Under the pieces are notes generated by a model. It ran no database searches. It was given only the letters and a program-made list of their open reading frames with translations, and was not told the origin of the DNA. DNA of 64,000 nt, taken from Cylindrospermum sp. NIES-4074 (GTDB lineage Bacteria; Cyanobacteriota; Cyanobacteriia; Cyanobacteriales; Nostocaceae). A program made the translations under genes and the position numbers. The DNA lies in NCBI GenBank assembly GCA_003994795.1, contig AP018269.1:4551677-4615676 (forward strand), written 5' to 3'. Below are positions 1 through 64,000 of the stretch, one piece after another (position 1 is the stretch's first letter; each line of letters starts with the position of its first letter).

Positions 1-3000
1 CCAATAATCAGGTCGTCAAAGCCGTCACCGTTGACATCCCCGGCACTGCTGACAGAGTTGCCTGAGAAGTCACCCTCTGTGATGCCGTTAATAGCGAAAC
101 CGTTAACGCCGTTGAGGGTGGAGAGGTTGAGGGTTGGGCCAAAGCCGTTGATGGTGACGTTCACAGTTGCTGTGCTAGTGCCACCGTTGCGATCGCTGAT
201 AGTATAAGCGAAACTGTCGCTGGCAGTGGCTCCCACACCCAAAGATTCAAATTGACCGTTAGGGTTGTAGACAAAACTGCCATTGCTATTGAGGGTAAGG
301 ATTGCACCAGAAGTTAAAGTCACGGAGTTGCCCACAGCCGCAGCATTGCCATTCACCTGTGTCACCGTAAAAACGTCGTCATTCGGGTCACTGTCAGGTG
401 TACTGGGATTGGCAACTAGCACATTCCCACTGAAAACCCTATTCTCATTCGTGCTGAAAGCATCATTGACAGCAACAGGGGGTTGATTAAGAGAAGGACT
501 TACTGCCACTGTCGTCGTTGCCACTGCACTCGTGTTATTGAAAGGTTGCCCGTCATCGACGACAAACTCAATTATTCGGTTGGTGGTGTTGGGAGAGGCA
601 TCTGTATTGTTATAGGTAAGGCTGGCAAGGACTTGTCGGTAATTGGCAATTGTATCGATGCCGCTGAGGGTGAGAATGCCTGTGGTGGCATCGTAAGTAG
701 CGGTGATGTTGCCAATGGCAGTAGCGCCGAGACTTTCGGCTGTGCCATCCAAGAGATTAGTAATGGTGATGGTAGCACCAGCTAGGGTAGCATTGTTGTC
801 CGTCAGGGTGAAGTCGCTATCAACAATCGAGACGGGACTGCCAGTAAAGGTGGTGCTAAAATCAATCCCCAAAAAGTCACTCCTGCCGCCAGTACCGATA
901 TTAGCATCGCCAAACACCACGTAGCTCTGCCCTGATTGGGAGCCGTTGGGGTCGGCATTGGGTGCCCCGATAATCAGGTCGTCGAAGCCGTCGCCGTTGA
1001 TATCCCCAGCACTGCTGACCGATTTGCCTGAGTAGTCACCCGCTGCGATGCCGTTAATAGCAAAGCCGTTAGCGGCGTAGAGGGTCGGACTAAAGCCACT
1101 GCTGCTGCCAAATACCACGTAGCTCCGCCCAGATCCAGAGCCGTTGGGGTCGGCAAGGAATGCCCCGATAATCACGTCGTCGAAACCGTCGCCGTTGACA
1201 TCCCCGGCACTGCTGACAGAGGAGCCTGATTGGTCATATGCGGCGAAGCGGTTGATGGCGAAGCCGTTAGCGCCGTTGAGGGTGGAGAGGTTGAGGGTGG
1301 GGCTAAAGCCACTGCTGCTGCCAAACACCACGTAGCTCTGCCCTGATAAAAAGCCGTTGGGGTCGGCACCAGATGCCCCGATAATCAGGTCGTCGAAGCC
1401 GTCGCCGTTGATATCCCCGGCATTGCTGACAGAGTAGCCTGATCCATCATATGCGGTGATGCCGTTGATGGCGAAGCCGTTAGCGCCGTTGAGGGTGGAG
1501 AGGTTGAGGGTGGAGCTAAAGCCACTGTTGCTGCCAAACACCACGTAGCTCTGCCCTGAATAAGTGCCGTTGGGGTCGGCAAGGAATGCCCCGATAATCA
1601 GGTCGTCGAAGCCATCACCGTTGACATCCCCGGCATTGCTGATAGATTCGCCTAAGAAGTCACCCGCTGCGATGCCGTTAATAGCGAAGCCGTTAGCGCC
1701 GTTGAGGGTGGAGAGGTTGAAGGTGGAGCTAAAGCCACTACTGCTGCCAAACACCACGTAGCTCTGCCCTGAAGAAAAAGAGCCGTTGGGGTCGGCATTG
1801 GGTGCCCCGATAATCAGGTCGTCGAAGCCGTCGCCGTTGACATCCCCTGCACTGCTGACCGATTTGCCTGAGTAGTCACCCTCTGCGATGCCATTGATGG
1901 CGAAGCCATTAGCGCCGTTGAGGGTGGAGAGGTTGAGGGTGGAGCTAAAGCCGCTACTGCTGCCAAACACCACGTAGCTCTGCCCTGAATAAGAGCCGTT
2001 GGGGGAGGCATTGGGTGCCCCGATAATCAGGTCGTCGAAGCCGTCGCCGTTGACATCCCCGGCACTGCTGACAGAGGAGCCTGAGAAGTCACGCTCTGCG
2101 ATGCCGTTAATAGCGAAGCCGTTAGCGCCGTTGAGGCTGGAGGGGTTGAGGATTGGACTAAAGCCACTGCTGCGGCCAAACACCACGTAGGTCTGCCCCG
2201 ATTGGGAGCCGTTGGGGGAGGCATTGGGTGCCCCAATAATCAGGTCGTCGAAGCCGTCGCCATTGATATCCCCAGCGCTGCTCACAGAGGAGCCTAATGA
2301 GTCAAACCCTTCGATGCCATTGATGACAAAGCCACCGAGTTTGTCGAGGTCGAGGTCGAGGACGGGGGCGCGGTTGCCGCCTTTGATGGTGAGATTAACC
2401 GTTGCTGTGCTGATGCCACCATTGCCATCATTGATCGTATAAGTAAAACTATCACTGGCAGTGGCTCCCACACTCAAAGATTCAAATTGACCCTGAGGGT
2501 TGTAGACAAAACTGCCATTGCTATTGAGGGTAAGGATTGCACCAGAAGTTAAAGTAATGGAGTTGCCTACAGCCGCAGCATTGCCATTCACCTGTGTCAC
2601 CGTTAAAGTGTCGTTGTCTGGGTCACTGTCAGGTGTGGTGGGATTGGCAATTAGCACATTCCCACTGAAAACCCTATTCTCATTCGTGCTGAAAGCATCA
2701 TTGACAGCAACGGGGGGTTGATTAGGAGAAGGACTTACTGCCACCGTCGTCCTTGCCACTGAACTCGTGTTACTGAAAGGTTGCCCGTCATCGACCACAA
2801 ACTCAATTACTCGGTTAGTGGCGTTGGGAGAGGCATCTGTATTGTTATAGGTAAGGCTGGCAAGGACTTGTCGGTAATTGGCAATTGTATCGATGCCGCT
2901 GAGGGTGAGAATGCCTGTGGTGGCATTGTAAGTAGCGGTGATGTTGCCAATGGCAGTAGCGGCGAGACTTTCGGATGTGCCATCCAAGAGATTAGTAATG

Positions 3001-6000
3001 GTGATGGTAGCACCAGCTAGGGTAGCTTTGTTGTCCGTCAGGGTGAAGTCGCTATCAACAATCGAGACAGGAGTGCCAGTAAAGGTGGTGCTAAAATCAA
3101 TCCCCACAAAGTTAAAGTTACTGTCGAGCAGTTGGGCGAGGTTAATGCTACCGCCAGCACCGATGTTAGCTTCGCCAAACACCACGTAGCTCTGCCCTAA
3201 TTCGGAGCCGTTGAGGAAGTCACCCGGTGCCCCGATAATCAGGTCGTCGAAGCCATCACCGTTGACATCTCCGGCACTGCTGACAGAAAAGCCTGAGTAG
3301 TCACTCCCTGGGATGGCGTTAATAGCGAAGCCGTTAGCGCCGTTGAGGCTGGAGAGGTTAAGAGTCGGGTTAAAGCCACCACTGCTGCCAAACACCACGT
3401 AGCTCTGCCCTGAATAAGAGGCATTGAATGCCCCGATAATCAGGTCGTCGAAGCCGTCGCCGTTGACATCTCCAGCACTGCTGACAGAGTAGCCTGATCT
3501 GTCACCCTCTGCGATGCCGTTAATAGCGAAGCCGTTAGCGCCGTTGAGGGTGGAGAGGTTGAGGGTCGGGCTAAAGCCACTGCTGCTGCCAAATACCACG
3601 TAGCTCTGCCCTGAAAAAGAGCCGTTGCCGTTGCGGAAGTCACCCGGTGCCCCGATAATCAGGTCGTCGAAGCCGTCACCGTTGACATCCCCGGCACTGC
3701 TGACAGATCTGCCTGAGTAGTCATTCTGTGCGATGCCGTTAATAGCGAAGCCATTAGCGCCGTTGAGAGTGGAGAGGTTGAGGGTTGGGCTAAAGCCACT
3801 GCTTTTGCCAAACACCACGTAGCTCTGCCCAGAACCCGGGCCGTTGGGGTCTGCACCGAATGCTCCGATAATCAGGTCGTCGAAGCCGTCGCCGTTGACA
3901 TCTCCGGCACTGCTGACAGAGAAGCCTGAGATGTCACCCTCTGCGATGCCATTGATGGCGAAGCCGCTAACGCCGTTGAGAGTGGAGAGGTTGAGGGTCG
4001 GACTAAAGCCACTGCTGCTGCCAAACACCACGTAGCTCTGCCCTGAATAAGAGCCGTTGGGGTCGGCAAAGCGTGCCCCGATAATCAGGTCGTCGAAGCC
4101 ATCACCGTTGACATCCCCGGCACTGCTGACAGAGGAGCCTGAGAAGTCACCCTCTGCGATGCCATTGATGACGAAGCCGTTAGCGCCGTTGAGGGTGGAG
4201 AGGTTGAAGGTCGGGCTAAAGCCACTACTGCTGCCAAACACCACATAGCTTTTCCCAGATCGAAAGCCTTTGAGGGAGGCAGAGGCAAAGGGTGCCCCGA
4301 TAATCAGGTCGTCGAAGCCGTCACCGTTAACATCCCCGGCGCTACTGACAGAGGAGGCTGAGTAGTCACCATCTGCGATGCCGTTGATGGCGAAGCCGTT
4401 AGCGCCGTTGAGGGTGGAGAGGTTGAGAGTGGGGCTAAAGCCACTACTGCTGCCAAACACCACGTAGCTCTGCCCAGGTCGAAAGCGGTTGGGGGAGGCA
4501 TATCTTGCCCCAATAATCAGGTCGTCGAAGCCATCGCCGTTGATATCCCCAGCGCTGCTCACAGAGGAGCCTGATTTGTCACCCTCTGCGATGCCATTGA
4601 TGACGAAGCCACCAAGTCCGTTGAGGTCGAGGACGGGGGCGCGGTTGCCAAACACCACGTAGCTCTGCCCTGAACCAGATCTGTTGGGGTCGGCACTGGG
4701 TGCCCCGATAATCAGGTCGTCGAGGCTGTCGCCATTGATATCCCCGGCACTGCTGACAGAGTAGCCTGAATGGTTAGACGCTGCGATGCCGTTAATAGCG
4801 AAGCCGTTAGCGCCGTCGAGGGTGAAGAGGTTGAGGGTCGCGCTAAAGCCACTGTTGCTGCCAAACACCACGTAGCTCTGCCCTGATTGGAAGCTGTTGA
4901 GGGAGACAAAGGGTGCCCCGATAATCAGGTCGTCGAAGCCGTCACCGTTAACATCCCCGGCGCTACTGACAGAGGAGCCTGAGTAGTCACCATCTGCGAT
5001 GCCGTTGATGGCGAAGCCGTTAGCGCCGTTGAGGGTGGAGAGGTTGAGAGTGGGGCTAAAGCCACTACTGCTGCCAAACACCACGTAGCTCTGCCCAGGT
5101 CGAAAGCGGTTGGGGGAGGGATATCTTGCCCCAATAATCAGGTCGTCGAAGCCATCGACGTTGACATCCCCGGCACTGCTAACGGAGGAGCCTGATCCTT
5201 CACCCGCAGCGATGCCATTGATGGCGAAGCCGTTAACGCCGTTGAGGGTGGAGAGGTTGAGGGTGGGGCTAAAGCCACTGCTGCTGCCAAACACCACGTA
5301 GCTCTGCCCTGATGAAGAGCCGTTGGGGGAGGCTAAGGGTGCCCCGATAATCAGGTCGTCGAGGCCGTCACTGTTGACATCTCCGGCACTGCTGACAGAA
5401 AAGCCGGAGTTGTCACCCGCAGCGATGCCGTTAATAGCGAAGCCGTTAGCGCCGTTGAGGGTGGAGAGGTTGAGGGTGGGGCTAAAGCCACTGCTGCTGC
5501 CAAACACCACGTAGCTCCGCCCTGATGAAGAGCCGTTGGGGTCGGCACTGGGTGCCCCGATAATCAGGTCATCGAAGCCGTCGCCGTTGATATCCCCAGC
5601 ACTGCTGACAGAGCAGCCTGAGGAGTCATATACGGCGATGCCGTTAATAGCGAAGCCGTTAGCGCCGTTGAGGGTGGAGAGGTTGAGGGTGGGGCTAAAG
5701 CCACTGCTGCTGCCAAACACCACGTAACTCTGCCCAGAACCCGGGCCGTTGGGGTCGGCACTGGGTGCCCCGATAATCAGGTCGTCGAAGCCATCGCCGT
5801 TGATATCCCCAGCACTGCTGACAGAGAAGCCTGATTGGTTAGACGCTGCGATGCCGTTGATGGCGAAGCCGTTAGCGCCGTTGAGGGTGGAGAGGTTGAG
5901 GGTGGGGCTAAAGCCGCTGCTGCTGCCAAACACCACGTAGCTTTGCCCTGATAGGGAGCCGTTGGGGTCGGCACTGAGTGCCCCGATAATCAGGTCGTCG

Positions 6001-6128
6001 AAGCCGTCGCCGTTGACATCCCCGGCACTGCTGACAGAGAAGCCGGAGCCGTCACCCGCTGCGATGCCGTTAATAGCGAAGCCGTTAACGCCGTTGAGGT
6101 CAGATAAGTTGAAAACTGAATTTGCCAT
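1..6128 (-). CDS. Giant FG-GAP / cadherin-like repeat protein (partial, C-terminus outside window)
   Basis: The minus frame from the ATG at 6128 is open to the window edge (at least 2042 codons); an AAGGA-type ribosome site lies just upstream. The product begins MANSVFNLSDLNG and contains about 22 repeats of roughly 71 residues, each with a calcium-loop motif DVNGDGFDDLIIGAP, a SGQSYVVFG strand and a TLNLSTLNGANGFAINGI strand, which is the FG-GAP/integrin-alpha beta-propeller type. Order: 14 repeats, one cadherin-like block (FTLTDN...TYNNTDASPN, then PPVAVNDAFSTNENRVFSGN and TASDSFTYTINDGNGG), 7 more repeats, a second copy of the block, and at least one further repeat. No signal peptide is visible, so secretion by a C-terminal signal is inferred. 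Such proteins are usually extracellular and calcium-binding; adhesion or matrix function is inference. Short antisense and alternate-frame ORFs over this region are shadows of the repeats. Confidence 0.9.
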   Translation of the reverse strand, partial: MANSVFNLSDLNGVNGFAINGIAAGDGSGFSVSSAGDVNGDGFDDLIIGALSADPNGSLSGQSYVVFGSSSGFSPTLNLSTLNGANGFAINGIAASNQSGFSVSSAGDINGDGFDDLIIGAPSADPNGPGSGQSYVVFGSSSGFSPTLNLSTLNGANGFAINGIAVYDSSGCSVSSAGDINGDGFDDLIIGAPSADPNGSSSGRSYVVFGSSSGFSPTLNLSTLNGANGFAINGIAAGDNSGFSVSSAGDVNSDGLDDLIIGAPLASPNGSSSGQSYVVFGSSSGFSPTLNLSTLNGVNGFAINGIAAGEGSGSSVSSAGDVNVDGFDDLIIGARYPSPNRFRPGQSYVVFGSSSGFSPTLNLSTLNGANGFAINGIADGDYSGSSVSSAGDVNGDGFDDLIIGAPFVSLNSFQSGQSYVVFGSNSGFSATLNLFTLDGANGFAINGIAASNHSGYSVSSAGDINGDSLDDLIIGAPSADPNRSGSGQSYVVFGNRAPVLDLNGLGGFVINGIAEGDKSGSSVSSAGDINGDGFDDLIIGARYASPNRFRPGQSYVVFGSSSGFSPTLNLSTLNGANGFAINGIADGDYSASSVSSAGDVNGDGFDDLIIGAPFASASLKGFRSGKSYVVFGSSSGFSPTFNLSTLNGANGFVINGIAEGDFSGSSVSSAGDVNGDGFDDLIIGARFADPNGSYSGQSYVVFGSSSGFSPTLNLSTLNGVSGFAINGIAEGDISGFSVSSAGDVNGDGFDDLIIGAFGADPNGPGSGQSYVVFGKSSGFSPTLNLSTLNGANGFAINGIAQNDYSGRSVSSAGDVNGDGFDDLIIGAPGDFRNGNGSFSGQSYVVFGSSSGFSPTLNLSTLNGANGFAINGIAEGDRSGYSVSSAGDVNGDGFDDLIIGAFNASYSGQSYVVFGSSGGFNPTLNLSSLNGANGFAINAIPGSDYSGFSVSSAGDVNGDGFDDLIIGAPGDFLNGSELGQSYVVFGEANIGAGGSINLAQLLDSNFNFVGIDFSTTFTGTPVSIVDSDFTLTDNKATLAGATITITNLLDGTSESLAATAIGNITATYNATTGILTLSGIDTIANYRQVLASLTYNNTDASPNATNRVIEFVVDDGQPFSNTSSVARTTVAVSPSPNQPPVAVNDAFSTNENRVFSGNVLIANPTTPDSDPDNDTLTVTQVNGNAAAVGNSITLTSGAILTLNSNGSFVYNPQGQFESLSVGATASDSFTYTINDGNGGISTATVNLTIKGGNRAPVLDLDLDKLGGFVINGIEGFDSLGSSVSSAGDINGDGFDDLIIGAPNASPNGSQSGQTYVVFGRSSGFSPILNPSSLNGANGFAINGIAERDFSGSSVSSAGDVNGDGFDDLIIGAPNASPNGSYSGQSYVVFGSSSGFSSTLNLSTLNGANGFAINGIAEGDYSGKSVSSAGDVNGDGFDDLIIGAPNADPNGSFSSGQSYVVFGSSSGFSSTFNLSTLNGANGFAINGIAAGDFLGESISNAGDVNGDGFDDLIIGAFLADPNGTYSGQSYVVFGSNSGFSSTLNLSTLNGANGFAINGITAYDGSGYSVSNAGDINGDGFDDLIIGASGADPNGFLSGQSYVVFGSSSGFSPTLNLSTLNGANGFAINRFAAYDQSGSSVSSAGDVNGDGFDDVIIGAFLADPNGSGSGRSYVVFGSSSGFSPTLYAANGFAINGIAAGDYSGKSVSSAGDINGDGFDDLIIGAPNADPNGSQSGQSYVVFGDANIGTGGRSDFLGIDFSTTFTGSPVSIVDSDFTLTDNNATLAGATITITNLLDGTAESLGATAIGNITATYDATTGILTLSGIDTIANYRQVLASLTYNNTDASPNTTNRIIEFVVDDGQPFNNTSAVATTTVAVSPSLNQPPVAVNDAFSTNENRVFSGNVLVANPSTPDSDPNDDVFTVTQVNGNAAAVGNSVTLTSGAILTLNSNGSFVYNPNGQFESLGVGATASDSFAYTISDRNGGTSTATVNVTINGFGPTLNLSTLNGVNGFAINGITEGDFSGNSVSSAGDVNGDGFDDLII
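165..872. repeat. 708-bp segmental direct repeat, copy 1 (partner at 2400-3107)
   Basis: This segment of the FG-GAP gene is nearly identical to 2400-3107 at a constant offset of 2235 bases. It encodes the two cadherin-like domains. The copies differ at scattered bases and diverge at the edge near 872/3107, where the other copy carries about ten extra codons. Confidence 0.9.
2400..3107. repeat. 708-bp segmental direct repeat, copy 2 (partner at 165-872)
   Basis: This copy encodes the N-terminal-proximal cadherin-like block of the giant protein. Together with seven FG-GAP units it forms a higher-order repeat of about 2.2 kb, consistent with duplication of a large segment inside the gene. Confidence 0.9.
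4296..5134. repeat. 621-bp higher-order FG-GAP duplication
   Basis: The units at about 4297-4513 and 4918-5134 are almost base-for-base identical, including the rare TCGAAAGCGGTTGGGGGAGG linker and a ggcgctactgac variant not found in other units. The offset is 621 bases, about three FG-GAP units, so a block of three units was probably duplicated recently. Confidence 0.8.
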
Positions 6129-6276
6129 GAGTTTTTCCTTCGATTTGAGATTTTAGACTTTGGAAATCCCATTCAATCCCCCTTTAAAAGGCTGGAGGCA
6201 GGAGTTAGTTATTTCTTCCTCATCTCCCTGTTTGCCTTCACCCGGTAATTTGGGGTTGGTCGAGTGGTAGGGGGGA

Positions 6277-7353
6277 TCAAGAATCTGTCCCAACAGTGAT
6301 TACCCGCCGGATTTCATCGCTCTTGAAGCCAACTGCCATCGGCCGCCGCACTCCTGGTAATGCCACTACGTCATACAGTTCCATCACCACGCCTTCTAGG
6401 CGCAGGGAATGGACAATATCCCCACTTTTGAGGTCAATTACCAGCAGTCCGCAATGGGGTTCTGCCTGCTTTGCTTGCAACTTTTCATCTAGCAGCAGCC
6501 CGCTAAAGGTTTTGTTGTGCCTGGGTTGGGAAATTCCCACCACCGCAAAGTCGCCGTGAAAGGCTAATCCACGCTGATAACCTGGACAGAAAGCCACTGG
6601 TTCAAATACCCCCCGCTCTAAGTCCACATAACCAAATTCCCCTGTGCCAGAGTTGAGCAGCCACAGTTTGTCTCGATACCACCGGGGGGAGTGGGGCATT
6701 GACAGTCCTGCCAACACTATTTCGTTGCTCTCTACATCGATGACGCAACCGCCATTGGCTCGCTTGTCCCGCCATCCCTCGGCTACATCCGACTGACTCA
6801 CAGCACTGACGTACTTCGGTTTCCCTGAGCGCAGTGCCAACCCGTTGAGATGACACCTATCTTCTGCTGCTAGTTTGGAGATAAACGGGGGCTGCCACAC
6901 AGGGACGAAGCTGTAGGTTTCGCTGACTGTGGCCAGACAGCTAAATAAAGTATTGACAAATATCAATTTCTGTGAAACTTCTGATTCTGGGGAATTGCAG
7001 ATGACGATATCATGGATGTCTAAATCTCCAGTGATGTAACCCAGTTGGGGCAGGTAGAGGGCATCATAGCCGTTGTGGACTTGTCCAGGTTCGAGAGTGT
7101 TTTCCAATCGCCACAGTTGGTAGAGGGAACTCATATATAAGCTGCTTCCCTGGCTGTACAAGCCCATGCAGCGATCAAAAGTCCGCTCAAACACAGACAG
7201 CCGCTTGTCGGGTTGCAAGCCTATGAAAAACACTTTGCCTGCTTGGTAGGTGGTGAATGCCAAACTGAGATTTTGCTCATATAGCCAAGAGATGAATTGT
7301 CTAGAAGCGTTGATTTCTAGTCCACTAGGGGCAGAAACAGGAGTTTGAGTCAT
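6277..7353 (-). CDS. TIGR03032 family protein
   Basis: A 358-residue cytoplasmic-looking protein without signal peptide or membrane segments. It matches from memory the TIGR03032 family (conserved stretches SWLYEQNLSLAFTTYQAGKV, MGLYSQGSSLYMSSLYQLWR and a late GYQRGLAFHGDFAVVGISQPR), whose members resemble beta-propeller proteins and have no established reaction. Length is normal for the family. It lies about 150 bases upstream of the giant FG-GAP gene on the same strand, so co-transcription is possible; a structural or adhesion-related link is only inference. The start ATG at 7353 has no strong ribosome site. Confidence 0.8.
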   Translation of the reverse strand: MTQTPVSAPSGLEINASRQFISWLYEQNLSLAFTTYQAGKVFFIGLQPDKRLSVFERTFDRCMGLYSQGSSLYMSSLYQLWRLENTLEPGQVHNGYDALYLPQLGYITGDLDIHDIVICNSPESEVSQKLIFVNTLFSCLATVSETYSFVPVWQPPFISKLAAEDRCHLNGLALRSGKPKYVSAVSQSDVAEGWRDKRANGGCVIDVESNEIVLAGLSMPHSPRWYRDKLWLLNSGTGEFGYVDLERGVFEPVAFCPGYQRGLAFHGDFAVVGISQPRHNKTFSGLLLDEKLQAKQAEPHCGLLVIDLKSGDIVHSLRLEGVVMELYDVVALPGVRRPMAVGFKSDEIRRVITVGTDS

Positions 7354-7385
7354 TGGTGCTATTGGATTAAAAGGACTGGGTATGA

Positions 7386-7560
7386 TGTACTGATGGGAAT
7401 GGCACGCTGGTTAATGTGAGTTCGATCGCTGGAATTTGTGCTTTATCCGAATGGGCTACCGTGTACACACAAGTTGATTCTGAGCTAGTTTCTACCCCAA
7501 AAAGAGGTATTCAAATTGCCGGCAGAGTCAGCATTCCCGGAGGTTGTCCAGAGGTATAAC
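7386..7560 (+). pseudogene. Possible short-chain dehydrogenase remnant
   Basis: An open stretch without start codon reads CTDGNGTLVNVSSIAGICA and ends at a TAA near 7560. GTLVNVSSIAG resembles the central strand and catalytic-serine region of short-chain dehydrogenases, where G-x-I/L-V-N-x-S-S-x-A-G is typical. The residues after it do not continue the family. The match is short, so this may be chance. Confidence 0.3.
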
Positions 7561-7981
7561 CAGACCAGCCACCAAGTCGAGCAAGCAGCCAAGTTACCCA
7601 AGACAGCTAGGCTCCAGGATCAGGATTTTCGAGTTTTTGAGTGCGTCCTTCAAGAGATGGTGGCGATCGCTCCTCTAGGCTAGTTTTGATGAAATCGAAA
7701 AAGTCGCAACTCAAGTTCCATCAGGGTTGTAGTGTAGGTAATCGTCTCCTGCAAAAATGGATAAGGTTGATTTTATTTGTAGTAAATTATAACCGTATAT
7801 CAAAGCTAATCTATGTAATTATACTATAATTAATATTTCCCTAAAAAGTTTCTTCGTGCCCTATTTCTGCTCTTTTAAACGCTATACGAACGCGAAGGTA
7901 TTTCAATAAAAAATAAGGTAGGTATAGCTGTACCTACCCTACGGGAAGCCGTTCCACGTCTATGTGCGAAATTTAAACCCC
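7561..7981. other. Intergenic spacer, no gene recognised
   Basis: AT-rich spacer between the dehydrogenase-like fragment and the end of the P-type ATPase gene. No convincing terminator, RNA or coding signal is visible; a 62-codon open frame at 7641-7829 has no recognisable product. Confidence 0.5.
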
Positions 7982-10729
7982 TTAATTTGGGGGATCGAAA
8001 CGGTTGACAAACGCCGACCAAACAATCATTGGTGAACCTACAGCTAAACAAAACAACCACTGCTGTAAACTCAATGGTGCTGTGCCAAAGACATCATTAA
8101 TTAACGGTACATGAGCAAATACAATTTGCAAAAGAATCGCCCCAATAATTCCTAGCCCAATTACGGGAACACGATTATTATTTGGCGATGTGCCGGACAT
8201 CCTCGCCATCAGATTAGGCACTAATTGACTAATACTTAATAAGTAAAATATCCGTCCAGCAATCAAAGAGTTAATCGCCATTGTCCGGGCTAAATCTATA
8301 TTATTTGTTGTTTGCCGGATATATTCAAATACGCCAAAAATCACAATCCAGTTAAACAGCGAAATTGCTAAAATTCGTCCTAAACGACTACGGGAAAGCA
8401 AAGGCTCATTGGGACGGCGTGGTGGTTGTTCCATCACATTTTGTCCCTTGGTTTCAAAGGCTAAAGGTACTGTCATCGTGATAGAATTCAGCATATTTAG
8501 CCAGAGAACTTGCAAGGATAAAATTGGCAAATCTCTAGCTAACAAGGTGCTAATCAAAATCGTCATTGATTCCCCACCGTTAACAGGCAAAATAAAGCAA
8601 ATCGCTTTTAAGAGGTTTTTATAAACTGCCCGTCCTTCTTCAATTGCTGCTTCAATGGAGGCAAAATTATCATCGGTAAGCAGCATATCGGAGGCTTCTT
8701 TGGCAACTTCTGTACCAGCACCGCCCATTGCAATGCCAATGTCGGCTTGTTTCAATGCTGGTGCATCGTTGACACCATCCCCCGTCATGGCAACGACTTC
8801 GCCTTTTGATTGCAAAGCTTCAACTAAGCGCAACTTTTGTTCAGGGGCTACACGGGCAAATACTGCTCCCTCTTGGGCAACTTGGGCGAGTTCTGTTTTA
8901 TCCATTTTTGCCAGTTCTGCACCTGTGAAGGCTAAAACTGCGCCGTTGTTGTTGATTCCCATACGCCGGGCGATCGCTTGCGCGGTGACTGCATGATCTC
9001 CGGTAATCATTTTTACCTGGATTCCCGCAGACTGACAAGCTTGCACTGCCTTAATCGCACTTTCACGGGGGGGATCAATCATCCCCTGCAACCCTAAGAA
9101 AATTAAACCGCTGGCTATATCTGGATGATCTACCCCGTTTTGCTGATTGGGTACAGTTTTTTTCGCCAAAGCTAACACCCGTAAGCCCTGACGTGCCATG
9201 ATATTTACTTCCCGCTCGATGGTTGTTTGTCGTAACGTTTCTACACAATCTAAGGGGCGGGGTTCTCCGTCAGTATTCAGCATCAAGTTGCAGCGCTGAA
9301 GAATTGCTTCTACTGAACCTTTGATATATATAGTTTTACCTTGGGGTGTGGCGTGCAAAGTCGCCATGTACTGATAATCTGATTCAAAGGGAATGCTATC
9401 TAGCTTAGGCATTTGCTGATTTAAAGCAGTCTGCTGGAAATTTGCTTTGTTAGCTGATGCAATTAACGCTCCCTCTGTGGGATCTCCGATTACTTCCCAC
9501 CTGCCATTTTTCTTTTCTAGGTGGGAATCGTTGCACAATAAACCTGCAATCAAACATTCTTGCAAGCCTTTCGCTCTGTTTAAGTCTACTGGTTTGTCAT
9601 CTACCAAAATTTCCCCGGTGGGGGTGTAACCTATGCCGGTAATTGTATACTGCCTTCCTCCTGCATAGATGGCTTGTACTGTCATTTGGTTTTCTGTTAA
9701 AGTTCCGGTTTTATCGGAACAAATCACAGTTGCACTCCCTAAGGTTTCCACGGCTGGTAATTTGCGGATAATGGCATGACGCCGCGCCATGCGGGAAACA
9801 CCAATTGCTAAAGTAACGGTGACTACCGCCGGTAAGCCTTCAGGAATGGCGCTGACTGTTAAAGCCACAGCAGCTTCTAAAGCTTCTTGAAAGCCGCGAA
9901 AGCTTAAACCGACTACAAAACAGAGGGTTGCTAGGGCTAGCACCATGTAAAGCCAATTTTGGCTGAATTTGTCAAATTTGCGGGTTAAGGGCGTGGATAT
10001 GTCGGTGTGCTGCTCCATTAACTGGGAAATGCGCCCTGTTTCTGTAGCATTACCTGTAGCAACTACGATTCCTGTTCCTTGCCCAAAGGTAACGAAGCCC
10101 CCAGCATAAGCCATGTTTTTGCGATCGCCTAAACTGGCATCTGGCTGCAAAATTTTGGTGTGTTTTTCTACGGCTACTGATTCCCCAGTGATTGCAGATT
10201 CGTCAATTTGTAAATTGCGAACTTGCAATAACCGTAAATCTGCTGGGACTTTATCGCCAGAAGTCAATAGCACTATGTCTCCAGGTACTAGTTCGCGGGA
10301 GGAAATGCGTATTTTTTGACCGTCGCGGATGACTGTGGCTTCTGTAGTAATCGCTTTGGCTAAAGCGGCGATCGCATTTTCGGCTTTTGATTCTTGCACA
10401 AATCCAATCATCGCATTGGTGATCGTCACGCCCCAAATTACCCCGGCATTGACAAAACTGCCTGTTAGTACCTTCACCAAACCTGCACACAGTAAAATTA
10501 TTAATAATGGCTGGTTAAATTGCAGCAGAAACTTCAACCACCAAGGTTTGCTTTTCTTTCCTGTGAGTTCGTTTGCCCCCAAATCAGCTAAAAGTCGTTT
10601 GGCTGTAGCGCTATCCAAACCCTGATGAGCATCACTGGCAAAGCTGGCGATCGCTTGTTTACTATCCAAAGCATACCAAACAGTAGGCTGCTTCTCTTCT
10701 AGTGCAACCGTTGATGTTACCTGAGCCAT
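7982..10729 (-). CDS. P2-type cation-transporting ATPase
   Basis: A 915-residue P-type ATPase, full length for the class. Visible landmarks are an N-terminal cation-ATPase domain (about 15-85), actuator TGES at 181-184, the M4 motif PEGLP at 296-300, the phosphorylation site DKTGTLT with Asp339, the hinge TGDGVNDAPALKQADIG, and ten predicted membrane segments. It resembles cyanobacterial PacL-like Ca/Mn/Na pumps of the cytoplasmic membrane. The M6 segment reads LWLNMLNSITMTVPLAFE, so the Asp that binds calcium in SERCA-type NLVTD is a Ser here; the transported ion is therefore uncertain. It stands alone on the minus strand, divergent from the gene at 10837. Confidence 0.92.
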   Translation of the reverse strand: MAQVTSTVALEEKQPTVWYALDSKQAIASFASDAHQGLDSATAKRLLADLGANELTGKKSKPWWLKFLLQFNQPLLIILLCAGLVKVLTGSFVNAGVIWGVTITNAMIGFVQESKAENAIAALAKAITTEATVIRDGQKIRISSRELVPGDIVLLTSGDKVPADLRLLQVRNLQIDESAITGESVAVEKHTKILQPDASLGDRKNMAYAGGFVTFGQGTGIVVATGNATETGRISQLMEQHTDISTPLTRKFDKFSQNWLYMVLALATLCFVVGLSFRGFQEALEAAVALTVSAIPEGLPAVVTVTLAIGVSRMARRHAIIRKLPAVETLGSATVICSDKTGTLTENQMTVQAIYAGGRQYTITGIGYTPTGEILVDDKPVDLNRAKGLQECLIAGLLCNDSHLEKKNGRWEVIGDPTEGALIASANKANFQQTALNQQMPKLDSIPFESDYQYMATLHATPQGKTIYIKGSVEAILQRCNLMLNTDGEPRPLDCVETLRQTTIEREVNIMARQGLRVLALAKKTVPNQQNGVDHPDIASGLIFLGLQGMIDPPRESAIKAVQACQSAGIQVKMITGDHAVTAQAIARRMGINNNGAVLAFTGAELAKMDKTELAQVAQEGAVFARVAPEQKLRLVEALQSKGEVVAMTGDGVNDAPALKQADIGIAMGGAGTEVAKEASDMLLTDDNFASIEAAIEEGRAVYKNLLKAICFILPVNGGESMTILISTLLARDLPILSLQVLWLNMLNSITMTVPLAFETKGQNVMEQPPRRPNEPLLSRSRLGRILAISLFNWIVIFGVFEYIRQTTNNIDLARTMAINSLIAGRIFYLLSISQLVPNLMARMSGTSPNNNRVPVIGLGIIGAILLQIVFAHVPLINDVFGTAPLSLQQWLFCLAVGSPMIVWSAFVNRFDPPN

Positions 10730-10836
10730 AATTATTAATACCTTGCGTGAAGTGCTAAAGATTTTATAGCACGCTTTATTAGTGTCGATATAAAAATAGC
10801 TCTAATTAATTTCGATACTAATCATAGTTGCTCCCA

Positions 10837-11970
10837 ATGGTTTATGCTTTCGTTACGGTTGGGATTGAAGTCAAAGGCAAAAAGCGCGTGAATTTGGATT
10901 TGTCTACTCCATTGCAATTAATTGGGCGATCGCCAGAATTTCAACGCCTTGTGGAAATACTGGCCCAGGATGGCGACTTGTTGATTACAGGCGTACCTGG
11001 TAGTGGCAGGCGTACCTTGGTGCGGGGTGCAGCGCAGGAAGTGGGGGCGATCGCACTGGAGATAGATTGCATCCGCGCTACAGATGGGGAGCGATTTGTG
11101 CAATTATTGGCGGAGTCCATTAGCCAAAACTGGGAACCAGCACAAATTCAAGACTGGGTGGCTAAAAATGCAGTTGAGTTTTTTGTCTTTCATCCAGAAG
11201 GTAAACTCAAATTATTGCGATCGCTAAATCAAAAACAGCTATGGCAAGCATTTGAAATCTTGCTCAAGTTGCCACAAATTATGGCTATGAGCTTAGGTAA
11301 GCGGGTGGTAATAATTTTGCAGAGTTTCCCTCACATTCGCTCTTGGGATCGCAATGGTTTGTGGGAAACCTCATTTAGAACGGAAGTTAAGGCGCAAACT
11401 CATGTCAGTTATGTTTTAATCGCCACCATCGCCGAAACAAATCATCATACAGATGAAACCAACTTTTCTTTAGAAACTATACAGTTACCTCCTTTAGCTA
11501 AAGATACTTTGGCGGTTTGGGCTAGGGAAATGTTGCACGCACAAGAACTAAAATTTGATTCCCGTTCCAAAGCACTGCAACTATTTTTAGACGCAGTGCA
11601 GGGACATATCGGCGATGCTATGGCACTAATTCGCCGCTTACCAACTTTGCAACATCCTGATGGGTTAATTTCCGAAAAAGAAGTACAGCAAGCAATTGAG
11701 GGATTACTTAAAGATTTATCGATTACCTTTGAGTCCTTACTAATGTTACTCCCAGCAAATCAGGTACACCTGCTGGAATGTTTAGCGCTAGATCCCACAG
11801 AAAAGCCGCAGAGTAAAGAATATATCCAAAAACATGGTCTTTCTCGTGGTGGTAGCCTACAGGGTGCATTGACTGGTTTACAGCACAAAGGTTTGATTTA
11901 TGGTGCAGAACAGGGTTATCGTTTGGCGTTGCCTTTATTGGCTTTATGGTTGCGTCAGCGATTGAGTTGA
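10837..11970 (+). CDS. ATPase-like protein with degenerate P-loop and C-terminal winged-helix-like region
   Basis: About 377 residues starting at ATG 10837 (a TTG lies nine bases upstream). The layout is that of small AAA/STAND-type ATP-binding proteins: a LIGRSPEFQRL entry motif, a P-loop-like GVPGSGRRT, then a helical domain with sensor-like arginines (LIRRLPTLQ) and a C-terminal winged-helix-like segment (HLLECLALDPTEKPQSKEYI). The canonical Walker lysine is arginine and the Walker B strand RVVIILQSFPHI lacks an acidic residue, so ATP hydrolysis is doubtful. Many archaeal-type regulatory ATPases share this outline. Function is unknown. It shares the divergent promoter region 10730-10836 with the cation ATPase. 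Confidence 0.6.
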   Translation: MVYAFVTVGIEVKGKKRVNLDLSTPLQLIGRSPEFQRLVEILAQDGDLLITGVPGSGRRTLVRGAAQEVGAIALEIDCIRATDGERFVQLLAESISQNWEPAQIQDWVAKNAVEFFVFHPEGKLKLLRSLNQKQLWQAFEILLKLPQIMAMSLGKRVVIILQSFPHIRSWDRNGLWETSFRTEVKAQTHVSYVLIATIAETNHHTDETNFSLETIQLPPLAKDTLAVWAREMLHAQELKFDSRSKALQLFLDAVQGHIGDAMALIRRLPTLQHPDGLISEKEVQQAIEGLLKDLSITFESLLMLLPANQVHLLECLALDPTEKPQSKEYIQKHGLSRGGSLQGALTGLQHKGLIYGAEQGYRLALPLLALWLRQRLS

Positions 11971-12015
11971 AGAGGGGTGTGGGGAGTGTGGGGGGTGTGG
12001 GGGGTGTGGGGGATA
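11971..12015. repeat. Short G-rich tandem repeat (GGGGTGTG units)
   Basis: Immediately after the stop codon the + strand carries about five tandem GGGGTGTGG-like units. Strings of three or more G could form a G-quadruplex on the + strand RNA. This is a short tandem repeat of the kind common in Nostoc spacers. Confidence 0.75.
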
Positions 12016-12181
12016 TAACTTTAAATGGGAAAATATAGCAACCTTCTCGGTGGTTAGGACGGTGTTGATTCCTCAAAGCCTTGAAGCAACTAGGTTTATA
12101 CGGGCTAAACGCCCCGAAGAAAGCTAACAGCACTTCAGCCGAAGCATCAAGCACTTTGTTATTCGATAATATCTCAGATAA

Positions 12182-12206
12182 AAAGCCTCTCCATCGAGAG
12201 GCTTTA
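12182..12206. terminator. Bidirectional intrinsic terminator
   Basis: Stem GCCTCTC / GAGAGGC at 12185-12191 and 12196-12202 around loop CATC, flanked by A-run and T-run on opposite sides. On the minus strand it ends with TTTTT, 20 bases after the 1060-residue gene; on the + strand it ends with TTTAT, so it can also stop the gene ending at 11970. Confidence 0.8.
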
Positions 12207-12224
12207 TTCCGACATGTAGAAGCT

Positions 12225-15200
12225 TTAAACAAAGGGATTGGGAGTAATTACCGCTAAAGCTCCAGCTATTGCTGAGGCCACTAGGGAGACAAAAGCGGCG
12301 TTAAATAACCACCAAGCAGCATCTGCAACAGCTTTTTTACTGTCAATTGCTTGCTTTTTCGCTTGCTCTCTAATAGCGCGAATTCTTCTTTGGGTTTCTT
12401 GCTGAATGCGTTCGGCTCGATGTAATACGCTATCTCGTGCAGATTCAATGCGATTGATAATTTGATTGGCTTGCTCCTTGGAGATATCTGAACGGGAACT
12501 GAGGAGAGCAACTAGGGTATCACGGTCGAATTGAGAAAGGCGATCGCGCAATGCTTCAAATCCGGCTTGGGGATCGTCGAATATTTTCGCTACATCTTGT
12601 TGAATACCTTCATAACTGAGTTCGGGACGTTCCAGTCCGTTTAGATAGTTGCGAACTTGGTCGAAAGTTTTGTCAACTTGCGATCGCACTTTTTGCTGAA
12701 TCTGCTGGAGTTGTTCGACAATCGAGTGACGCACAGATTCGATTTGGTCTACAATGCGGTTAGCTTCTGCTTCTGAGATATCTTCACGCCCAGAAAGCAA
12801 GGCGACTAATGTAGAACGGTCAAATTTGGAAACGCGATCGCTTAAACTACCAATACCTGCGCGGGGTGAAGACAGCAACAATCGCAAATCGCGCTTGATA
12901 GCTTCAGGGTTGAGTTCTTCTTTGTTGGTGTTGCGGAGATAGTTTTCCAGATTGGCTTCAAAGTCTACCACTCGTTGGGTAGTGCGTTTCGCTAAACGTT
13001 GGGGTGCTTTGACAATATTGGCGATCGCTTGTTGTACCGAGTCGATGATTTGGTTAACTTGCTCCTCACTCAAATCTTGACGCTGACTCAGCAGTTTAAC
13101 CAAAGTTTCCCGGTCAACTTGTGAAAGGCGATCGCGTAATGCTAAAGCGCCTTGTTTAGGGTCATTCAGCAACTGTTGCAAGTCTTGCTGGATACCTTCA
13201 GGGTTGAGTTCTTCTAAGTTGGTATTCCGCAGATATTCGGCGATCGCTGAAGTCGTTTGTGCATACTGCTCTTTCGCCTTATCTGCGACTTTCTGCGGTG
13301 CTTGCAGAATATTATCTCGTACACTTTCCAAAGCGTCTAGAGTTTGGTTGACTTGTTCTTCACTCAAATCTTGACGCTGACTCAATAATTGTACCAGCGT
13401 ATCGCGGTCAAATTGAGAAAGGCGATCGCGCAAAAGATTTATTCCCGCTTGCGGATCTTCTAAAAGAACTTGAAAATCATGCTTAATAGCATCGGGATTG
13501 AGTTCTTCTTTGTTAGTATTCCGCAGATAATCTTCTACCCTGTGGCGCAATTCATCAGCTTTAGTTCTTGCTTGTTCTTGCAATTCTCTAGCACCGTTGA
13601 TGATATTATCACGAGTGCTTTCGAGTTGACCAATAATATTGTTAGCTTCTTCTTCGCTGATATCTTGACGCTGCTGGAGTAGTTGAACAAACGTATCGCG
13701 GTCAAATTCACTCAGGCGTTGGCGTAAATCTTCAAAACCTGCTTCTGGGTCTTCCAACAAAGTGCTAAAATCGCGCTTAATAGCATCGGGATTGAGTTCT
13801 TCTTTGTTAGTATTCCGCAGATAATTTTCTATTTGACTGCGAAGGTCTTGCGATTTATCCTGTCTTTCTGCCTGCTGAACTATTGGTAAAACTTCTTGGC
13901 GAATGCTTTCTAATTGTTCGGCAATTTCTTGAATTCTGTCCTCACTGATATCACCCCGTTGTTTCAGCAAACTAACAAAGTAATCTTGATTCAGTGCTTC
14001 CAACTGACGACGCAGAGTTCTTGGGTCTGCATTTTCGTCATAAATAACTTCTCTAAATTCATCTACAATCGTCACCCGGTTAAAATGCCAAGGGAAAGAA
14101 TTGAGAATATATTCTTTAACATCTGCCTTGATAGTGTTCTCAGGTTTTCCTGGTAAGCTTTCAGTTAATTGACCACCAATCTTACTTGCCTTTTCGCTAG
14201 TTTCGCCAGCAAAATGTTTCAGTTGGTCGATAATTTTATCGACATCAACATCTTGAACTTTACTGCCAAGTTTTTTCAGTTCATTTGTAATTTCTTGAAC
14301 ATTGACATCAGAAAGATTTACTCTCTCTAACAATGCCGTCCCAGCAGCACCCAAGCCATATTTAACAGCTTGGTTCATCAAACCATTAGTTTGCTTGTTG
14401 CCATTGCCATTTCCACCGCCGACAGTGATTAGTTGTTGCAGCCGTTGACTTAAGTTTTCTGACTTTAGTTCTTCTGGGCTAGCAGACTTCAGCAAGTTAA
14501 GGACTTTTTCTGTGGGATTTTGGCGATTTACAACTTGCTTCCAAGCATCTTCCAGTTGGTCAGCAATTTGATTTACCTCTTCTTTAGACAAATCTGTACG
14601 ACTGCTGGCTAAATCAACGAAAGTCTGACGATTGACGTTTTTTAGCAATTCACTATCGCCAACATCTCGCAAATCTACATCTTTTAACAACTGGTCAAAC
14701 TGATTTCTAATTTCTTTGACATCTAGCTTTGGTATCTGTAGAGAATTCAAAGAACTTTGTAGGGTATTTCTGATACTGTCAGCATCAAAACCAGAAGTTA
14801 ATTCTCGACGGACTGCGGCTGTAATTTCCTCAGCCGTAGAAACCATCTGTTTTTGAGCAGCATTAGCACCAATAGCAGTAGTTGCTGTACCTACCAAACC
14901 TTGAATACCTGAACTTACAGTGCTAACAAAAGAACCAATTAAAGAACCTAAAGCACTGGAACCCAGCCACATGATTACCGTGAAGTAGCTAGACCAAATA
15001 ACAATCCCGATAATTGCTCCCAAAAATGCACTTTCGATTAAGCTAAGTTTCACTGCTAAAAAACAAGCGATGAATAATGCAAAACTGGAAGTAACAAGCG
15101 CCCAAGTACCAATTTTGGCTTCAACTTTGCGAATTGTGCCTCCCACAGTTTCTCTATCATCGTCATCATCGGAATATGCGCCAGTTCCTATAGCGGAAAT

Positions 15201-15407
15201 TCCCAAAGCTAACGAGAGATTTGTGAATAATAGTTGAAAGGCAAACGCCATGACTACACCACATAGCAATGCCACAAAAAATTTAGGACTAGAGAATAGA
15301 AACGGTGCTTGTTCCGGAATAAAAATTTCACCAGGCACTGTTATTGGGGCTAATCCCAAGTGTAAATAGCACCATGTGCGAGTAATTAGCGAACTTTGAA
15401 AAATCAT
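12225..15407 (-). CDS. Large membrane-anchored protein with about 100-residue helical repeats
   Basis: A 1060-residue protein with a good ribosome site (AAGGAAG) before ATG 15407. The first 190 residues hold several hydrophobic segments; one more closes the C-terminus (AAFVSLVASAIAGALAVITP). Between them lie at least seven related helical units with the signature DRDTLVxLLSQRQDLSEEQV, often preceded by YLRNTNKEELNPDAI; five are near-regular at about 100 residues. Strong heptad character suggests coiled coils. I do not recognise a named family; similar repeat proteins occur in filamentous cyanobacteria. A structural role at a membrane is inference. A terminator lies directly downstream. Confidence 0.85.
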   Translation of the reverse strand: MIFQSSLITRTWCYLHLGLAPITVPGEIFIPEQAPFLFSSPKFFVALLCGVVMAFAFQLLFTNLSLALGISAIGTGAYSDDDDDRETVGGTIRKVEAKIGTWALVTSSFALFIACFLAVKLSLIESAFLGAIIGIVIWSSYFTVIMWLGSSALGSLIGSFVSTVSSGIQGLVGTATTAIGANAAQKQMVSTAEEITAAVRRELTSGFDADSIRNTLQSSLNSLQIPKLDVKEIRNQFDQLLKDVDLRDVGDSELLKNVNRQTFVDLASSRTDLSKEEVNQIADQLEDAWKQVVNRQNPTEKVLNLLKSASPEELKSENLSQRLQQLITVGGGNGNGNKQTNGLMNQAVKYGLGAAGTALLERVNLSDVNVQEITNELKKLGSKVQDVDVDKIIDQLKHFAGETSEKASKIGGQLTESLPGKPENTIKADVKEYILNSFPWHFNRVTIVDEFREVIYDENADPRTLRRQLEALNQDYFVSLLKQRGDISEDRIQEIAEQLESIRQEVLPIVQQAERQDKSQDLRSQIENYLRNTNKEELNPDAIKRDFSTLLEDPEAGFEDLRQRLSEFDRDTFVQLLQQRQDISEEEANNIIGQLESTRDNIINGARELQEQARTKADELRHRVEDYLRNTNKEELNPDAIKHDFQVLLEDPQAGINLLRDRLSQFDRDTLVQLLSQRQDLSEEQVNQTLDALESVRDNILQAPQKVADKAKEQYAQTTSAIAEYLRNTNLEELNPEGIQQDLQQLLNDPKQGALALRDRLSQVDRETLVKLLSQRQDLSEEQVNQIIDSVQQAIANIVKAPQRLAKRTTQRVVDFEANLENYLRNTNKEELNPEAIKRDLRLLLSSPRAGIGSLSDRVSKFDRSTLVALLSGREDISEAEANRIVDQIESVRHSIVEQLQQIQQKVRSQVDKTFDQVRNYLNGLERPELSYEGIQQDVAKIFDDPQAGFEALRDRLSQFDRDTLVALLSSRSDISKEQANQIINRIESARDSVLHRAERIQQETQRRIRAIREQAKKQAIDSKKAVADAAWWLFNAAFVSLVASAIAGALAVITPNPFV

Positions 15408-15808
15408 AATTACTTCCTTAGAACTGAAATAGACACTCCCAAACTTTGGTTAAGGAGTATGCGTTGAAGGTATTATTAGGGTGATAGTTGTTGTTTGCTG
15501 CGGTTGTAAAGTGAGCAGAATTTGGCTTTTTTTGTATATATATGCTAGCTTCATTTTTTCTCTACAGTCTTCTGCCATTCGACACATAAGGTTCTATGCT
15601 GCAAGAGGAATATATTTAGCTGGCAAGCAGTTATTAAAAATTAGTTTTTAGACGAATGACAGGAAATTAAGAGGATATAGGGAGATTTTTTTATTGCCCT
15701 TTCTTATAACTATTGACTATATATAAATCCGGCTTAAATCTTACCAGAGATACTTATTCTATAAGCCATGTTATGCAGCACTACGGTTCGTGTTCATACC
15801 ATCAACCA
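15408..15808. other. AT-rich upstream region of the repeat-protein gene
   Basis: No gene is recognised here. It holds the promoter and leader of the gene starting at 15407 and a TATATATATG tract near 15534. No RNA structure is convincing. Confidence 0.5.
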
Positions 15809-15840
15809 ATGTAGAGACGTTACATGTAACGTCTCTACAT
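15809..15840. repeat. Perfect 32-bp palindrome, GTAGAGACGTTA family
   Basis: Both arms are 16 bases (ATGTAGAGACGTTACA and its exact complement). Related palindromes occur at 23307-23334, 23541-23570 and 24245-24268. It is a dispersed intergenic palindrome family, probably REP- or MITE-like. Confidence 0.9.
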
Positions 15841-15965
15841 ATGTTATGAAGCAATATAATTTAGTTAAGCATTTTTTCTTCTCTCTGCGCCCTCTGCGTC
15901 TGGAGCGGTATGCCGACCGCACCTACGCGAACGTTTAAAAAAATTCGCTTTGACAAAGAGATATG

Positions 15966-16045
15966 GGAAGAATTAATTAACCACAGATGAACACAGATAA
16001 ACACAGATAAATTTGTAATTCATCAGATTACGAAGCGCTATAAGA
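15966..16045. repeat. 80-bp dispersed repeat, copy 1
   Basis: The segment with ACCACAGATGAACACAGAT units, then ATCAGATTACGAAGCGCTAT, recurs at 18652-18731 with a few changes. Internally it contains three ACACAGATAA-type units. The downstream AGAGGATGTTT also begins the MITE-like element at 28305. Confidence 0.85.
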
Positions 16046-16109
16046 GGATGTTTGAAAAGTTTTTAGTGTAGTAGCGTGGCAAGGCTAAAATGATGCATAA
16101 AACAAAACT

Positions 16110-16164
16110 CTTGTGGGGTGGGCGTCTCGCCCGCCCAAAACAGGCGAGACGCCTGTTCTACAAG
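16110..16164. repeat. Hairpin repeat (CTTGTGGGGTGGGC family) downstream of the Rieske gene
   Basis: Perfect 11-base arms GGCGTCTCGCC at 16121-16131 and GGCGAGACGCC at 16143-16153 sit within outer CTTGT/ACAAG ends. It is the same family as the hairpin inside the element at 46342-46530, where both arms carry matching compensatory changes. Its position just after the Rieske stop codon makes a terminator-like role possible, though no T-run follows. Confidence 0.8.
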
Positions 16165-16171
16165 AAAAAGA

Positions 16172-17620
16172 CTACCGAACATTTCTCTGGTTTTTCTCAG
16201 GCAAATTTCTGGGTGGAACTGAGCGTCCTTGGTAAAATCTTAGCTCCAACTTGCCCAAACCAAACCAAATGCTAGCACCGCTAATAACAACCAAAGTTAG
16301 AAAGCTAATGGTGATAATATTCGCTTGACCGTAAATAAATATCAACAAGGGAAGCAGTGCCCAAACCAACACTGTCAACACAGCTACTCCCACCCGCAAC
16401 CGTTGCAGATTAATCAGCGCAGTGCTACAACTAGCGCAGTTTTTGGTGTGGGAGTGATATCTATCCAGTAGAACTTCCTTGGATAGTGGTGGTGATAGAG
16501 TCTTGCCTGGAAATGGCTCAACACTATATTGATTCACCCAAGAACGCAACTGAAATACAAATATATCTGCTTTGGTTGGCAAATAAAACGCCTTAGTAAA
16601 GTTAGCACTACCACCACGTTCTTCCAGATATCTTTCTTGATGATGTAGAAAAATCTGGTCATCTTCTAATACGCTATTTTGCCCTATGTGTGAATACCAG
16701 CGCGGAGTCAACTTCAGAAACAGCCCCGGTAATTTTGAAGAGAATTTGAAGGGAAAACGGGCAAATAACCGACATTCTCCCTTGCGAATGGGAGTTGCAT
16801 AAACTACTGTCAACGTCCTACCAAACTGTTTAGAAGTGAGGTCATGCCACATCAACCCAGGAGCAATGAAGGTAGTATCTTGTCGTCCTAGAGTACCTTT
16901 GCGGGGGCCTGCTGCCCAAGTACCTTTAAATCCCCATTTTCCTGATTCTACAACCTCTAATTCCACAGGAGATACATTAGCCCGGTTGCCGACGGTGCGG
17001 TGATGAGTGTAAGGAATGTGACTAGAATCGAGGACGTTTTCCATCAACGTCAGGGCATCATAGGGTAGGTCTCGAAAGGTATTGAGGCAAATCCAGCCGT
17101 CTGTTTCTGCTTCCAAAAGGTCAACAATAGGAACTTTGGTTTTAAGTGCATTCTCTGAAGAACCAGGATAAACAAACAAGAGTCCTTGACGCACGGTGGT
17201 GGGTAGTGAAGTCGCGCAGGCACGTTGAGAAAGTTCTGCTTTTCCGTCTGGTAATTGTTGGGGAATGCGATCGCATTTTCCTGTCCCCGAAAACGCCCAG
17301 CCATGATACGGACATTCTAGCAATCCGTCCTCGTTAATCCTGCCTTCCGAAAGTGGCGCTAACCGATGGGGGCATTGGTCTACAAACGCTCGCCACATCT
17401 GCTCGTTATTATCCCACCACAGGACTATATCCCGCTCTAGCAAAGTGAAGCGAGTTAGCTGGGATTTATCTAAATCTTCCACATAATGGACAGGATACCA
17501 AACCTCTTGCCAATCAAAGCGATCTGGGTCGAGTCCACCAGCGGGAAGGTCTGCTGTTGTTCTGGGTTGAGATGTGACGAAAAGAGGAGATGCTTCTGAC
17601 TGGAGAACGCTGTCGGACAT
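16172..17620 (-). CDS. Rieske 2Fe-2S oxygenase, pheophorbide a oxygenase (PaO)-like
   Basis: A 482-residue oxygenase. The Rieske cluster site is CPHR (Cys83, His85) and CPYHGW (Cys103, His106). A mononuclear iron site is suggested by ENVLDSSHIPYTHH around 210-225, followed by the PaO-type C-terminal domain with the redox motif NCASC and two hydrophobic segments near the C-terminus that should anchor it in a membrane. The family includes plant PaO, Tic55, chlorophyllide oxygenase-like and Ptc52 proteins, acting on chlorophyll-derived rings with reduced ferredoxin; the cyanobacterial substrate cannot be read from sequence. It diverges from the fibrillin gene at 17757. Confidence 0.88.
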   Translation of the reverse strand: MSDSVLQSEASPLFVTSQPRTTADLPAGGLDPDRFDWQEVWYPVHYVEDLDKSQLTRFTLLERDIVLWWDNNEQMWRAFVDQCPHRLAPLSEGRINEDGLLECPYHGWAFSGTGKCDRIPQQLPDGKAELSQRACATSLPTTVRQGLLFVYPGSSENALKTKVPIVDLLEAETDGWICLNTFRDLPYDALTLMENVLDSSHIPYTHHRTVGNRANVSPVELEVVESGKWGFKGTWAAGPRKGTLGRQDTTFIAPGLMWHDLTSKQFGRTLTVVYATPIRKGECRLFARFPFKFSSKLPGLFLKLTPRWYSHIGQNSVLEDDQIFLHHQERYLEERGGSANFTKAFYLPTKADIFVFQLRSWVNQYSVEPFPGKTLSPPLSKEVLLDRYHSHTKNCASCSTALINLQRLRVGVAVLTVLVWALLPLLIFIYGQANIITISFLTLVVISGASIWFGLGKLELRFYQGRSVPPRNLPEKNQRNVR

Positions 17621-17756
17621 GATGAAATCAACAATGATTTTGCTTTGTTACCCAAGACCAAGGTAACAATTTTTTAATGCCACTGGCGGGGTAGAGTTAA
17701 AAAATCAGTCTATAGTCTAAAGTAGCATCAGTTAAAGTCCAAAAAATCTCAACAAT

Positions 17757-18509
17757 ATGGTAGTAGATACGGGAAAATGTGCAGCGGCTAAAACAGTTTT
17801 GCGTGAAGCACTGGCTGCTTGTGGTGGAAATACCAAAGACAAAGCTGTAATTACTGCAATTGAGAATCTTCAAGCGCTGAACCCGACGACAGCACCAGCG
17901 CACAGTGGTAGCCTCATGGATAATGAATGGTTGTTGATTAGTGCGCCAAATTTTCCTCAAGGAGAGCAACTTGCAGATGGAAAATTTGCCTATACTCTCG
18001 GTCGTTTAGCTTTCAATATGTTTCAACCAACAGGATTAAAAGTGGTGATTGACCGAGTTCTCCAACCTGTATTCTTGTTAGAAAATGGAGAGCAGAGAAC
18101 TCACGATATTGTTGTGGAATTTACGACTATTGACGAATCTGTTCCTCAGTTAGCAGGGATTGTTCGCAATCAAGGCATCTGTCAACCGATGAGTGATACG
18201 GTGCTACAAGTACAATTTACGGGAGGAATTCTAGCACCGCAGACTTCAACGAACTTGAAGGAATGGAAAGCTGTTTTTGGTGAGCAGGGTAAGCCTACGA
18301 AGAGAAGTTGGAAAGACAGTTTGATGTTTGGTTTTTTAAAGTTGATGTTTGGTCTAGTTCCTCCGCAAGCCATGAATCAAGAAACTGGAGAAATTGCTTT
18401 TATCATGAATCGTTCTCCCAAAGGCCGTCTAGAAATCCTTTATTTGGATGAGGAAATGCGAATCACTCGCGGAGAAAGGGGAACAGTCTTAGTTTGTGAG
18501 CGACAGTAG
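17757..18509 (+). CDS. PAP/fibrillin family protein
   Basis: A 250-residue soluble protein matching the plastid lipid-associated protein/fibrillin family: the opening helix AAKTVLREALAACGG, the family landmark SLMDNEWLLISAPNFPQG, a lipocalin-like beta-barrel core, and the terminal signature GRLEILYLDEEMRITRGERG. Fibrillins associate with thylakoid lipids and protect photosystems under stress in plants and cyanobacteria. It is divergently arranged with the PaO-like oxygenase (136-base gap), which may reflect shared thylakoid context; that link is inference. Confidence 0.85.
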   Translation: MVVDTGKCAAAKTVLREALAACGGNTKDKAVITAIENLQALNPTTAPAHSGSLMDNEWLLISAPNFPQGEQLADGKFAYTLGRLAFNMFQPTGLKVVIDRVLQPVFLLENGEQRTHDIVVEFTTIDESVPQLAGIVRNQGICQPMSDTVLQVQFTGGILAPQTSTNLKEWKAVFGEQGKPTKRSWKDSLMFGFLKLMFGLVPPQAMNQETGEIAFIMNRSPKGRLEILYLDEEMRITRGERGTVLVCERQ

Positions 18510-18865
18510 TTTCAATAGCCGCAAGGTAAGCAATCAGCTAAAATTGGTTTTAAGACTGATTTAAGGGGGTTTTCTTACGGGGAACTTACACGAAACACAA
18601 TTAGTAATCCTTCAGAATACTCATATAGCATTTCTTAGTTAAGTGAGGTATGGAAAGAATTATTGAACCACAGATAAACACAGATAAACACGGATAAATT
18701 GGAATTTCAGCAGATTAGGAAGCGCTTTAAGTTCTTTAAATTTACTGCTGCAACCTGTTTTGGTTAATAACTTCCCGCGCTGGCAAGGTGAAGTAAGCTA
18801 GGTTAGTTAGAATTATTGAGCAGCACTTGAGCATTTGACTAACTATAATAGCTGAAATTATTGAT
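18510..18865. other. Spacer with second 80-bp dispersed repeat (18652-18731)
   Basis: The spacer contains the copy of the 15966-16045 repeat (ACCACAGATAAACACAGAT, then CAGATTAGGAAGCGCTTTAAG). The remaining sequence is the upstream region of the GTPase gene with no recognised site. Confidence 0.8.
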
Positions 18866-20224
18866 ATGGCGTCATTTAGAAGTTCCCAACAAGAAACTCA
18901 CTTAAACCGCGCTCGTGCTAGTCTCAGACAAGCGCTGTCTTGGTATGGATATCTTCGTAAATCAGGAAATTTATCATCAAACCCAGAATTAGCAGGTTTG
19001 GTGAAACCAGAATTGGAAGCTTTAACTTCTACACTCAGCAAGCTAGACTCAAACGTGATTAGAATTGCTGTCTTTGGTTTGGTGAGTCGAGGGAAGTCAG
19101 CGGTATTAAATGCTTTGCTGGGTGACAAGATTTTGCAAACTGGGCCCCTCAATGGTGTGACTCAATGGCCTCGTTCTGTACGCTGGCAACCAGGGGGTAA
19201 GGTAATAGTTGAATTAATTGATACCCCAGGCTTAGATGAAATTGAGGGCGATGCACGGGCGCAAATGGCGCGGGAAGTGGCGCGGCAAGCTGATTTAATC
19301 TTGTTTGTCGTGTCTGGGGATATCACCCGCACTGAGTATCAGGGGTTGCTGGAATTGCGGCAGGCACAAAAACCGCTGATTTTGGTGTTTAACAAAATAG
19401 ACTTATACCCAGATATAGACCGGACAAAGATTTACAATAATTTACAGCAATTGGGTGCAGGACATGGACAAGCAAAACCCCTGTTACCTGATGAAATTGT
19501 GATGGTAGCGGCAGAACCTGCACCAATGGAAGTGCGGGTGGAGTGGCCGGATGGTGGTGTTAGTTATGAGTGGGAGACACCACCACCCCAGGTAGATGAA
19601 TTGAAGCAGACAATTTTGAATATATTGAATCGAGAAGGGCGATCGCTAATTGCTCTCAATGCACTCATCCAAGCACGGGATGCAGAAATGGCGATCGCAC
19701 AAAAAACTCTGGAAACACGCGCTCAGGAAGCAGAAGATATCATTTGGCAATTTACCAAATACAAAGCTTTAGCTGTCGGGTTAAATCCCATTGCCTTTTT
19801 AGATATTCTCGGTGGCACCATTGCAGATTTGGCTTTAATTCGCGCTTTAGCGAGATTGTATAGTTTGCCTATGACTAGCTATGAAGCCAGCAAAATTCTC
19901 AAAACGATTATATTTAGTTCTGGTGGCTTACTGCTGGGTGAGTTAGGCAGTAGCGCGTTGCTGGGTTTAGGTAAGAGTACAGCGGCGATCGCCAGTGGTG
20001 ACAACCCTATCAATATTACTGCATTCGCTGGAAGTGCGATCGCTCAAGCAGGTATAGCCGGTTATGGAGCCTATGCTGTAGGTAAAGCCGCTCAAGTATA
20101 TCTAGAAAAAGGCTGCACTTGGGGTCAATTAGGCGCTAGCACCGTCATTCAAGAAATTTTGGCTGAAGTTGACCAAAATACAATTTTGTACCGCTTACGG
20201 CAAGAATTAGAGGTCAAGTTTTAA
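18866..20224 (+). CDS. Dynamin/Era-like GTPase with C-terminal DUF697 membrane region
   Basis: A 452-residue GTPase. G1 is GLVSRGKS near residue 70, G3 DTPG, and G4 NKID. The second half (FTKYKALAVGLNPIAFLDIL, SGGLLLGELGSSALLGLG, AGYGAYAVGKAAQVYLEKG) is the hydrophobic DUF697 domain found in cyanobacterial and chloroplast GTPases. The architecture implies a membrane-associated GTP switch; the cellular role is not known. The start ATG at 18866 has only a weak upstream site. Neighbouring genes give no operon context. Confidence 0.85.
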   Translation: MASFRSSQQETHLNRARASLRQALSWYGYLRKSGNLSSNPELAGLVKPELEALTSTLSKLDSNVIRIAVFGLVSRGKSAVLNALLGDKILQTGPLNGVTQWPRSVRWQPGGKVIVELIDTPGLDEIEGDARAQMAREVARQADLILFVVSGDITRTEYQGLLELRQAQKPLILVFNKIDLYPDIDRTKIYNNLQQLGAGHGQAKPLLPDEIVMVAAEPAPMEVRVEWPDGGVSYEWETPPPQVDELKQTILNILNREGRSLIALNALIQARDAEMAIAQKTLETRAQEAEDIIWQFTKYKALAVGLNPIAFLDILGGTIADLALIRALARLYSLPMTSYEASKILKTIIFSSGGLLLGELGSSALLGLGKSTAAIASGDNPINITAFAGSAIAQAGIAGYGAYAVGKAAQVYLEKGCTWGQLGASTVIQEILAEVDQNTILYRLRQELEVKF

Positions 20225-20247
20225 TTTTGCTAATGGTCAAGCATAAC

Positions 20248-20426
20248 GGGACTTAAACATTTTTGAGGAAGAAATAAGCCTCAAACCCTTGCGGGGTAAG
20301 GTAAATACACCAAATGCCTAAAAACCCTTGAAACCCAGATATACCAACAAACTAATTAAAATGATGTCAAAGTCTCTTGGAATATACGTTTGAGGCTATT
20401 TTATCGGTGTTTTTTGTCTAAGTCCC
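20248..20426. mobile_element. 179-bp MITE-like element with terminal inverted repeats
   Basis: The ends are GGGACTTAAACA and TGTCTAAGTCCC, and a second inverted pair GCCTCAAAC / GTTTGAGGC lies 30 bases inside each end, so each arm is 39 bases with roughly two-thirds symmetry. It has no coding capacity. The GGGACTTA terminus is common at Nostoc small transposable elements. A target duplication is not obvious. Confidence 0.65.
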
Positions 20427-20475
20427 AATAATAAACCATCAATAAATTATTTGAATTTTGCCAGAAGTCTATTGA

Positions 20476-21174
20476 TCAAGAAATTACTCTAAACAAATCG
20501 AACACCTCTAAAGCTTCTTGTCTAAATGATTCGAGTTCTTCAGGTTGCAGCCGTGTGTTTTCACGGTAAAAAATCAAGCGACTATCTGCCGCTTCTACAC
20601 ATGGCGTTGCTTGTGTAGGTGGATAAACCCCAATTTTAGCTTCACAAAACCTGAGTACATTGTCAGTAAATACCTGACGAATTGCTTGCTCATTACTACC
20701 TTTTAGCAGATATTTTTCAGAAAATCTAGGATAGTTTTCAAACTTGATATCCTGATAACCGAAAAAATGACCTAACTTATCCCACATACTTTCAGGTTTC
20801 AACAAAAATTGAGTGAATCTGATATTTTCAGTCTGAAAAAAAGCTACTGTTTGCCAATAATCATGTTTGCTTTTGCCAGAAGACGCAGAATATTTATAAT
20901 CTAAAATGTATAACTTGCTATTTCTTTCTTGGCGCAACAATATATTTTTGACTAATTTTCCACTTCCTCGCTGGAATAATTGAAAATCCTCTAAAATCCG
21001 AAAAATATTGTAAGCATCTTCTGCTGAAAAATGCATTCCTATGCGAAATGATATTGCTTTTATATTCTCACTTCGGTTTTTTTCCTGTTGGTCTTCCCAA
21101 AGAAAATACAAAATATTGAGAGCAATTATCACAGCAAAAAATCCTATAAAAAAATATATTGTAAAAGGTTCCAT
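20476..21174 (-). CDS. Hypothetical membrane-anchored protein
   Basis: A 232-residue protein with one N-terminal membrane segment (IYFFIGFFAVIIALNILYFLW) and a soluble domain facing, most likely, the cytoplasm. The soluble part has alternating beta strands (KLYILDYKYSASS, YWQTVAFFQTENIRFTQFLL) and ends with ELESFRQEALEVFDLFRVIS. I do not recognise the family. Base composition is AT-richer than its neighbours. It is monocistronic between two repeat-bearing spacers. Confidence 0.7.
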   Translation of the reverse strand: MEPFTIYFFIGFFAVIIALNILYFLWEDQQEKNRSENIKAISFRIGMHFSAEDAYNIFRILEDFQLFQRGSGKLVKNILLRQERNSKLYILDYKYSASSGKSKHDYWQTVAFFQTENIRFTQFLLKPESMWDKLGHFFGYQDIKFENYPRFSEKYLLKGSNEQAIRQVFTDNVLRFCEAKIGVYPPTQATPCVEAADSRLIFYRENTRLQPEELESFRQEALEVFDLFRVIS

Positions 21175-21507
21175 ATATTTATTTGTGATACCTCTGGATG
21201 ATCTAGAAACTTGAGCAGTTAAAAATCAACTTACCAACAGGATGGGTTGCATATACTATAGTAATTCTAAATCATTCGGGAACAACAAGATACCCAACTG
21301 ATCTAATAAGTCGGGGAGACAAACCTTTCAATTTTCACTTTCTTCAGATCTGATTTCCACTTAAGGGAAATGAGTTTGCGAAATCTGGCCTTTTCCGGTA
21401 TCATTTTTAATGAATAGATTGCCCTCGGCGGCAATAGCGACACTAGGCACTGTGCCCTCACGCAGCTACTACCCCAAATTATCCCTATCTCCTAAAATCT
21501 AGACTTG
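21175..21507. other. Spacer, nothing recognised
   Basis: Contains the divergent upstream regions of the genes at 21174 and 21508. An imperfect stem (ATACCCAACT ... AAGTCGGG near 21286-21314) is the only structure seen. Confidence 0.5.
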
Positions 21508-21963
21508 ATGAATTATTGGTTAATGAAGTCAGAACCAACAGTCTATAGCATCGCTGATCTTCAACAGCAGCGCGAGACTATTTGGGACAGTGTTCGTAAT
21601 TATCAAGCACGCAACTTTCTGCGTCAAATGCAGTTAGGAGACTTAGCTTTTTTCTATCACTCCAACACCAATCCTCCTGGTATTGTTGGGTTAATGCGTG
21701 TTGTAAAAAATGGGATTGCTGATCCAACCCAGTTTGAGCCAACAAGTGAATATTACGACCCTAAATCAACTCCTGATGCCCCTCGCTGGCAAACAGTTGT
21801 AGTGGAATTTGTGGAAATTTTTTCTCACGCCATTTCACTAGCAACACTCAGAGAAAATTTTAAGGATGAAGAATTAATGGTGTTGAGGCAAGGAAATAGG
21901 TTATCCGTGATGCCTGTTCCTGAAGCAGTAGCACAGAAGATTTTGGCGATGAAAACTGCTTAA
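21508..21963 (+). CDS. EVE domain protein
   Basis: 151 residues from ATG 21508 (a TTG codon directly before it is a less likely start). MNYWLMKSEPTVYSIADLQ and IWDSVRNYQARNFLRQMQLGDLAFFYHS are the defining EVE-domain motifs (PUA-like fold, thymocyte nuclear protein 1/Thy28 relatives); the domain fills the protein. EVE domains read modified bases in DNA or RNA, and bacterial members are often tied to RNA modification or restriction. No modification gene is adjacent, so the ligand is unknown. Confidence 0.92.
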   Translation: MNYWLMKSEPTVYSIADLQQQRETIWDSVRNYQARNFLRQMQLGDLAFFYHSNTNPPGIVGLMRVVKNGIADPTQFEPTSEYYDPKSTPDAPRWQTVVVEFVEIFSHAISLATLRENFKDEELMVLRQGNRLSVMPVPEAVAQKILAMKTA

Positions 21964-22379
21964 ATAAAATTGCTGTCTAATAACAAATTATTTGTCACAG
22001 TTAACGCATTAGTATCGCTCAGTTGATGCACCCTGCCAAGTAGGCACTTATATACATCTTTGAGCGTCTCTACTATGAATACAAGTTATGTTTTGGCTAA
22101 TCACACACAACAAAAACTTATCTTTTCCCCTGTCTGACTATTTAGTCAATTCTTCTCTTGCCTTGGAATGACTTTTTCAGCAAGCCCTAATTAAATGTAG
22201 GTTGGGTTGAGGGACGAACGCGAACAGCGTGCCGGAGGCATAACCCAACACAACCTGTCTGAATGTTGGGTTCTCACACGGTAAGCCCAACCTACTAATA
22301 AAAGTTTTATGCTAACTAATTATCCGGACTTGATATCACTGGATCGGAAAACGCTATAATATCCATTCGCAGCAGTACA
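21964..22379. other. Spacer with AGGTTGGGTT inverted repeat (22198-22295)
   Basis: A 98-base element starts GTAGGTTGGGTT and ends GCCCAACCTAC, with internal AACCCAACAC and GTTGGGTTCT copies. It is a dispersed Nostoc-type palindromic repeat between the convergent genes ending at 21963 and 22380, where it could fold in the mRNA tails. Confidence 0.75.
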
Positions 22380-23033
22380 TTACACTGCATTAGCTAACGG
22401 CTGCCGCCGATGTTGCAAAAACCATTCATACAATTCTGGATTATTATATGTCTGTGTCCAAGAATCATGACCAGCATCTGGGTAAAGCGTAAACTTCACG
22501 TTCCCGTTATTAGCTTTCAGTGCTGAAACCATAATTTCCGACTCCCTTAAAGGCACCACATTATCTCGCCCTCCGTGAAATGCCCACACGGGAAGATTTT
22601 TTAACTTACGTGCTGCCGATGGGTTGCCACCACCGCAGATGGGTGCTATGGCAGCAAATCTGTGCGGTTCTGCTACTGCCCAATGCCACGTTCCGTAACC
22701 ACCCATGCTTAAGCCAGTTAGGTAAACCCGATCTGGATCAATAGGATAGGATAATATAGCTTCATCCAATAGAATACTCAAAAGCGGTACTGACCAATAC
22801 TCACCAGGTGGGCATTGGGGAGAAATAACAATGAAGGGGAAGTCTGGGTGTTCCTCTACAATTTTAGCAACACCGTGCCTTTTCACATCTTCTAAACTAG
22901 AGCCTCTCTCACCAGCACCATGTAAAAATATTATTGTCGGCGAAAGCTGCTCTTTTGTGGTGTCGCTATTAGGCAAAAAAAGCAGGTAATTATAGCTGTC
23001 AGCATTAGTAATTTGTCGTTGTTTTGAGTGCAT
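22380..23033 (-). CDS. Alpha/beta hydrolase (predicted esterase/peptidase, COG4099-like)
   Basis: 217 residues from ATG 23033; a TTG start at 23075 would add 14 residues without clear family similarity. An oxyanion-hole strand PTIIFLHGAGERG, nucleophile elbow GLSMGGYGTW (Ser), acid in WAFHGGRDNVVP (Asp) and final histidine in YPDAGHDSW form a full catalytic triad. The family covers phospholipase/carboxylesterase and feruloyl-esterase-like enzymes. There is no signal peptide with the chosen start, so it is cytoplasmic. The substrate is unknown. Confidence 0.85.
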   Translation of the reverse strand: MHSKQRQITNADSYNYLLFLPNSDTTKEQLSPTIIFLHGAGERGSSLEDVKRHGVAKIVEEHPDFPFIVISPQCPPGEYWSVPLLSILLDEAILSYPIDPDRVYLTGLSMGGYGTWHWAVAEPHRFAAIAPICGGGNPSAARKLKNLPVWAFHGGRDNVVPLRESEIMVSALKANNGNVKFTLYPDAGHDSWTQTYNNPELYEWFLQHRRQPLANAV

Positions 23034-23075
23034 AGTGCTTGCAACTTTTGTGAGTTTAAGGTGTGCAAATGGCAA

Positions 23076-23672
23076 TTGTATAAATCGGACAATATGTAGC
23101 CTTTTAGCAACTCTTAAGCAGTTAAAATCAACTATTTATCATAGATGTTTGAGAAGGGTAGTAGCTAGGTAAACTTGAGCAAATGTTTCAAAAGTCTTTT
23201 TGTTCATCTTGGATTTGATGTACATTAAACTTTGGCTGAATAGGATTTCCTTTCAGAACATCGCATTATGTTCATTGTCCCAAAACTTGCAATACTTGTC
23301 GGTTCAGTAGAGACGTTATATGTAACGTCTCTACAATGGTTTTCAGTTTACGAATTTGCTTAACCGAGCAGTATTGTCAACACTTAATCATATATAGCAA
23401 TCCTATTTGATTCATGAACTTAATCGTAGAGGTAGGGAATAGGGAACTCTTAACAGGGAAGAAGGGAAAGAAGGCAGGTGGATGTGTAAGTCATTTTTTT
23501 CAAAAATCAGATAGGAGTTCTATAGATAGCTGAAAATCACGTAGAGACACGATGTTGCTCGCGTCTCTACTATTCCTGTTATACTCCTGAAAAAGCCCAG
23601 TATACCCGAAATTTCACCTCTACCCCTATTACCTATTACCTATCGCCCCATTACCTATCTTTACTGACGTAG
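23076..23672. other. Repeat-bearing spacer with two GTAGAGACG palindromes
   Basis: Palindromes at 23307-23334 (one mismatch) and 23541-23570 (GTAGAGACACG...GCGTCTCTAC, imperfect) belong to the family at 15809. A pyrimidine-rich stretch at 23600-23660 contains CCTATTACC repeats. No gene is recognised. Confidence 0.8.
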
Positions 23673-24005
23673 CTACCACCAAATACGATTTCCATGTTCA
23701 TCCATTCGTGCTTGGCGAATGACATCAGAAATTTCTTCAGCATCTTTCACATGGTGGAGTGCCTTTTTTTTGCCATCAGGATATTCCACCACAAAGTAAG
23801 TCGGAACCTTAATCCAGTCGCCTGTAATATCTGGTACGTCAACAGCAACTTGTTGGGCTTTCTCTTCAATTGATTGGGGCTTATCGGCAATTTTATCTCC
23901 CGGATTAGCTGTTAAGTTTCTTTCCTTAACTGTTGGTTCTTCTCGAGAATGCCAATCTTCACTTACTGGTTGATTAATTTGATTATCGAGATCATCATTA
24001 GTCAT
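23673..24005 (-). CDS. Small conserved-looking hypothetical protein
   Basis: 110 residues, acidic and hydrophilic in the first half (MTNDDLDNQINQPVSEDWHS), then a short beta-rich domain DWIKVPTYFVVEYPDGKKKA and the end RQARMDEHGNRIWW. No signal peptide or membrane segment. I do not recognise the family. Codon use fits the surroundings and the C-terminal half looks folded, so it is probably a real gene. Confidence 0.65.
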   Translation of the reverse strand: MTNDDLDNQINQPVSEDWHSREEPTVKERNLTANPGDKIADKPQSIEEKAQQVAVDVPDITGDWIKVPTYFVVEYPDGKKKALHHVKDAEEISDVIRQARMDEHGNRIWW

Positions 24006-24082
24006 GACTATTTATGGAATGAAGAACTGTGCCATCACTTATACAAATTTAATAAATCTTCAGTGTAAACAGTTCTTTCTCC

Positions 24083-24172
24083 AGAGAGAGTTTGAGGAGT
24101 AAACTAAGAGATTATATATAACCTCTGAAGAGAGAGTTTGAGAAGCAAACTAAGAGATTATATATAACCTCA
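24083..24172. repeat. Two-copy tandem repeat, 46-bp period
   Basis: AGAGAGAGTTTGAG, then AAACTAAGAG and ATTATATATAACCTC occur twice in a row, starting at 24083 and 24129, with three differences. It lies upstream of the small gene at 24005, so it could carry paired binding sites for a regulator; it may equally be neutral. Confidence 0.9.
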
Positions 24173-24244
24173 GACTCACGAGGTAACTAATGTTTTGTGC
24201 ATAATTTCAGAATTACAGCGATTTGCAGATGAATAGGCCACAGG

Positions 24245-24268
24245 AGAGACGTTGCATTTAACGTCTCT
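24245..24268. repeat. GTAGAGACG-family palindrome, fourth copy
   Basis: AGAGACGTTGCATTTAACGT with outer TCTCT arms; centre degenerate. Same family as 15809-15840. Confidence 0.75.
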
Positions 24269-24433
24269 GCATAGGTTTAAATTGAAAACTGCTGTAAGCC
24301 ATGAAGATAATTGGAAATTTGTAGATTTACTTGTAGCAAGCAAACCATCTAATCTATCAAAAATAGCACTTTAAGATGTGCGTAAGAAACATTACAATTG
24401 ATTAATCATAACTGTAATGACATCTTATTAAGA

Positions 24434-25453
24434 CTATTGTGTTTTGTTTGATTTTTTTGGTTGAAATGGTGTAGATTTTCCCCCCAATGCTTCAACGATG
24501 CTGCGGGTATTTGCCTCCATCATTTTGATGTAAGTATCACCATCACTGCCTTTTGCACCAATCGAATCTGAATAAAGTTGATGGGGGGCTAGTGTCACCC
24601 CTGCTTCTTGGGCAACGGTTTTAATTAAAGCTGGATTGATTGTAGTTTCGGCAAAAATTGCAGGTACACCTATTTTTTTAATTGATTCTACCAATCGCTG
24701 CACTGTTTGGGCGCTGGGTTGTTCTTCGGTGCTAATGCCTATTAAAGTTCCTGCTATTTGCATCCCATAAGCTTGTCCATAATATTGAAATGCATCGTGA
24801 GTTGTCACGAGTTTACGTTTATCTGGAGGAATAGTTTTAATTTGTTGATTAATCCAGATATTTAACTGCTGTAATTCATCAGTAAGTTTTGCAGCGTTCT
24901 GGGTAAATTTCTCTCTATCTGCCGGTGATAACTTAATTAAACTATCGCGAATTGCCCCCACCATTGCGATCGCATTTTCTCCGTTACCCCAAACGTGAGG
25001 ATCTGGCACCACTTGCCCTTTGCCTTTATCCAACTGCAACGGCTTGACAACTTCCCCCACTGCTAATTTAGAAGCTTTCCCCCCAGCCGCATTCATTAAC
25101 TTTATCAGTCCCGGTTCCAGGTTATAGCCGTTATACAAAATCAAGTCGGCTGTTTCTAAAACCCGGCTGTCTGCTGGTACTGGTTCATAAACGTGAGGAT
25201 CAGCACCCGGTTTCAAAACTCCGGCGAGGTGAATTTCATCACCAGCCACCTTTTCAGTTAAATCAGCAATAATGGTGCTAGTTGCCACCACCTGCGGCTT
25301 ACCATCCCCTTTGGCAGAGTTAGGATTAGTGTTCAATTGAGTACAACTGAGTAAAGCCAGAGGTAAAAGTATTCCCCAGCAAAGCCGAGACACGATTGTT
25401 TTCTGGATTCCGTTTACTTTTGCCTTGTCTTCTTTCCTAAGTATTAGTTTCAT
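24434..25453 (-). CDS. Zn/Mn ABC transporter substrate-binding lipoprotein (ZnuA/TroA/MntC family)
   Basis: 339 residues with a lipoprotein signal ending in LALLSC (Cys37), so it should be anchored on the outer face of the cytoplasmic membrane. Metal ligands by position are His87 (DPHVYEP), His153 (DPHVWG), His219 (TTHDAF) and Asp296 (YSDSIG). Three His plus Asp is the TroA/ZnuA set; manganese-specific MntC and PsaA carry Glu at the third position. No His-rich loop typical of ZnuA is seen, so the metal (Zn, Mn or Fe) is open. It is transcribed away from its ATPase and permease genes, which is unlike the usual single operon. Confidence 0.9.
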   Translation of the reverse strand: MKLILRKEDKAKVNGIQKTIVSRLCWGILLPLALLSCTQLNTNPNSAKGDGKPQVVATSTIIADLTEKVAGDEIHLAGVLKPGADPHVYEPVPADSRVLETADLILYNGYNLEPGLIKLMNAAGGKASKLAVGEVVKPLQLDKGKGQVVPDPHVWGNGENAIAMVGAIRDSLIKLSPADREKFTQNAAKLTDELQQLNIWINQQIKTIPPDKRKLVTTHDAFQYYGQAYGMQIAGTLIGISTEEQPSAQTVQRLVESIKKIGVPAIFAETTINPALIKTVAQEAGVTLAPHQLYSDSIGAKGSDGDTYIKMMEANTRSIVEALGGKSTPFQPKKSNKTQ

Positions 25454-25629
25454 TTATCTTACTGATTACTTCTAATTATAGATTTTTTCATATTTCTCTC
25501 ATTTTTATAGTAAGCTCAAGTAATGAATATCGAACAGCAGTTATGCAAAACGTCTCTTTTTACCAGAAATTAAGCCTATTCCAGAGACAGGAGGGGCAGA
25601 TATCTGCACAAGCTAGCAAAACTATTGAT
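25454..25629. promoter_or_regulatory. Divergent promoter region of the metal ABC transporter
   Basis: An AT-rich intergenic stretch between the binding-protein gene and the ATPase gene. Shared control by a metal regulator (Fur/Zur/ManR type) is expected from the arrangement, but no clear palindromic operator can be read. Confidence 0.4.
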
Positions 25630-26370
25630 ATGAATGCCACAACAGCAATTAACATCGCCCATGTAGGAGTACACTACCGTACACAAGAAGCATTGAGGGA
25701 TGTTAACTGCATTGTCAAATCGGGGAGATTGACAGGGATTTTTGGGCCTAATGGTGCTGGTAAAAGTACGCTGATGAAAGCCATACTGGGATTAGTTCCT
25801 GTAAGTAGCGGCAGTGTTTTATACCAGAATAAGTTTTTGACGCAACAACTAGAGAAAGTTGCCTATGTACCACAGCGTAGCCAAATAGACTGGACTTATC
25901 CCGCTACAGTTTGGGATGTGGTGATGATGGGGCGGGTAAAAAAAACAGGATGGTTGCGTAGTTTCTCAGCAGTTAGCCGCCAAGTAGCGAAAAATGCTAT
26001 AGAACGGGTGGGAATGAGTGAATATGGCGATCGCCCCATTGGTGAACTTTCTGGAGGACAACAACAACGGGTGTTTTTAGCCCGTGCTTTAGCCCAGCAA
26101 GCAGATATTTTCTGCTTTGATGAACCATTTGTTGGGATCGATCAAAAAACCCAAACGGTAATTTTTGAAGTCTTCCACGAACTCGCTGCTGCTAACAAAA
26201 TCGTGTTAGTAGTTAACCACGACTTAGGCGAATCAATCACTCACTTTGATGATTTAATCTTACTCAATCGTGAACTAATCGCCACAGGTTCTCGGCAACA
26301 AGTCCTCACAGAAGAAAATCTACATCTTGCTTATAACGGTAAAGTTATGTACTTTTCTGATGCTGCATAA
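25630..26370 (+). CDS. Zn/Mn ABC transporter ATPase
   Basis: About 246 residues from ATG 25630; an ATG at 25543 would add 29 residues unlike the family, so the shorter start is preferred. Walker A GPNGAGKST, Q-loop YVPQRSQIDW, signature LSGGQQQRVFLARAL, Walker B IFCFDEPF and switch histidine VNHDLG are all present, with the pattern of the ZnuC/MntA subfamily. It energises metal uptake with the permease at 26418 and the binding protein at 24434. Confidence 0.92.
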   Translation: MNATTAINIAHVGVHYRTQEALRDVNCIVKSGRLTGIFGPNGAGKSTLMKAILGLVPVSSGSVLYQNKFLTQQLEKVAYVPQRSQIDWTYPATVWDVVMMGRVKKTGWLRSFSAVSRQVAKNAIERVGMSEYGDRPIGELSGGQQQRVFLARALAQQADIFCFDEPFVGIDQKTQTVIFEVFHELAAANKIVLVVNHDLGESITHFDDLILLNRELIATGSRQQVLTEENLHLAYNGKVMYFSDAA

Positions 26371-26371
26371 A

Positions 26372-26390
26372 GGGCGGGGTATCCCCGCCC
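26372..26390. other. GC-rich hairpin between ATPase and permease genes
   Basis: GGGCGGGG, loop TAT, CCCCGCCC directly follows the ATPase stop codon. It is a common Nostoc repeat hairpin. In this operon it could stabilise the upstream message or partly attenuate permease expression. Confidence 0.7.
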
Positions 26391-26417
26391 CTACGATATA
26401 TTATCAATACAAATATT

Positions 26418-27263
26418 ATGGTGCAGGCATTAATTGAACCGTTGCAATATGGCTTTATGCAACGTTCCCTGATTATTGCGATTTTAGTTGGTTTGTTATG
26501 TGCTGTAGTTGGCAGCTACTTAATGGTACAGCGACTAGCATTGCTTGGTGATGCTATTAGCCACTCGGTTTTGCCAGGATTAGCGATCGCCTTTATGGTG
26601 GGAAGTAACATCTTTGTCGGGGCATTTATCGCCGGTGTCTTGAGTACAATGGCGATCGCTGTAATCAGGACGCGATCGCCGATTAAGGAAGATGCCGCAA
26701 TGGGTATCGTTTTCTCAGCATTTTTTGCCCTTGGTGTTACCTTAATTACTGTCATTCAAAAAGATAACAAAATCGACCTCAACCATTTTCTTTTCGGTAA
26801 CATTCTCGGTGTCACTGGTGACGAAGTGCGGGACACTGCCATTATTGCCGCTATTGTTTTAATAGTCGTGGTTTTAATCTACAAAGAACTTTTATTTTAT
26901 ACCTTTGACCCCTTAGGCGCTCAAGCCGCAGGTTTACCAGTCAATCGACTGAACTTTGGCTTGATGGTGCTGATTGCTTTAACAATTGTTGCCAGCATGA
27001 AAGCCGTAGGCGTCATCTTAGTATTATCGCTTTTAATTACCCCAGGAGCCACCGCATATTTATTAGTTAAACGCTTGCATGAGGTAATGATTGTAGGTGC
27101 AGTAATTGGCGTATTTTCTAGTATTAGTGGTATGTATCTCAGTTACTTTTATAATTTGCCCTCTGGCCCAGCGATTGTTTTAGTAGTATCAGTCTTGTTT
27201 GTATTAGCATTACTATTTAGTCCTAGGCACGGGATTTTAATCCCAAATATTAATCGAAAATAG
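26418..27263 (+). CDS. Zn/Mn ABC transporter permease
   Basis: 281 residues, about eight to nine membrane helices, ABC-3 permease family (ZnuB/MntB). The motif LLGDAISHSVLPGLA near residue 40 is a family hallmark, as is LSLLITPGATAYLLVKRL near 205. It is the third component of the transporter, 48 bases after the ATPase gene, and co-transcription is likely. Confidence 0.93.
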   Translation: MVQALIEPLQYGFMQRSLIIAILVGLLCAVVGSYLMVQRLALLGDAISHSVLPGLAIAFMVGSNIFVGAFIAGVLSTMAIAVIRTRSPIKEDAAMGIVFSAFFALGVTLITVIQKDNKIDLNHFLFGNILGVTGDEVRDTAIIAAIVLIVVVLIYKELLFYTFDPLGAQAAGLPVNRLNFGLMVLIALTIVASMKAVGVILVLSLLITPGATAYLLVKRLHEVMIVGAVIGVFSSISGMYLSYFYNLPSGPAIVLVVSVLFVLALLFSPRHGILIPNINRK

Positions 27264-27421
27264 TTTTTTAGCAACTCAACCCAACGTCAGAAAGATATAT
27301 AAACCTTCCTTTTGAGAGAAGATTTAATAACTTCATCAAGCAGACTATTTATATAGCTTTAGAGATGCGAACTATTCCACCTCTAGGGTATCAACTTGTT
27401 CATGCAGGGGAAATCACAGTT

Positions 27422-27697
27422 ATGTCCTCAATATTATTAGCAGTCCAGGTTACTGTTCCCAATACAGGTACTACTTGGAACTGGGTCGGAACGGCGATTA
27501 TTATTGGTAGTTGTCTATTAGTGCTTTTGCTTGCTGGTTGGTCAATTCAGTATCCCCATGTGGGGACAAAAATGCCTTTGCCCTTCTCTCCGCTGTTCAA
27601 TCGTCCCAGTGTTGCTACATTCCTTGCAGCCATGAGCTTTGGTCATATTATTGGCGTTGCTGCCGTTTTAGGCTTAACTAATATCGGCATTTTGTAG
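27422..27697 (+). CDS. psaK: Photosystem I reaction centre subunit PsaK
   Basis: 91 residues from ATG 27422, with a GGGGAA ribosome-like site; an in-frame ATG at 27365 gives 110 residues but the family is about 86-90 long. Two membrane helices flank the conserved linker [13 protein letters not shown], and the second helix [19 protein letters not shown] is the PsaK signature. PsaK sits at the rim of photosystem I, binds chlorophyll and influences state transitions and trimer contacts. It follows the metal permease by 158 bases; photosystem and metal supply may be linked but this is not shown. Confidence 0.9.
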
Positions 27698-27715
27698 GCA
27701 AATAAAAAACATTGT

Positions 27716-27736
27716 GGACAGGAATATCACCTGTCC
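27716..27736. terminator. Hairpin after psaK
   Basis: GGACAGG / CCTGTCC stem around AATATCA, 19 bases past the psaK stop codon. There is no T-run, so it may protect or trim the mRNA end rather than terminate. Confidence 0.45.
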
Positions 27737-27794
27737 TAGAGTATCTTAATAAATCAGAAGTTGGGGTTAAATTTAGAAAGTTGAGAAAAGACTT

Positions 27795-28067
27795 CTAAAA
27801 AATATTACATATAAACAAAACTATTTTATACCCAAGCCAGCGAATTGGTTTGATAATAAAATACAAAATTAGCGTCTGCACTTTCTCTTGGGTGGGTTGA
27901 TGAATGTAATATAAAATCATCAACAAGGGTAAAAATAAGGCATAAATAGGAAAAACTGGAATTAGCGAAACATTTTTGGCAATTTTTCGCGCTCGAATCT
28001 GACTATTAGACAGGTTTATAGTGTCTATTTCATCAATACTTTTGACGTAAAAAGATTGTAAATGCAT
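27795..28067 (-). CDS. Small hypothetical membrane protein
   Basis: 90 residues with a hydrophobic middle (VSLIPVFPIYALFLPLLMIL) and a second hydrophobic C-terminal stretch (LGYKIVLFICNIF), so two membrane helices are likely. No family recognised. It is convergent with psaK. Coding status is moderate: there is no strong ribosome site. Confidence 0.5.
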   Translation of the reverse strand: MHLQSFYVKSIDEIDTINLSNSQIRARKIAKNVSLIPVFPIYALFLPLLMILYYIHQPTQEKVQTLILYFIIKPIRWLGYKIVLFICNIF

Positions 28068-28304
28068 ACTGTCTATCCCAGTGATGTAGCAATACTATGT
28101 ACGTTGTAAAAATCAGATTATCATAATCTCTGGTTCCCAAACGTTCAAAAATTAACAAATCATAGAAAATTTGTATATTTAACAAAGAAGGCAGGAGGTA
28201 GAGGGCAGGAGGCAGGAGGAAAGAAGTATGAATAAAAACTTTAGTTCTGGGTTTAGAGCTTTGTTTAAAAAAGAATTGTATCGAGATGCGTAGCACGAGA
28301 TATA
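28068..28304. other. Spacer with GGCAGGAGG purine repeat
   Basis: A purine-rich stretch at 28186-28222 repeats GGCAGGAGG, a frequent Nostoc intergenic sequence. No gene is recognised. Confidence 0.6.
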
Positions 28305-28592
28305 AGAGGATGTTTTAAAAGTACTTCGTGATGTATCAAAAATCTTTAGATCCCCCTAAATCCACGCCACTTGACGGCAGTTGCTACAACGGGGGGAACC
28401 CCCGCAACGCACTGCCTCCTTTAAGTCGGCGGAGCCGACGACAGTCGCCTCAAGTCGGGAAACCCGCCCACGGCGCTGTCTCCCCAACGCAGTGGCTCCC
28501 CTTAAAAAGGGGGACTTTGACTCCAATCCCCCCCTTTTTAAGGGGGGCTAGGGGGGATCTCGATACGACTTGATACTTTACAAACATCCTCT
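28305..28592. mobile_element. 288-bp MITE-like element
   Basis: The ends are AGAGGATGTTT at 28305-28315 and AAACATCCTCT at 28582-28592, exact inverted repeats. Next inside lie GATCCCCCT and AGGGGGGATC, and a CTTAAAAAGGGG / CCCCTTTTTAAG-type hairpin fills the right part. It contains CAAGTCGGG and CAACGCAGTGGCTCCCC, shared with the element at 46342-46530. It has no credible protein. Confidence 0.75.
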
Positions 28593-29123
28593 AAAGCGTC
28601 CTTGCTTCAATCCCACGGTTTTAAATGTGGGTTCCTCCTGCCTCCTCAAATCTTGCACTTTTGTCAAGTGACAATAAATTGCAGTTAACTAAATTAAGTT
28701 AGCCTACGGAGATTTGCAGAAAATAGAGGTTTGGACTTCCTGGTGTGAGGAATTATGTCAATATCACCGAAACTAAGGTGTGGGGATAAGGATAATTATT
28801 TTTATGGCTCCACTTTATCCCCTACACCATATTGAAGTCGAAAATAGAGAAATTATCCTGCTTTAAATACCCCAAATTTCCTTTGTAGGGATTGCCGAAC
28901 CCGCAACCATTTTTAATATGTCTTCCTAGAGAATGTTGCAAAATATGAATATATCTCTCTTGAACAAGTTTAAAAAAGGTCAGATAGAAGAGATATATTA
29001 TTCTAGAAATTAGAGCATCTCGCGCTTTGGCTTGATTTATGCACCGCAGTTATGCGCGTATAACATTAGACAGATTATATAGAAATCTTGACCGCTGGAA
29101 ATATCTAGTTTCAGGACAATACA
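28593..29123. other. Spacer upstream of the site-2 protease gene
   Basis: A stem AATCCCAC ... GTGGGTT lies near 28611-28634. The rest is AT-rich and holds the promoter of the gene at 29124. No coding signal is convincing. Confidence 0.5.
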
Positions 29124-30320
29124 ATGCAAACGAATTGGAAAATTGGATCTTTATTTGGAATTCCTCTGTTTTTAGACCCGTTGTGGTTTGTAATTTTAGG
29201 GTTAGCAATTCTCAATTTTGGGGTGGCTTACCAAGAATGGGGCACATTCACAGCTTGGAGTGCGGCCGTAGTCATGGCGCTGCTATTATTTGCTTCTGTG
29301 TTATTGCATGAGTTAGGACATAGCTTGGTAGCACAATCACAAGGTATTAAAGTTAACTCGATCACCCTGTTTTTGTTTGGCGGTATTGCGGCGATTGAAG
29401 AAGAATCAAAAACTCCAGGTAAAGCTTTTCAAGTGGCGATCGCCGGGCCCGCAGTTAGCATCATCCTGTTTTTACTGCTGCGTTTTGGTGCTAATGTCGT
29501 CCCAGAGTCTAGCCCAGTAAGTGTTATGGTTGGAGATTTAGCGAGAATTAACTTAGTTGTAGCCTTATTTAACCTGATTCCTGGCTTACCTCTCGATGGG
29601 GGACAAGTTTTAAAAGCAGCACTCTGGAAAGCAACTGGCGATCGCTTTCAAGCTGTGCATTTAGCCGCAAAGGCAGGGCAAATTCTGGGTTATGGTGCGA
29701 TCGCTTTAGGATTTGCCCTAGATTTCTTAACCAAAGAATTAGTTTTTGGTTTGTGGATTGTGCTGTTAGGTTGGTTTGGTGTCCGCAACGCTAAGAGTTA
29801 TGACCAAGTGACAACATTGCAAGAAACCCTATTGCAGCTAGTCGCTAGTGATAGTATGACCCGTGATTTTCGCGTCATCGATGCACACCAGACATTGCGA
29901 GACTTTGCCGATTTGTACCTTTTAGACACCACCTCCCCACAAATTTATTTTGCTGCTTCTGATGGACGTTACCGGGGTATGGTTTCCCCTGATGATTTGC
30001 GGACAATTCCCAGAAGTGAATGGGAAACCCAAACTCTGCACACCATAGTCCATCCCCTGACAACCATACCCACCATTACTGAGTCAACATCTTTAGCTGA
30101 AGTAATTAACAAGCTGGAAAAAGAACAGCTACCCCGAATCACCGTACTTTCTCCTGCCGGTGCTGTTGCTGGTGTCATTGACCGGGGTGATATTGTGCGG
30201 TTGCTGGCACAAAAGTTAAATTTGCAGATTACCGAAGTAGAAATCAAACGCATTAAAGAAGAAGGTAACTACCCACCAGGGTTACAGCTGGGGGTAATAG
30301 CCAAGTCAACTATAAATTAA
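29124..30320 (+). CDS. Site-2 protease (M50) with two CBS domains
   Basis: A 398-residue intramembrane metalloprotease. The zinc site HELGH lies near residue 63 in a helix, with the third ligand motif LPLDGGQVLKA near 153 and about six membrane segments. Residues about 245-365 form paired CBS domains (SDSMTRDFRVIDAHQTLRDF, TESTSLAEVINKLE). This matches the cyanobacterial/plastid S2P-CBS group (EGY-like and SpoIVFB-like). Such enzymes cut membrane-bound regulators; CBS domains usually sense adenine nucleotides. The target cannot be inferred from neighbours. Confidence 0.92.
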   Translation: MQTNWKIGSLFGIPLFLDPLWFVILGLAILNFGVAYQEWGTFTAWSAAVVMALLLFASVLLHELGHSLVAQSQGIKVNSITLFLFGGIAAIEEESKTPGKAFQVAIAGPAVSIILFLLLRFGANVVPESSPVSVMVGDLARINLVVALFNLIPGLPLDGGQVLKAALWKATGDRFQAVHLAAKAGQILGYGAIALGFALDFLTKELVFGLWIVLLGWFGVRNAKSYDQVTTLQETLLQLVASDSMTRDFRVIDAHQTLRDFADLYLLDTTSPQIYFAASDGRYRGMVSPDDLRTIPRSEWETQTLHTIVHPLTTIPTITESTSLAEVINKLEKEQLPRITVLSPAGAVAGVIDRGDIVRLLAQKLNLQITEVEIKRIKEEGNYPPGLQLGVIAKSTIN

Positions 30321-30428
30321 AGGGTAATTGACTTTTGACATACTTTCGTCATAGTTTTGCAATAAATTCGTCAAAACCCTGTGTGATAGTTGATATGGTA
30401 TTTGGTTACAAAATGCTTTTTTTGGGTT

Positions 30429-30456
30429 AAAGGTAGGAAAATCCTACCTTTTTTTA
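30429..30456 (+). terminator. Intrinsic terminator of the site-2 protease gene
   Basis: AAAGGTAGGA / TCCTACCTTT stem followed by TTTTT, about 110 bases after the stop codon. Its near symmetry could work on both strands. Confidence 0.85.
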
Positions 30457-30597
30457 TTTCACAATATACTACGTATCAAAATCCAGTCTAGATAGTTAAT
30501 CTCTTCAGATGTTCTGGATTAAATTTCTATTTATTCAGCAGCTAAAATGCTTGCTAATACTGAGTTTCGCGTCTTTAATTCCTTAACACCCAACAGT

Positions 30598-30626
30598 AAT
30601 AAAAAACCCCAGCTTGCTAGCCGAGG
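30598..30626 (-). terminator. Intrinsic terminator of the manganese catalase gene
   Basis: On the minus strand CCTCGGCT, loop AGCA, AGCTGGGG (two G-T pairs) is followed by TTTTTTATT. It lies 266 bases past the catalase stop codon, giving that mRNA a long 3' tail. Confidence 0.75.
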
Positions 30627-30891
30627 CGATTGGGAGAAGATTAGATATTGATAAAAGTTAACGATATAGAAATCTGTTTTTCCTAGCTAACGCTGAAAGC
30701 AACTAAAACTATCGCAGTCCTGAAATAGCGATGGCGTACCCGCCCCCTGGTACGCATCAAGTGAGAAATGTAGAGTAGGGGCAATTTCATGAATTACCCC
30801 CACGGTAAAACCTTGCTCTTACGTCATTTTTGCGTCAGTCCTGCAAAAAATGATTTATGCAACAAATCCATTAATCTTAGAATTGCTGTAA

Positions 30892-31584
30892 TTAAGAGCG
30901 GCTTTCTAACGGGTTGGCAATATATTTGAATGTTGGCTCAGAATTCCAAGGGCCACGCTCATCCTTACCGTTTCCGTTTGTAGATAGATTATAGTAGAGA
31001 GCCACCGTTTCGTCTGGCTGAATATTACCAAATAAAGGATCTGTCAACTTACCCAGAGAATCTAGAGCCTTCATAAACATCTGAGTATGAGAAATTTCTC
31101 GCGTTAACAAATGAACTAAAGTTTCTTTAGTGTCGTTATCCGTTGCTAACTTAATTAACTCTTCGTAAGTTTGACGAGCGCCAGCCTCCGCCGCGATATT
31201 AGCACGCAAATCACGGACTACATCTCCACCTTCATTCAAGTAATTTGCAGTCCAAGCGTTACCCTGACTATCAAGAAAATGAGGGCCGATTCCTCGGAGG
31301 GCGAAAAGAGTGCTTTTGTAAGCCTCTGTTTGGTCGGTATTTTTAGTATGACCTTCAATGAGCTTACCAACCATTTCTAAATGTCCAAATTCCTCGATCG
31401 CGATGTCCTGAAGCATATCGCGAATTCCTGCATTTTCCACATGAAAAGATTGCACCCAATATTGCAGAGCAGCGGACAGTTCTCCTGTAGCTCCGCCAAA
31501 CTGCTCTAGCAGCAACTGAGCGAAACGAGGATCTGCTTCACCGACTTTGACTGCATGAATCGGGTCTTTTTTGTGAAAAAACAT
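30892..31584 (-). CDS. Manganese catalase
   Basis: A 230-residue non-haem catalase that splits hydrogen peroxide at a dimanganese centre. Ligands are visible: Glu35 (GELSAALQYW), Glu65 and His68 (EEFGHLEM), a third Glu in NIAAEAGARQTYEE and His in REISHTQMF. The length fits short cyanobacterial Mn catalases. No signal peptide, so cytoplasmic. A GGGGAAAATG-type ribosome site precedes the ATG. It lies beside a GlsB-type stress membrane gene on the same strand and near the heme oxygenase/hemN pair, consistent with oxidative or osmotic stress context. Confidence 0.95.
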   Translation of the reverse strand: MFFHKKDPIHAVKVGEADPRFAQLLLEQFGGATGELSAALQYWVQSFHVENAGIRDMLQDIAIEEFGHLEMVGKLIEGHTKNTDQTEAYKSTLFALRGIGPHFLDSQGNAWTANYLNEGGDVVRDLRANIAAEAGARQTYEELIKLATDNDTKETLVHLLTREISHTQMFMKALDSLGKLTDPLFGNIQPDETVALYYNLSTNGNGKDERGPWNSEPTFKYIANPLESRS

Positions 31585-31744
31585 GGCTCATTTTCCCCAA
31601 AGTTAATTTTTGCTTTTCCCAAGAATTAGCAATCAGAAATGATTTATAAATCTTCTTTTTCTCTCGACATGTATGCAGTCGTTTAAAAAAGAAGTTTTTA
31701 TAACTCAGATGTGATTGCTATAGTTCATAACTGCACATTGGCAT

Positions 31745-32017
31745 TTAGGCATTGCTGCTTCTTCGCAGAAGTCCCCATAGGTAAATAGCAATAATTGCCC
31801 CGATGACAGCAACCAATAGACCAGGAAGACTTAAAGTAGCTGCCGTAAATTGCAGCGTTCCCGTTTGTATGAGTGTGAACACTGTACCACCGATGAAAGC
31901 ACCGATAATGCCCAAAATCATCGTCGAGAGAATGCCACCGCCCTGATAACCTGGATAAATAGCTTTAGCGATCGCACCAGCCAATAGTCCTAATACTACC
32001 CATGCAATAATATTCAT
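31745..32017 (-). CDS. GlsB/YeaQ/YmgE family stress membrane protein
   Basis: 90 residues, three membrane helices, with the family pattern WVVLGLLAGAIAKAIYPG, GGILSTMILGIIGAFIGG and GAIIAIYLWGLLRR. The family was formerly called transglycosylase-associated, but no enzyme activity is established; members rise under general stress. It is 160 bases upstream of the Mn catalase on the same strand. Confidence 0.92.
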   Translation of the reverse strand: MNIIAWVVLGLLAGAIAKAIYPGYQGGGILSTMILGIIGAFIGGTVFTLIQTGTLQFTAATLSLPGLLVAVIGAIIAIYLWGLLRRSSNA

Positions 32018-32470
32018 AATTACCTCAAAAACCTGACATGTATCTAATTTATCAATTCTGCTTGATATTTATTTCCCCCAAATTAGGTAAATACTATAAA
32101 TCAAAAGTTAGAGGTTTGATAAACACATCTAGATACATCAACAACTTAATGTCTCATAATAATTATTTTCTGGCTACGTAACTTAAGAGCAATAAAATGA
32201 GTTATTAAATCTATCTTTAGAAATAATTAAAATCTCTTACTTTGTCTAGATGCGTTAATATTTATTGCATGAAGAGAACAGTCAAAAAATTAAACTTTAT
32301 TTATATCCTGCCAAATTATATTTTTCATAATCGGTAACTGGTAAAGTTAAAACCATAGCAATAAGTTTACCAGTTACCCTTCCAGGGTGACGCTACGCAC
32401 AGTCGCGCATGGGGAGCCAGTCGCTGTTCGCGTTGGGAAAAGACCGCGCTGACTCACCAATTACCAATTC
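32018..32470. other. Spacer with TAACTGGTAA inverted repeats
   Basis: AATCGGTAACTGGTAAAG at 32329-32346 opposes ACCAGTTACCC and CCAATTACCAATT further on, and a CGCTACGCACAGTCGCGCATGG-type repeat fills 32390-32455. This is dispersed-repeat DNA. No gene is recognised. Confidence 0.6.
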
Positions 32471-33853
32471 TCAAATTGCCCGCGAGAATTTTGTCTCTCT
32501 CATTCTTGTATGAGTGTCGAAGATTACAGCAATATTTCTTACCAGTAATCTGCCAATATCTGTAATCTGAATTTCCTCAGTTGATAAACTCACGAGTCCA
32601 TCAGCTTCTAGAGGCTTTAACTCTTCTAATTCCTGAGAGAAATACTCATCAAAACTGATGTGATATTTATTTTCAATGTCTGACTTTTTTAAGTGAAAGT
32701 GAGACATGATGGACATAATCACATTCCGTCTGATAATATCATCCTGAGTCAGTTTAACACCTTTACTAGTTGGGATAATACCTGCTACCACCGCCTGATA
32801 ATAATCATTTAATTGCTTATGATTTTGGGCATAGGCATCTTCTAGCATACTGATAGATGTGGCACCAAAACCAAAAAGTTCGGTTTCTGCGTGGGTGGTA
32901 TAGCCTTGAAAGTTGCGCTTGAGGGTGCCATCACGTTGTGCGATCGCCAATTCATCGTTAATTTTGGCAAAATGATCCATACCAATAAATAGATATTGGT
33001 TACTTGTCAACTCCTCAATGGTCATTTTCAGGATTTCTAATTTTTCCTGTGCTGGGGGTAGCGCTTCTAGAGGTATATTCTTTTGTACAGGCTTCAGCCA
33101 AGGTACGTAGGCAAAGTTAAACACCACAATCCGGTCAGGATCTAAGGCAATTGTCTTTTGTATCGTTTCCCGAAAAGTCTGGAGTGTTTGATAGGGTAGA
33201 CCATAAATTAAGTCTACATTCACGCTTTCAAATTTTGCTTCCTTGATCCAACTCATGACATCAAAGAGCAATTCTTCTGGCTGGATGCGATTCACTGCAA
33301 CTTGCACTTGGCTGTTAAAGTCTTGGATACCAAAACTAATCCGGTTAAAACCAAGCTGTCTGAGAAACAAAATGTAGTTTCTATCAACATAACGAGGATT
33401 AATTTCAATAGAAACTTCTGCTTGCGGGTCAATATCAAAGTGCTGAGTGATATTATTCCACAAAAATTCCACTTGGTCAGGTTCCAAATAATTAGGTGTA
33501 CCCCCACCCCAGTGAACCTGAAGCACTTTTCTATCTGTATCAATTAAGGCTGTAGTGTTCTTGATTTCTTGAACCAAGTGCTTTAAATAAGGTTTGGCAA
33601 TATTCTTGTTATTAGAAATTACCGTATTACAGCCGCAGAAATAGCAAGCACTCTGGCAAAAAGGGATATGGAAATATAAAGATAGGGGAGTTTTGCGTTG
33701 ATTCGAGGCAGCGATCGCCATTTGAAAATCGCTGACGCTGAATGTTTCACTTAATTCCGTAGCAGGTGGATAGCTGGTGTATCTAGGCGCACGAGTATCA
33801 TACTTTTGAATCAGATCCAGATCAAACTTAACACCAGGTAATAGAAAAACCAT
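32471..33853 (-). CDS. hemN: Oxygen-independent coproporphyrinogen III oxidase
   Basis: 460 residues from ATG 33853, five bases after a GGAGG ribosome site (a TTG directly before it is less likely). A radical-SAM enzyme converting coproporphyrinogen III to protoporphyrinogen IX without oxygen. The cluster motif is CxxxCxxC within YFHIPFCQSACYFCGC (Cys66, 70, 73 of the ATG form), preceded by the HemN-specific YDTRAPRYTSYPPA and followed by HWGGGTPNYLEPDQ; the C-terminal HemN domain is present. It lies downstream of heme oxygenase on the same strand, as in low-oxygen operons. Confidence 0.95.
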   Translation of the reverse strand: MVFLLPGVKFDLDLIQKYDTRAPRYTSYPPATELSETFSVSDFQMAIAASNQRKTPLSLYFHIPFCQSACYFCGCNTVISNNKNIAKPYLKHLVQEIKNTTALIDTDRKVLQVHWGGGTPNYLEPDQVEFLWNNITQHFDIDPQAEVSIEINPRYVDRNYILFLRQLGFNRISFGIQDFNSQVQVAVNRIQPEELLFDVMSWIKEAKFESVNVDLIYGLPYQTLQTFRETIQKTIALDPDRIVVFNFAYVPWLKPVQKNIPLEALPPAQEKLEILKMTIEELTSNQYLFIGMDHFAKINDELAIAQRDGTLKRNFQGYTTHAETELFGFGATSISMLEDAYAQNHKQLNDYYQAVVAGIIPTSKGVKLTQDDIIRRNVIMSIMSHFHLKKSDIENKYHISFDEYFSQELEELKPLEADGLVSLSTEEIQITDIGRLLVRNIAVIFDTHTRMRETKFSRAI

Positions 33854-34125
33854 CAAAACCTCCGAGTGACTGCGACCATACCGCCTAGTGGTTGGTTGTA
33901 TGGGTAATTAAGAGCCGCAATTTGTCTGCTTCCACTCCGAACAAATTGCCGATAATGCATTATGAGTGTTGACTCAAACCAAACAGCTAGGACTTACGCA
34001 AAGGAACCCGGTTTTATTCAAAATACTAGAATTAGTCCAGATGAATAGAATTCGCGGCTACACAAACTAAGTCCGCGTAGACGGACTAAAGACAAATCTT
34101 TGCAACTATATACCTACGCCATCAA

Positions 34126-34842
34126 TTAATTAGCAGCAGCCACTTCCGTACTACCAGGGTTATGAGGGTGATTTAAGCTATCAAATAAAACTTGACCAAT
34201 AGCTTTAATTAAATATTCCTCTAACTCCTGAGCCATTTGCAAATTAAACTGGAAGGCATGATTAGCTTCTGCCACAATCCGGTTGGCGATCGCATTATCG
34301 ATAGGCACTGCATCCAATGCTTGACGATATTTGTCCTTAAATGCCTTCTTATCGGGAATTTGCTCAAAATTGTAAAAGGATGTACCCTCATAGCCAGACA
34401 ACTTCAAGGCTGACTGAGCAATTTTTTGTAACATCTGACCCCCTGAAAGGTCGCCCATGTAACGGGTGTAGGCATGACCTAGCAACAAAGCAGGTTCACT
34501 CACAGAAATTTCCCGAATCCGGTTAATGTAGGCTTGAGCAACGGTTGAGGGTGTGATTTGCTTGTGCCAGTCATTCCCATAATAGAATACCATATCTCGC
34601 TCTAGAGAGGCTTTGCGGTTGAGTTCCGGGAAATAAACCTGACTAATCACAGGATGCTCCCGATTACTCTTGATTGCTGCTTCTAGTTCGCTGTAGATAT
34701 AGTATAAATTGGCTAAGAACTTAGCGAAGCAGCCTTTATCTACAACCCCTTGGAGAAAACATTTCATGAATCCCACATTTTCTGCCTCTGTGTGAGCTTG
34801 TTGCGTGCCAGAGCGCAGTTTGATGGCTAGATTACTACTCAT
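34126..34842 (-). CDS. Heme oxygenase
   Basis: 238 residues from ATG 34842, which has a strong AAGAAGGAAG ribosome site; an upstream start at 34869 adds nine residues and is unlikely. It opens heme to biliverdin IX-alpha with ferredoxin, the first step of phycobilin synthesis. The proximal heme ligand is His17 in GTQQAHTEAE, and the distal helix carries YTRYMGDLSGGQ. It is 272 bases upstream of hemN on the same strand. In Synechocystis ho2 sits with hemN in an operon induced at low oxygen, so this copy is more likely the micro-oxic isoform; the assignment is inference. Confidence 0.93.
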   Translation of the reverse strand: MSSNLAIKLRSGTQQAHTEAENVGFMKCFLQGVVDKGCFAKFLANLYYIYSELEAAIKSNREHPVISQVYFPELNRKASLERDMVFYYGNDWHKQITPSTVAQAYINRIREISVSEPALLLGHAYTRYMGDLSGGQMLQKIAQSALKLSGYEGTSFYNFEQIPDKKAFKDKYRQALDAVPIDNAIANRIVAEANHAFQFNLQMAQELEEYLIKAIGQVLFDSLNHPHNPGSTEVAAAN

Positions 34843-35368
34843 TGTTGCTTCCTTCTTGTTCCAGGGCAAGGTTTCCAGGCAACCACCGACTCAGGATGTC
34901 TGCCAGTTAGAGTTAAATAGATGCTATTTTAGGTTTATTGAGAATCTGCACCACTCTATCTAGCAAATAGTATTGCCGATGCAGATATAAACTATTATTA
35001 TTTATCCTCAAATTATTTAACTATTAATTCTTTGTATGGTTAGAAATGTATTAATATTTCTTTAGATTTTTGTTGATTCTGGCCAATCTGACAGATTAAT
35101 TTCAATTAGCCAGCACTAGCCTTTTAAAGGTGTGCTATCTCACTAGTACCGCTTTCTGGGAATTAACAATTAAAAATTAAAAAACAGATGACACAAACTT
35201 TTTAGGAATTTTTAATGGTTAGTTAACTTACGCCATTGCGTACTAGCAATTAATCGGCTTTGAGCATCGGGTGTAGAAGAGCCAGCACGTTACTAGCTAC
35301 TGGCGTTGTGGGGTGTGACGAAAAATCTAAAAGTCTCCTACACCCTAATTTAATTCCACTAGAATTGG
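34843..35368. other. Spacer between heme oxygenase and M61 peptidase genes
   Basis: Promoter side of the heme oxygenase gene; AT-rich. ACTAGTACCGCTTTCTGGG at 35142-35160 recurs with two changes at 51819-51837, so a short dispersed repeat lies here. No regulator site could be named. Confidence 0.5.
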
Positions 35369-37153
35369 TTACCGAATGCTTGTTAAGGGTACACCCAGCC
35401 AGCCAGTAAAATTCTCGATCTGTGCAGACGAAGGATGCTCAACAGGTTTTAGCTGATACTTGGTAGGAGTTGGTGCAGCTAGGGTGATGGTGTAAGTACG
35501 CAGTTCATCTTGGTGAAAAACTGTAACTTGAATAATGTCGTTTGGTTGATAATCCTTAAGGCGATCGCTTAACTGACTCGCTCCGATCTTAATCCCATCA
35601 ATTGCTAGCAACTCATCCCCAGGATCAATTCCTGCCATTTGTGCAGGTGAATTAGTTTCGACAAACTTAATTATCTCTCGCCCATTTTCTGTATTTACTC
35701 TCGCACCCAAGTAAGGTTCTTCGTCCTGTTCCCCTACCAACTGCAAACCAAAAGGTTTTAGGTAGTCATTAAAGGGCAAATCCTCGGTACTATCCAGGTA
35801 GCGTTTAAAGAAGTTGGATAAATCCATTTCGGCTACAGATTCAATTACTGCCTGTAACTGTTCTGGAGTATAACCAATTTCTGCTTGCCCAAATTGTTGC
35901 CACATTCTCACCATCACCTGATCAAGCGATCGCTGATTACCATGATGAGCGCGAATCAACAAATCTAGCAGCAGCGACACCATTTCCCCCTTTAGATAGT
36001 AGGAAATTTGCGAATTACCACTATTGGCATCCGGGCGGTAAAGTTTAATCCAAGCGTCAAAACTCGACTCGGAAAGGGGTTGTACCTTGCGCCCTGGTGT
36101 CATCTCATACCGAGTAATTTCTTTGGACAAATGATGTAAATATGACTTAACATCATAAATTCCCGCCCGCAAAGGAATTAGCAAGTCATAGTAACTTGTG
36201 GTTCCCTCACAAAACCATAGGGACGGTGTATAGTTTTCTTGGTCATAATCAAAAACTTCCAGTCCTTTGGGGCGGAGTCGCTTCACATTCCACAGGTGAA
36301 AGAACTCATGGGCAACTAATTGTAGAAAGCGATCGTACTTATCGGTCGCACGAAACCCAAACCTTTGGTAAATTAACGAGCAGGAGTTTTTATGCTCCAA
36401 ACCGCCATAAGCTTGGCTAAATAAATGTAGCAAAAACAGATATCGTTGATATGGCAAACCGCCAAACATCTGCGCTTCCACCTGGATAATTTTCTGGAAA
36501 TCAGCAATCATCCGCTGTGGCTGGAAGTTTCCCTCTCCCCAGATTGCCAATTCATGGGGTTTGCCCAATACCTCAAAGTGATACAACTGGTGGCAACCAA
36601 TCTCAAAGGGACTATCTACGAGGGTGTCAAAATCCGCAGCCAAGAAAGTATTGGCTTCTTGGGCAACTGGTGGTAAAGCAGTAGTTACCTGCCATTCTGG
36701 ATGTGGTGGCACGATAGTAACGCGAATTGGTAGCTCCTCCCAACCTGGGATTCTCAAAAATAGCGCTGCACCATTAAAATAACCGTGAGTACCATCTAAG
36801 TGATTTGTTCGTACCGATAGCTCATTGGCAAAAATCCGGTAATGCACAGTTAATTCTGAAACACCGCTTTTCTCTATTTGCCAGTGATTTTTACTGATTT
36901 TCTGCCAAGGCAAACACCCATCCCCCGCAAAAGCCGCAAAATCTTGTAAATTCTTGGCGTATTCCCGTACCAAGTAGGAACCAGGTGTCCACACCGGCAT
37001 TTTCACATCGAGAATTGGCGATGGGTAGTTCACAAGGTGTAAAGTCACTTCAAACAGATGGGTTTCTGGTTGGGACATTGCCACCAAGTAATGAATTGTC
37101 GGCCGGGTTTCCTGAATTTGGGTGTTGGGACGAGGTGCTGTTGCTTCAGTCAT
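35369..37153 (-). CDS. M61 family metallopeptidase with PDZ domain
   Basis: 594 residues, normal for the glycyl-aminopeptidase-like M61 family. Order: N-terminal beta domain (1-190), catalytic domain with HEFFH at 282-286 and the third zinc ligand Glu316 in FCEGTTSYYDLL, the family motif GLEHKNS near 251, and a PDZ domain at about 485-560 (VETNSPAQMAGIDPGDELLA). No signal peptide, so the cytoplasm is likely. Enzymes of this family remove N-terminal small residues or cut peptides; the physiological substrate in cyanobacteria is unknown. Confidence 0.93.
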   Translation of the reverse strand: MTEATAPRPNTQIQETRPTIHYLVAMSQPETHLFEVTLHLVNYPSPILDVKMPVWTPGSYLVREYAKNLQDFAAFAGDGCLPWQKISKNHWQIEKSGVSELTVHYRIFANELSVRTNHLDGTHGYFNGAALFLRIPGWEELPIRVTIVPPHPEWQVTTALPPVAQEANTFLAADFDTLVDSPFEIGCHQLYHFEVLGKPHELAIWGEGNFQPQRMIADFQKIIQVEAQMFGGLPYQRYLFLLHLFSQAYGGLEHKNSCSLIYQRFGFRATDKYDRFLQLVAHEFFHLWNVKRLRPKGLEVFDYDQENYTPSLWFCEGTTSYYDLLIPLRAGIYDVKSYLHHLSKEITRYEMTPGRKVQPLSESSFDAWIKLYRPDANSGNSQISYYLKGEMVSLLLDLLIRAHHGNQRSLDQVMVRMWQQFGQAEIGYTPEQLQAVIESVAEMDLSNFFKRYLDSTEDLPFNDYLKPFGLQLVGEQDEEPYLGARVNTENGREIIKFVETNSPAQMAGIDPGDELLAIDGIKIGASQLSDRLKDYQPNDIIQVTVFHQDELRTYTITLAAPTPTKYQLKPVEHPSSAQIENFTGWLGVPLTSIR

Positions 37154-37173
37154 TTTTAGTGCTGAGTCCTGAG

Positions 37174-37250
37174 TTATTAGTCAATAGTTAATAGTTATTA
37201 GTCAATAGTCAATAGTTACTAGTCAATAGTTCAAAATTGTGGACTATTGA
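37174..37250. repeat. Short tandem repeat TAGTCAATAGT
   Basis: TTAGTCAATAGT-type units repeat about five times, ending with the inverted ACTATTGACT. It lies in the 131-base gap between the Crp-like gene and the peptidase gene, both minus strand. Confidence 0.85.
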
Positions 37251-37284
37251 CTTAATATACTCAATACTCAATACTCAGTACTGA

Positions 37285-37968
37285 TTAGACTTTGCCAGCT
37301 AAATGCATCAACTGTCTGGAGTTGACAAGATAAATGATGTTGTTAGCACTGTCGATTTTTATCCATCCCTTTTCATGAAGCTTTTCCATAATTTTGGTGG
37401 TTTCATCAATGCTGATTTCAGTCACCTCAGCTAAATCTTTGAAAGGAATGTTAAAAATTTCCTTTCCTTGGGCTGATGCGTGACCATAAGTGTCGCTCAA
37501 ACTAACTAGAGTATGGGCGAGTTTGACTGCGGGTGGTGAAGACCGCATTTGCAAGCGGAGGTTAATTTGCCGCAATCGTCTGACCATCAGTTGCAGCATC
37601 CGGTGATGTAACTGCGGGTCTTTAAACAAGATTTGGATAAAACGCTCTCTAGAGACGCTCAACAATTTCACTGGTGAAAGAGCAATCACATCAGTTGAGC
37701 GGGGAGATTCATCCAAAACCGCCATTTCTCCAAAAAAATCGCCCTGACCTAAAATAGCCAGTGCTACAGAATCATCCCCATTGGTACGCCGGACTTTGAC
37801 CCAACCAGACACCAAGAAGTAAACTGCATTACCCCAAGCATCTTCCATCACGACAGCGCGTCCAGAGGGGTATTCGTGTTCAATTGCCACGTTGAGGAGC
37901 CATTCCAAAGTTTGTGGATTGGCTGTACTCATCAAGGGGAAAATATCACTAAAAACCTCAGTCTGCAT
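37285..37968 (-). CDS. Crp/Fnr family transcriptional regulator
   Basis: 227 residues: cyclic-nucleotide-binding fold (about 10-125) with GQGDFFGEMAVLDESPRSTDV, which keeps the Glu and Arg that hold the cAMP ring phosphate, a dimer helix (HHRMLQLMVRRLRQINLRL), and a winged helix with FKDLAEVTEISIDETTKIMEKL as recognition unit. It is not NtcA by sequence. cAMP binding is plausible. It is the gene before the M61 peptidase on the same strand. Confidence 0.92.
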   Translation of the reverse strand: MQTEVFSDIFPLMSTANPQTLEWLLNVAIEHEYPSGRAVVMEDAWGNAVYFLVSGWVKVRRTNGDDSVALAILGQGDFFGEMAVLDESPRSTDVIALSPVKLLSVSRERFIQILFKDPQLHHRMLQLMVRRLRQINLRLQMRSSPPAVKLAHTLVSLSDTYGHASAQGKEIFNIPFKDLAEVTEISIDETTKIMEKLHEKGWIKIDSANNIIYLVNSRQLMHLAGKV

Positions 37969-38171
37969 GAAATATTTGCAACAGATGAATTCAAGAGCGG
38001 AAAACTAAGTTTGCTGTTTATAAGTTTATTTAATCTGTGAGATGATAAATCTCCTGTAGCAATGCATACTCATATTCTACTAAAATTTTTAAGTTTTATC
38101 GGTCTATGGTTCAATTACAACATAACAATTGTGTAATTTGATCGAAATCAGCGGTTTTACTGACAGATTGC

Positions 38172-39419
38172 TCACTTGCTGTTTTCTGTTTGATGACTAT
38201 GGGCTGTGAGTATTTTAATCTGTTGGTCTAAATTTTCCACTAGTCGATTTAGGGTAGCTAAAGCTTCTAGTTGCTGAGAGTTAGGCTGGGAATGAAGGAC
38301 AAGCCTTTCTTGCAGCTCATGCAACATAAAACTTAGTTGCTTCGTGATTCCTAAAGTATCACGACTCAGATGGGTTAACTGTTGTTGTTGATAGAACTTT
38401 AATGCTGCTCCTCGTAAAACCTGTAGTGTAGCCTCTTCACCGTGGATTCCTGGCATCACTCGCAAGCGTAATAACAAACGGGTTTGTTGATATACGCACT
38501 CTTTCTCTACCTGTTTTGGTTCTGAAACTGTGGCGAGAGGTAGGGCAGTCAACCGCTTTAATTCATTAAGTACCCCTTGGAAAACAAAGAGAGGTAGTTT
38601 GTCTAATACAGACTGCAAAACTCCATTGTCACTCCAGAGTATCCTACCTTCGTGAGGTTGTCTTTCCAAATACAGCCGGCCAATTCCCCCGGCCAGAACT
38701 CGCCCTAATAATTCTTCTAGTAATTTTTTGGGTGGTAATGTTGCTAGTTCCTCAGTGGGACTGAATAGTTCAGGAACTTGCACTGGCAAAATAGATAAAT
38801 TTTGTTGCAATCCTTCTGGGGAAGTATTGTCTTCTTGAACCAAGTTGAAGGGGGTTAAGAGGTTGTTAGTTTGAGACAAGCTATCTAAATCTGGGATCGG
38901 GGGCAAATCTACCCGCTGCCAAAAATTTGGAGTGTTGTCTGTCTCTAGCTGTATTGGTTGATAATTGGGTTCAGAGTAGTCATTTGTCGGGGCAATAGAG
39001 GTGTCAGCAATGATGGCTGCGCTTTTTTGTGAGAGAAACTCCCCAATTGGCTGATGCTCTTGTTTGACTCCTGGGGGAAATGTATTTTTGTAATTGAGAT
39101 AGGCCGAGAGTATGGTACGGTGAGTTTCGGCTGTGATTAGTTCTGTCACCATTGTGAAATTGATGTAAGACAAAATGCGTCCTACGTAATCTAGGGCAGC
39201 AGTGTCTTCTGGATAAACCATGCCTAGCAATAGATTGTTGTCTTCTAATCTAAAGGGCAAAATTTGGTGGTACAGACAAGCTTCAAATGACAAGAGACTA
39301 TCAATTAACTGGTATATTTGCTCGTGTTCGCCTCCTTGCTGCCACTTAGTTTGATCGTTGGTCTGCACTTGCTGCCAAGTTGCTGTGGTATCAGTTTGTT
39401 TGCCCTCTGAAGACAACAT
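38172..39419 (-). CDS. GspE/PilB N-terminal-domain protein lacking the ATPase
   Basis: 415 residues. Residues about 35-115 (LPFRLEDNNLLLGMVYPEDT, TMVTELITAETHRTILSAYL) match the N-terminal GspE/MshE domain that in other proteins docks to ATPases or binds c-di-GMP. Residues about 225-370 (GRLYLERQPHEGRILWSDNGV, RLRVMPGIHGEEATLQVLRG) resemble the N2 domain of PilB/GspE. The Walker A ATPase domain is missing and the protein ends in a short coiled coil. It lies 279 bases downstream of the HetZ-like gene; the hetZ-patU neighbourhood of heterocystous species has this layout, so it may correspond to PatU, which I cannot verify. Confidence 0.65.
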   Translation of the reverse strand: MLSSEGKQTDTTATWQQVQTNDQTKWQQGGEHEQIYQLIDSLLSFEACLYHQILPFRLEDNNLLLGMVYPEDTAALDYVGRILSYINFTMVTELITAETHRTILSAYLNYKNTFPPGVKQEHQPIGEFLSQKSAAIIADTSIAPTNDYSEPNYQPIQLETDNTPNFWQRVDLPPIPDLDSLSQTNNLLTPFNLVQEDNTSPEGLQQNLSILPVQVPELFSPTEELATLPPKKLLEELLGRVLAGGIGRLYLERQPHEGRILWSDNGVLQSVLDKLPLFVFQGVLNELKRLTALPLATVSEPKQVEKECVYQQTRLLLRLRVMPGIHGEEATLQVLRGAALKFYQQQQLTHLSRDTLGITKQLSFMLHELQERLVLHSQPNSQQLEALATLNRLVENLDQQIKILTAHSHQTENSK

Positions 39420-39697
39420 AGGTTTGATTTCTTAGTGTTTCTCTCTGTAACTATTTTGCCTCGAAGTTAGCAGAGAGCAAGTAAATCTACTTCGCTATAT
39501 TAATAAAAGTTAAACTATCTACAATAAATATAATAATCTGTGATTGTGGATTGGGGAGCAATCCCGAATCCAAAATCTAAAATTAACTGTGGTTAATTTA
39601 ACGATGACTTCCCACAGCTGCTTCAGTTTATCACCAAGAGGGGCTTGAATGCTTCCTACTGCTACGTTGGGGTATTGACTAGGCTGATTGCATCTAG

Positions 39698-40891
39698 TCA
39701 ATCTTGAGTTCTTAAAGCTTGAGCTGCCAGATAAACTTTAGTCCATTCACCGATCGCCTGGTGGGTTTTGAGTTTTAACTCTTGAGCTGTTGCTTCTATT
39801 GAGTTACCTGCTCTCCGCAGCTGTAATATCTGCCGCCCAAGAGGGGTTAATTGTTGTTCTAGTTGCTGCCATTGGTTTTGTGTTAGCCCTAAGTTGTGTT
39901 CTTGCAACGAAATTGAGAGCCAGTTATCCACAAGTTCGGGTTGACCTTTGAGGGCAAAGACGCGCACGGCATGGTAACTAATTTTTTCCCGCAGTCGGTA
40001 TACTTCCTTGATCTGCTTATTCAGCTTTTTGGCGATCTCTTCTTGGGACTTCCCTTGCAGATACAGTTGCAGCCATTCCACTGCTTCTGTCCCCAACGTT
40101 TCGAGTAAGTATGTTTCTAATTGCTGATGTACTGCTTGACGCAGTGTTTGTTGCTCCTCTAGTTGTTGTGCTTGTTGATATTCTGCGATCGCCTGATTGT
40201 CTACTAAGTTAATTCGGTTGTCACTATCATCTGTGAGCACTTCTTCCGAAACTAGCCTAATCAAGTCACTAGCAGGTACTTGAGTTAAGCCACCACGTTG
40301 AGTACGTCGCAGATAGTTGACAAAGCGATAAACCAGTAGGGGTTGATTACGTACTGGTCGCAGACAATACTCTTCTATGCTGGCAAACAACAAAGTATCT
40401 TGCAATCGTCTATCAGTTGTAAATTTAGCAATGCCAGCCATTTGCTGTTGCATATAGCTATCGTTTTGTAGCAATTCTTGCAGTACTTCTTGCAACACAT
40501 CCATTACACTGCGCTGGCGATCGCGGCTGAGGGCAACCCAAGTCTGAATTTTATTTCTTAATGTTACTAAGCTCCCCAGTCGATTTATCAGGTTACGATA
40601 AGCTCGTTCTCTTCCCATCCCCAAGTAGCGCTGGTGTAAAATTCGCCAGCGATATTCCATAGCTTGTTTGGCAATCTCTAGTTCCTTGGGGTTGAGTAAA
40701 TCAAACCGCTTTAAATCTACTCCCAAAAGCCAGAGAATAATACTTTCCCTGGCAGCCTCACTTTGTTCTGGACATTCCCCAGCCAGCCGAAGCCGCCAAA
40801 ATTGCGCTAGGTTTGCTTCATCCTTTGCCATAGCGAGATTGCGCTCCTCGAAACTCTGTTTTAAAGTTTGCATCACAACCTGCCTTCCCAT
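39698..40891 (-). CDS. HetZ-like cell-differentiation regulator
   Basis: 397 helical residues. The centre carries LFASIEEYCLRPVRNQPLLV and YRFVNYLRRTQRGGLTQVPA, which I associate with HetZ and HetZ-related proteins of filamentous cyanobacteria. Two sigma-region-4-like helix-turn-helix segments follow: LQGKSQEEIAKKLNKQIKEV and LRRAGNSIEATAQELKLKTH. HetZ acts early in heterocyst development together with HetR. Which member of the HetZ group this is remains uncertain. The next gene on the strand is the PilB-N-domain protein. A TTG/ATG choice near 40873 would shorten it by six residues. Confidence 0.6.
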   Translation of the reverse strand: MGRQVVMQTLKQSFEERNLAMAKDEANLAQFWRLRLAGECPEQSEAARESIILWLLGVDLKRFDLLNPKELEIAKQAMEYRWRILHQRYLGMGRERAYRNLINRLGSLVTLRNKIQTWVALSRDRQRSVMDVLQEVLQELLQNDSYMQQQMAGIAKFTTDRRLQDTLLFASIEEYCLRPVRNQPLLVYRFVNYLRRTQRGGLTQVPASDLIRLVSEEVLTDDSDNRINLVDNQAIAEYQQAQQLEEQQTLRQAVHQQLETYLLETLGTEAVEWLQLYLQGKSQEEIAKKLNKQIKEVYRLREKISYHAVRVFALKGQPELVDNWLSISLQEHNLGLTQNQWQQLEQQLTPLGRQILQLRRAGNSIEATAQELKLKTHQAIGEWTKVYLAAQALRTQD

Positions 40892-41462
40892 ACGACGTAC
40901 CTTGTTAACTGGTAGTTGCCCCTGATTTCACAGTCTGCATCAAGACATTTCTGAGTTTCTTACTTTTATTACGTCTTTATTCACTAAACTTATGCATAAA
41001 TTTTAGCTTGGGTATTTTTACTTCAATCTCCAAGATACTGGAAATCAAGCTCTATCAGGCATTTTCCTCAATTTTGATAAATTTGAACTTTTATGAAGTT
41101 AAATTTGGGAAAGGGAGAAAAGTAATTTAGCAATTTTCGCTCAAGATACACCCCTAAGAGATAGGTGGTTTATTAACCTTCACATCTGACGCCTCAAATT
41201 TTGGCGTTGTAATGTAATTTATCCTAATTTAAACACTATTTTCCTTGTATAAGTTTCTACTTTCTGATGTCTCCGTTAGACCTCAACAAATACGGTCAGT
41301 TTTAATACTTCTAAGTGAAACCTCACATACCTGTGTATTTCTTGGGGATTATAGCAATTGGTAATTGGTAATTGGTAATTGGGAAAAAGGAAAACAGTAA
41401 TTACCAACAAAACCAAACTTATTACAAGTAATTAACCGGGCTTGATATTGGATGTAGAAAAT
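40892..41462. other. Long upstream region of the HetZ-like gene
   Basis: 570 bases without a gene, AT-rich, with a TAATTGGTAATTGGTAATTGG short tandem repeat at 41356-41382. No HetR-type inverted repeat or canonical GTA-N8-TAC NtcA site was found by eye. Confidence 0.5.
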
Positions 41463-41621
41463 ATGAAAATTCCTTTGGCAAGAATTGAATCACATCCTCA
41501 CGAACTAAAACGAATAATTGGCATTAATTATGAGCAGTTTTTAGCATTGGTAGCCTTGGCAGAGCAAAGGCATATAGAGAAACAGGCAGAACTTGAAAAA
41601 AATAAAATATCGCCAAGTTGA
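41463..41621 (+). pseudogene. Transposase N-terminal fragment
   Basis: 52 codons from ATG 41463 to TGA 41619. The product MKIPLARIESHPHELKRIIG then INYEQFLALVALAEQRHIEK and QAELEKNKI matches the N-terminal helix-turn-helix of IS5-type transposases common in Nostoc. It stops exactly where the conserved catalytic part should begin, so this is a truncated remnant. Confidence 0.7.
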
Positions 41622-41765
41622 ACCAATAACTAAGCGCCATGTCGCTGCCATCATTGAATAGAAGTCAAGTCGCTTCTCTACGAGACGCTGCTCGCGAACG
41701 CTCCAATTAAAAATTAAAAATTAAAGACAATTAGTGGTAGCTCTGATCCCACTACTAATTGAAGA

Positions 41766-41788
41766 CCACTGATTCTAAGAATCAGTGG
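41766..41788. other. Palindrome downstream of ccmK4
   Basis: CCACTGATTCT, one base, AGAATCAGTGG: 11-base perfect arms, 138 bases after the ccmK4 stop codon. No T-run follows on the minus strand, so it is a weak terminator candidate or an operator-like palindrome. Confidence 0.6.
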
Positions 41789-41925
41789 GAGCCTGTACTC
41801 AGAATTATTTAATTCCAAATTAATTTTTTTCTTCTAACAGAATTTTGAATTTTGAATTCAAGAAAGGTCAACAGCGGAGTCGAAGATTCTCCGCCTAATT
41901 TTAATAGTCAGTATTGACTTCTAAC

Positions 41926-42276
41926 CTATCGCCCGTTTGATGACCTGACGATGGGGTTTTCTACGGATTCTCGATATTGTTGGACTTGTTCTGTGTAGGC
42001 AATTGGCAAGACTGCTTCAACGTTTTCATGGGGACGAGGAATAATCACCCATGATTCTAAAGTGCCACCATAAACATTTTCTACGGCGTCAACACCAGCA
42101 GCCATAGCAGCTTTGACTTCAGACACATCCCCACGGATATTGACTGTAAAACGGGCGCTACCTACTCTGATATAACCAACTAAGGTAACTCGACCGGCTT
42201 TGACCATAGCATCTGCTGCGGCTAGCACAGCAGGAAAACCCTTAGTTTCTAATGAGCCAACTGCCTGTAGTGACAT
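41926..42276 (-). CDS. ccmK4: Carboxysome shell protein CcmK4
   Basis: 116 residues from ATG 42276, seven bases after an AGGAGA ribosome site (a TTG at 42282 is less likely). A single BMC domain: [40 protein letters not shown] and the pore-facing loop [12 protein letters not shown], ending with the CcmK4-type [17 protein letters not shown]. CcmK4 forms minor hexamers or mixed CcmK3/K4 hexamers in the beta-carboxysome facet. It is co-directional with ccmK3 (88-base gap), the usual satellite pair apart from the main ccm operon. Confidence 0.95.
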
Positions 42277-42364
42277 TAACAATCTCCTGTATGAATAAAC
42301 CCAAGTGGTAGGCTACAAGTTAATTTTATGAAGCTTCGCTACAAATTTTAATGACGAAATTTGT

Positions 42365-42676
42365 TTAGAAGATGCGGAAAGGATCTGATATTGGGGTGAA
42401 GTGGATTGGTAGAATGGTTTCCACATTTTCCGGGGGATTGGGAATGATGTAATGGGTGATTACCTGACCACCATGAACTTCCTCTCCGGCTGCAATTCCT
42501 GCTTCAACTGCTGTTTTAACTTCTGCAACATGTCCTCTAACTGCGACTAATAGGCGAGCGCTTTCGGCTAGACCATAGTACACGATTGTGACACCGGCAG
42601 CTTTAACCATTGCATCTGCTGCTGCTAACACACTAGGAAAACCTAAAGTTTCAATTACGCCAACCGCCATTGGCAT
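42365..42676 (-). CDS. ccmK3: Carboxysome shell protein CcmK3
   Basis: 103 residues, the family length. BMC domain with [20 protein letters not shown] and VTIVYYGLAESARLLVAV; the altered pore and edge residues and the tail YIIPNPPENVETILPI are typical of CcmK3. A CGGGAGA ribosome site precedes the ATG. CcmK3 does not form stable homohexamers and is thought to assemble with CcmK4, so tight co-expression of the two genes is expected and fits the arrangement. Confidence 0.95.
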   Translation of the reverse strand: MPMAVGVIETLGFPSVLAAADAMVKAAGVTIVYYGLAESARLLVAVRGHVAEVKTAVEAGIAAGEEVHGGQVITHYIIPNPPENVETILPIHFTPISDPFRIF

Positions 42677-42785
42677 GGCTTTTTTCTCCCGACACAGAGA
42701 TAAGTGATATTAATTGTACGAGGCTTTGGTGCTAATTTTTGAGGGTGGGGAGATTTTTCTTTGGGGCAGGAGGGCAATAATTTAT

Positions 42786-43262
42786 CTAATTGCTTATCTG
42801 ATCGCACAAGAGACGATCGCCATCTTCTACCGACCTATTGGTTTGCAGGTAACTCCGCACGCGATCGCACCCATAAGTCAGTAAATCCAGATTCAGTATT
42901 CGCTGCACATTCCACATCATCAGTGTGTTATCCTCACTGACGGTGGCCGCAAACGTGCCGTCGTGGCTATAAGCTACTCCCCTAATCGTCGCCCTGTGTC
43001 CTCTCAGAGTCGTTAATTCTGTGTCATCTAGCTTCCACAGCTTTACCGTATTGTCCCCACTACCAGAAGCAATAATTTGACCGTCAGGACTGAAAGCTAT
43101 TGCAAAAACCGTAGCGCTATGACCTGCCAAAGTGGCGATCGCTGCACCGTTCCGATTCCAGACATTCACCACACCATCATTTTTGCTAACAGTAATTAAG
43201 TTACCATAGGCTTTGCCAAGCAGGACACCCTCAAACAGCTTCTCAATAATGGCCGCAATCAT
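42786..43262 (-). pseudogene. 5'-truncated WD40-repeat gene remnant
   Basis: 158 codons encode only the last two to three WD40 blades (LAGHSATVFAIAFSPDGQII, SGSGDNTVKLWKL, VSEDNTLMMWNV) and the tail LDLLTYGCDRVRSYLQTNRS, which is the normal end of long cyanobacterial WD40 proteins of 1000 residues or more. The start is an ATG in non-family sequence. The gene is most likely a truncated relic, though expression of the short form cannot be excluded. Confidence 0.75.
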
Positions 43263-43362
43263 ATTGCGTGACCAACAAAATTCATCGCTTTTGAAAAAAT
43301 AAAACTACAGTGATTAATCGGAGAACAGTGTTTTTGCTTAAGTCCCATTTCAAGAACTAGTA

Positions 43363-44937
43363 TCAATTCTTGGAAAAACCGCAAATTTCAATTTCTTCCT
43401 GGCTAAAAGTTTCCATTAATCCCTTGCGGAGAACACGCTGAATATTAAGGTGTTTTCCAGGCTTGACTTTTGTCAGCGTCAGCAACAATAGGTTATCCTC
43501 ACCAAAATTTTCTAGTCCAGCTACTCGCGTGGGTTCTAGAACATCCTGTTCATCTGCCTTTAACTGCTGTCCTACCTTATCAACCACTCTATACACATGA
43601 TCTAAATTGGAGTCATAGGAAACGCTAACTTCCACTCTTGCATATATATACTGCTTGGAGTAATTGATAATTGATCCAATATCACCATTACGAATAATCT
43701 GCAATTGACCATCGGGATGCCGGACGTGAGTAGTTCGCAGTTCAATGGCCTCTACAAGCCCCTGAATATTTCTGTCTTCTACTTTCCCAACTTCAACATA
43801 ATCACCCACCAAGTAATAGTTTTCAAACAAAATCAAAAATCCACAAACGACATCATTAATCAGGTTTTGCGCCCCAAGACCAACTGCTATACCCACAATT
43901 CCTGCACCTGCTAAGATAGGCGCAGGATCAATGCCAATCAACTTGAGTATAGTAACTCCGGCAGTAAAGTAGATGAAATATTTGGCGAAACTCCGCATTA
44001 AGGGAATCAGCGTCAACCGTTTCTGTTGCTGTGAGTCATTTATATTTGCAGTTTTTAAGTAAAACTCATCAAGAATGAAGTAAGCAACTTCAATCAAAAC
44101 ATTGCTAATAAAATAAACCCCAATAATCTGCACAATTTTGGGGGTATAAGCACTTATCCAAGAAATAGGTTTTATTTCTGGAACAACAAGATTTACTATG
44201 CCAACATAGAGGACATATTCCAAACATTTTTTGAAGAGGGGAATTAAGTGGCGTAAACGCTCGTATAAACGCAGTAAATTGTTAGAACTGGAGTATTTAA
44301 GACTCAGCGCGTCGAGAGTGTCAACGATGGTAGCAACAGCTTTAACAATGAGTAAACCAACTGTGACAACAATGTATATTTTTAAGGCAATGTAAAGATA
44401 TTGGGTAACGACTTCTGGAAGGTAGATAAATTTAACACATAGGATAACAGAAGATATCCATATAGTATGAGTAGTAATTCTTTTTAATACCCTAAAGAAA
44501 GCCTCTACACTCTCATCATTAGCCTTGATTTGATCTACTTTCTTTGCATAATTGCAAACCCAATCTATACCCCGACATAAGGGCGGTACGCTAAATTTAA
44601 CTAGCATTAGCAAACTCACAGTTTTCAAGCTTGCGGTGAAGAGATTCATCCAAAATTGAGTAGGAACACTGCGAATAAGATTAAGTTGAAATTCCTGAAT
44701 GTTTCCACCTCTATAAATCACCATCCCATTCACACCAATCAGCACCAGACACATAATCACAGAAATTAAAATTAAAAGTCTGCTGATACTCCGGCGCAGG
44801 AAGGTGATATTTGCCGTTCTTGCTTGCAGCCAAGAAAGTTTAGCCACCTGCTTGAAGATGATGCCGATTAGCAAGTTAAACAGCGAGGAAATGACTATTA
44901 AAAATATGACTTCGCCCAGGATAATTAGTATATTCAT
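43363..44937 (-). CDS. MscS-family mechanosensitive ion channel
   Basis: 524 residues from ATG 44937; a TTG at 45027 would add 30. About eight to nine membrane segments, the last (ILAGAGIVGIAVGLGAQNLI) being the pore helix of MscS, followed by the beta domain GDYVEVGKVEDRNIQGLVEA and a C-terminal region with VEVSVSYDSNLDHVY. Such channels open on membrane tension and protect against osmotic downshift. It is followed by no clear partner; the TerB gene lies upstream on the same strand. Confidence 0.9.
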   Translation of the reverse strand: MNILIILGEVIFLIVISSLFNLLIGIIFKQVAKLSWLQARTANITFLRRSISRLLILISVIMCLVLIGVNGMVIYRGGNIQEFQLNLIRSVPTQFWMNLFTASLKTVSLLMLVKFSVPPLCRGIDWVCNYAKKVDQIKANDESVEAFFRVLKRITTHTIWISSVILCVKFIYLPEVVTQYLYIALKIYIVVTVGLLIVKAVATIVDTLDALSLKYSSSNNLLRLYERLRHLIPLFKKCLEYVLYVGIVNLVVPEIKPISWISAYTPKIVQIIGVYFISNVLIEVAYFILDEFYLKTANINDSQQQKRLTLIPLMRSFAKYFIYFTAGVTILKLIGIDPAPILAGAGIVGIAVGLGAQNLINDVVCGFLILFENYYLVGDYVEVGKVEDRNIQGLVEAIELRTTHVRHPDGQLQIIRNGDIGSIINYSKQYIYARVEVSVSYDSNLDHVYRVVDKVGQQLKADEQDVLEPTRVAGLENFGEDNLLLLTLTKVKPGKHLNIQRVLRKGLMETFSQEEIEICGFSKN

Positions 44938-45067
44938 CTTTTGTGTATAAATATCAGAAACAAAAGCGGTTATATCCTCGACTTCTTTAATAAATCGAGG
45001 AGATGTTAGCCCAGAAACTACAATCAACTTACTGGATTTTTATCTTGTAAGAGAAGGAAGTATTAAT

Positions 45068-45565
45068 TTATAAAGGTAAACCGTTGGGATAAAACACTGT
45101 TAGACGTTTTTCATGGAGTTTGACTGTCTCTAAATAGATTTCTTCAATCTTCTTAAACTCGTCTTCAGAAATATTGAGTTTCTTTGCTCCTTTGAGGACT
45201 ACAGCCCGTTTTTTTTCGCTATATTCGCCATCAGCACAGCAAGCTTGTATTGCATCAAAAATTAGTAAACGTCGTGATTCACTGGCTGCAACATGTCCAC
45301 TAATGACTGTCTCTATATCTTCATCAGCTTTGTAAACTTTGAGTTTTTCAATAATTGCGGGATCGCAATTGTAGGCATAGGCATATCCAATCACCCAATC
45401 TCTTTCTTCATCTGCTAGTGTGCCGTCACCATTAGCACAAATAAGCAGGGATTTCAAGTAAGCTTCATAAGCTATACCTAAAGGAACCTGTGTAAAACCA
45501 AACTTCTCCTTAAACAGCCACAAAGCGCCTAAATTAGGCTCTTTTTCTTGGATATTTGTAGTCAT
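45068..45565 (-). CDS. TerB-like (tellurite resistance) family protein
   Basis: 165 residues, alpha-helical, with the TerB metal-binding pattern: ANGDGTLADEERDWVIGYA near 50 and CADGEYSEKKRAVVLKGAKK near 115, each an acidic DG...E motif. Proteins of this family bind divalent metal at the membrane surface in stress systems. No other ter gene is nearby. It is 130 bases upstream of the MscS channel, same strand. Confidence 0.85.
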   Translation of the reverse strand: MTTNIQEKEPNLGALWLFKEKFGFTQVPLGIAYEAYLKSLLICANGDGTLADEERDWVIGYAYAYNCDPAIIEKLKVYKADEDIETVISGHVAASESRRLLIFDAIQACCADGEYSEKKRAVVLKGAKKLNISEDEFKKIEEIYLETVKLHEKRLTVFYPNGLPL

Positions 45566-45944
45566 TATTATTTCCTAAAATTACTTAACGTTGTAATTTG
45601 CTATTCCAATCATAGCATACATGTATATTATTTAACATTTAAATTTATACTAAATTATTTAAATATTTACACTTACACTATAAAGTAAAAGCTTTTAAAA
45701 TTGAAAAAATCCATTTTTAACAATAAAAACTAAGCTAGTTTTTCGAGAAAAATGCAATATTTTTATATGTATGGTTGTGCAATAGTTTCTGAGCCCAGGC
45801 ACTGTTTCAAGTAAGGCGATAAAATCTGATAAATTAGCGTTATACCAATTCCCCATAAAGTTGAAACAAATGAGATCCCCCCAACCCCCCTTAAAAAGGG
45901 GGGCTAGGATAAATCATATGTATCAAGGTTTAAGAGAAATGGTA
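45566..45944. other. Spacer with CCCCCCTTAAAAAGGGGGG hairpin
   Basis: AT-rich upstream region of the TerB gene. A repeat hairpin at 45884-45903 (CCCCTTAAAAAGGGG core, next to GATCCCCCCAACCC) matches part of the MITE at 28305. No gene is recognised. Confidence 0.6.
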
Positions 45945-46773
45945 TTAGAGGTTGTCTTTGATGCCAAAATAGGTAATAAAGTCCCCAAAAAGCTCCTGTG
46001 TAACTAAAAGCCGATTTACCATAATAAATCCCGTAAATTTCTCGATATAATTCTGTACTTCACCCAGATAAACTAGAGCAAATTGGTATCTTTCGGTAAG
46101 GTGAAATAAGGCTAACTGAGTCAGCCTTGAGCAATCAAATATGTTTTGCCAAATTGCCTTGGTGTCCGAATCCGAATTAAGGCTCCCGGTTGAAAGATTT
46201 CGCGAATGAAGTGTTTTTCAGCAGGGGGACGATAGAGGTGGAACGGTGAATCTAGGGCAAGTTGTCCCTTGAGGGGAGTTTGCAGCAAGCCTGTCAGAAC
46301 TGCCGTTGCTGCATTGCTGTCTGAATCTTGTCTGATGTAAGGGAACTCCAACAAATAAATTATCCAATCTTGTGGGATGGGCTTCTAGCCCGTCCAATAA
46401 ACCGGGCGGGCTAGAAGCCCAACGCCACTTGCTTCTCCTTCGGAGACGCTGCGCGAACAAGTCGGGGAACCCGCCCAACGCAGTGGCTCCCCCACAAGAA
46501 TTAGTTGGATATTTTTTTAGTTGGAACTCCTTAATCATCTTCTCTTAAAGACAATCCAAAGGTTTTAAAGTATAAAGCTAGTGTCGGTTGATCTATGGTG
46601 CTTTGTCGCCGACGTACTTTCGTTAAAGTTTTTGTGCTGAGTCCAGTGCGTAGGCGTAGCCCGTCGTAGACATCGCTTAATTGCTCTAATGTTTAGGGAC
46701 TACCGCTATTGTCCCGCGCTGCTGATAAGTATTCTGCTGCATTTAACCGCTGCCAGCCTTGAGAAGAGAGCAT
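45945..46773 (-). pseudogene. AAA-like (PF14516) gene, disrupted by a MITE, a nonsense codon and a frameshift
   Basis: From ATG 46773 the frame reads MLSSQGWQRLNAAEYLSAAR, a TAA at 46693-46695, then TLEQLSDVYDGLRLRTGLST and LALYFKTFGLSLREDD: the N-terminal helix-turn-helix of cyanobacterial AAA-like STAND-type proteins. The element 46342-46530 then intervenes. Beyond it (46121-46354) comes the start of the AAA-like domain: LDSPFHLYRPPAEKHFIREI, FQPGALIRIRTPRQFGKT with the Walker lysine. A stop follows, and a shifted frame (45945-46124) gives LTQLALFHLTERYQFALVYL to a TAA. The gene once encoded a P-loop signalling or defence-type ATPase; it is inactive now. Confidence 0.8.
46342..46530. mobile_element. 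189-bp MITE-like element inserted in the AAA-like gene
   Basis: Ends GGAACTCCAACAAATAAATT and, inverted, GGAGTTCCAACTAAAAAAAT, each continuing into TATCCAA and TCTTGTGGG. Inside is a hairpin GGGCTTCTAGCCCG / CGGGCTAGAAGCCC and a block shared with the element at 28305. The right end abuts the last codon of the helix-turn-helix fragment (TAA at 46531), so it marks the insertion point. No transposase is encoded; an ORF across it has no meaning. Confidence 0.8.
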
Positions 46774-47111
46774 AACGCCTCTTCTACGTTTTTGGGAAGG
46801 GGATGGTTCGGAAATGTCATCAACAGAAACCACACGCTACACACATAAAGAACTAAATATTTTTTATTGTCGATTATGCAAAGATATTACCCTAGAAGGA
46901 TGCAACTTTACATTTTTGTCTTTTTGCAAAGTAAAATTCTTCTTGGAAACGTTAAGTTGCCGACTTAACGTTCTATCGTAGCTGGTATTTGAGGGTTTCC
47001 GGTGCAACGATTTAATTCAGTAAGAAAAAATTACAGACGAAACATAAAAACCTAAATTTGTCAATATATTTAAAAGTTGATATTGAATTGCAGTGAGGCG
47101 TTAGTTGAACT
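46774..47111. promoter_or_regulatory. Upstream region of the hybrid kinase with 25-bp hairpin/operator
   Basis: AACGTTAAGT, TGCCG, ACTTAACGTT at 46948-46972 is a perfect inverted repeat with 10-base arms, 140 bases before the kinase ATG. It is a good operator or RNA-hairpin candidate. The remainder is AT-rich. Confidence 0.6.
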
Positions 47112-50100
47112 ATGCAAGCAGTGTGGGGATTCTGGGAAAAGATTTTAGCTTCTAATTATTATATGCCGCATGGGCAATGCTATCTTTGGCAAACGCCTCT
47201 GGTGGGTTTACATCTAGTTAGTGATGCACTAATTGCGATCGCCTATTTCTCTATTCCGGTAATGCTCATCTACTTTGTGAGTAAGCGAAGTGATATTCCT
47301 TTCTCCAAAGTCTTTGTCTTATTTGGTGCATTTATTGTCCTTTGCGGTACAGGACACCTGCTCGACATTTGGACGCTTTGGCACCCAGACTACTGGGTGT
47401 CAGGCATTGAACGTGCTATCACTGCACTAGTATCTTGCTATACCGCTTTACAACTGGTGGAACTGCTACCGCAATTTCTGGCACTGCGAACGCCAGAACA
47501 GCTAGAAATCATCAATCGGGAATTAGAAAAGCAAGTAGCAGAACGGCAACGAACTGAAGAAACACTGCAAATGATTGTGGCCGGCACTGCTTCTGTAACT
47601 GGAAACGATTTTTTTCCAGTTCTGGCGAAAAATCTGGCAACGGCATTAGATGTTGCTTACGTGATGGTGCTAGAGACGGTTGGCAATTCGCTGCAAACCT
47701 TGCGGAGCCTTGCGATTTGGTCTATCGATCATCTAGCTGAAAACCTAGAATATGAATTGGCGGGCACACCCTGCAAAATAGTTGTTGACGAAAAGCTCTT
47801 GCATTCTTATCCACAAGATTTACAGCCGCTTTTCCCTGATGCTCCGTTGCTCGAAGGTATAGGAGCAGAGAGCTACGTGGGTGTGCCCTTAATCGATAGC
47901 AATCAAAATGTGATCGGTAACCTCTGTATTATCGATGTCAAACCCTTTTTGGCAGACGATCGCACCAAAACACTTTTGAGAGTCTTTGCCGCGCGGGCTT
48001 CTGCTGAACTGCAACGCAAATGGGCAGAGGAGGATAAAAGCCGCGCTTATGAAGACCTGGAATTCCGGGTTGAGGAGCGCACTGCCGAACTTGTGGCTGC
48101 TAATAAAGCCTTGGAAATCGAAAATGCTGAACGAATTGCTACTGAAACGAAAATGAGGGTGATGGCAGAACGGGAAAAGGCCACAAATCGCGTCATCGGG
48201 CAAATGCGTCAGACCCTGAACCTGGAATCAATTTTCAATGCCACAACAGGGGAATTACGGCAAGCTGTGGACTGCGATCGCGTTCTGATTTATCGCTTCC
48301 AACCAGATTGGAGTGGTGAATTAGTTTCTGAGTCTGTAGCTGATGCTTGGAATAATCTGCTTCCCGGACGGGCAAGCGATCGCGAACTCACCAAAGTGGC
48401 TGTAGATCACGACGGCTGTATCACAACTCAACTTGGCAATTCCGAAGCATTGATTCGCGATACCTATTTGCAAGATAACGAAGGGGGTGTTTATCAGCAA
48501 AAACATGGCTATTACTGTGTTGCTGACATCTATGCAGCGGGATTCAATGAATGTTATCTCAATCTTCTAGAACAATTGCAGGCACGGGCTTACATCATCG
48601 CGCCTATTTTCTGTGGTAATCAACTATGGGGCTTGTTGGCAGTTTACCAAAATGACAGTCCACGACATTGGCAAGATGCAGAAATCCGAATTGTCACCCA
48701 AATTGCAAATCAGCTGGGGGTAGCTGTACAACAGGCAGAATTATTTGCCCAAACCCAGCAACAAGCAGAAGAACTGAAACGGGCAAAACAAGCTGCTGAG
48801 GCTGCTAATCAGGCAAAAAGTGAGTTTTTGGCAAATATGAGCCATGAACTTCGCACTCCACTCAATGCCATTCTCGGTTTTACCCAGTTGATGCAGCAGG
48901 ATCGCTCTTTGACTGCTGACCATCAAAGATATACAGAAATCATCAATCAAAGTGGTGAACATCTCCTGGGACTGATTAATGATGTGCTGGAGATGTCCAA
49001 AATTGAAGCCGGACGGCTGACACTATGCGAAATAGAGTTTGATTTGCATAACTTACTGCATAGTTTGGAAGCAATGCTGCAACTAAAAGCTTTATCTAAA
49101 GGCTTGCAACTGAGTTTTATCTGTGATGCTAATGTACCCCAGTGCATCAAAACTGATGAAAACAAACTGCGTCAGGTACTGATTAACCTGCTGGGCAACG
49201 CAATTAAGTTTACTGAAAAGGGGAACATTATCCTGAGAATTAGCAGTCAAAACTCCGAACTCAGCACCATCAACACCCTGTTATTTGAAGTCGAAGACAC
49301 TGGATGTGGTATTGCCCCTGAAGAGATTGGTGATTTATTTAAGGCATTTCAGCAAACAGGAGCCGGACATAAAGCTAAAGAAGGCACAGGTTTAGGGTTG
49401 CGAATTAGCCAGACGTTTGTGCAATTAATGGGTGGTGAAATTACTGTTCAAAGCGAACTAGCTAAAGGCAGTTGTTTCAGGTTTCATATCCAGGCTGCTT
49501 TGGCTGAGTCTGTCCCCGTGTTCAAATCCTCCCCCGTTAATAATGCAGTCAGTATTGCTCCTGGGCAGACATCCTACCGCATTTTGATTGCGGAAGATAA
49601 TGCTGCTAACCGTCTGCTATTGGGAAAAATTTTGAGCCAGTTAGGTTTTGAAATGCAGGAAGCTGAAAATGGGCAAGTGGCGATCGCAATTTGTCAACAA
49701 TGGCGCCCTCACCTCATCTTTATGGATATGCATATGCCAATCATTAATGGCTATGAAGCAGCTCGGCAAATTCGTAATTGGGAACAAACATTAGAGGATG
49801 GGGAATTTCCCACCCCGACGAAAATTATTGCTCTGACAGCAAGTGCCTTTACAGAACAGCGGCAGGAAAGTTTAGATGCAGGTTGTGATGATTTTGTTAG
49901 TAAGCCATTCCGTTGGCAAGAAATTCTGGAAACTCTAGCCAAGCATCTAGGGGTGGAATATCTATATGCAGAAACTTCAGGGAATGGGATTTCCCCAAAC
50001 TCAGAAGCTCACAAACCCAAGGTTCTTGATGCAGCTGCCTTAACTATTATGCCAGCTGCATGGATTACCCAATTACACTTTGCTGCCGCTCAAGGCAACG

Positions 50101-50240
50101 ATACCAGTAGCCTCAATCTCATTGCTCAAATCCCTGCTGAACACAGTTCGCTAATTGCAGCTTTAACGAACTTAATTGAAACCTATAATTTTGACCAGCT
50201 GATGGATCTCACTCAACCACCACTTTCAGAAGATATTTAG
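47112..50240 (+). CDS. Ethylene-receptor-like hybrid histidine kinase with cyanobacteriochrome-like GAF
   Basis: 1042 residues. (1) Residues 20-125: three-helix ethylene-binding domain with Asp38, Cys78 and His82 ([17 protein letters not shown]), the copper/ethylene site of plant ETR1 and Synechocystis Slr1212. (2) GAF about 155-300. (3) coiled coil. (4) second GAF 370-540 with [20 protein letters not shown]; Cys481 is at the bilin-attachment position, followed by Tyr rather than His. (5) kinase: His578 in MSHELRTP, N-box Asn696, G-box GTGLGL. (6) receiver with Asp872 and a 90-residue tail. It should sense ethylene and perhaps light at a membrane and pass phosphate internally. The REC-kinase at 50460 may be its partner. 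Confidence 0.9.
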
Positions 50241-50459
50241 GGTAATATAGGAATCCGGTTGGAATTTTGAAAACTTACTGAGACTTAAATCCATATTCCA
50301 CAAGGCTTTTATTTTAAAACTCTGTCAGAAATAAAATAGGATTCCCATATCACAGTCATATTTGATTCATTAACTAACTTGTTTAGGCAATGAGGCAATA
50401 GGGTTCTAGAAGATTTAAGAATAGGTCATTTTTTCACAACCAAATAGGAGTCCTATATA

Positions 50460-51749
50460 ATGAATATGTATTTACAAGATAGCGCATTTGTAGCGGACAT
50501 TCTTATCGTTGATGACAAACTAGAAAATATTCGTTTTCTATCAGATTTTTTATCAAAACAAAATTATCAAGTCCGCAAAGCAATCAATGGACAGGCAGCA
50601 TTAAAAGCTGTTAAGACACTTCCACCCGATCTGATTCTGCTAGATATCAATATGCCAGGCATGGGAGGTTACGAAGTCTGCAATTTTTTAAAAAATGATC
50701 CAGAAACATGTTCAATTCCTGTGATTTTCTTAAGTGCTGGTAGTGAAGTTACTGATAAACTTCAAGCATTTCAAGTTGGAGGTATTGACTACATTACTAA
50801 ACCATTTCATTTAGAAGAAATTTTAGTGAGAGTGCAAACTCAGTTAAAGATTCAACACTTACAAAAACAGCTACAATCCCGCAATGAGCAACTACAAAAT
50901 ACGCTACTTACATTACAAAATACTCAAGCTGAACTCATTCAAAAAGAAAAGCTAGTTAATGCGGGTCGAATTACAGCTGGTATTTCTCATGAAATTAACA
51001 ACCCTCTAAGCTTTATTTTTTGCAACTTGGAACCTGCATCTGAATATAGCCGAAATCTAATTAGCCTAATTCAACTTTATCAAAAAGCATTTCCCGATGC
51101 AACTCCAGAAATTAGAAATTTTCTGGAAGAGATTGATATAGATTTCCTAATTCCCGATTTCACAAGAATTATTCACTCTCTCCGCACGGGAGCCGAACGT
51201 ATTCGTTCAGTTGTTCTGGCTCTGCATATTTTTTCTCGTCTTGATGAGTCAGGTATCAAACCGATTAATATGCATGAAAGTATTGATAGCGTCCTCATGA
51301 TCCTACATCATCAATTTATGTTAAAAAATGGCTCAGTCAGCATTTCTCTTTTAAAAAAATATGAATATCTACCAACATTTGTGGGTTATGCTAATTCACT
51401 GAATCAAGCTTTGCTGAATCTTTTACAAAATTCTATTGATGCACTTGAAATAAAAGTAGATTCAGTTATTGATAGTTCATTTCAACCCACAATCTGGATA
51501 AGTACAGAAACTACGGAAGAAAAGAAAATAATCATCACTATTAAAGACAACGGTATAGGAATTTCTGAAGAGGTTAAAGCTCATTTATTTGAACCATTTT
51601 TTACTACAAAATCTATTGGCAAAGGAGTTGGATTGGGTTTATATACTACCTACCAAATAATTACTGAGCTTCACAAAGGTACTTTGATTTATCATGACTG
51701 CCCTGAAGGAGGTTCGGAATTTATCATTGAAATTCCTACAAGTCGTTAG
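50460..51749 (+). CDS. Response regulator / histidine kinase hybrid
   Basis: 429 residues: N-terminal receiver (ADILIVDDKLENIRFLSDFL, phosphoacceptor Asp62 in ILLDINMPGMGG, Lys in YITKPF), a coiled-coil linker, and a kinase with His177 in GISHEINNPLSF, N-box NQALLNLLQNSIDAL and G-boxes DNGIGISEE and GKGVGLGLYTTY. No sensory domain or membrane helix, so it is a soluble relay kinase. An AGGAG site precedes the ATG. It starts 219 bases after the ethylene-receptor-like kinase on the same strand, suggesting one signalling unit. Confidence 0.92.
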   Translation: MNMYLQDSAFVADILIVDDKLENIRFLSDFLSKQNYQVRKAINGQAALKAVKTLPPDLILLDINMPGMGGYEVCNFLKNDPETCSIPVIFLSAGSEVTDKLQAFQVGGIDYITKPFHLEEILVRVQTQLKIQHLQKQLQSRNEQLQNTLLTLQNTQAELIQKEKLVNAGRITAGISHEINNPLSFIFCNLEPASEYSRNLISLIQLYQKAFPDATPEIRNFLEEIDIDFLIPDFTRIIHSLRTGAERIRSVVLALHIFSRLDESGIKPINMHESIDSVLMILHHQFMLKNGSVSISLLKKYEYLPTFVGYANSLNQALLNLLQNSIDALEIKVDSVIDSSFQPTIWISTETTEEKKIIITIKDNGIGISEEVKAHLFEPFFTTKSIGKGVGLGLYTTYQIITELHKGTLIYHDCPEGGSEFIIEIPTSR

Positions 51750-52225
51750 TTGATATCCAACGGGGTGTGGGCGAAGAAAATGTGCTTCTAACTGTCTAAT
51801 CAGTATTTAGGTGACGCAACTAGTGCCGCTTTCTCGGAATTTAAAATTAACTTTTTATTAATTAAAAAAGTAGATTCCACAAGCTTTTGAGTTGAATCTG
51901 ACTGGTTAGTTATTTTTGCCGCGATGCACTGATGCCAAGAAAAACGTATTAATCCGACAAACACAAGTCAGGATAATTGTAACTGGTAATTGTGTCCGCA
52001 GTTTTTCAATTACCAGAAGATAGACACCCCAGAAAAATGCTGAGAGTAAGGAGAGTAAGTCCCCTTGAAGTTTAAGAGAGGCAACTTGTGGGTCATCGAA
52101 CCCCAGGACGATTGTTCTTATAGTTGCGATCGCCAGACCAATGTGGAAAAGAAAGAGCTAAAGGCGATCGCCAGCACCAAATGTCATGATAGGAGCAGCA
52201 ATTATTGGATCTATAACTGTTACGG
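51750..52225. other. Spacer between the relay kinase and NADAR genes
   Basis: Contains the short dispersed repeat ACTAGTGCCGCTTTCTCGG (also near 35142) and a TAACTGGTAATTG ... CAATTACCAG inverted repeat at 51976-52018. No gene is recognised. Confidence 0.55.
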
Positions 52226-52747
52226 TTAATTAGAATGACGGAGTATAGTTCTTACTTCCATCAAAATCTGTCCGAGGCGATTTTTACCACTACCATCTTC
52301 TCCACAACCCCAGTAATAGTCATGTGATGTAGTTTCTATAAGTAGTTGATTACCAGTTGAGAGCAGAATATCTCGAATATCTGCATGGTTCTGGAATTTA
52401 GCTAAAACTGCTTTGTACATAAATTCATCTTTGACTTGCCTCCAATCTGAACGAAGAGGAAGGGTGCGATCGCCACCGAGATTTGCTGCTTCTAATGGTG
52501 TTTTCGTCTGCTGCACTTTCTCAAAATAAGGTGTGCCTACAAACTTTTGTGCTTGAAAATAGTGTTCACTAGTTTGCCAATATAAGTTATCCAATCTAAA
52601 ATCATGTGCTGAGAAGTTGCAAAAGCAACCGTAGGGAATTTCATCAGCAAAACAAAAGTAAATTGTTTTTCCTGGCAGAATCAAAAACTCTGTCTTTGAT
52701 TCTGGAGCTAGTTGTTCTAAATTTTGAAGCTGGGAGTTGTCTTTCAT
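52226..52747 (-). CDS. NADAR (YbiA-like) family protein
   Basis: 173 residues from ATG 52747 (TTG at 52759 less likely). The NADAR domain fills residues 25-170: FCNFSAHDFRLDNLYWQTSE, HYFQAQKF, NLGGDRTLPLRSDW and the end motif YYWGCGEDGSGKNRLGQILM. The E. coli relative YbiA is an N-glycosidase that removes damaged riboflavin intermediates; other NADAR proteins cut ADP-ribose from nucleic acid. Either role is possible here; no riboflavin or ADP-ribosylation gene is adjacent. Confidence 0.92.
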   Translation of the reverse strand: MKDNSQLQNLEQLAPESKTEFLILPGKTIYFCFADEIPYGCFCNFSAHDFRLDNLYWQTSEHYFQAQKFVGTPYFEKVQQTKTPLEAANLGGDRTLPLRSDWRQVKDEFMYKAVLAKFQNHADIRDILLSTGNQLLIETTSHDYYWGCGEDGSGKNRLGQILMEVRTILRHSN

Positions 52748-53157
52748 GAATTTTACCAATATTTAAGATGTTTGGAAATTACGGAAGAAGTATCAGTGTT
52801 AGTGAATGGATTTCATCAATTTCTCCTTATTTTCTCAGTCTCAGAGCAAGGATGCAATACCAGATAAGACAGTTAAGAAAGTTAAGAATTTTAATAAAAA
52901 AGCAGGTTATTCATGTGCGATCAACAGATGACTCCTTGTAAGCATTCAGCTATCAGCGGTCAGCAGTCAGCGTTCGACGCTCGCTCACGCCGTAAGCGCA
53001 AAGCGCAGGCTTGTCTGCGACACGCTCCGCGAACCGCCAACGCGTAGCGTTCCGCAGGAAAGTCTAAAACCCGGTTTTAGACTGAGTTTAAGGGGATAGT
53101 GAGAATGCTCATAAATTCTTTAAGCTTGCTGATGGCTTGAAGCTACAAGCTGAATGC
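52748..53157. other. Repeat-rich spacer
   Basis: AGCATTCAGCTATCAGCGGT-type sequence and AACGCGTAGCGTTCCGCAGG repeats fill 52935-53058, and GTCTAAAACCCGGTTTTAGA (53062-53082 with one more C) is a perfect palindrome. All look like dispersed Nostoc repeats. Confidence 0.65.
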
Positions 53158-53520
53158 TTACGACTCCTTCTCGATTGGCAATGATTTCCACAACCGAGTT
53201 TCGTTCTTAGAAGCCTCGCTACAGCCATCCACTAAAGTATGCACCTGCCACTCCAAGGAGGTTTGGGGATAATCTAAGCGATAATGTCCCCCCCGGCTTT
53301 CAGTGCGGAAGAGAGCGCTCTTGAGAATGAGAGTTGCAATGTCCAAAAGATTGTAAACCTCACCCCATGTTCGCAGTTGCGTGTTTGCATCTAGACCGCT
53401 AAATTGAACTTTTTGTAATGGTTGCAGATTGATCAGCAGCTGACTTAGTGAGAGTTGGGCGAATTCTTGCTGCCATATTTTGACTTGCGCGATCGCACGC
53501 GCTGTTAGTTCAAAAATAGG
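53158..53520 (-). pseudogene. nadB: L-aspartate oxidase (nadB) C-terminal remnant
   Basis: One open frame without start reads FELTARAIAQVKIWQQEFAQ, LSLSQLLINLQPLQKVQFSG and TWGEVYNLLDIATLILKSAL, then FRTESRGGHYRLDYPQTSLE and WQVHTLVDG. SALFRTESRGGHYRTDYP is the conserved C-terminal signature of NadB, which makes iminoaspartate for NAD synthesis. All FAD-binding and catalytic parts are absent, so it is a broken fragment joined at 53520 to an AAA-like remnant. Confidence 0.8.
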
Positions 53521-53905
53521 CGATCGCGAATAGTGCCCAGATGTTTGGGTTCATCTTGTGATTCCTAGTGTTGGATAATCTGCGTTTTGACTAACGTCGA
53601 TAGCTTCCATTCACGCACCACTTCGTCTACCCAAGACGCTTTGGTTTCTGGTGTTTGGAAAATATGCAGGTGTGCTATCCTCGCTACCCAATTGCGTAAG
53701 ATCCAAGTAAGCGCACCCATAGCCTTCTTTTTTAACGATTACTAGTTCGCTGTAGTAGGGATGACTTACCCATCTGGCGAGAGTTTAAGACATAACAAAA
53801 ATTGCCCGCCTTCAGGCTGATATAAAGTTTATCGTCTGCCTGACGAACAACATATGTAGGATCGCTACTGTGGAGGCTGCCGCTAATTTGATATTCCGTA
53901 TCAAG
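53521..53905 (-). pseudogene. Second AAA-like (PF14516) gene remnant, frameshifted with central deletion
   Basis: From about 53905 the frame reads EYQISGSLHSSDPTYVVRQA, DDKLYISLKAGNFCYVLNSR and QMGKSSLLQRTSNR then TAA. One base skipped, it continues KKEGYGCAYLDLTQLGSEDS. The first frame resumes with FQTPETKASWVDEVVREWKL and, after a TAG where the family has Trp, ESQDEPKHLGTIRDRLF. These are the N-terminal P-loop part and the C-terminal end of the AAA-like domain of cyanobacterial AAA/WD40 proteins, with the middle missing. Confidence 0.8.
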
Positions 53906-54122
53906 CTATACAAGACACCGTGATTAGTCCTATTTGGTGAACATAAAGTTCATCACAGCCTAGTTATCTGCATAAAAAGGGGGGTGAGGGTGGATATATG
54001 CAATTTATTTTAGCGATCGCCCCTCATGCCACCACCAACGGAATGATGGTTTATATTGATTTGACAGATGAAGCAGCACTAAATTGCCAAACTTCAATCA
54101 TCACCAAACCCTAGATTAAACT
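53906..54122. other. Spacer, short open frame without recognised product
   Basis: A 38-codon frame from ATG 53998 (MQFILAIAPHATTNGMMVYI) ends at 54114; it resembles no family I know and may be another relic. Confidence 0.4.
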
Positions 54123-54659
54123 CTAATCATACAACCAAGTATTGTTGGCAAAATCGTCATTGGCTTGTGTTGGCTGTTCTTGCAGTCTTTCAGGGGATCT
54201 GTGGGATTTTTTGTAGTTAAGAGGATTGTAAGCTTCCTTAACTGGTGTATTAACTGGCGCTTTTACTATTTCCTTGGTTTGTTTAGAACCATTAATTTCT
54301 GCTATTAATTTAGAATTAGCTTCTGCTAGTTGTAGGGCGGTTTTTTTAGTTTCATCAAGCTCTTTTGTCAAGTTTTCTGTTGCTGCTTTTTGTGAAGATA
54401 AAGCTGATTGTAAATCAGTAATTTCTTTCTGGAGAATAGTTTCTTGTTTCTGGGATTTTTCTAAAGTTGCACGCAACTTTTTGATAGTTGCTTCTAACGC
54501 AGCAGTTGATTCTGATATTTGTGCTGGTGGTTCCTCGGTTGGGGAATCACTTTTTTCAGCAATTACCTCAGCAGCAATTTCGATCACAGATTCACCTTGA
54601 GAGGGTGTAAATTTTTGTGCTTCTTCTTGTAGTAAGTCGGCGAGACGTTTTCTAACCAT
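54123..54659 (-). CDS. Coiled-coil partner of ParA-type ATPase, candidate McdB
   Basis: 178 residues from ATG 54659, which overlaps the ParA stop codon (TAATG) and has a perfect GGAGG site seven bases upstream. N-terminus VRKRLADLLQEEAQKF, a disordered acidic stretch (35-60), a long coiled coil (60-130, LEATIKKLRATLEKSQKQET), a basic Pro/Ser linker and the end DDFANNTWLYD. Cyanobacterial McdB proteins have this plan: charged N-terminus, central coiled coil and an invariant C-terminal tryptophan. McdB sits on carboxysomes and stimulates McdA. An unrelated plasmid-type ParB role is less likely, as there is no DNA-binding domain. Confidence 0.7.
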   Translation of the reverse strand: MVRKRLADLLQEEAQKFTPSQGESVIEIAAEVIAEKSDSPTEEPPAQISESTAALEATIKKLRATLEKSQKQETILQKEITDLQSALSSQKAATENLTKELDETKKTALQLAEANSKLIAEINGSKQTKEIVKAPVNTPVKEAYNPLNYKKSHRSPERLQEQPTQANDDFANNTWLYD

Positions 54660-55291
54660 TATTTCCTCCAATCACGCTGTAGTTCATCAGCCACACGGCG
54701 ATAGTCTAATTTTGCTTCTTGTGCATTTTTTCCTCGCCATTGAGTAATCGCCACACCCTCAAGGGCTGCTCGTTCATGAGCTTTATAAGTCCGGATTAAG
54801 GCATCAAAAGCCGGAATACCTAGCCGCAAGAGAGTGTTTTTCGCTTCCAGAGCTTCTCCTAAACTTCGGGTATCGACTTTAGTTAGCAGTACTCGATGGG
54901 GAATACCCACAGGGATGACTGCTTCTTTAACTGTCTCTATGAGGACAGCTAAATCCATTGCTGCTGGTGGAGTAGGCAAAACTAGATAATCTGCGATCGC
55001 CACTACTGTCGCTAATGCTTCAGATCGCAGCGCTGGTGGCGTATCCACCACTACTAAATCGTAACCTGTTATCTTTCGCAATTCTCTTAAAAGTTGCGGA
55101 TCAGTCTCTTGAGAGAGATCAAATCCCATACCCTGCTGATTCCGGCCACACCACCAGCTAGCAGACCCTTGAATATCTGCATCAATGAGAATTACCTTTT
55201 TTTCCTGAGCAAAGTTTGCAGCCAGATTGACTGCGGTCGTCGTTTTACCGACTCCTCCTTTACCGTTGAGAATAGCGATGATCTTTGGCAC
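54659..55291 (-). CDS. ParA-family ATPase, candidate McdA
   Basis: 210 residues with a GTG start at 55291 and a GGAAG ribosome site. Deviant Walker A is KGGVGKTTTAVNLAANFA with both lysines; the switch motifs are LIDADIQGSASWW and VVVDTPPALRS. The short ParA form lacks a DNA-binding N-terminal domain. Type 2 McdA proteins, which bind the nucleoid and position carboxysomes, look like this; a general chromosome or cargo-positioning role is the alternative. It is translationally coupled to the coiled-coil gene downstream. Confidence 0.8.
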   Translation of the reverse strand: MPKIIAILNGKGGVGKTTTAVNLAANFAQEKKVILIDADIQGSASWWCGRNQQGMGFDLSQETDPQLLRELRKITGYDLVVVDTPPALRSEALATVVAIADYLVLPTPPAAMDLAVLIETVKEAVIPVGIPHRVLLTKVDTRSLGEALEAKNTLLRLGIPAFDALIRTYKAHERAALEGVAITQWRGKNAQEAKLDYRRVADELQRDWRK

Positions 55292-55525
55292 TGCTTACTT
55301 CCGATGCCGCCTAATAGAAATATACTGCTTTGTGTGACCTCAAGTACAGAAAAATTCGCCACAATTAAAATTCATCTGCCATCAATTTCACTAATCTCGT
55401 TACCCTTGGGGTCACGGTGTTAACTATACTGAGGCTAAAGCTCACTGCCCCACTAACTTAAGTTGCTAGTGTAGGAAGAGGCTATCCGTGGTTTATCCCC
55501 AAATTGAGGATAAGCCTGGTAAAAA

Positions 55526-56761
55526 TCAAACACGATTTAACAGTAAAAATGCTGTTTGGAATAATCCCACAATTAAACCTAAAACACCGCCTAAAGTAAC
55601 AATCGCCTGCAATTCATTCTTGACAATGCCCTCAATTGCTGCTTCTAAATCAGCGGGTGAAGTTGATTTCACTCGGTCAATAATTACTTGATCTATGGAT
55701 AAAATAGGAATCACCTGGGCCACAATGGCTTCTAAATCTCTTTCTAAATAACGCTCTAAAATCAGAGCCAATTCTTGACTAACTACTTCTAAGGAGGAAC
55801 TAACAACGGGTGAAGTGCTAAGACGATCTAAAAGCAAGACAGAAATATTTTCCCAATCAACCGAATCAGTTAATCCTTGTAGCACATCGCTGCCACTGGT
55901 TTGTAAGTAATGACGGACACTTTCTCTGGTAGTTTTTCGTAGTTGGCGTACCGTCCCCATTGGTAAATTTTGTAAAGACAGATTTTGCAGAATTTTTTTG
56001 AGGCGATCGCGCATTTGCAAATCTTGACTCAATTCCTGCAAGCGATTATTGGTGGCTTCTTTTTCATCTAAGCAAAATGTCCGCAGCCGTGTGAGAGTAT
56101 TGCGTAAGCCAAAGAGATTGGCTACTACCCAGTAAGTACCACTGGTTTTTTCTCGAAAGCTTTCATCAATAATTTGAATTGTGCGATCGGTCAAAAAATC
56201 AACTACTGCCTGCCGCAGCACATCTGGCGGGATCACCACTTCCAACACCCAATCTGCTAGCCGTGTAGATTGTTCTTCGCTTAGTTGAAATTCCAGTAAT
56301 ACTAGGTCAAAAATTTGATTGATCTGTACTTCCAAAAAGTCTTCCCTTCGCGCTAATACTTTGAGGAGACGTGGCAAAGATTCTCCTAATAAATCCCGCA
56401 AAATTCCCGCCACAATTTTGGCGCTTTTCTGATTTTTATCAGATTGAATTTGTTCGATTGCTAACCGCAACAACCAAAGAATTGCTCCTTGTACTCGTTC
56501 TGTTTGCAACAGACGCCGCGCTAGATTTTGCAATTCCTCTGGCGTCAGTAGCGACCCCATAATTGTCTCAGAAATATTCTTCGCTAAACGTTCCTGGTTG
56601 CGGGGAATCAATCCAGGGGTAAAGGGTACTCTTCGTCCAAGGATATAGATTGTCCGGTAGGGACGGAATAACATTTTTATGGCTATATCGTTTGTGAAAT
56701 AGCCAATAATTCCACCGAGAACCGGGGGCGATAGATAAAGCCAAAGATGAGACCAATCCAC
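55526..56761 (-). CDS. DUF445 family membrane protein
   Basis: 411 residues, GTG start. N-terminal helix [20 protein letters not shown] followed by the DUF445 signature [20 protein letters not shown] and [20 protein letters not shown], a long helical middle, and a C-terminal helix [20 protein letters not shown]. The family (YheB-like) is membrane-bound and its function is unknown. It lies between the candidate mcdAB pair and menG, all minus strand. Confidence 0.9.
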
Positions 56762-56785
56762 AGGATTTTGAATTAGGAATTAGGG

Positions 56786-56970
56786 TTAGGTATTGGGTAT
56801 TGGGGATTAGGCATTGGGGATTAGGTATTGGGGATTAGGAAAAAGGCTATTGGGGATTGGGAAAAAGGTAATTGGAAAAAACCATCACCCATTACCCATT
56901 ACCCGTTACCCATTTACCCATTACCCGTTACCCGTTACCCATTACCCATTACCCGTTACCCATTACCCAA
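56786..56970. repeat. Heptamer tandem repeats between menG and DUF445 gene
   Basis: GGGGATTAGG(T/C)ATT units (56786-56870) are followed by about eleven CCCATTA / CCCGTTA heptamers (56886-56970) that end two bases before the menG stop codon. These are short tandemly repeated repetitive sequences of the Nostoc type. The two parts are roughly inverted to each other and could pair. Confidence 0.9.
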
Positions 56971-56971
56971 T

Positions 56972-57664
56972 CTAAAATTTACTGACTACTAGCATTCCCA
57001 TCATACCGTTGGCGATGGGATAGTGAGTGGCAACTGCAAACCCTGCTTGATGAGCTAACTCTACTTGCTCCCTTCCGATGGGAAAGCGGTCTAAGCTGGG
57101 ACTGATGTAGGCGTATTCTTCCTTTAAACCTAAATTGGTTGCCAATGGGACGACAAGATTATCCAAATACCACTGCTGTAAGGCGCGAATTTGCTCATTA
57201 CTCGGTCTATGAAAGTCTAAAATCGCAGCTTTAGCACCTGGTTTGAGGACACGGTATAATTCTTGAAGGCTGCGGGGAATATCTTTAACATTTCTTAAAC
57301 CATAGCCCATTGTGGCGGCGTCAAATTGGTTGTCGCCAAAGGGTAAATTTAGCACGTCGGCTTCTATCCAAGCGATCGCTCTTTGGGGGTATTGTTTTTG
57401 GGAGCGTTCTTTGGCAGTTGCCAGCAGGTTGGGGGAGAAGTCTACTCCATATACCTTACCTTCTAGCCCGACACGCCGCGCTAAACGTAGGGCTAAATCG
57501 CCACTACCGCAACATAAGTCTAAGCAAGTATCTCCTGGTTTAGCGGCACTCCACTTTACTGCCATTTCTTTCCATATTCTGTGTTGCCCCAAACTTAACC
57601 AATCATTCAATTGGTCATAAACTGGAGCAATACGGTCAAAAATAGCGCGAATTTCGTTAGTCAT
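56972..57664 (-). CDS. menG: Demethylnaphthoquinone/phylloquinone methyltransferase (MenG/UbiE family)
   Basis: 230 residues, SAM-dependent class I methyltransferase. AIFDRIAPVYDQLNDWLSLG and HRIWKEMAV are the UbiE opening; the SAM site is LDLCCGSGDLALRLA, and GYGLRNVKDIPRSLQELYRV and LKPGAKAAILDF complete the family. In cyanobacteria it adds the final methyl group of phylloquinone, the photosystem I electron carrier. The gene is bounded on both sides by heptamer tandem repeats: these end at its stop codon and start at its ATG, leaving no Shine-Dalgarno site. Confidence 0.92.
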   Translation of the reverse strand: MTNEIRAIFDRIAPVYDQLNDWLSLGQHRIWKEMAVKWSAAKPGDTCLDLCCGSGDLALRLARRVGLEGKVYGVDFSPNLLATAKERSQKQYPQRAIAWIEADVLNLPFGDNQFDAATMGYGLRNVKDIPRSLQELYRVLKPGAKAAILDFHRPSNEQIRALQQWYLDNLVVPLATNLGLKEEYAYISPSLDRFPIGREQVELAHQAGFAVATHYPIANGMMGMLVVSKF

Positions 57665-57695
57665 TAGTCATTGGTCATTGGTCATTGGTCATTGG
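57661..57695. repeat. Heptamer tandem repeat CATTGGT at the menG start codon
   Basis: TCATTAG then four TCATTGG units run from the menG start codon into its leader. On the coding strand this gives a row of ATGACCA heptamers, each carrying an ATG in successive frames. Confidence 0.9.
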
Positions 57696-57836
57696 CTTTG
57701 CCGTGAGCATACTTCTCTACGAGACGCTGTTCGCGTTCGATAAGGCTCAGTACAAGTCAGCCGAACTGTCAAACAGGTCATTTGCCTTTGTGTAGCTACT
57801 CCAAAGGAGAAGTAACAAGACAAATGACATAGATGG

Positions 57837-58793
57837 CTAAACAGGGGTTTGATGGTAGCGACTGCTAGTGAGGGCGATCGCCACTAGTTCAGCTGATAAA
57901 TGAATTAGCTTTAATTCATCTTCCCGCAAAGTGCATGGTTGTTTCCACTGTAGCGACAACACGCCTAAAATTTCTTGTCGATAGCGAATGGGTATAATTA
58001 CGTGTGCTTTTACTCCACTATTTTGGTAGTGAGCAACTTCATTCAATTTAGTATCTTTTTCTACATTTAAGGATACTTGTATTTGTCCGGTGGCGAGGGC
58101 GGCGATCGCCAGAGGGTCTTGTGCTAACCAATTTTCTATTGTACTTGTATCGCTGTAAAATCCTTGAGTTTCAACTAAGGTATTTCCCTGTGTGAGTTGT
58201 AAAATACAGGCATCTGCGGCAAAAGTCTCACTAAAAGCCTGAGCAATTGGCGTCAGAGTCCCTTCTAAGCTAGAAGCTGCTTGGGTTACTTCCACCAAAA
58301 CAGTCAGCAGATCCATTTGAGCATGGGCGCGGCGCAATTCTTCTGTCCGTTGCTTGAGCAAATCGTAGGTTTCTGCTGCTCGTTGTACCACCGCCTTGAG
58401 TTCTCCAGGGTCCCAAGGCTTGGTGATGTATTTGTAGACTTGTCCTGCGTTAATTGCTTCCACCAAGTCTTCAATATCAGTAAAACCGGTGAGAATTATC
58501 CTCACTGTGTCGGGAAACTGAGGTACAGTCTTGCTCAGAAATTCAGTTCCTTTCATTTCTGGCATCCGTTGGTCGGAGATGATAACTGCTACTTCCCCTT
58601 CTGCGGCTAAAACTTCTAAGGCGTTGATACCACTATCGGCTTTGAGAACTTGAAAGTCTCGTCGAAAGGTACGATAAAGCAGATCGAGGTTATCTGGCTC
58701 ATCATCAACCACTAGGATTTTGAGTTTTTTGGGTCGTTCGAGAGTAGTCAATTGGCGGGGGACTTTATTAAATTCGAGATTGGGATTATCCAT
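57837..58793 (-). CDS. Response regulator with REC and GAF domains
   Basis: 318 residues. Receiver at 22-145 (KILVVDDEPDNLDLLYRTF, phosphoacceptor Asp in IISDQRMPEMKG, Lys in YITKPWDPGEL, RpfG-like subgroup), a coiled-coil helix, and a GAF domain at 165-310 (VTQAASSLEGTLTPIAQAF, HVIIPIRYRQEILGVLSLQW). No output domain follows, so it probably acts by protein contact. The GAF lacks a cysteine at the bilin position. It is a lone gene on the minus strand. Confidence 0.9.
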   Translation of the reverse strand: MDNPNLEFNKVPRQLTTLERPKKLKILVVDDEPDNLDLLYRTFRRDFQVLKADSGINALEVLAAEGEVAVIISDQRMPEMKGTEFLSKTVPQFPDTVRIILTGFTDIEDLVEAINAGQVYKYITKPWDPGELKAVVQRAAETYDLLKQRTEELRRAHAQMDLLTVLVEVTQAASSLEGTLTPIAQAFSETFAADACILQLTQGNTLVETQGFYSDTSTIENWLAQDPLAIAALATGQIQVSLNVEKDTKLNEVAHYQNSGVKAHVIIPIRYRQEILGVLSLQWKQPCTLREDELKLIHLSAELVAIALTSSRYHQTPV

Positions 58794-59460
58794 AAGATAA
58801 TTGCTTTAAATCTTCACTATTTTGTTATATTCCATACCAAGCTTAGTTGAAAATAGCTCTTCTAAGGTAGAATAGGGCAAATTTTACCCATTTTTTAGTG
58901 AATCCCACAGCAGAGAAATCTACTTGCATACACTTCACTAACAGGAGAATTTACCTGATAAAAACTCAGTAAATCCGATACTAATTATGCGTTTCACGGA
59001 AGAATTGTGGATCATCTGTAATGAGTACAACTTTTGACCTAAGCTCTAACGGGATTTGAGATTTTTATTTGAGATTAGAATTGAACTGTGGGAATCCAAA
59101 ATCCTGGCATTGAGTGACTAATGACCACGGTTTGCCATAATTCAGATTCTATCTTTAATCCATACCCACCTCCTGTTCAGGAATTAGCATTATCCTTCTC
59201 TAGGCTACTTCACTGAGGGTAGGGACTGCTATATGTATTTCATAACTCATAATCTTATCTGGCAAAAGACTATTTTTGTGTAGGCACTTAGAGATTAAAA
59301 TAAAACTTGCTGTTAAAGTTAGCTGTGCCACTTTATAAATTGCACATTAATTTACAAGGGGCTGTGTTAGGGCATAGAACCAAAACCCTAGCAACAGCCA
59401 AAACCAGTTTTCTGCAAATTACTAATCCCCTTATCAAGTTAAAGCTCGCACTCCAGAATT
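58794..59460. other. Divergent spacer upstream of raf1, no gene
   Basis: AT-rich region between the REC-GAF gene and raf1. No repeats, palindromes or RNA structures of note were found, and it holds the promoters of both genes. Confidence 0.55.
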
Positions 59461-60546
59461 ATGACTAATTTACCACCCAACGCTCAAAATCCTGAGAATG
59501 CTGCTAATGATGTAGCCCAAGAGTTGCTGCTCAAGTTGAGGCAAAAGCAAGGCACCTGGGTGGAATGGGGTGTGGCGATCGCCAGCCTGCAAAAAGCCGG
59601 CTACAATCCCCAAGACATTTTTGAAGCTACTGGATTTGAGCCAATTCAACAAAATCAGGTGATTGTGGGCGCTCAAGTTTACAATTCTTTAGAAAAATTT
59701 GGTGCTTCAGAAGCAGCGCGATCGCATTATGCCACACGCGGCAGTGATGTGTTATATGAACTACGCTTACTCACCCAAGAAGACCGGGCTGCTGCTGCTG
59801 AACTCACCTTTGTCCACAAACTCGACCTTGACGAAGCGAGAGATGTAGCCAAAGCAATCAAAGATTTCTCCTATTTCTCCACCTTGCCAGAAGGGTTTAC
59901 TGCCCATCCAGGGGATGCGATCGCTTATCAGGCTTGGAAGCTAGCACGCCAAAACTCCGATTTGCAAGAGCGATCGCGTTTAATTGCCAAAGGTTTGCGT
60001 TTTGCCCATACCCAAACCGCTAGACAAAAAATCGAACAATTATTAACTGATTTTACTGTTCTTCCCAAGCGTCCGGCTCCCATTCTCCCCTTTTACCGGC
60101 TGGAGTCGGAAGAAGAATTACCCCGCATCTTGCCTGTAATTGGCGAGTTGCCATTGACACGAAAAGACCTGCAAGCAGTACCCCTGGTTACAGAAATTGA
60201 ACCATTTCGCATTGTCAAATTTTCCGGCGAACAAGCTTGGGTACCATTACCAGGTTGGCAAGTATTGTTAGCTGCCGAAGATCCAGTAGTGATTCTCGCC
60301 AATAGCGATCGTATTCCCAACAATACACAAACCAAGCCCACCCCAGTTTTAGTAGTTGTAGATCGGGAACAACGAGAATGGGACGACTCCAGTTATTTTG
60401 TGGTTGAAAAAGCCGGTGAATTAGATTTTCAGTGGTTTGACACTGCACCAGAAATTCCCCTGCTAGGAAAAATCATCGTCATTGTGCGTCCTAAGAAAAT
60501 CCTTGATGAAGACTTCACCAAAGATGCTTGGCAGATTGATGAATAA
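59461..60546 (+). CDS. raf1: Rubisco accumulation factor 1
   Basis: 361 residues, the length of cyanobacterial Raf1. N-terminal helix-turn-helix-like part (LLLKLRQKQGTWVEWGVAIA, AGYNPQDIFEATGFEPIQQN), alpha domain (YATRGSDVLYELRLLTQEDR, DEARDVAKAIKDFSYFSTLP), linker, and beta dimerisation domain (PLPGWQVLLAAEDPVVILAN, ending with IVIVRPKKILDEDF). Raf1 is an assembly chaperone that binds RbcL dimers before RbcS joins and can enter carboxysome assembly. It is monocistronic here, apart from rbcLXS. Confidence 0.95.
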   Translation: MTNLPPNAQNPENAANDVAQELLLKLRQKQGTWVEWGVAIASLQKAGYNPQDIFEATGFEPIQQNQVIVGAQVYNSLEKFGASEAARSHYATRGSDVLYELRLLTQEDRAAAAELTFVHKLDLDEARDVAKAIKDFSYFSTLPEGFTAHPGDAIAYQAWKLARQNSDLQERSRLIAKGLRFAHTQTARQKIEQLLTDFTVLPKRPAPILPFYRLESEEELPRILPVIGELPLTRKDLQAVPLVTEIEPFRIVKFSGEQAWVPLPGWQVLLAAEDPVVILANSDRIPNNTQTKPTPVLVVVDREQREWDDSSYFVVEKAGELDFQWFDTAPEIPLLGKIIVIVRPKKILDEDFTKDAWQIDE

Positions 60547-60765
60547 CTGGGTAATGGGGATTGGAAGTTAGACAAGGGAGAGACTTCTTGTCCAAATCCT
60601 AGTTAATAGTTGGGGGAGTCGATTGTTGACGGATTTGGGTATCAGCAATAACAGCACACCCAAGGTTAAAACACAAAGCTGTCCCCCAACAGTTATCCCC
60701 ACCGCTTGCACTGGATGGAGTGCCAGGTATCGAAAACGGCAAACGCGAGGATGGAAAAATTGATC

Positions 60766-61362
60766 CTAGCTAATCGTCTCGGTGGCAGGGTTGGCAAGGC
60801 GGGTTTTTAATGCTATGTTTTTCCTTACTTTTCTCATTGCACCCAGAGCAAGTAAAGAGCCTAGTGTGGGGATGGTTGCACCTCCGGGGATGCCGAAGGG
60901 AACAGCAGCAACCACAGAGGGAACCACCTCGCCTATTGTTCCGAAACCCTTTTGGTTTGAACCAAAATTACCAGCACCATACGTGGAACCAATACCAAAA
61001 GGAACGTTGGCATCACTACTATACCAATAATCATCAATAGAATTAGCAATCCCCAACCAATAATCCCCAAATACCAATTTCAGGTAAGAAGCACTACTAC
61101 CATCAATAATGTCATTAGCGCTAAATGATACCGTATTTCTGTAGAATTCACTGTAAAGAGTGACGTTCACAGCGCCATACGCAGCAGCATTTGGATCGTT
61201 GTTCGTTTCGTCGTACTCGAATGAACCAGTAACATAAGAACCATCGGAGAATTGAGCATTATTTAAATTCCATGTAGTCAGAGCGTGGGCTGGAGATGTA
61301 CTGGTGAAGACATAAGCAGCAGCACTACCAACAAACAATGGCAGAATATAAGATAGTTTCAT
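60766..61362 (-). CDS. Secreted PEP/PFE-CTERM-type protein
   Basis: 198 residues from ATG 61362 (a TTG at 61374 is possible). Signal peptide MKLSYILPLFVGSAAAYVF cut near PAHA-LT, a beta-rich domain (about 25-150) rich in Tyr, Asn and Gly, and a C-terminal sorting region AAVPFGIPGGATIPTLGSLL followed by basic RKVRK. The VPFxIPGGATIPT form is a cyanobacterial CTERM variant usually beginning VPFE; it is recognised by exosortase-type enzymes. Glu is replaced by Gly here. The function of the outer domain is unknown. Confidence 0.75.
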   Translation of the reverse strand: MKLSYILPLFVGSAAAYVFTSTSPAHALTTWNLNNAQFSDGSYVTGSFEYDETNNDPNAAAYGAVNVTLYSEFYRNTVSFSANDIIDGSSASYLKLVFGDYWLGIANSIDDYWYSSDANVPFGIGSTYGAGNFGSNQKGFGTIGEVVPSVVAAVPFGIPGGATIPTLGSLLALGAMRKVRKNIALKTRLANPATETIS

Positions 61363-61508
61363 CAGGATTACCAAAATATTAGTAGTATAATTTATAACTT
61401 AATCTTTTGCAAAATTGGGATGCTCCCGATAAATTATCTATGTAAATCTCGTGGTTGATCTGTGTTTAAAACTTTATAAAATCAACTTTTTCAAGAGCTT
61501 TAACTCAG

Positions 61509-63221
61509 CTATCGAATATCATCACAGCGATAAAGCTGATAGGGAACACCGATGCGATAGTGTTGTGTGGGGTCGATGGTGCAGGTAATTTGCCCAGCAA
61601 GGGTTAGGAGTGGAGGATAGTCGCGTTTTCTCATTCCTGGCCCCACAAACCATAAATTTAATTGAGATACCTTTGGTGTAGATAGTGGGGAAAGCTTTTT
61701 GAGGGACTGATAAAAATCAGGAGATTCCTGTAAAAAAGTCAAACTATCAGCATTCACAGGAAAATTTTTAATATCATCATTTCTGAGTTTTTCTAGCGCT
61801 AAAGCAAAACTTAATCCCAATGCTACATCTTGATAACTGTTATATTTCACTACTAGCATCAAGGGTTTAACAGGTTCTAAATTCATCTTTTGGGCGACTA
61901 TTTCAGGCTGAAAAGGTTTTTGAAACGCTAAATTAGAAACAACAAATATACAGCTAATTACACCAACCAGTAGAAAAATAAATATAGAACTTTGAATTTT
62001 GAATTTTGTTCGCCCTTGGCGTTCCCGGAGGGTATTTTGAATTGTATTCAGACTAGCTGCTAACAAAGCGCAAACACTGGGATAATAAACAAAGTTATAA
62101 CGGGGAACAACGGTAATATCTTTACCTAAAAAATAAGCTATAACAAAGAATTGTAACAGCACGAAAATAGTAAAACTTAAAAGCGTTAAAGTGGCTAAAT
62201 GAGTGGTAGTTTGTAACCTCCATATCTTGAAAGTTGAGATTACTTGCGACCCTACCCAAACGGCAAATATCACCATCAAAAAACCAGAAATAATTGCAAT
62301 TGCTAGGGGCTGATTTTCCACAGGAAGGGCGATTACCATCAGCACCCAGTTAATGAGAGTTTGATATAGGGGTGAAATGTAATTGGGAGATGGCAACCAA
62401 CCAGTTTCAGAACTTTGAAAATGCTTGAATATCACCAGCAACCAGGGAACAAAGCTAATTATAACGCCGCTGGTAGAAAGAATTAGGGACAGTAAGGTTT
62501 GGCGTAAATTGGGTAGCTCCTTCCTACCCCAATACATCACTAGAAGTAGTGAAGCAATTTGGGCGATGAAAGCTAAAGCAAAAAAGTAGTGAACATAAAG
62601 ACCTATACTATTAATAATAGTCCAGAATAACCAAACACCAAATCTGATTTGAGAATGTTTAAAGATATCCTGCTGAATTTGCATTAACCCCAATAATGCT
62701 AAACTTATTAACAGCATAGGTAGAGTATAATGCCGTGCTTCTTGGGAAAGGTAAACGGCAAAGGGGGAGACTGCCATAATCAAAGCTGCCATGATTCCAG
62801 ATTTGGGGTCAAAGGCAATTCGATTAACTCCATAAATTGCGGCGATCGCACCCACACCAAATAAAGCCGGTAGCGATCGCAATTTTGCCGCCCAATCTGT
62901 CCCCAAAGGACTCATCCACCCTAGCCAACTGTACATTCCACAAAAAAATAGCGGTGGATGGGTAGATTGGTTAGCCAGGTTTGCGGCAATTTGGTTACAG
63001 CTAACCCCAGACTGAAAAGTAAACATCTCCTGTATACGGTTGAGGGGAAAGACCACATCCAAAGGTAAATCATGGTAATTTTTACCCAAGCTAAAAATGG
63101 CAGTAATGACCTCATCCATCCACAGGGGTTTTAAGTCCAGATGCCAAAAGCGCAAAATAGCACCAAATGCGAACGCCCCAGCTAAACCCAGATAATGTAA
63201 ATAAGCTCTGCGATTTGTCAT
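61509..63221 (-). CDS. GT39-type membrane glycosyltransferase
   Basis: 570 residues, about eleven membrane helices. The first luminal loop carries WMDEVITAIFS, the acidic motif of PMT/ArnT-like GT-C enzymes, and VSPFAVYLSQEARHYTLPML is the second conserved loop. The short C-terminal periplasmic part ends HYRIGVPYQLYRCDDIR. Such enzymes move sugars from polyprenyl phosphate donors onto lipids or proteins outside the membrane. The substrate is unknown; it follows the CTERM protein gene on the same strand by distance, without clear operon signals. Confidence 0.85.
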   Translation of the reverse strand: MTNRRAYLHYLGLAGAFAFGAILRFWHLDLKPLWMDEVITAIFSLGKNYHDLPLDVVFPLNRIQEMFTFQSGVSCNQIAANLANQSTHPPLFFCGMYSWLGWMSPLGTDWAAKLRSLPALFGVGAIAAIYGVNRIAFDPKSGIMAALIMAVSPFAVYLSQEARHYTLPMLLISLALLGLMQIQQDIFKHSQIRFGVWLFWTIINSIGLYVHYFFALAFIAQIASLLLVMYWGRKELPNLRQTLLSLILSTSGVIISFVPWLLVIFKHFQSSETGWLPSPNYISPLYQTLINWVLMVIALPVENQPLAIAIISGFLMVIFAVWVGSQVISTFKIWRLQTTTHLATLTLLSFTIFVLLQFFVIAYFLGKDITVVPRYNFVYYPSVCALLAASLNTIQNTLRERQGRTKFKIQSSIFIFLLVGVISCIFVVSNLAFQKPFQPEIVAQKMNLEPVKPLMLVVKYNSYQDVALGLSFALALEKLRNDDIKNFPVNADSLTFLQESPDFYQSLKKLSPLSTPKVSQLNLWFVGPGMRKRDYPPLLTLAGQITCTIDPTQHYRIGVPYQLYRCDDIR

Positions 63222-63336
63222 TATTAAGTTATGCGCCAGGTATTAATTTGCAATTGAAAATTTTTCACTACAGATAAACAGACAAAATTATTCATATCTG
63301 CGGTTTGGAAATTACATTTAAAATCTAAAACTATCT

Positions 63337-64000
63337 ATGTCAGATCCTAAACTTACTACTGCTGTACCTCCAGAATCGCCCCTTTCAGAATTATCTCAGC
63401 AATCGCCAGCTTTGAAGCTACAAGAAAATCTCGTCAAAATTCGCGATAGTCTGCGCCCTGGACAACAGCAAATGGCTGACTGGGAATCTGGGCCACTAGC
63501 GGTTTCTGCGGTTCCTGGTGCTGGTAAATCTACAGGTATGGCAGCGGCTGCGGCGATCGCGATCGCGCGACACTATGAACGTTCGGGGAGAATGTCTCGG
63601 CGTCATTTAGTGGTTGTCACTTTTACACGTTCTGCTGCTGCCAATATTAAAACCAAAATCCGTCAAGACTTAAAGAAACTATCTTTACCTCAAACTGGCT
63701 TTTTTGTTTATACCCTACATGGTCTAGCATTAAACATTGCCAGCCGCCATCCTGACTTATCTCGGTTGCAGTTAGACAATGTGACATTAATCACTGCTAA
63801 CCAAAGTCACCGTTTTATCCGCGCCGCCGTAGAACAATGGATTGCTAACAATCCAGATACTTATTTGCGGTTGTTGGCAGGTCATCAATTTGACGGCGAA
63901 GAAACAGAAAGATTGCGTCGTCAGTCAGTGCTGCGGACAGAAGTGTTGCCAGATTTGGCTTATACAGTGATTCATGAAGCCAAAAGTTCTGGGATCTCGC
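63337..64000 (+). CDS. UvrD/Rep-type ATP-dependent helicase (partial)
   Basis: 221 codons to the window edge. After a disordered opening, SLRPGQQQMADWESGPLAVS is the Q-motif region and AVPGAGKSTGMAAAAA is Walker A; VVVTFTRSAAANIKTKIRQD is motif Ia and FFVYTLHGLALNIA motif Ib of superfamily 1A helicases. The C-terminal part lies outside. UvrD/PcrA-type roles in DNA repair and replication are expected; the closest subgroup cannot be set from this part. Confidence 0.88.
   Translation, partial: MSDPKLTTAVPPESPLSELSQQSPALKLQENLVKIRDSLRPGQQQMADWESGPLAVSAVPGAGKSTGMAAAAAIAIARHYERSGRMSRRHLVVVTFTRSAAANIKTKIRQDLKKLSLPQTGFFVYTLHGLALNIASRHPDLSRLQLDNVTLITANQSHRFIRAAVEQWIANNPDTYLRLLAGHQFDGEETERLRRQSVLRTEVLPDLAYTVIHEAKSSGIS

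Follow-up and report, generated by a model that had tools for sequence, protein, structure and literature searches.

The window analysed here is a stretch of 64,000 nt from Cylindrospermum sp. NIES-4074 (assembly GCA_003994795.1, contig AP018269.1, positions 4,551,677–4,615,676, forward strand). It carries the gene of a membrane hybrid kinase, hereafter the receptor, followed by that of a REC-kinase (Table 1), and both open reading frames were recovered with the position, strand and length given in the initial annotation. According to Pfam and a comparison of GAF2 subfamilies, the receptor is ordered as ETR1_N, GAF1, a GAF2 with insert Cys and Cys-Tyr, HisKA, HATPase, REC and a C-terminal tail, and with His578, the N and G boxes and Asp872 it has the make-up of a hybrid histidine kinase. 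Among 145 genomes of the family, 17 receptor orthologues were found including that of the window itself, 16 of them with matches spanning almost the whole protein and L029 with one limited to residues 10–712; His578 and Asp872 are each kept in 17/17. The GAF1 stretch matched many relatives when used as a profile. Arabidopsis ETR1 is built alike, its ethylene domain being followed by GAF, kinase and receiver, and it is not known to have a bilin-type GAF. Scans for promoters (10 sites against 14.2 in shuffled sequence) and terminators (3 against 5.3) returned fewer sites than the shuffles and were not used.

Table 1. Features of the receptor and REC-kinase genes (window coordinates)
Feature	Coordinates	Strand	Basis
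Receptor hybrid kinase, 1042 aa	47112..50240	+	ORF, Pfam domains, 17 orthologues
ETR1_N membrane domain, residues 30-125, predicted ethylene-binding	47199..47486	+	PF25487, E 1.8e-42
GAF1, residues about 146-300, no ligand assigned	47547..48011	+	Pfam GAF (two stretches in receptor)
GAF2, residues 349-545, putative cyanobacteriochrome (dual-Cys, near-UV/violet)	48156..48746	+	PDB matches, UG2 identity, tree
Insert Cys436	48417..48419	+	17/17 orthologues; UG2 numbering (PMC5240096)
HisKA with phospho-acceptor His578 (48843-48845)	48813..49013	+	PF00512
HATPase_c of receptor	49152..49496	+	PF02518; N, G1 and G2 motifs found
C-terminal receiver with phospho-acceptor Asp872 (49725-49727)	49581..49937	+	PF00072
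REC-HisKA-HATPase protein, 429 aa, Asp62 and His177	50460..51749	+	Pfam, motifs, orthologue neighbourhood

The ETR1_N domain of the receptor scores 144 bits against a curated Pfam cut-off of 27. An ETR1-type site had been called complete from Asp38, Cys78 and His82 (codons 47223–47225, 47343–47345 and 47355–47357); all three are correct, and Tyr45, Ile48, Pro49 and Ile75, which make up the rest of the seven-residue site, are present as well, the site residues being shared with Arabidopsis ETR1. Receptor numbering is offset by +13 from ETR1, and the list of seven includes Tyr32 of ETR1. The available portions of the literature name D25, I35, P36, I62, C65 and H69 of ETR1 as required for ethylene binding, and none of the names of ethylene-binding residues was found in PMC10968091. 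Across the 17 orthologues the seven residues are invariant except for Asp38, which is Asn in L028. In 6 of 69 relatives Asp38 gives way to Asn or Ala, so some receptors may have lost ethylene. From what is known of the family, the receptor of the window would bind ethylene and Cu(I). Ethylene is a gas that forms photochemically from dissolved organic matter.

In GAF2, Cys481 was said to be followed by Tyr, with a second cysteine, Cys436, nearby, and this arrangement is found in the receptor (Cys481-Tyr482 at 48552–48557) and in 17/17 orthologues. The presence of Tyr482 in place of His is likewise real, but it is no defect, being the usual state in the GAF2 subfamily and the state of two traced published photosensors, UG1 and UG2. 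Among 74 proteins combining ETR1_N with a GAF2-type domain, Cys436, Cys481 and Tyr482 occur in 73, 74 and 74, and the Asp and Tyr of the motif D450-T-Y-L453 in 73 each; these proteins, most of which come from the best 80 of 269 relatives (79 loci), were for the most part retrieved by a query that contained the two domains together, and are mutually related and selected. The conservation of the ethylene-site residues and of the GAF2 cysteines and Tyr lies far beyond chance. Over 72 GAFs from loci picked by similarity to GAF2 itself, 52 of 54 with an insert Cys have Cys-Tyr, and an insert Cys occurs in none of the 11 with Cys-His. The canonical Cys is absent from 2 of these 54 (L085 and L092), and from one insert-Cys GAF of L245 outside that count, so not every member can bind a bilin in the usual way. 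Cys436 precedes Asp450 by 14 residues, the spacing of C569 and D583 in UG2. The CXXR/K motif at the insert Cys is absent from GAF2, which has C-I-T-T instead; in the part of PMC5240096 that was available this motif is called poorly conserved among insert-Cys cyanobacteriochromes.

The best PDB sequence matches of GAF2 are bilin-binding GAFs (5dfx, E 6.6e-48). Foldseek matches also appear to fit a bilin-binding GAF, but they come from a weak AlphaFold model (mean pLDDT 57.3, domain residues 67–131 below 50, insert unresolved). Although these PDB matches are of the red/green (XRG) class, GAF2 is not an ordinary member of it, as it has neither Cys-His nor the Trp of that class and carries a long insert. 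The red/green proteins AnPixJg2, NpR6012g4 and Slr1393g3 share with GAF2 the GAF fold, the canonical Cys and the motif Asp; unlike GAF2, they have Cys-His, carry a Trp at position −2 from that Asp and lack an insert. Six red/green-class GAFs of the same genome have 13 residues where GAF2 has 36. The DXCF type was rejected as well, because D-T-Y-L stands where the Cys of D-X-C-F would sit. DXCF-like motifs were seen in other ETR1_N proteins (L137–L139, L247, L248 and L253). The photosensor of Slr1212 (UirS) belongs to the DXCF type. On its insert Cys, D-T-Y-L and Cys-Tyr, GAF2 is assigned to the insert-Cys lineage. A tree computed without the insert and without columns 481/482 places GAF2 together with UG2 and GeiEtr2 in a set of 37 rows, at a support of 81/93 that is under the starred level; UG1 lies outside the set and a UG1+UG2 clade was not recovered. 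PMC7504144 was considered as an earlier account of Tyr after the canonical Cys and set aside, as in the portion available its Tyr sits at another position.

UG1 and UG2 are published as near-UV/green, PCB-binding insert-Cys cyanobacteriochromes, and seven UG2 residues are in print (L525, Y537, C569, D583, Y585, L586 and L622), according to the available part of PMC5240096. When these residues were sought at their absolute numbering, with the start codon floated over ATG, GTG and TTG within the first 300 residues, 8 of 239 ORFs matched 7/7 and the other 231 at most 3/7. The eight are ETR1_N proteins from five genomes of one genus-level group (L073, L124 and L142 belong to one genome, L075 and L122 to another), and the best-fitting start coincided with the first Met in four named loci, in L122 and in L124. 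UG2 was thereby identified by residue numbers and not by the sequence of strain IPPAS B-353; the seven residues of UG1 match in L241. Both traced proteins have Cys-Tyr, which supports the light sensing that had been raised as a possibility in the initial annotation. The traced UG2 domain is 57% identical to GAF2, and its parent protein carries ETR1_N in the order ETR1_N, GAF, PAS, GAF, HK and REC; no mention of an ethylene domain in that parent was found in the part of PMC5240096 at hand. UG2 (Mbl3738g2, from Microcoleus, now Sodalinema gerasimenkoae, IPPAS B-353) and GAF2 share the motif Tyr and Leu and a Leu at the helix position. They differ at residue 404, which is Leu in GAF2, Tyr in UG2 (Tyr537) and Phe in UG1, and because of this GAF2 is predicted to be more violet/orange than near-UV/green. 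The UG2 parent, unlike the receptor, has a PAS domain, and its downstream gene encodes REC-GGDEF-EAL and not a REC-kinase.

A second tracing concerns GeiEtr2 of Baaleninema (formerly Geitlerinema) PCC 7105, whose published coordinates (3147733–3150810; PMC6682694) match an ORF of L242. This protein resembles the receptor in its ETR1_N, its GAF with insert Cys and Cys-Tyr (58% identical to GAF2), its HK and its REC; it differs in having a PAS domain, no GAF1 and a REC-GGDEF-EAL neighbour. No identification of its GAF as an insert-Cys type was found in the available part of PMC6682694. SynEtr1/UirS/PixA (Slr1212) of Synechocystis PCC 6803 is described in the accessible literature as joining, in the way proposed here for the receptor, an ethylene domain to a dual-Cys near-UV/green cyanobacteriochrome and a histidine kinase, and as carrying dual-linked phycoviolobilin and signalling through UirR/LsiR. 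Compared by description, the receptor differs from it in the position of the second Cys in an insertion loop, in its receiver and in its REC-kinase neighbour.

That a REC-kinase follows the receptor, as noted before, was also seen in all 16 other orthologues, the one of L021 being cut by the locus edge. Its REC and HATPase_c were matched by Pfam, HisKA stayed below the cut-off (20.6 against 26.9 bits), and no Pfam membrane domain was matched in this presumably soluble protein. The REC-kinase is a probable relay partner of the receptor, and phosphotransfer within the pair would accord with what is known of such families. In many relatives the downstream position is taken by a REC-GGDEF-EAL (c-di-GMP) gene, with GGDEF and EAL motifs intact in 6/6 proteins checked; the pair of the window is without such a gene. 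An output different from that of Slr1212, as proposed earlier, fits these neighbourhoods. Counting ORFs with at least 2 kb downstream, and leaving aside the window and L056–L062, a partner gene follows 36 of 63 genes with ETR1_N and the photosensor (neither partner lies within 2.6 kb in the other 27), 1 of 26 ETR1_N genes without this GAF, and 7 of 13 genes with the photosensor module and no ETR1_N. The single case among the 26 (L123) is the first half of a split ETR1_N+GAF2-type gene, whose halves are counted once among the 26 and once among the 13, and one of the seven is likewise half of a split gene; two of the 74 proteins (L147 and L185) have almost no sequence downstream. Partner genes track the photosensor-kinase-receiver module rather than ETR1_N. 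This weakens their use as a mark of an ethylene pathway and suggests that ethylene is coupled less directly to that output.

We consider it likely, on domain make-up, residues, conservation and gene order, that the receptor is a membrane receptor of the insert-Cys lineage for ethylene and near-UV/violet light with a phosphorelay output, and that one receptor probably reads both gas and light. The remaining chemistry is proposed from relatives. The receptor would be a dimer, as is known of the family, whose three-helix N-terminal ETR1_N binds ethylene via Cu(I) held by Cys78 and His82 and placed by Asp38. By analogy with the traced relatives, the cytoplasmic GAF2 may carry phycocyanobilin attached at Cys481. 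Cys436, in the insertion loop, would in darkness form an additional, labile link to the bilin, giving a resting state that absorbs near-UV/violet; light would flip the bilin and break this bond, yielding a green-to-orange-absorbing form. Both inputs would meet at His578, from which phosphate may pass to Asp872 and on to Asp62/His177 of the adjacent REC-kinase or to some other relay. As the same module adjoins REC-GGDEF-EAL genes in relatives, the ancestral module probably acted through c-di-GMP on the choice between motility and sessility, the pair of the window keeping a REC-kinase instead.

It is conceivable that the receptor senses ethylene only, GAF2 being a relic cyanobacteriochrome without bilin that now serves in dimerisation or as a linker. 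The loss of the canonical Cys in L085, L092 and one GAF of L245 would agree with this, as would the lack of the Trp found at position −2 from the motif Asp in most GAFs of the red/green class. We regard it as unlikely, since the insert Cys, Asp, Tyr, canonical Cys and next Tyr persist in 73, 73, 73, 74 and 74 of the 74 proteins and UG2, which binds PCB, was traced to a protein with this architecture and a GAF of this subfamily. A thiol/disulfide redox switch formed by Cys436, Cys469 and Cys481, in place of a bilin site, is very improbable: the three cysteines are near each other in sequence and Cys469 is frequent (16/17 orthologues, 44/74 of the wider set), but it varies where both bilin-type cysteines and DTYL hardly do, and UG1 and UG2 are bilin proteins.

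Conversely, the receptor might be a photosensor only, with ETR1_N a membrane anchor that has no ethylene role in this lineage. Partner genes do accompany the photosensor module with or without ETR1_N (7/13 without ETR1_N, 1/26 without the GAF), and Asp38 is Asn or Ala in the 6 of 69 relatives. However, the seven site residues are intact in the receptor and its 16 orthologues bar the one D38N, and Baaleninema PCC 7105, which has two ETR1_N genes, is reported to bind ethylene as cells (PMC6682694, in part), so that we think this rather improbable.

The likely dual sensing of ethylene and light would extend beyond the window, as ETR1_N and this GAF share one open frame in at least 19 of 71 ETR1_N-bearing genomes in a phylum sample of 292. 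We tentatively suggest, while judging it somewhat less than an even prospect, that the pairing of ethylene with a short-wavelength photosensor was made at least twice, with a DXCF type (UirS) and with an insert-Cys type (the receptor, the UG2 parent and GeiEtr2), and that the receptor acts as a coincidence detector of near-UV and ethylene setting c-di-GMP-dependent settlement. If so, UG2, known as a photosensor only, would represent half of an ethylene receptor. The odd Cys-Tyr site becomes a specific prediction that is cheaply testable, because the photochemistry of a traced relative is already published. Moreover, the conserved neighbourhood links a c-di-GMP gene with this pairing, and Baaleninema PCC 7105 has a studied ethylene physiology. 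SynEtr1/UirS is the sole receptor described for both ethylene and light in the accessible portions of the literature surveyed; the receptor and its relatives would make this pairing a recurrent design among cyanobacteria.

The second GAF domain of the receptor (GAF2, residues 349–545) has bilin-binding cyanobacteriochromes as its nearest sequences in the PDB; its predicted structure model is weak. Among 72 GAFs gathered by similarity to it, 54 carry a cysteine in the insertion loop, and the canonical site reads Cys-Tyr in 52 of these, Thr-Tyr in one and Asn-Tyr in one. The insert Cys is present in none of the 11 Cys-His GAFs and is missing from a single Cys-Tyr GAF, so Cys436 and the Cys-Tyr pair go together, at least in these related, query-selected sequences on which the conservation counts rest. 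We also note that the canonical Cys is lost in the insert-Cys GAFs of three related loci, L085 (Thr), L092 (Asn) and L245 (Ala), with Tyr and the insert Cys retained, and that two loci of the host genome (L044, L045) encode multi-GAF proteins with Cys-His domains of the red/green type.

Published insert-Cys cyanobacteriochromes include UG1 (Mbr3854g4) and UG2 (Mbl3738g2), PCB-binding photosensors of the near-UV/green kind whose insert Cys forms a second, light-labile bond (sections of PMC5240096 consulted). The second cysteine near Cys481 pointed out by the initial annotation is the insertion-loop Cys, followed by D450 after 14 residues exactly as Asp583 follows Cys569 in UG2. The same annotation remarked on Tyr where His is usual; Tyr482 is real, but Cys-Tyr is the ordinary pair in insert-Cys GAFs. 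In a GAF tree from which the insert and residues 481–482 were omitted, GAF2 falls within a 37-row insert-Cys set that includes UG2, GeiEtr2 and two rows without the canonical Cys (support 81/93, not starred). UG1 lies outside this set; apart from its own orthologue, the rows closest to it are Cys-His GAFs. On this tree the label requires three changes, where shuffling gives a mean of 18.4.

Both photosensors were traced by the residue numbers that the consulted sections of PMC5240096 supply. Matching seven residues at absolute positions in 239 ORFs of at least 650 aa from 220 loci, the UG2 numbers fit eight ORFs, each remaining ORF having at most three matches. These eight belong to five genomes, including Geitlerinema sp. 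P-1104, Phormidium willei BDU 130791 and two Phormidium MAGs, and all seven UG1 numbers are matched by a P-1104 protein if the second residue of its ORF, Met, is taken as the start. The source strain, IPPAS B-353, is Sodalinema gerasimenkoae in current NCBI taxonomy; judging by the identity of these proteins, P-1104 and P. willei are probably members of its group, and NCBI files both elsewhere. In both traced proteins a Tyr comes directly after the canonical Cys, Leu489 of GAF2 occupies the place of UG2 Leu622, and the D-T-Y-L motif of GAF2 is that given for UG1 in PMC5240096.

In four loci (L122, L124, L143, L144) the UG2-fitting protein begins with ETR1_N and has GAF1, and in another, L145, where ETR1_N is partly masked as N, Pfam finds PAS, GAF, HisKA, HATPase and REC. 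The combined order is ETR1_N–GAF1–PAS–GAF–HK–REC, and judged by sequence the traced parent of UG2 is an ethylene-receptor-type protein. In locus L123 (G202:C1:2539500-2547500) the UG2-type receptor gene falls into two frames, one for ETR1_N-GAF1 and one for GAF-kinase-receiver, with unrelated sequence of insertion-like appearance where they meet. GeiEtr2 of PCC 7105 is the ORF in locus L242: its coordinates agree with those in PMC6682694, and the forward primer published there encodes its first residues. The GAF of GeiEtr2 shares 58% identity with GAF2, and its two tuning positions carry the residues of UG2, Tyr and Leu. In the sections consulted, PMC6682694 likens the GeiEtr2 layout to SynEtr1, identifies no insert-Cys site and has "near-UV" only in a reference title, and PMC5240096 has "ethylene" once, in a reference. 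Our search of CC-licensed literature found no paper joining UG2 to an ethylene domain; prior notice is possible, for example in a 2015 paper that reportedly gave the first description of Mbl3738.

Replacing UG2 Tyr537 (beta-2) by Val red-shifts both states, as does UG1 Phe684 to Val together with a helix-residue change, and normal conversion fails in single F684V (PMC5240096, same sections). The beta-2 position, residue 404, is Leu in the receptor; three of the 17 orthologues (its own included) have Phe there. By analogy with the Val replacements, we predict a violet/orange-leaning pair for the receptor.

Photochemistry of dissolved organic carbon is reported to yield ethylene or other alkenes (title of a reference in PMC6682694). 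The initial annotation called the ETR1-type site complete, and indeed all seven positions of the ETR1 ethylene site are present at a constant offset of +13, the only variation among the 17 orthologues being Asn at D38 in one. In ETR1, mutation of C65 or D25 abolishes ethylene binding, and K91 is linked to receptor output (PMC11819568, in part); the counterpart of K91 is probably Arg101, which is invariant across the 17 orthologues. Among 74 proteins combining ETR1_N with a GAF2-type GAF (mainly from the best 80 of 269 relatives) the site is less perfect, with D38 in 63/69 aligned, C78 in 72/74 and H82 in 71/74. Asn or Ala occurs naturally at D38 in the orthologue of locus L028, which keeps its photosensor cysteines, and in 6 of the 69 rows; such proteins are candidate light-only receptors.

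ETR1_N was found in 71 of 292 genomes of the phylum. The 7.7-Mb host genome contains five matches to this domain. By hand comparison of two listings, it shares one ORF with a GAF2-type GAF in at least 19 of the 292: at least 7 inside the family (G000, G028, G040, G041, G055, G067, G080) and at least 12 outside (G146, G152, G155, G168, G197, G246, G255, G293, G295, G327, G333, G401). Other ETR1_N proteins (L137–L139, L247, L248, L253) bear DXCF-like GAFs, DXCF being the type of UirS. Ethylene domains thus carry two dual-Cys GAF lineages, insert-Cys and DXCF-like, which may have been joined to them separately.

The receptor and REC-kinase genes are 219 bp apart, and the nearest sizeable ORFs to either side run on the opposite strand. 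The downstream neighbor also matches a NADAR anti-phage model, with a score below the cut-off. A promoter-like TTCACA-17-TATAAT at 50433-50461 (+), with 11/12 matches, overlaps the REC-kinase start codon; in the promoter scan, such sites were rarer across the scanned region than in shuffles.

Genes of the receptor locus, and a related ETR1_N kinase in two other loci
Feature	Location	Strand	Content
Receptor hybrid kinase, 1042 aa	47112-50240	+	ETR1_N (30-125), GAF1, GAF2, HisKA, HATPase, receiver, tail
REC-HisKA-HATPase protein, 429 aa	50460-51749	+	second gene of the pair
165-aa ORF and MscS-like channel gene	upstream flank	opposite	ORF: no NCBIfam match
NADAR / riboflavin N-glycosidase family gene	52226-52759	-	TIGR02464, 138.9 bits; downstream flank
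477-aa ETR1_N kinase	L057 3459-4889	-	kinase part like 50460 protein
477-aa ETR1_N kinase	L175 11881-13311	+	kinase part like 50460 protein

A REC-kinase follows the receptor, as first annotated, and an orthologue of it lies downstream of each of the 16 other receptor orthologues (in L021 it is truncated where the locus ends). In several of them a further gene, either receiver-only or REC-GGDEF-EAL, separates the two, the latter with both GGDEF and EAL motifs in 6/6 checked. The REC-kinase catalytic half is 43% identical to ETR1_N-fused kinases elsewhere in the host genome (L010, L013), and in Cylindrospermum FACHB-282 the 477-aa ETR1_N kinase lies just downstream of the pair; these two observations leave an ethylene link for the REC-kinase plausible. 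In locus L047 (read on the - strand; G000:C1 about 1665000-1667100), a 149-aa ETR1_N frame (1348-1794) overlaps a 554-aa kinase frame (1766-3427) that is read in a different frame; the two are either separate genes or pieces of a single ETR1_N kinase gene interrupted by a frameshift.

Within 4.5 kb downstream of the 74 proteins, counted by hand from result rows, REC-GGDEF-EAL occurs in 20, REC-kinase in 29, both in 6, only a looser partner relative in 12 and neither in 19. A partner within 2.6 kb accompanies 36/63 ETR1_N proteins with a GAF2-type GAF and 7/13 GAF2-type proteins without ETR1_N, as against 1/26 ETR1_N proteins without such a GAF; that sole case is the first half of the split gene in L123, whose other half is one of the 7. 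By these counts the output genes go with the photosensor-kinase-receiver module, and the ethylene domain is an addition to that module.
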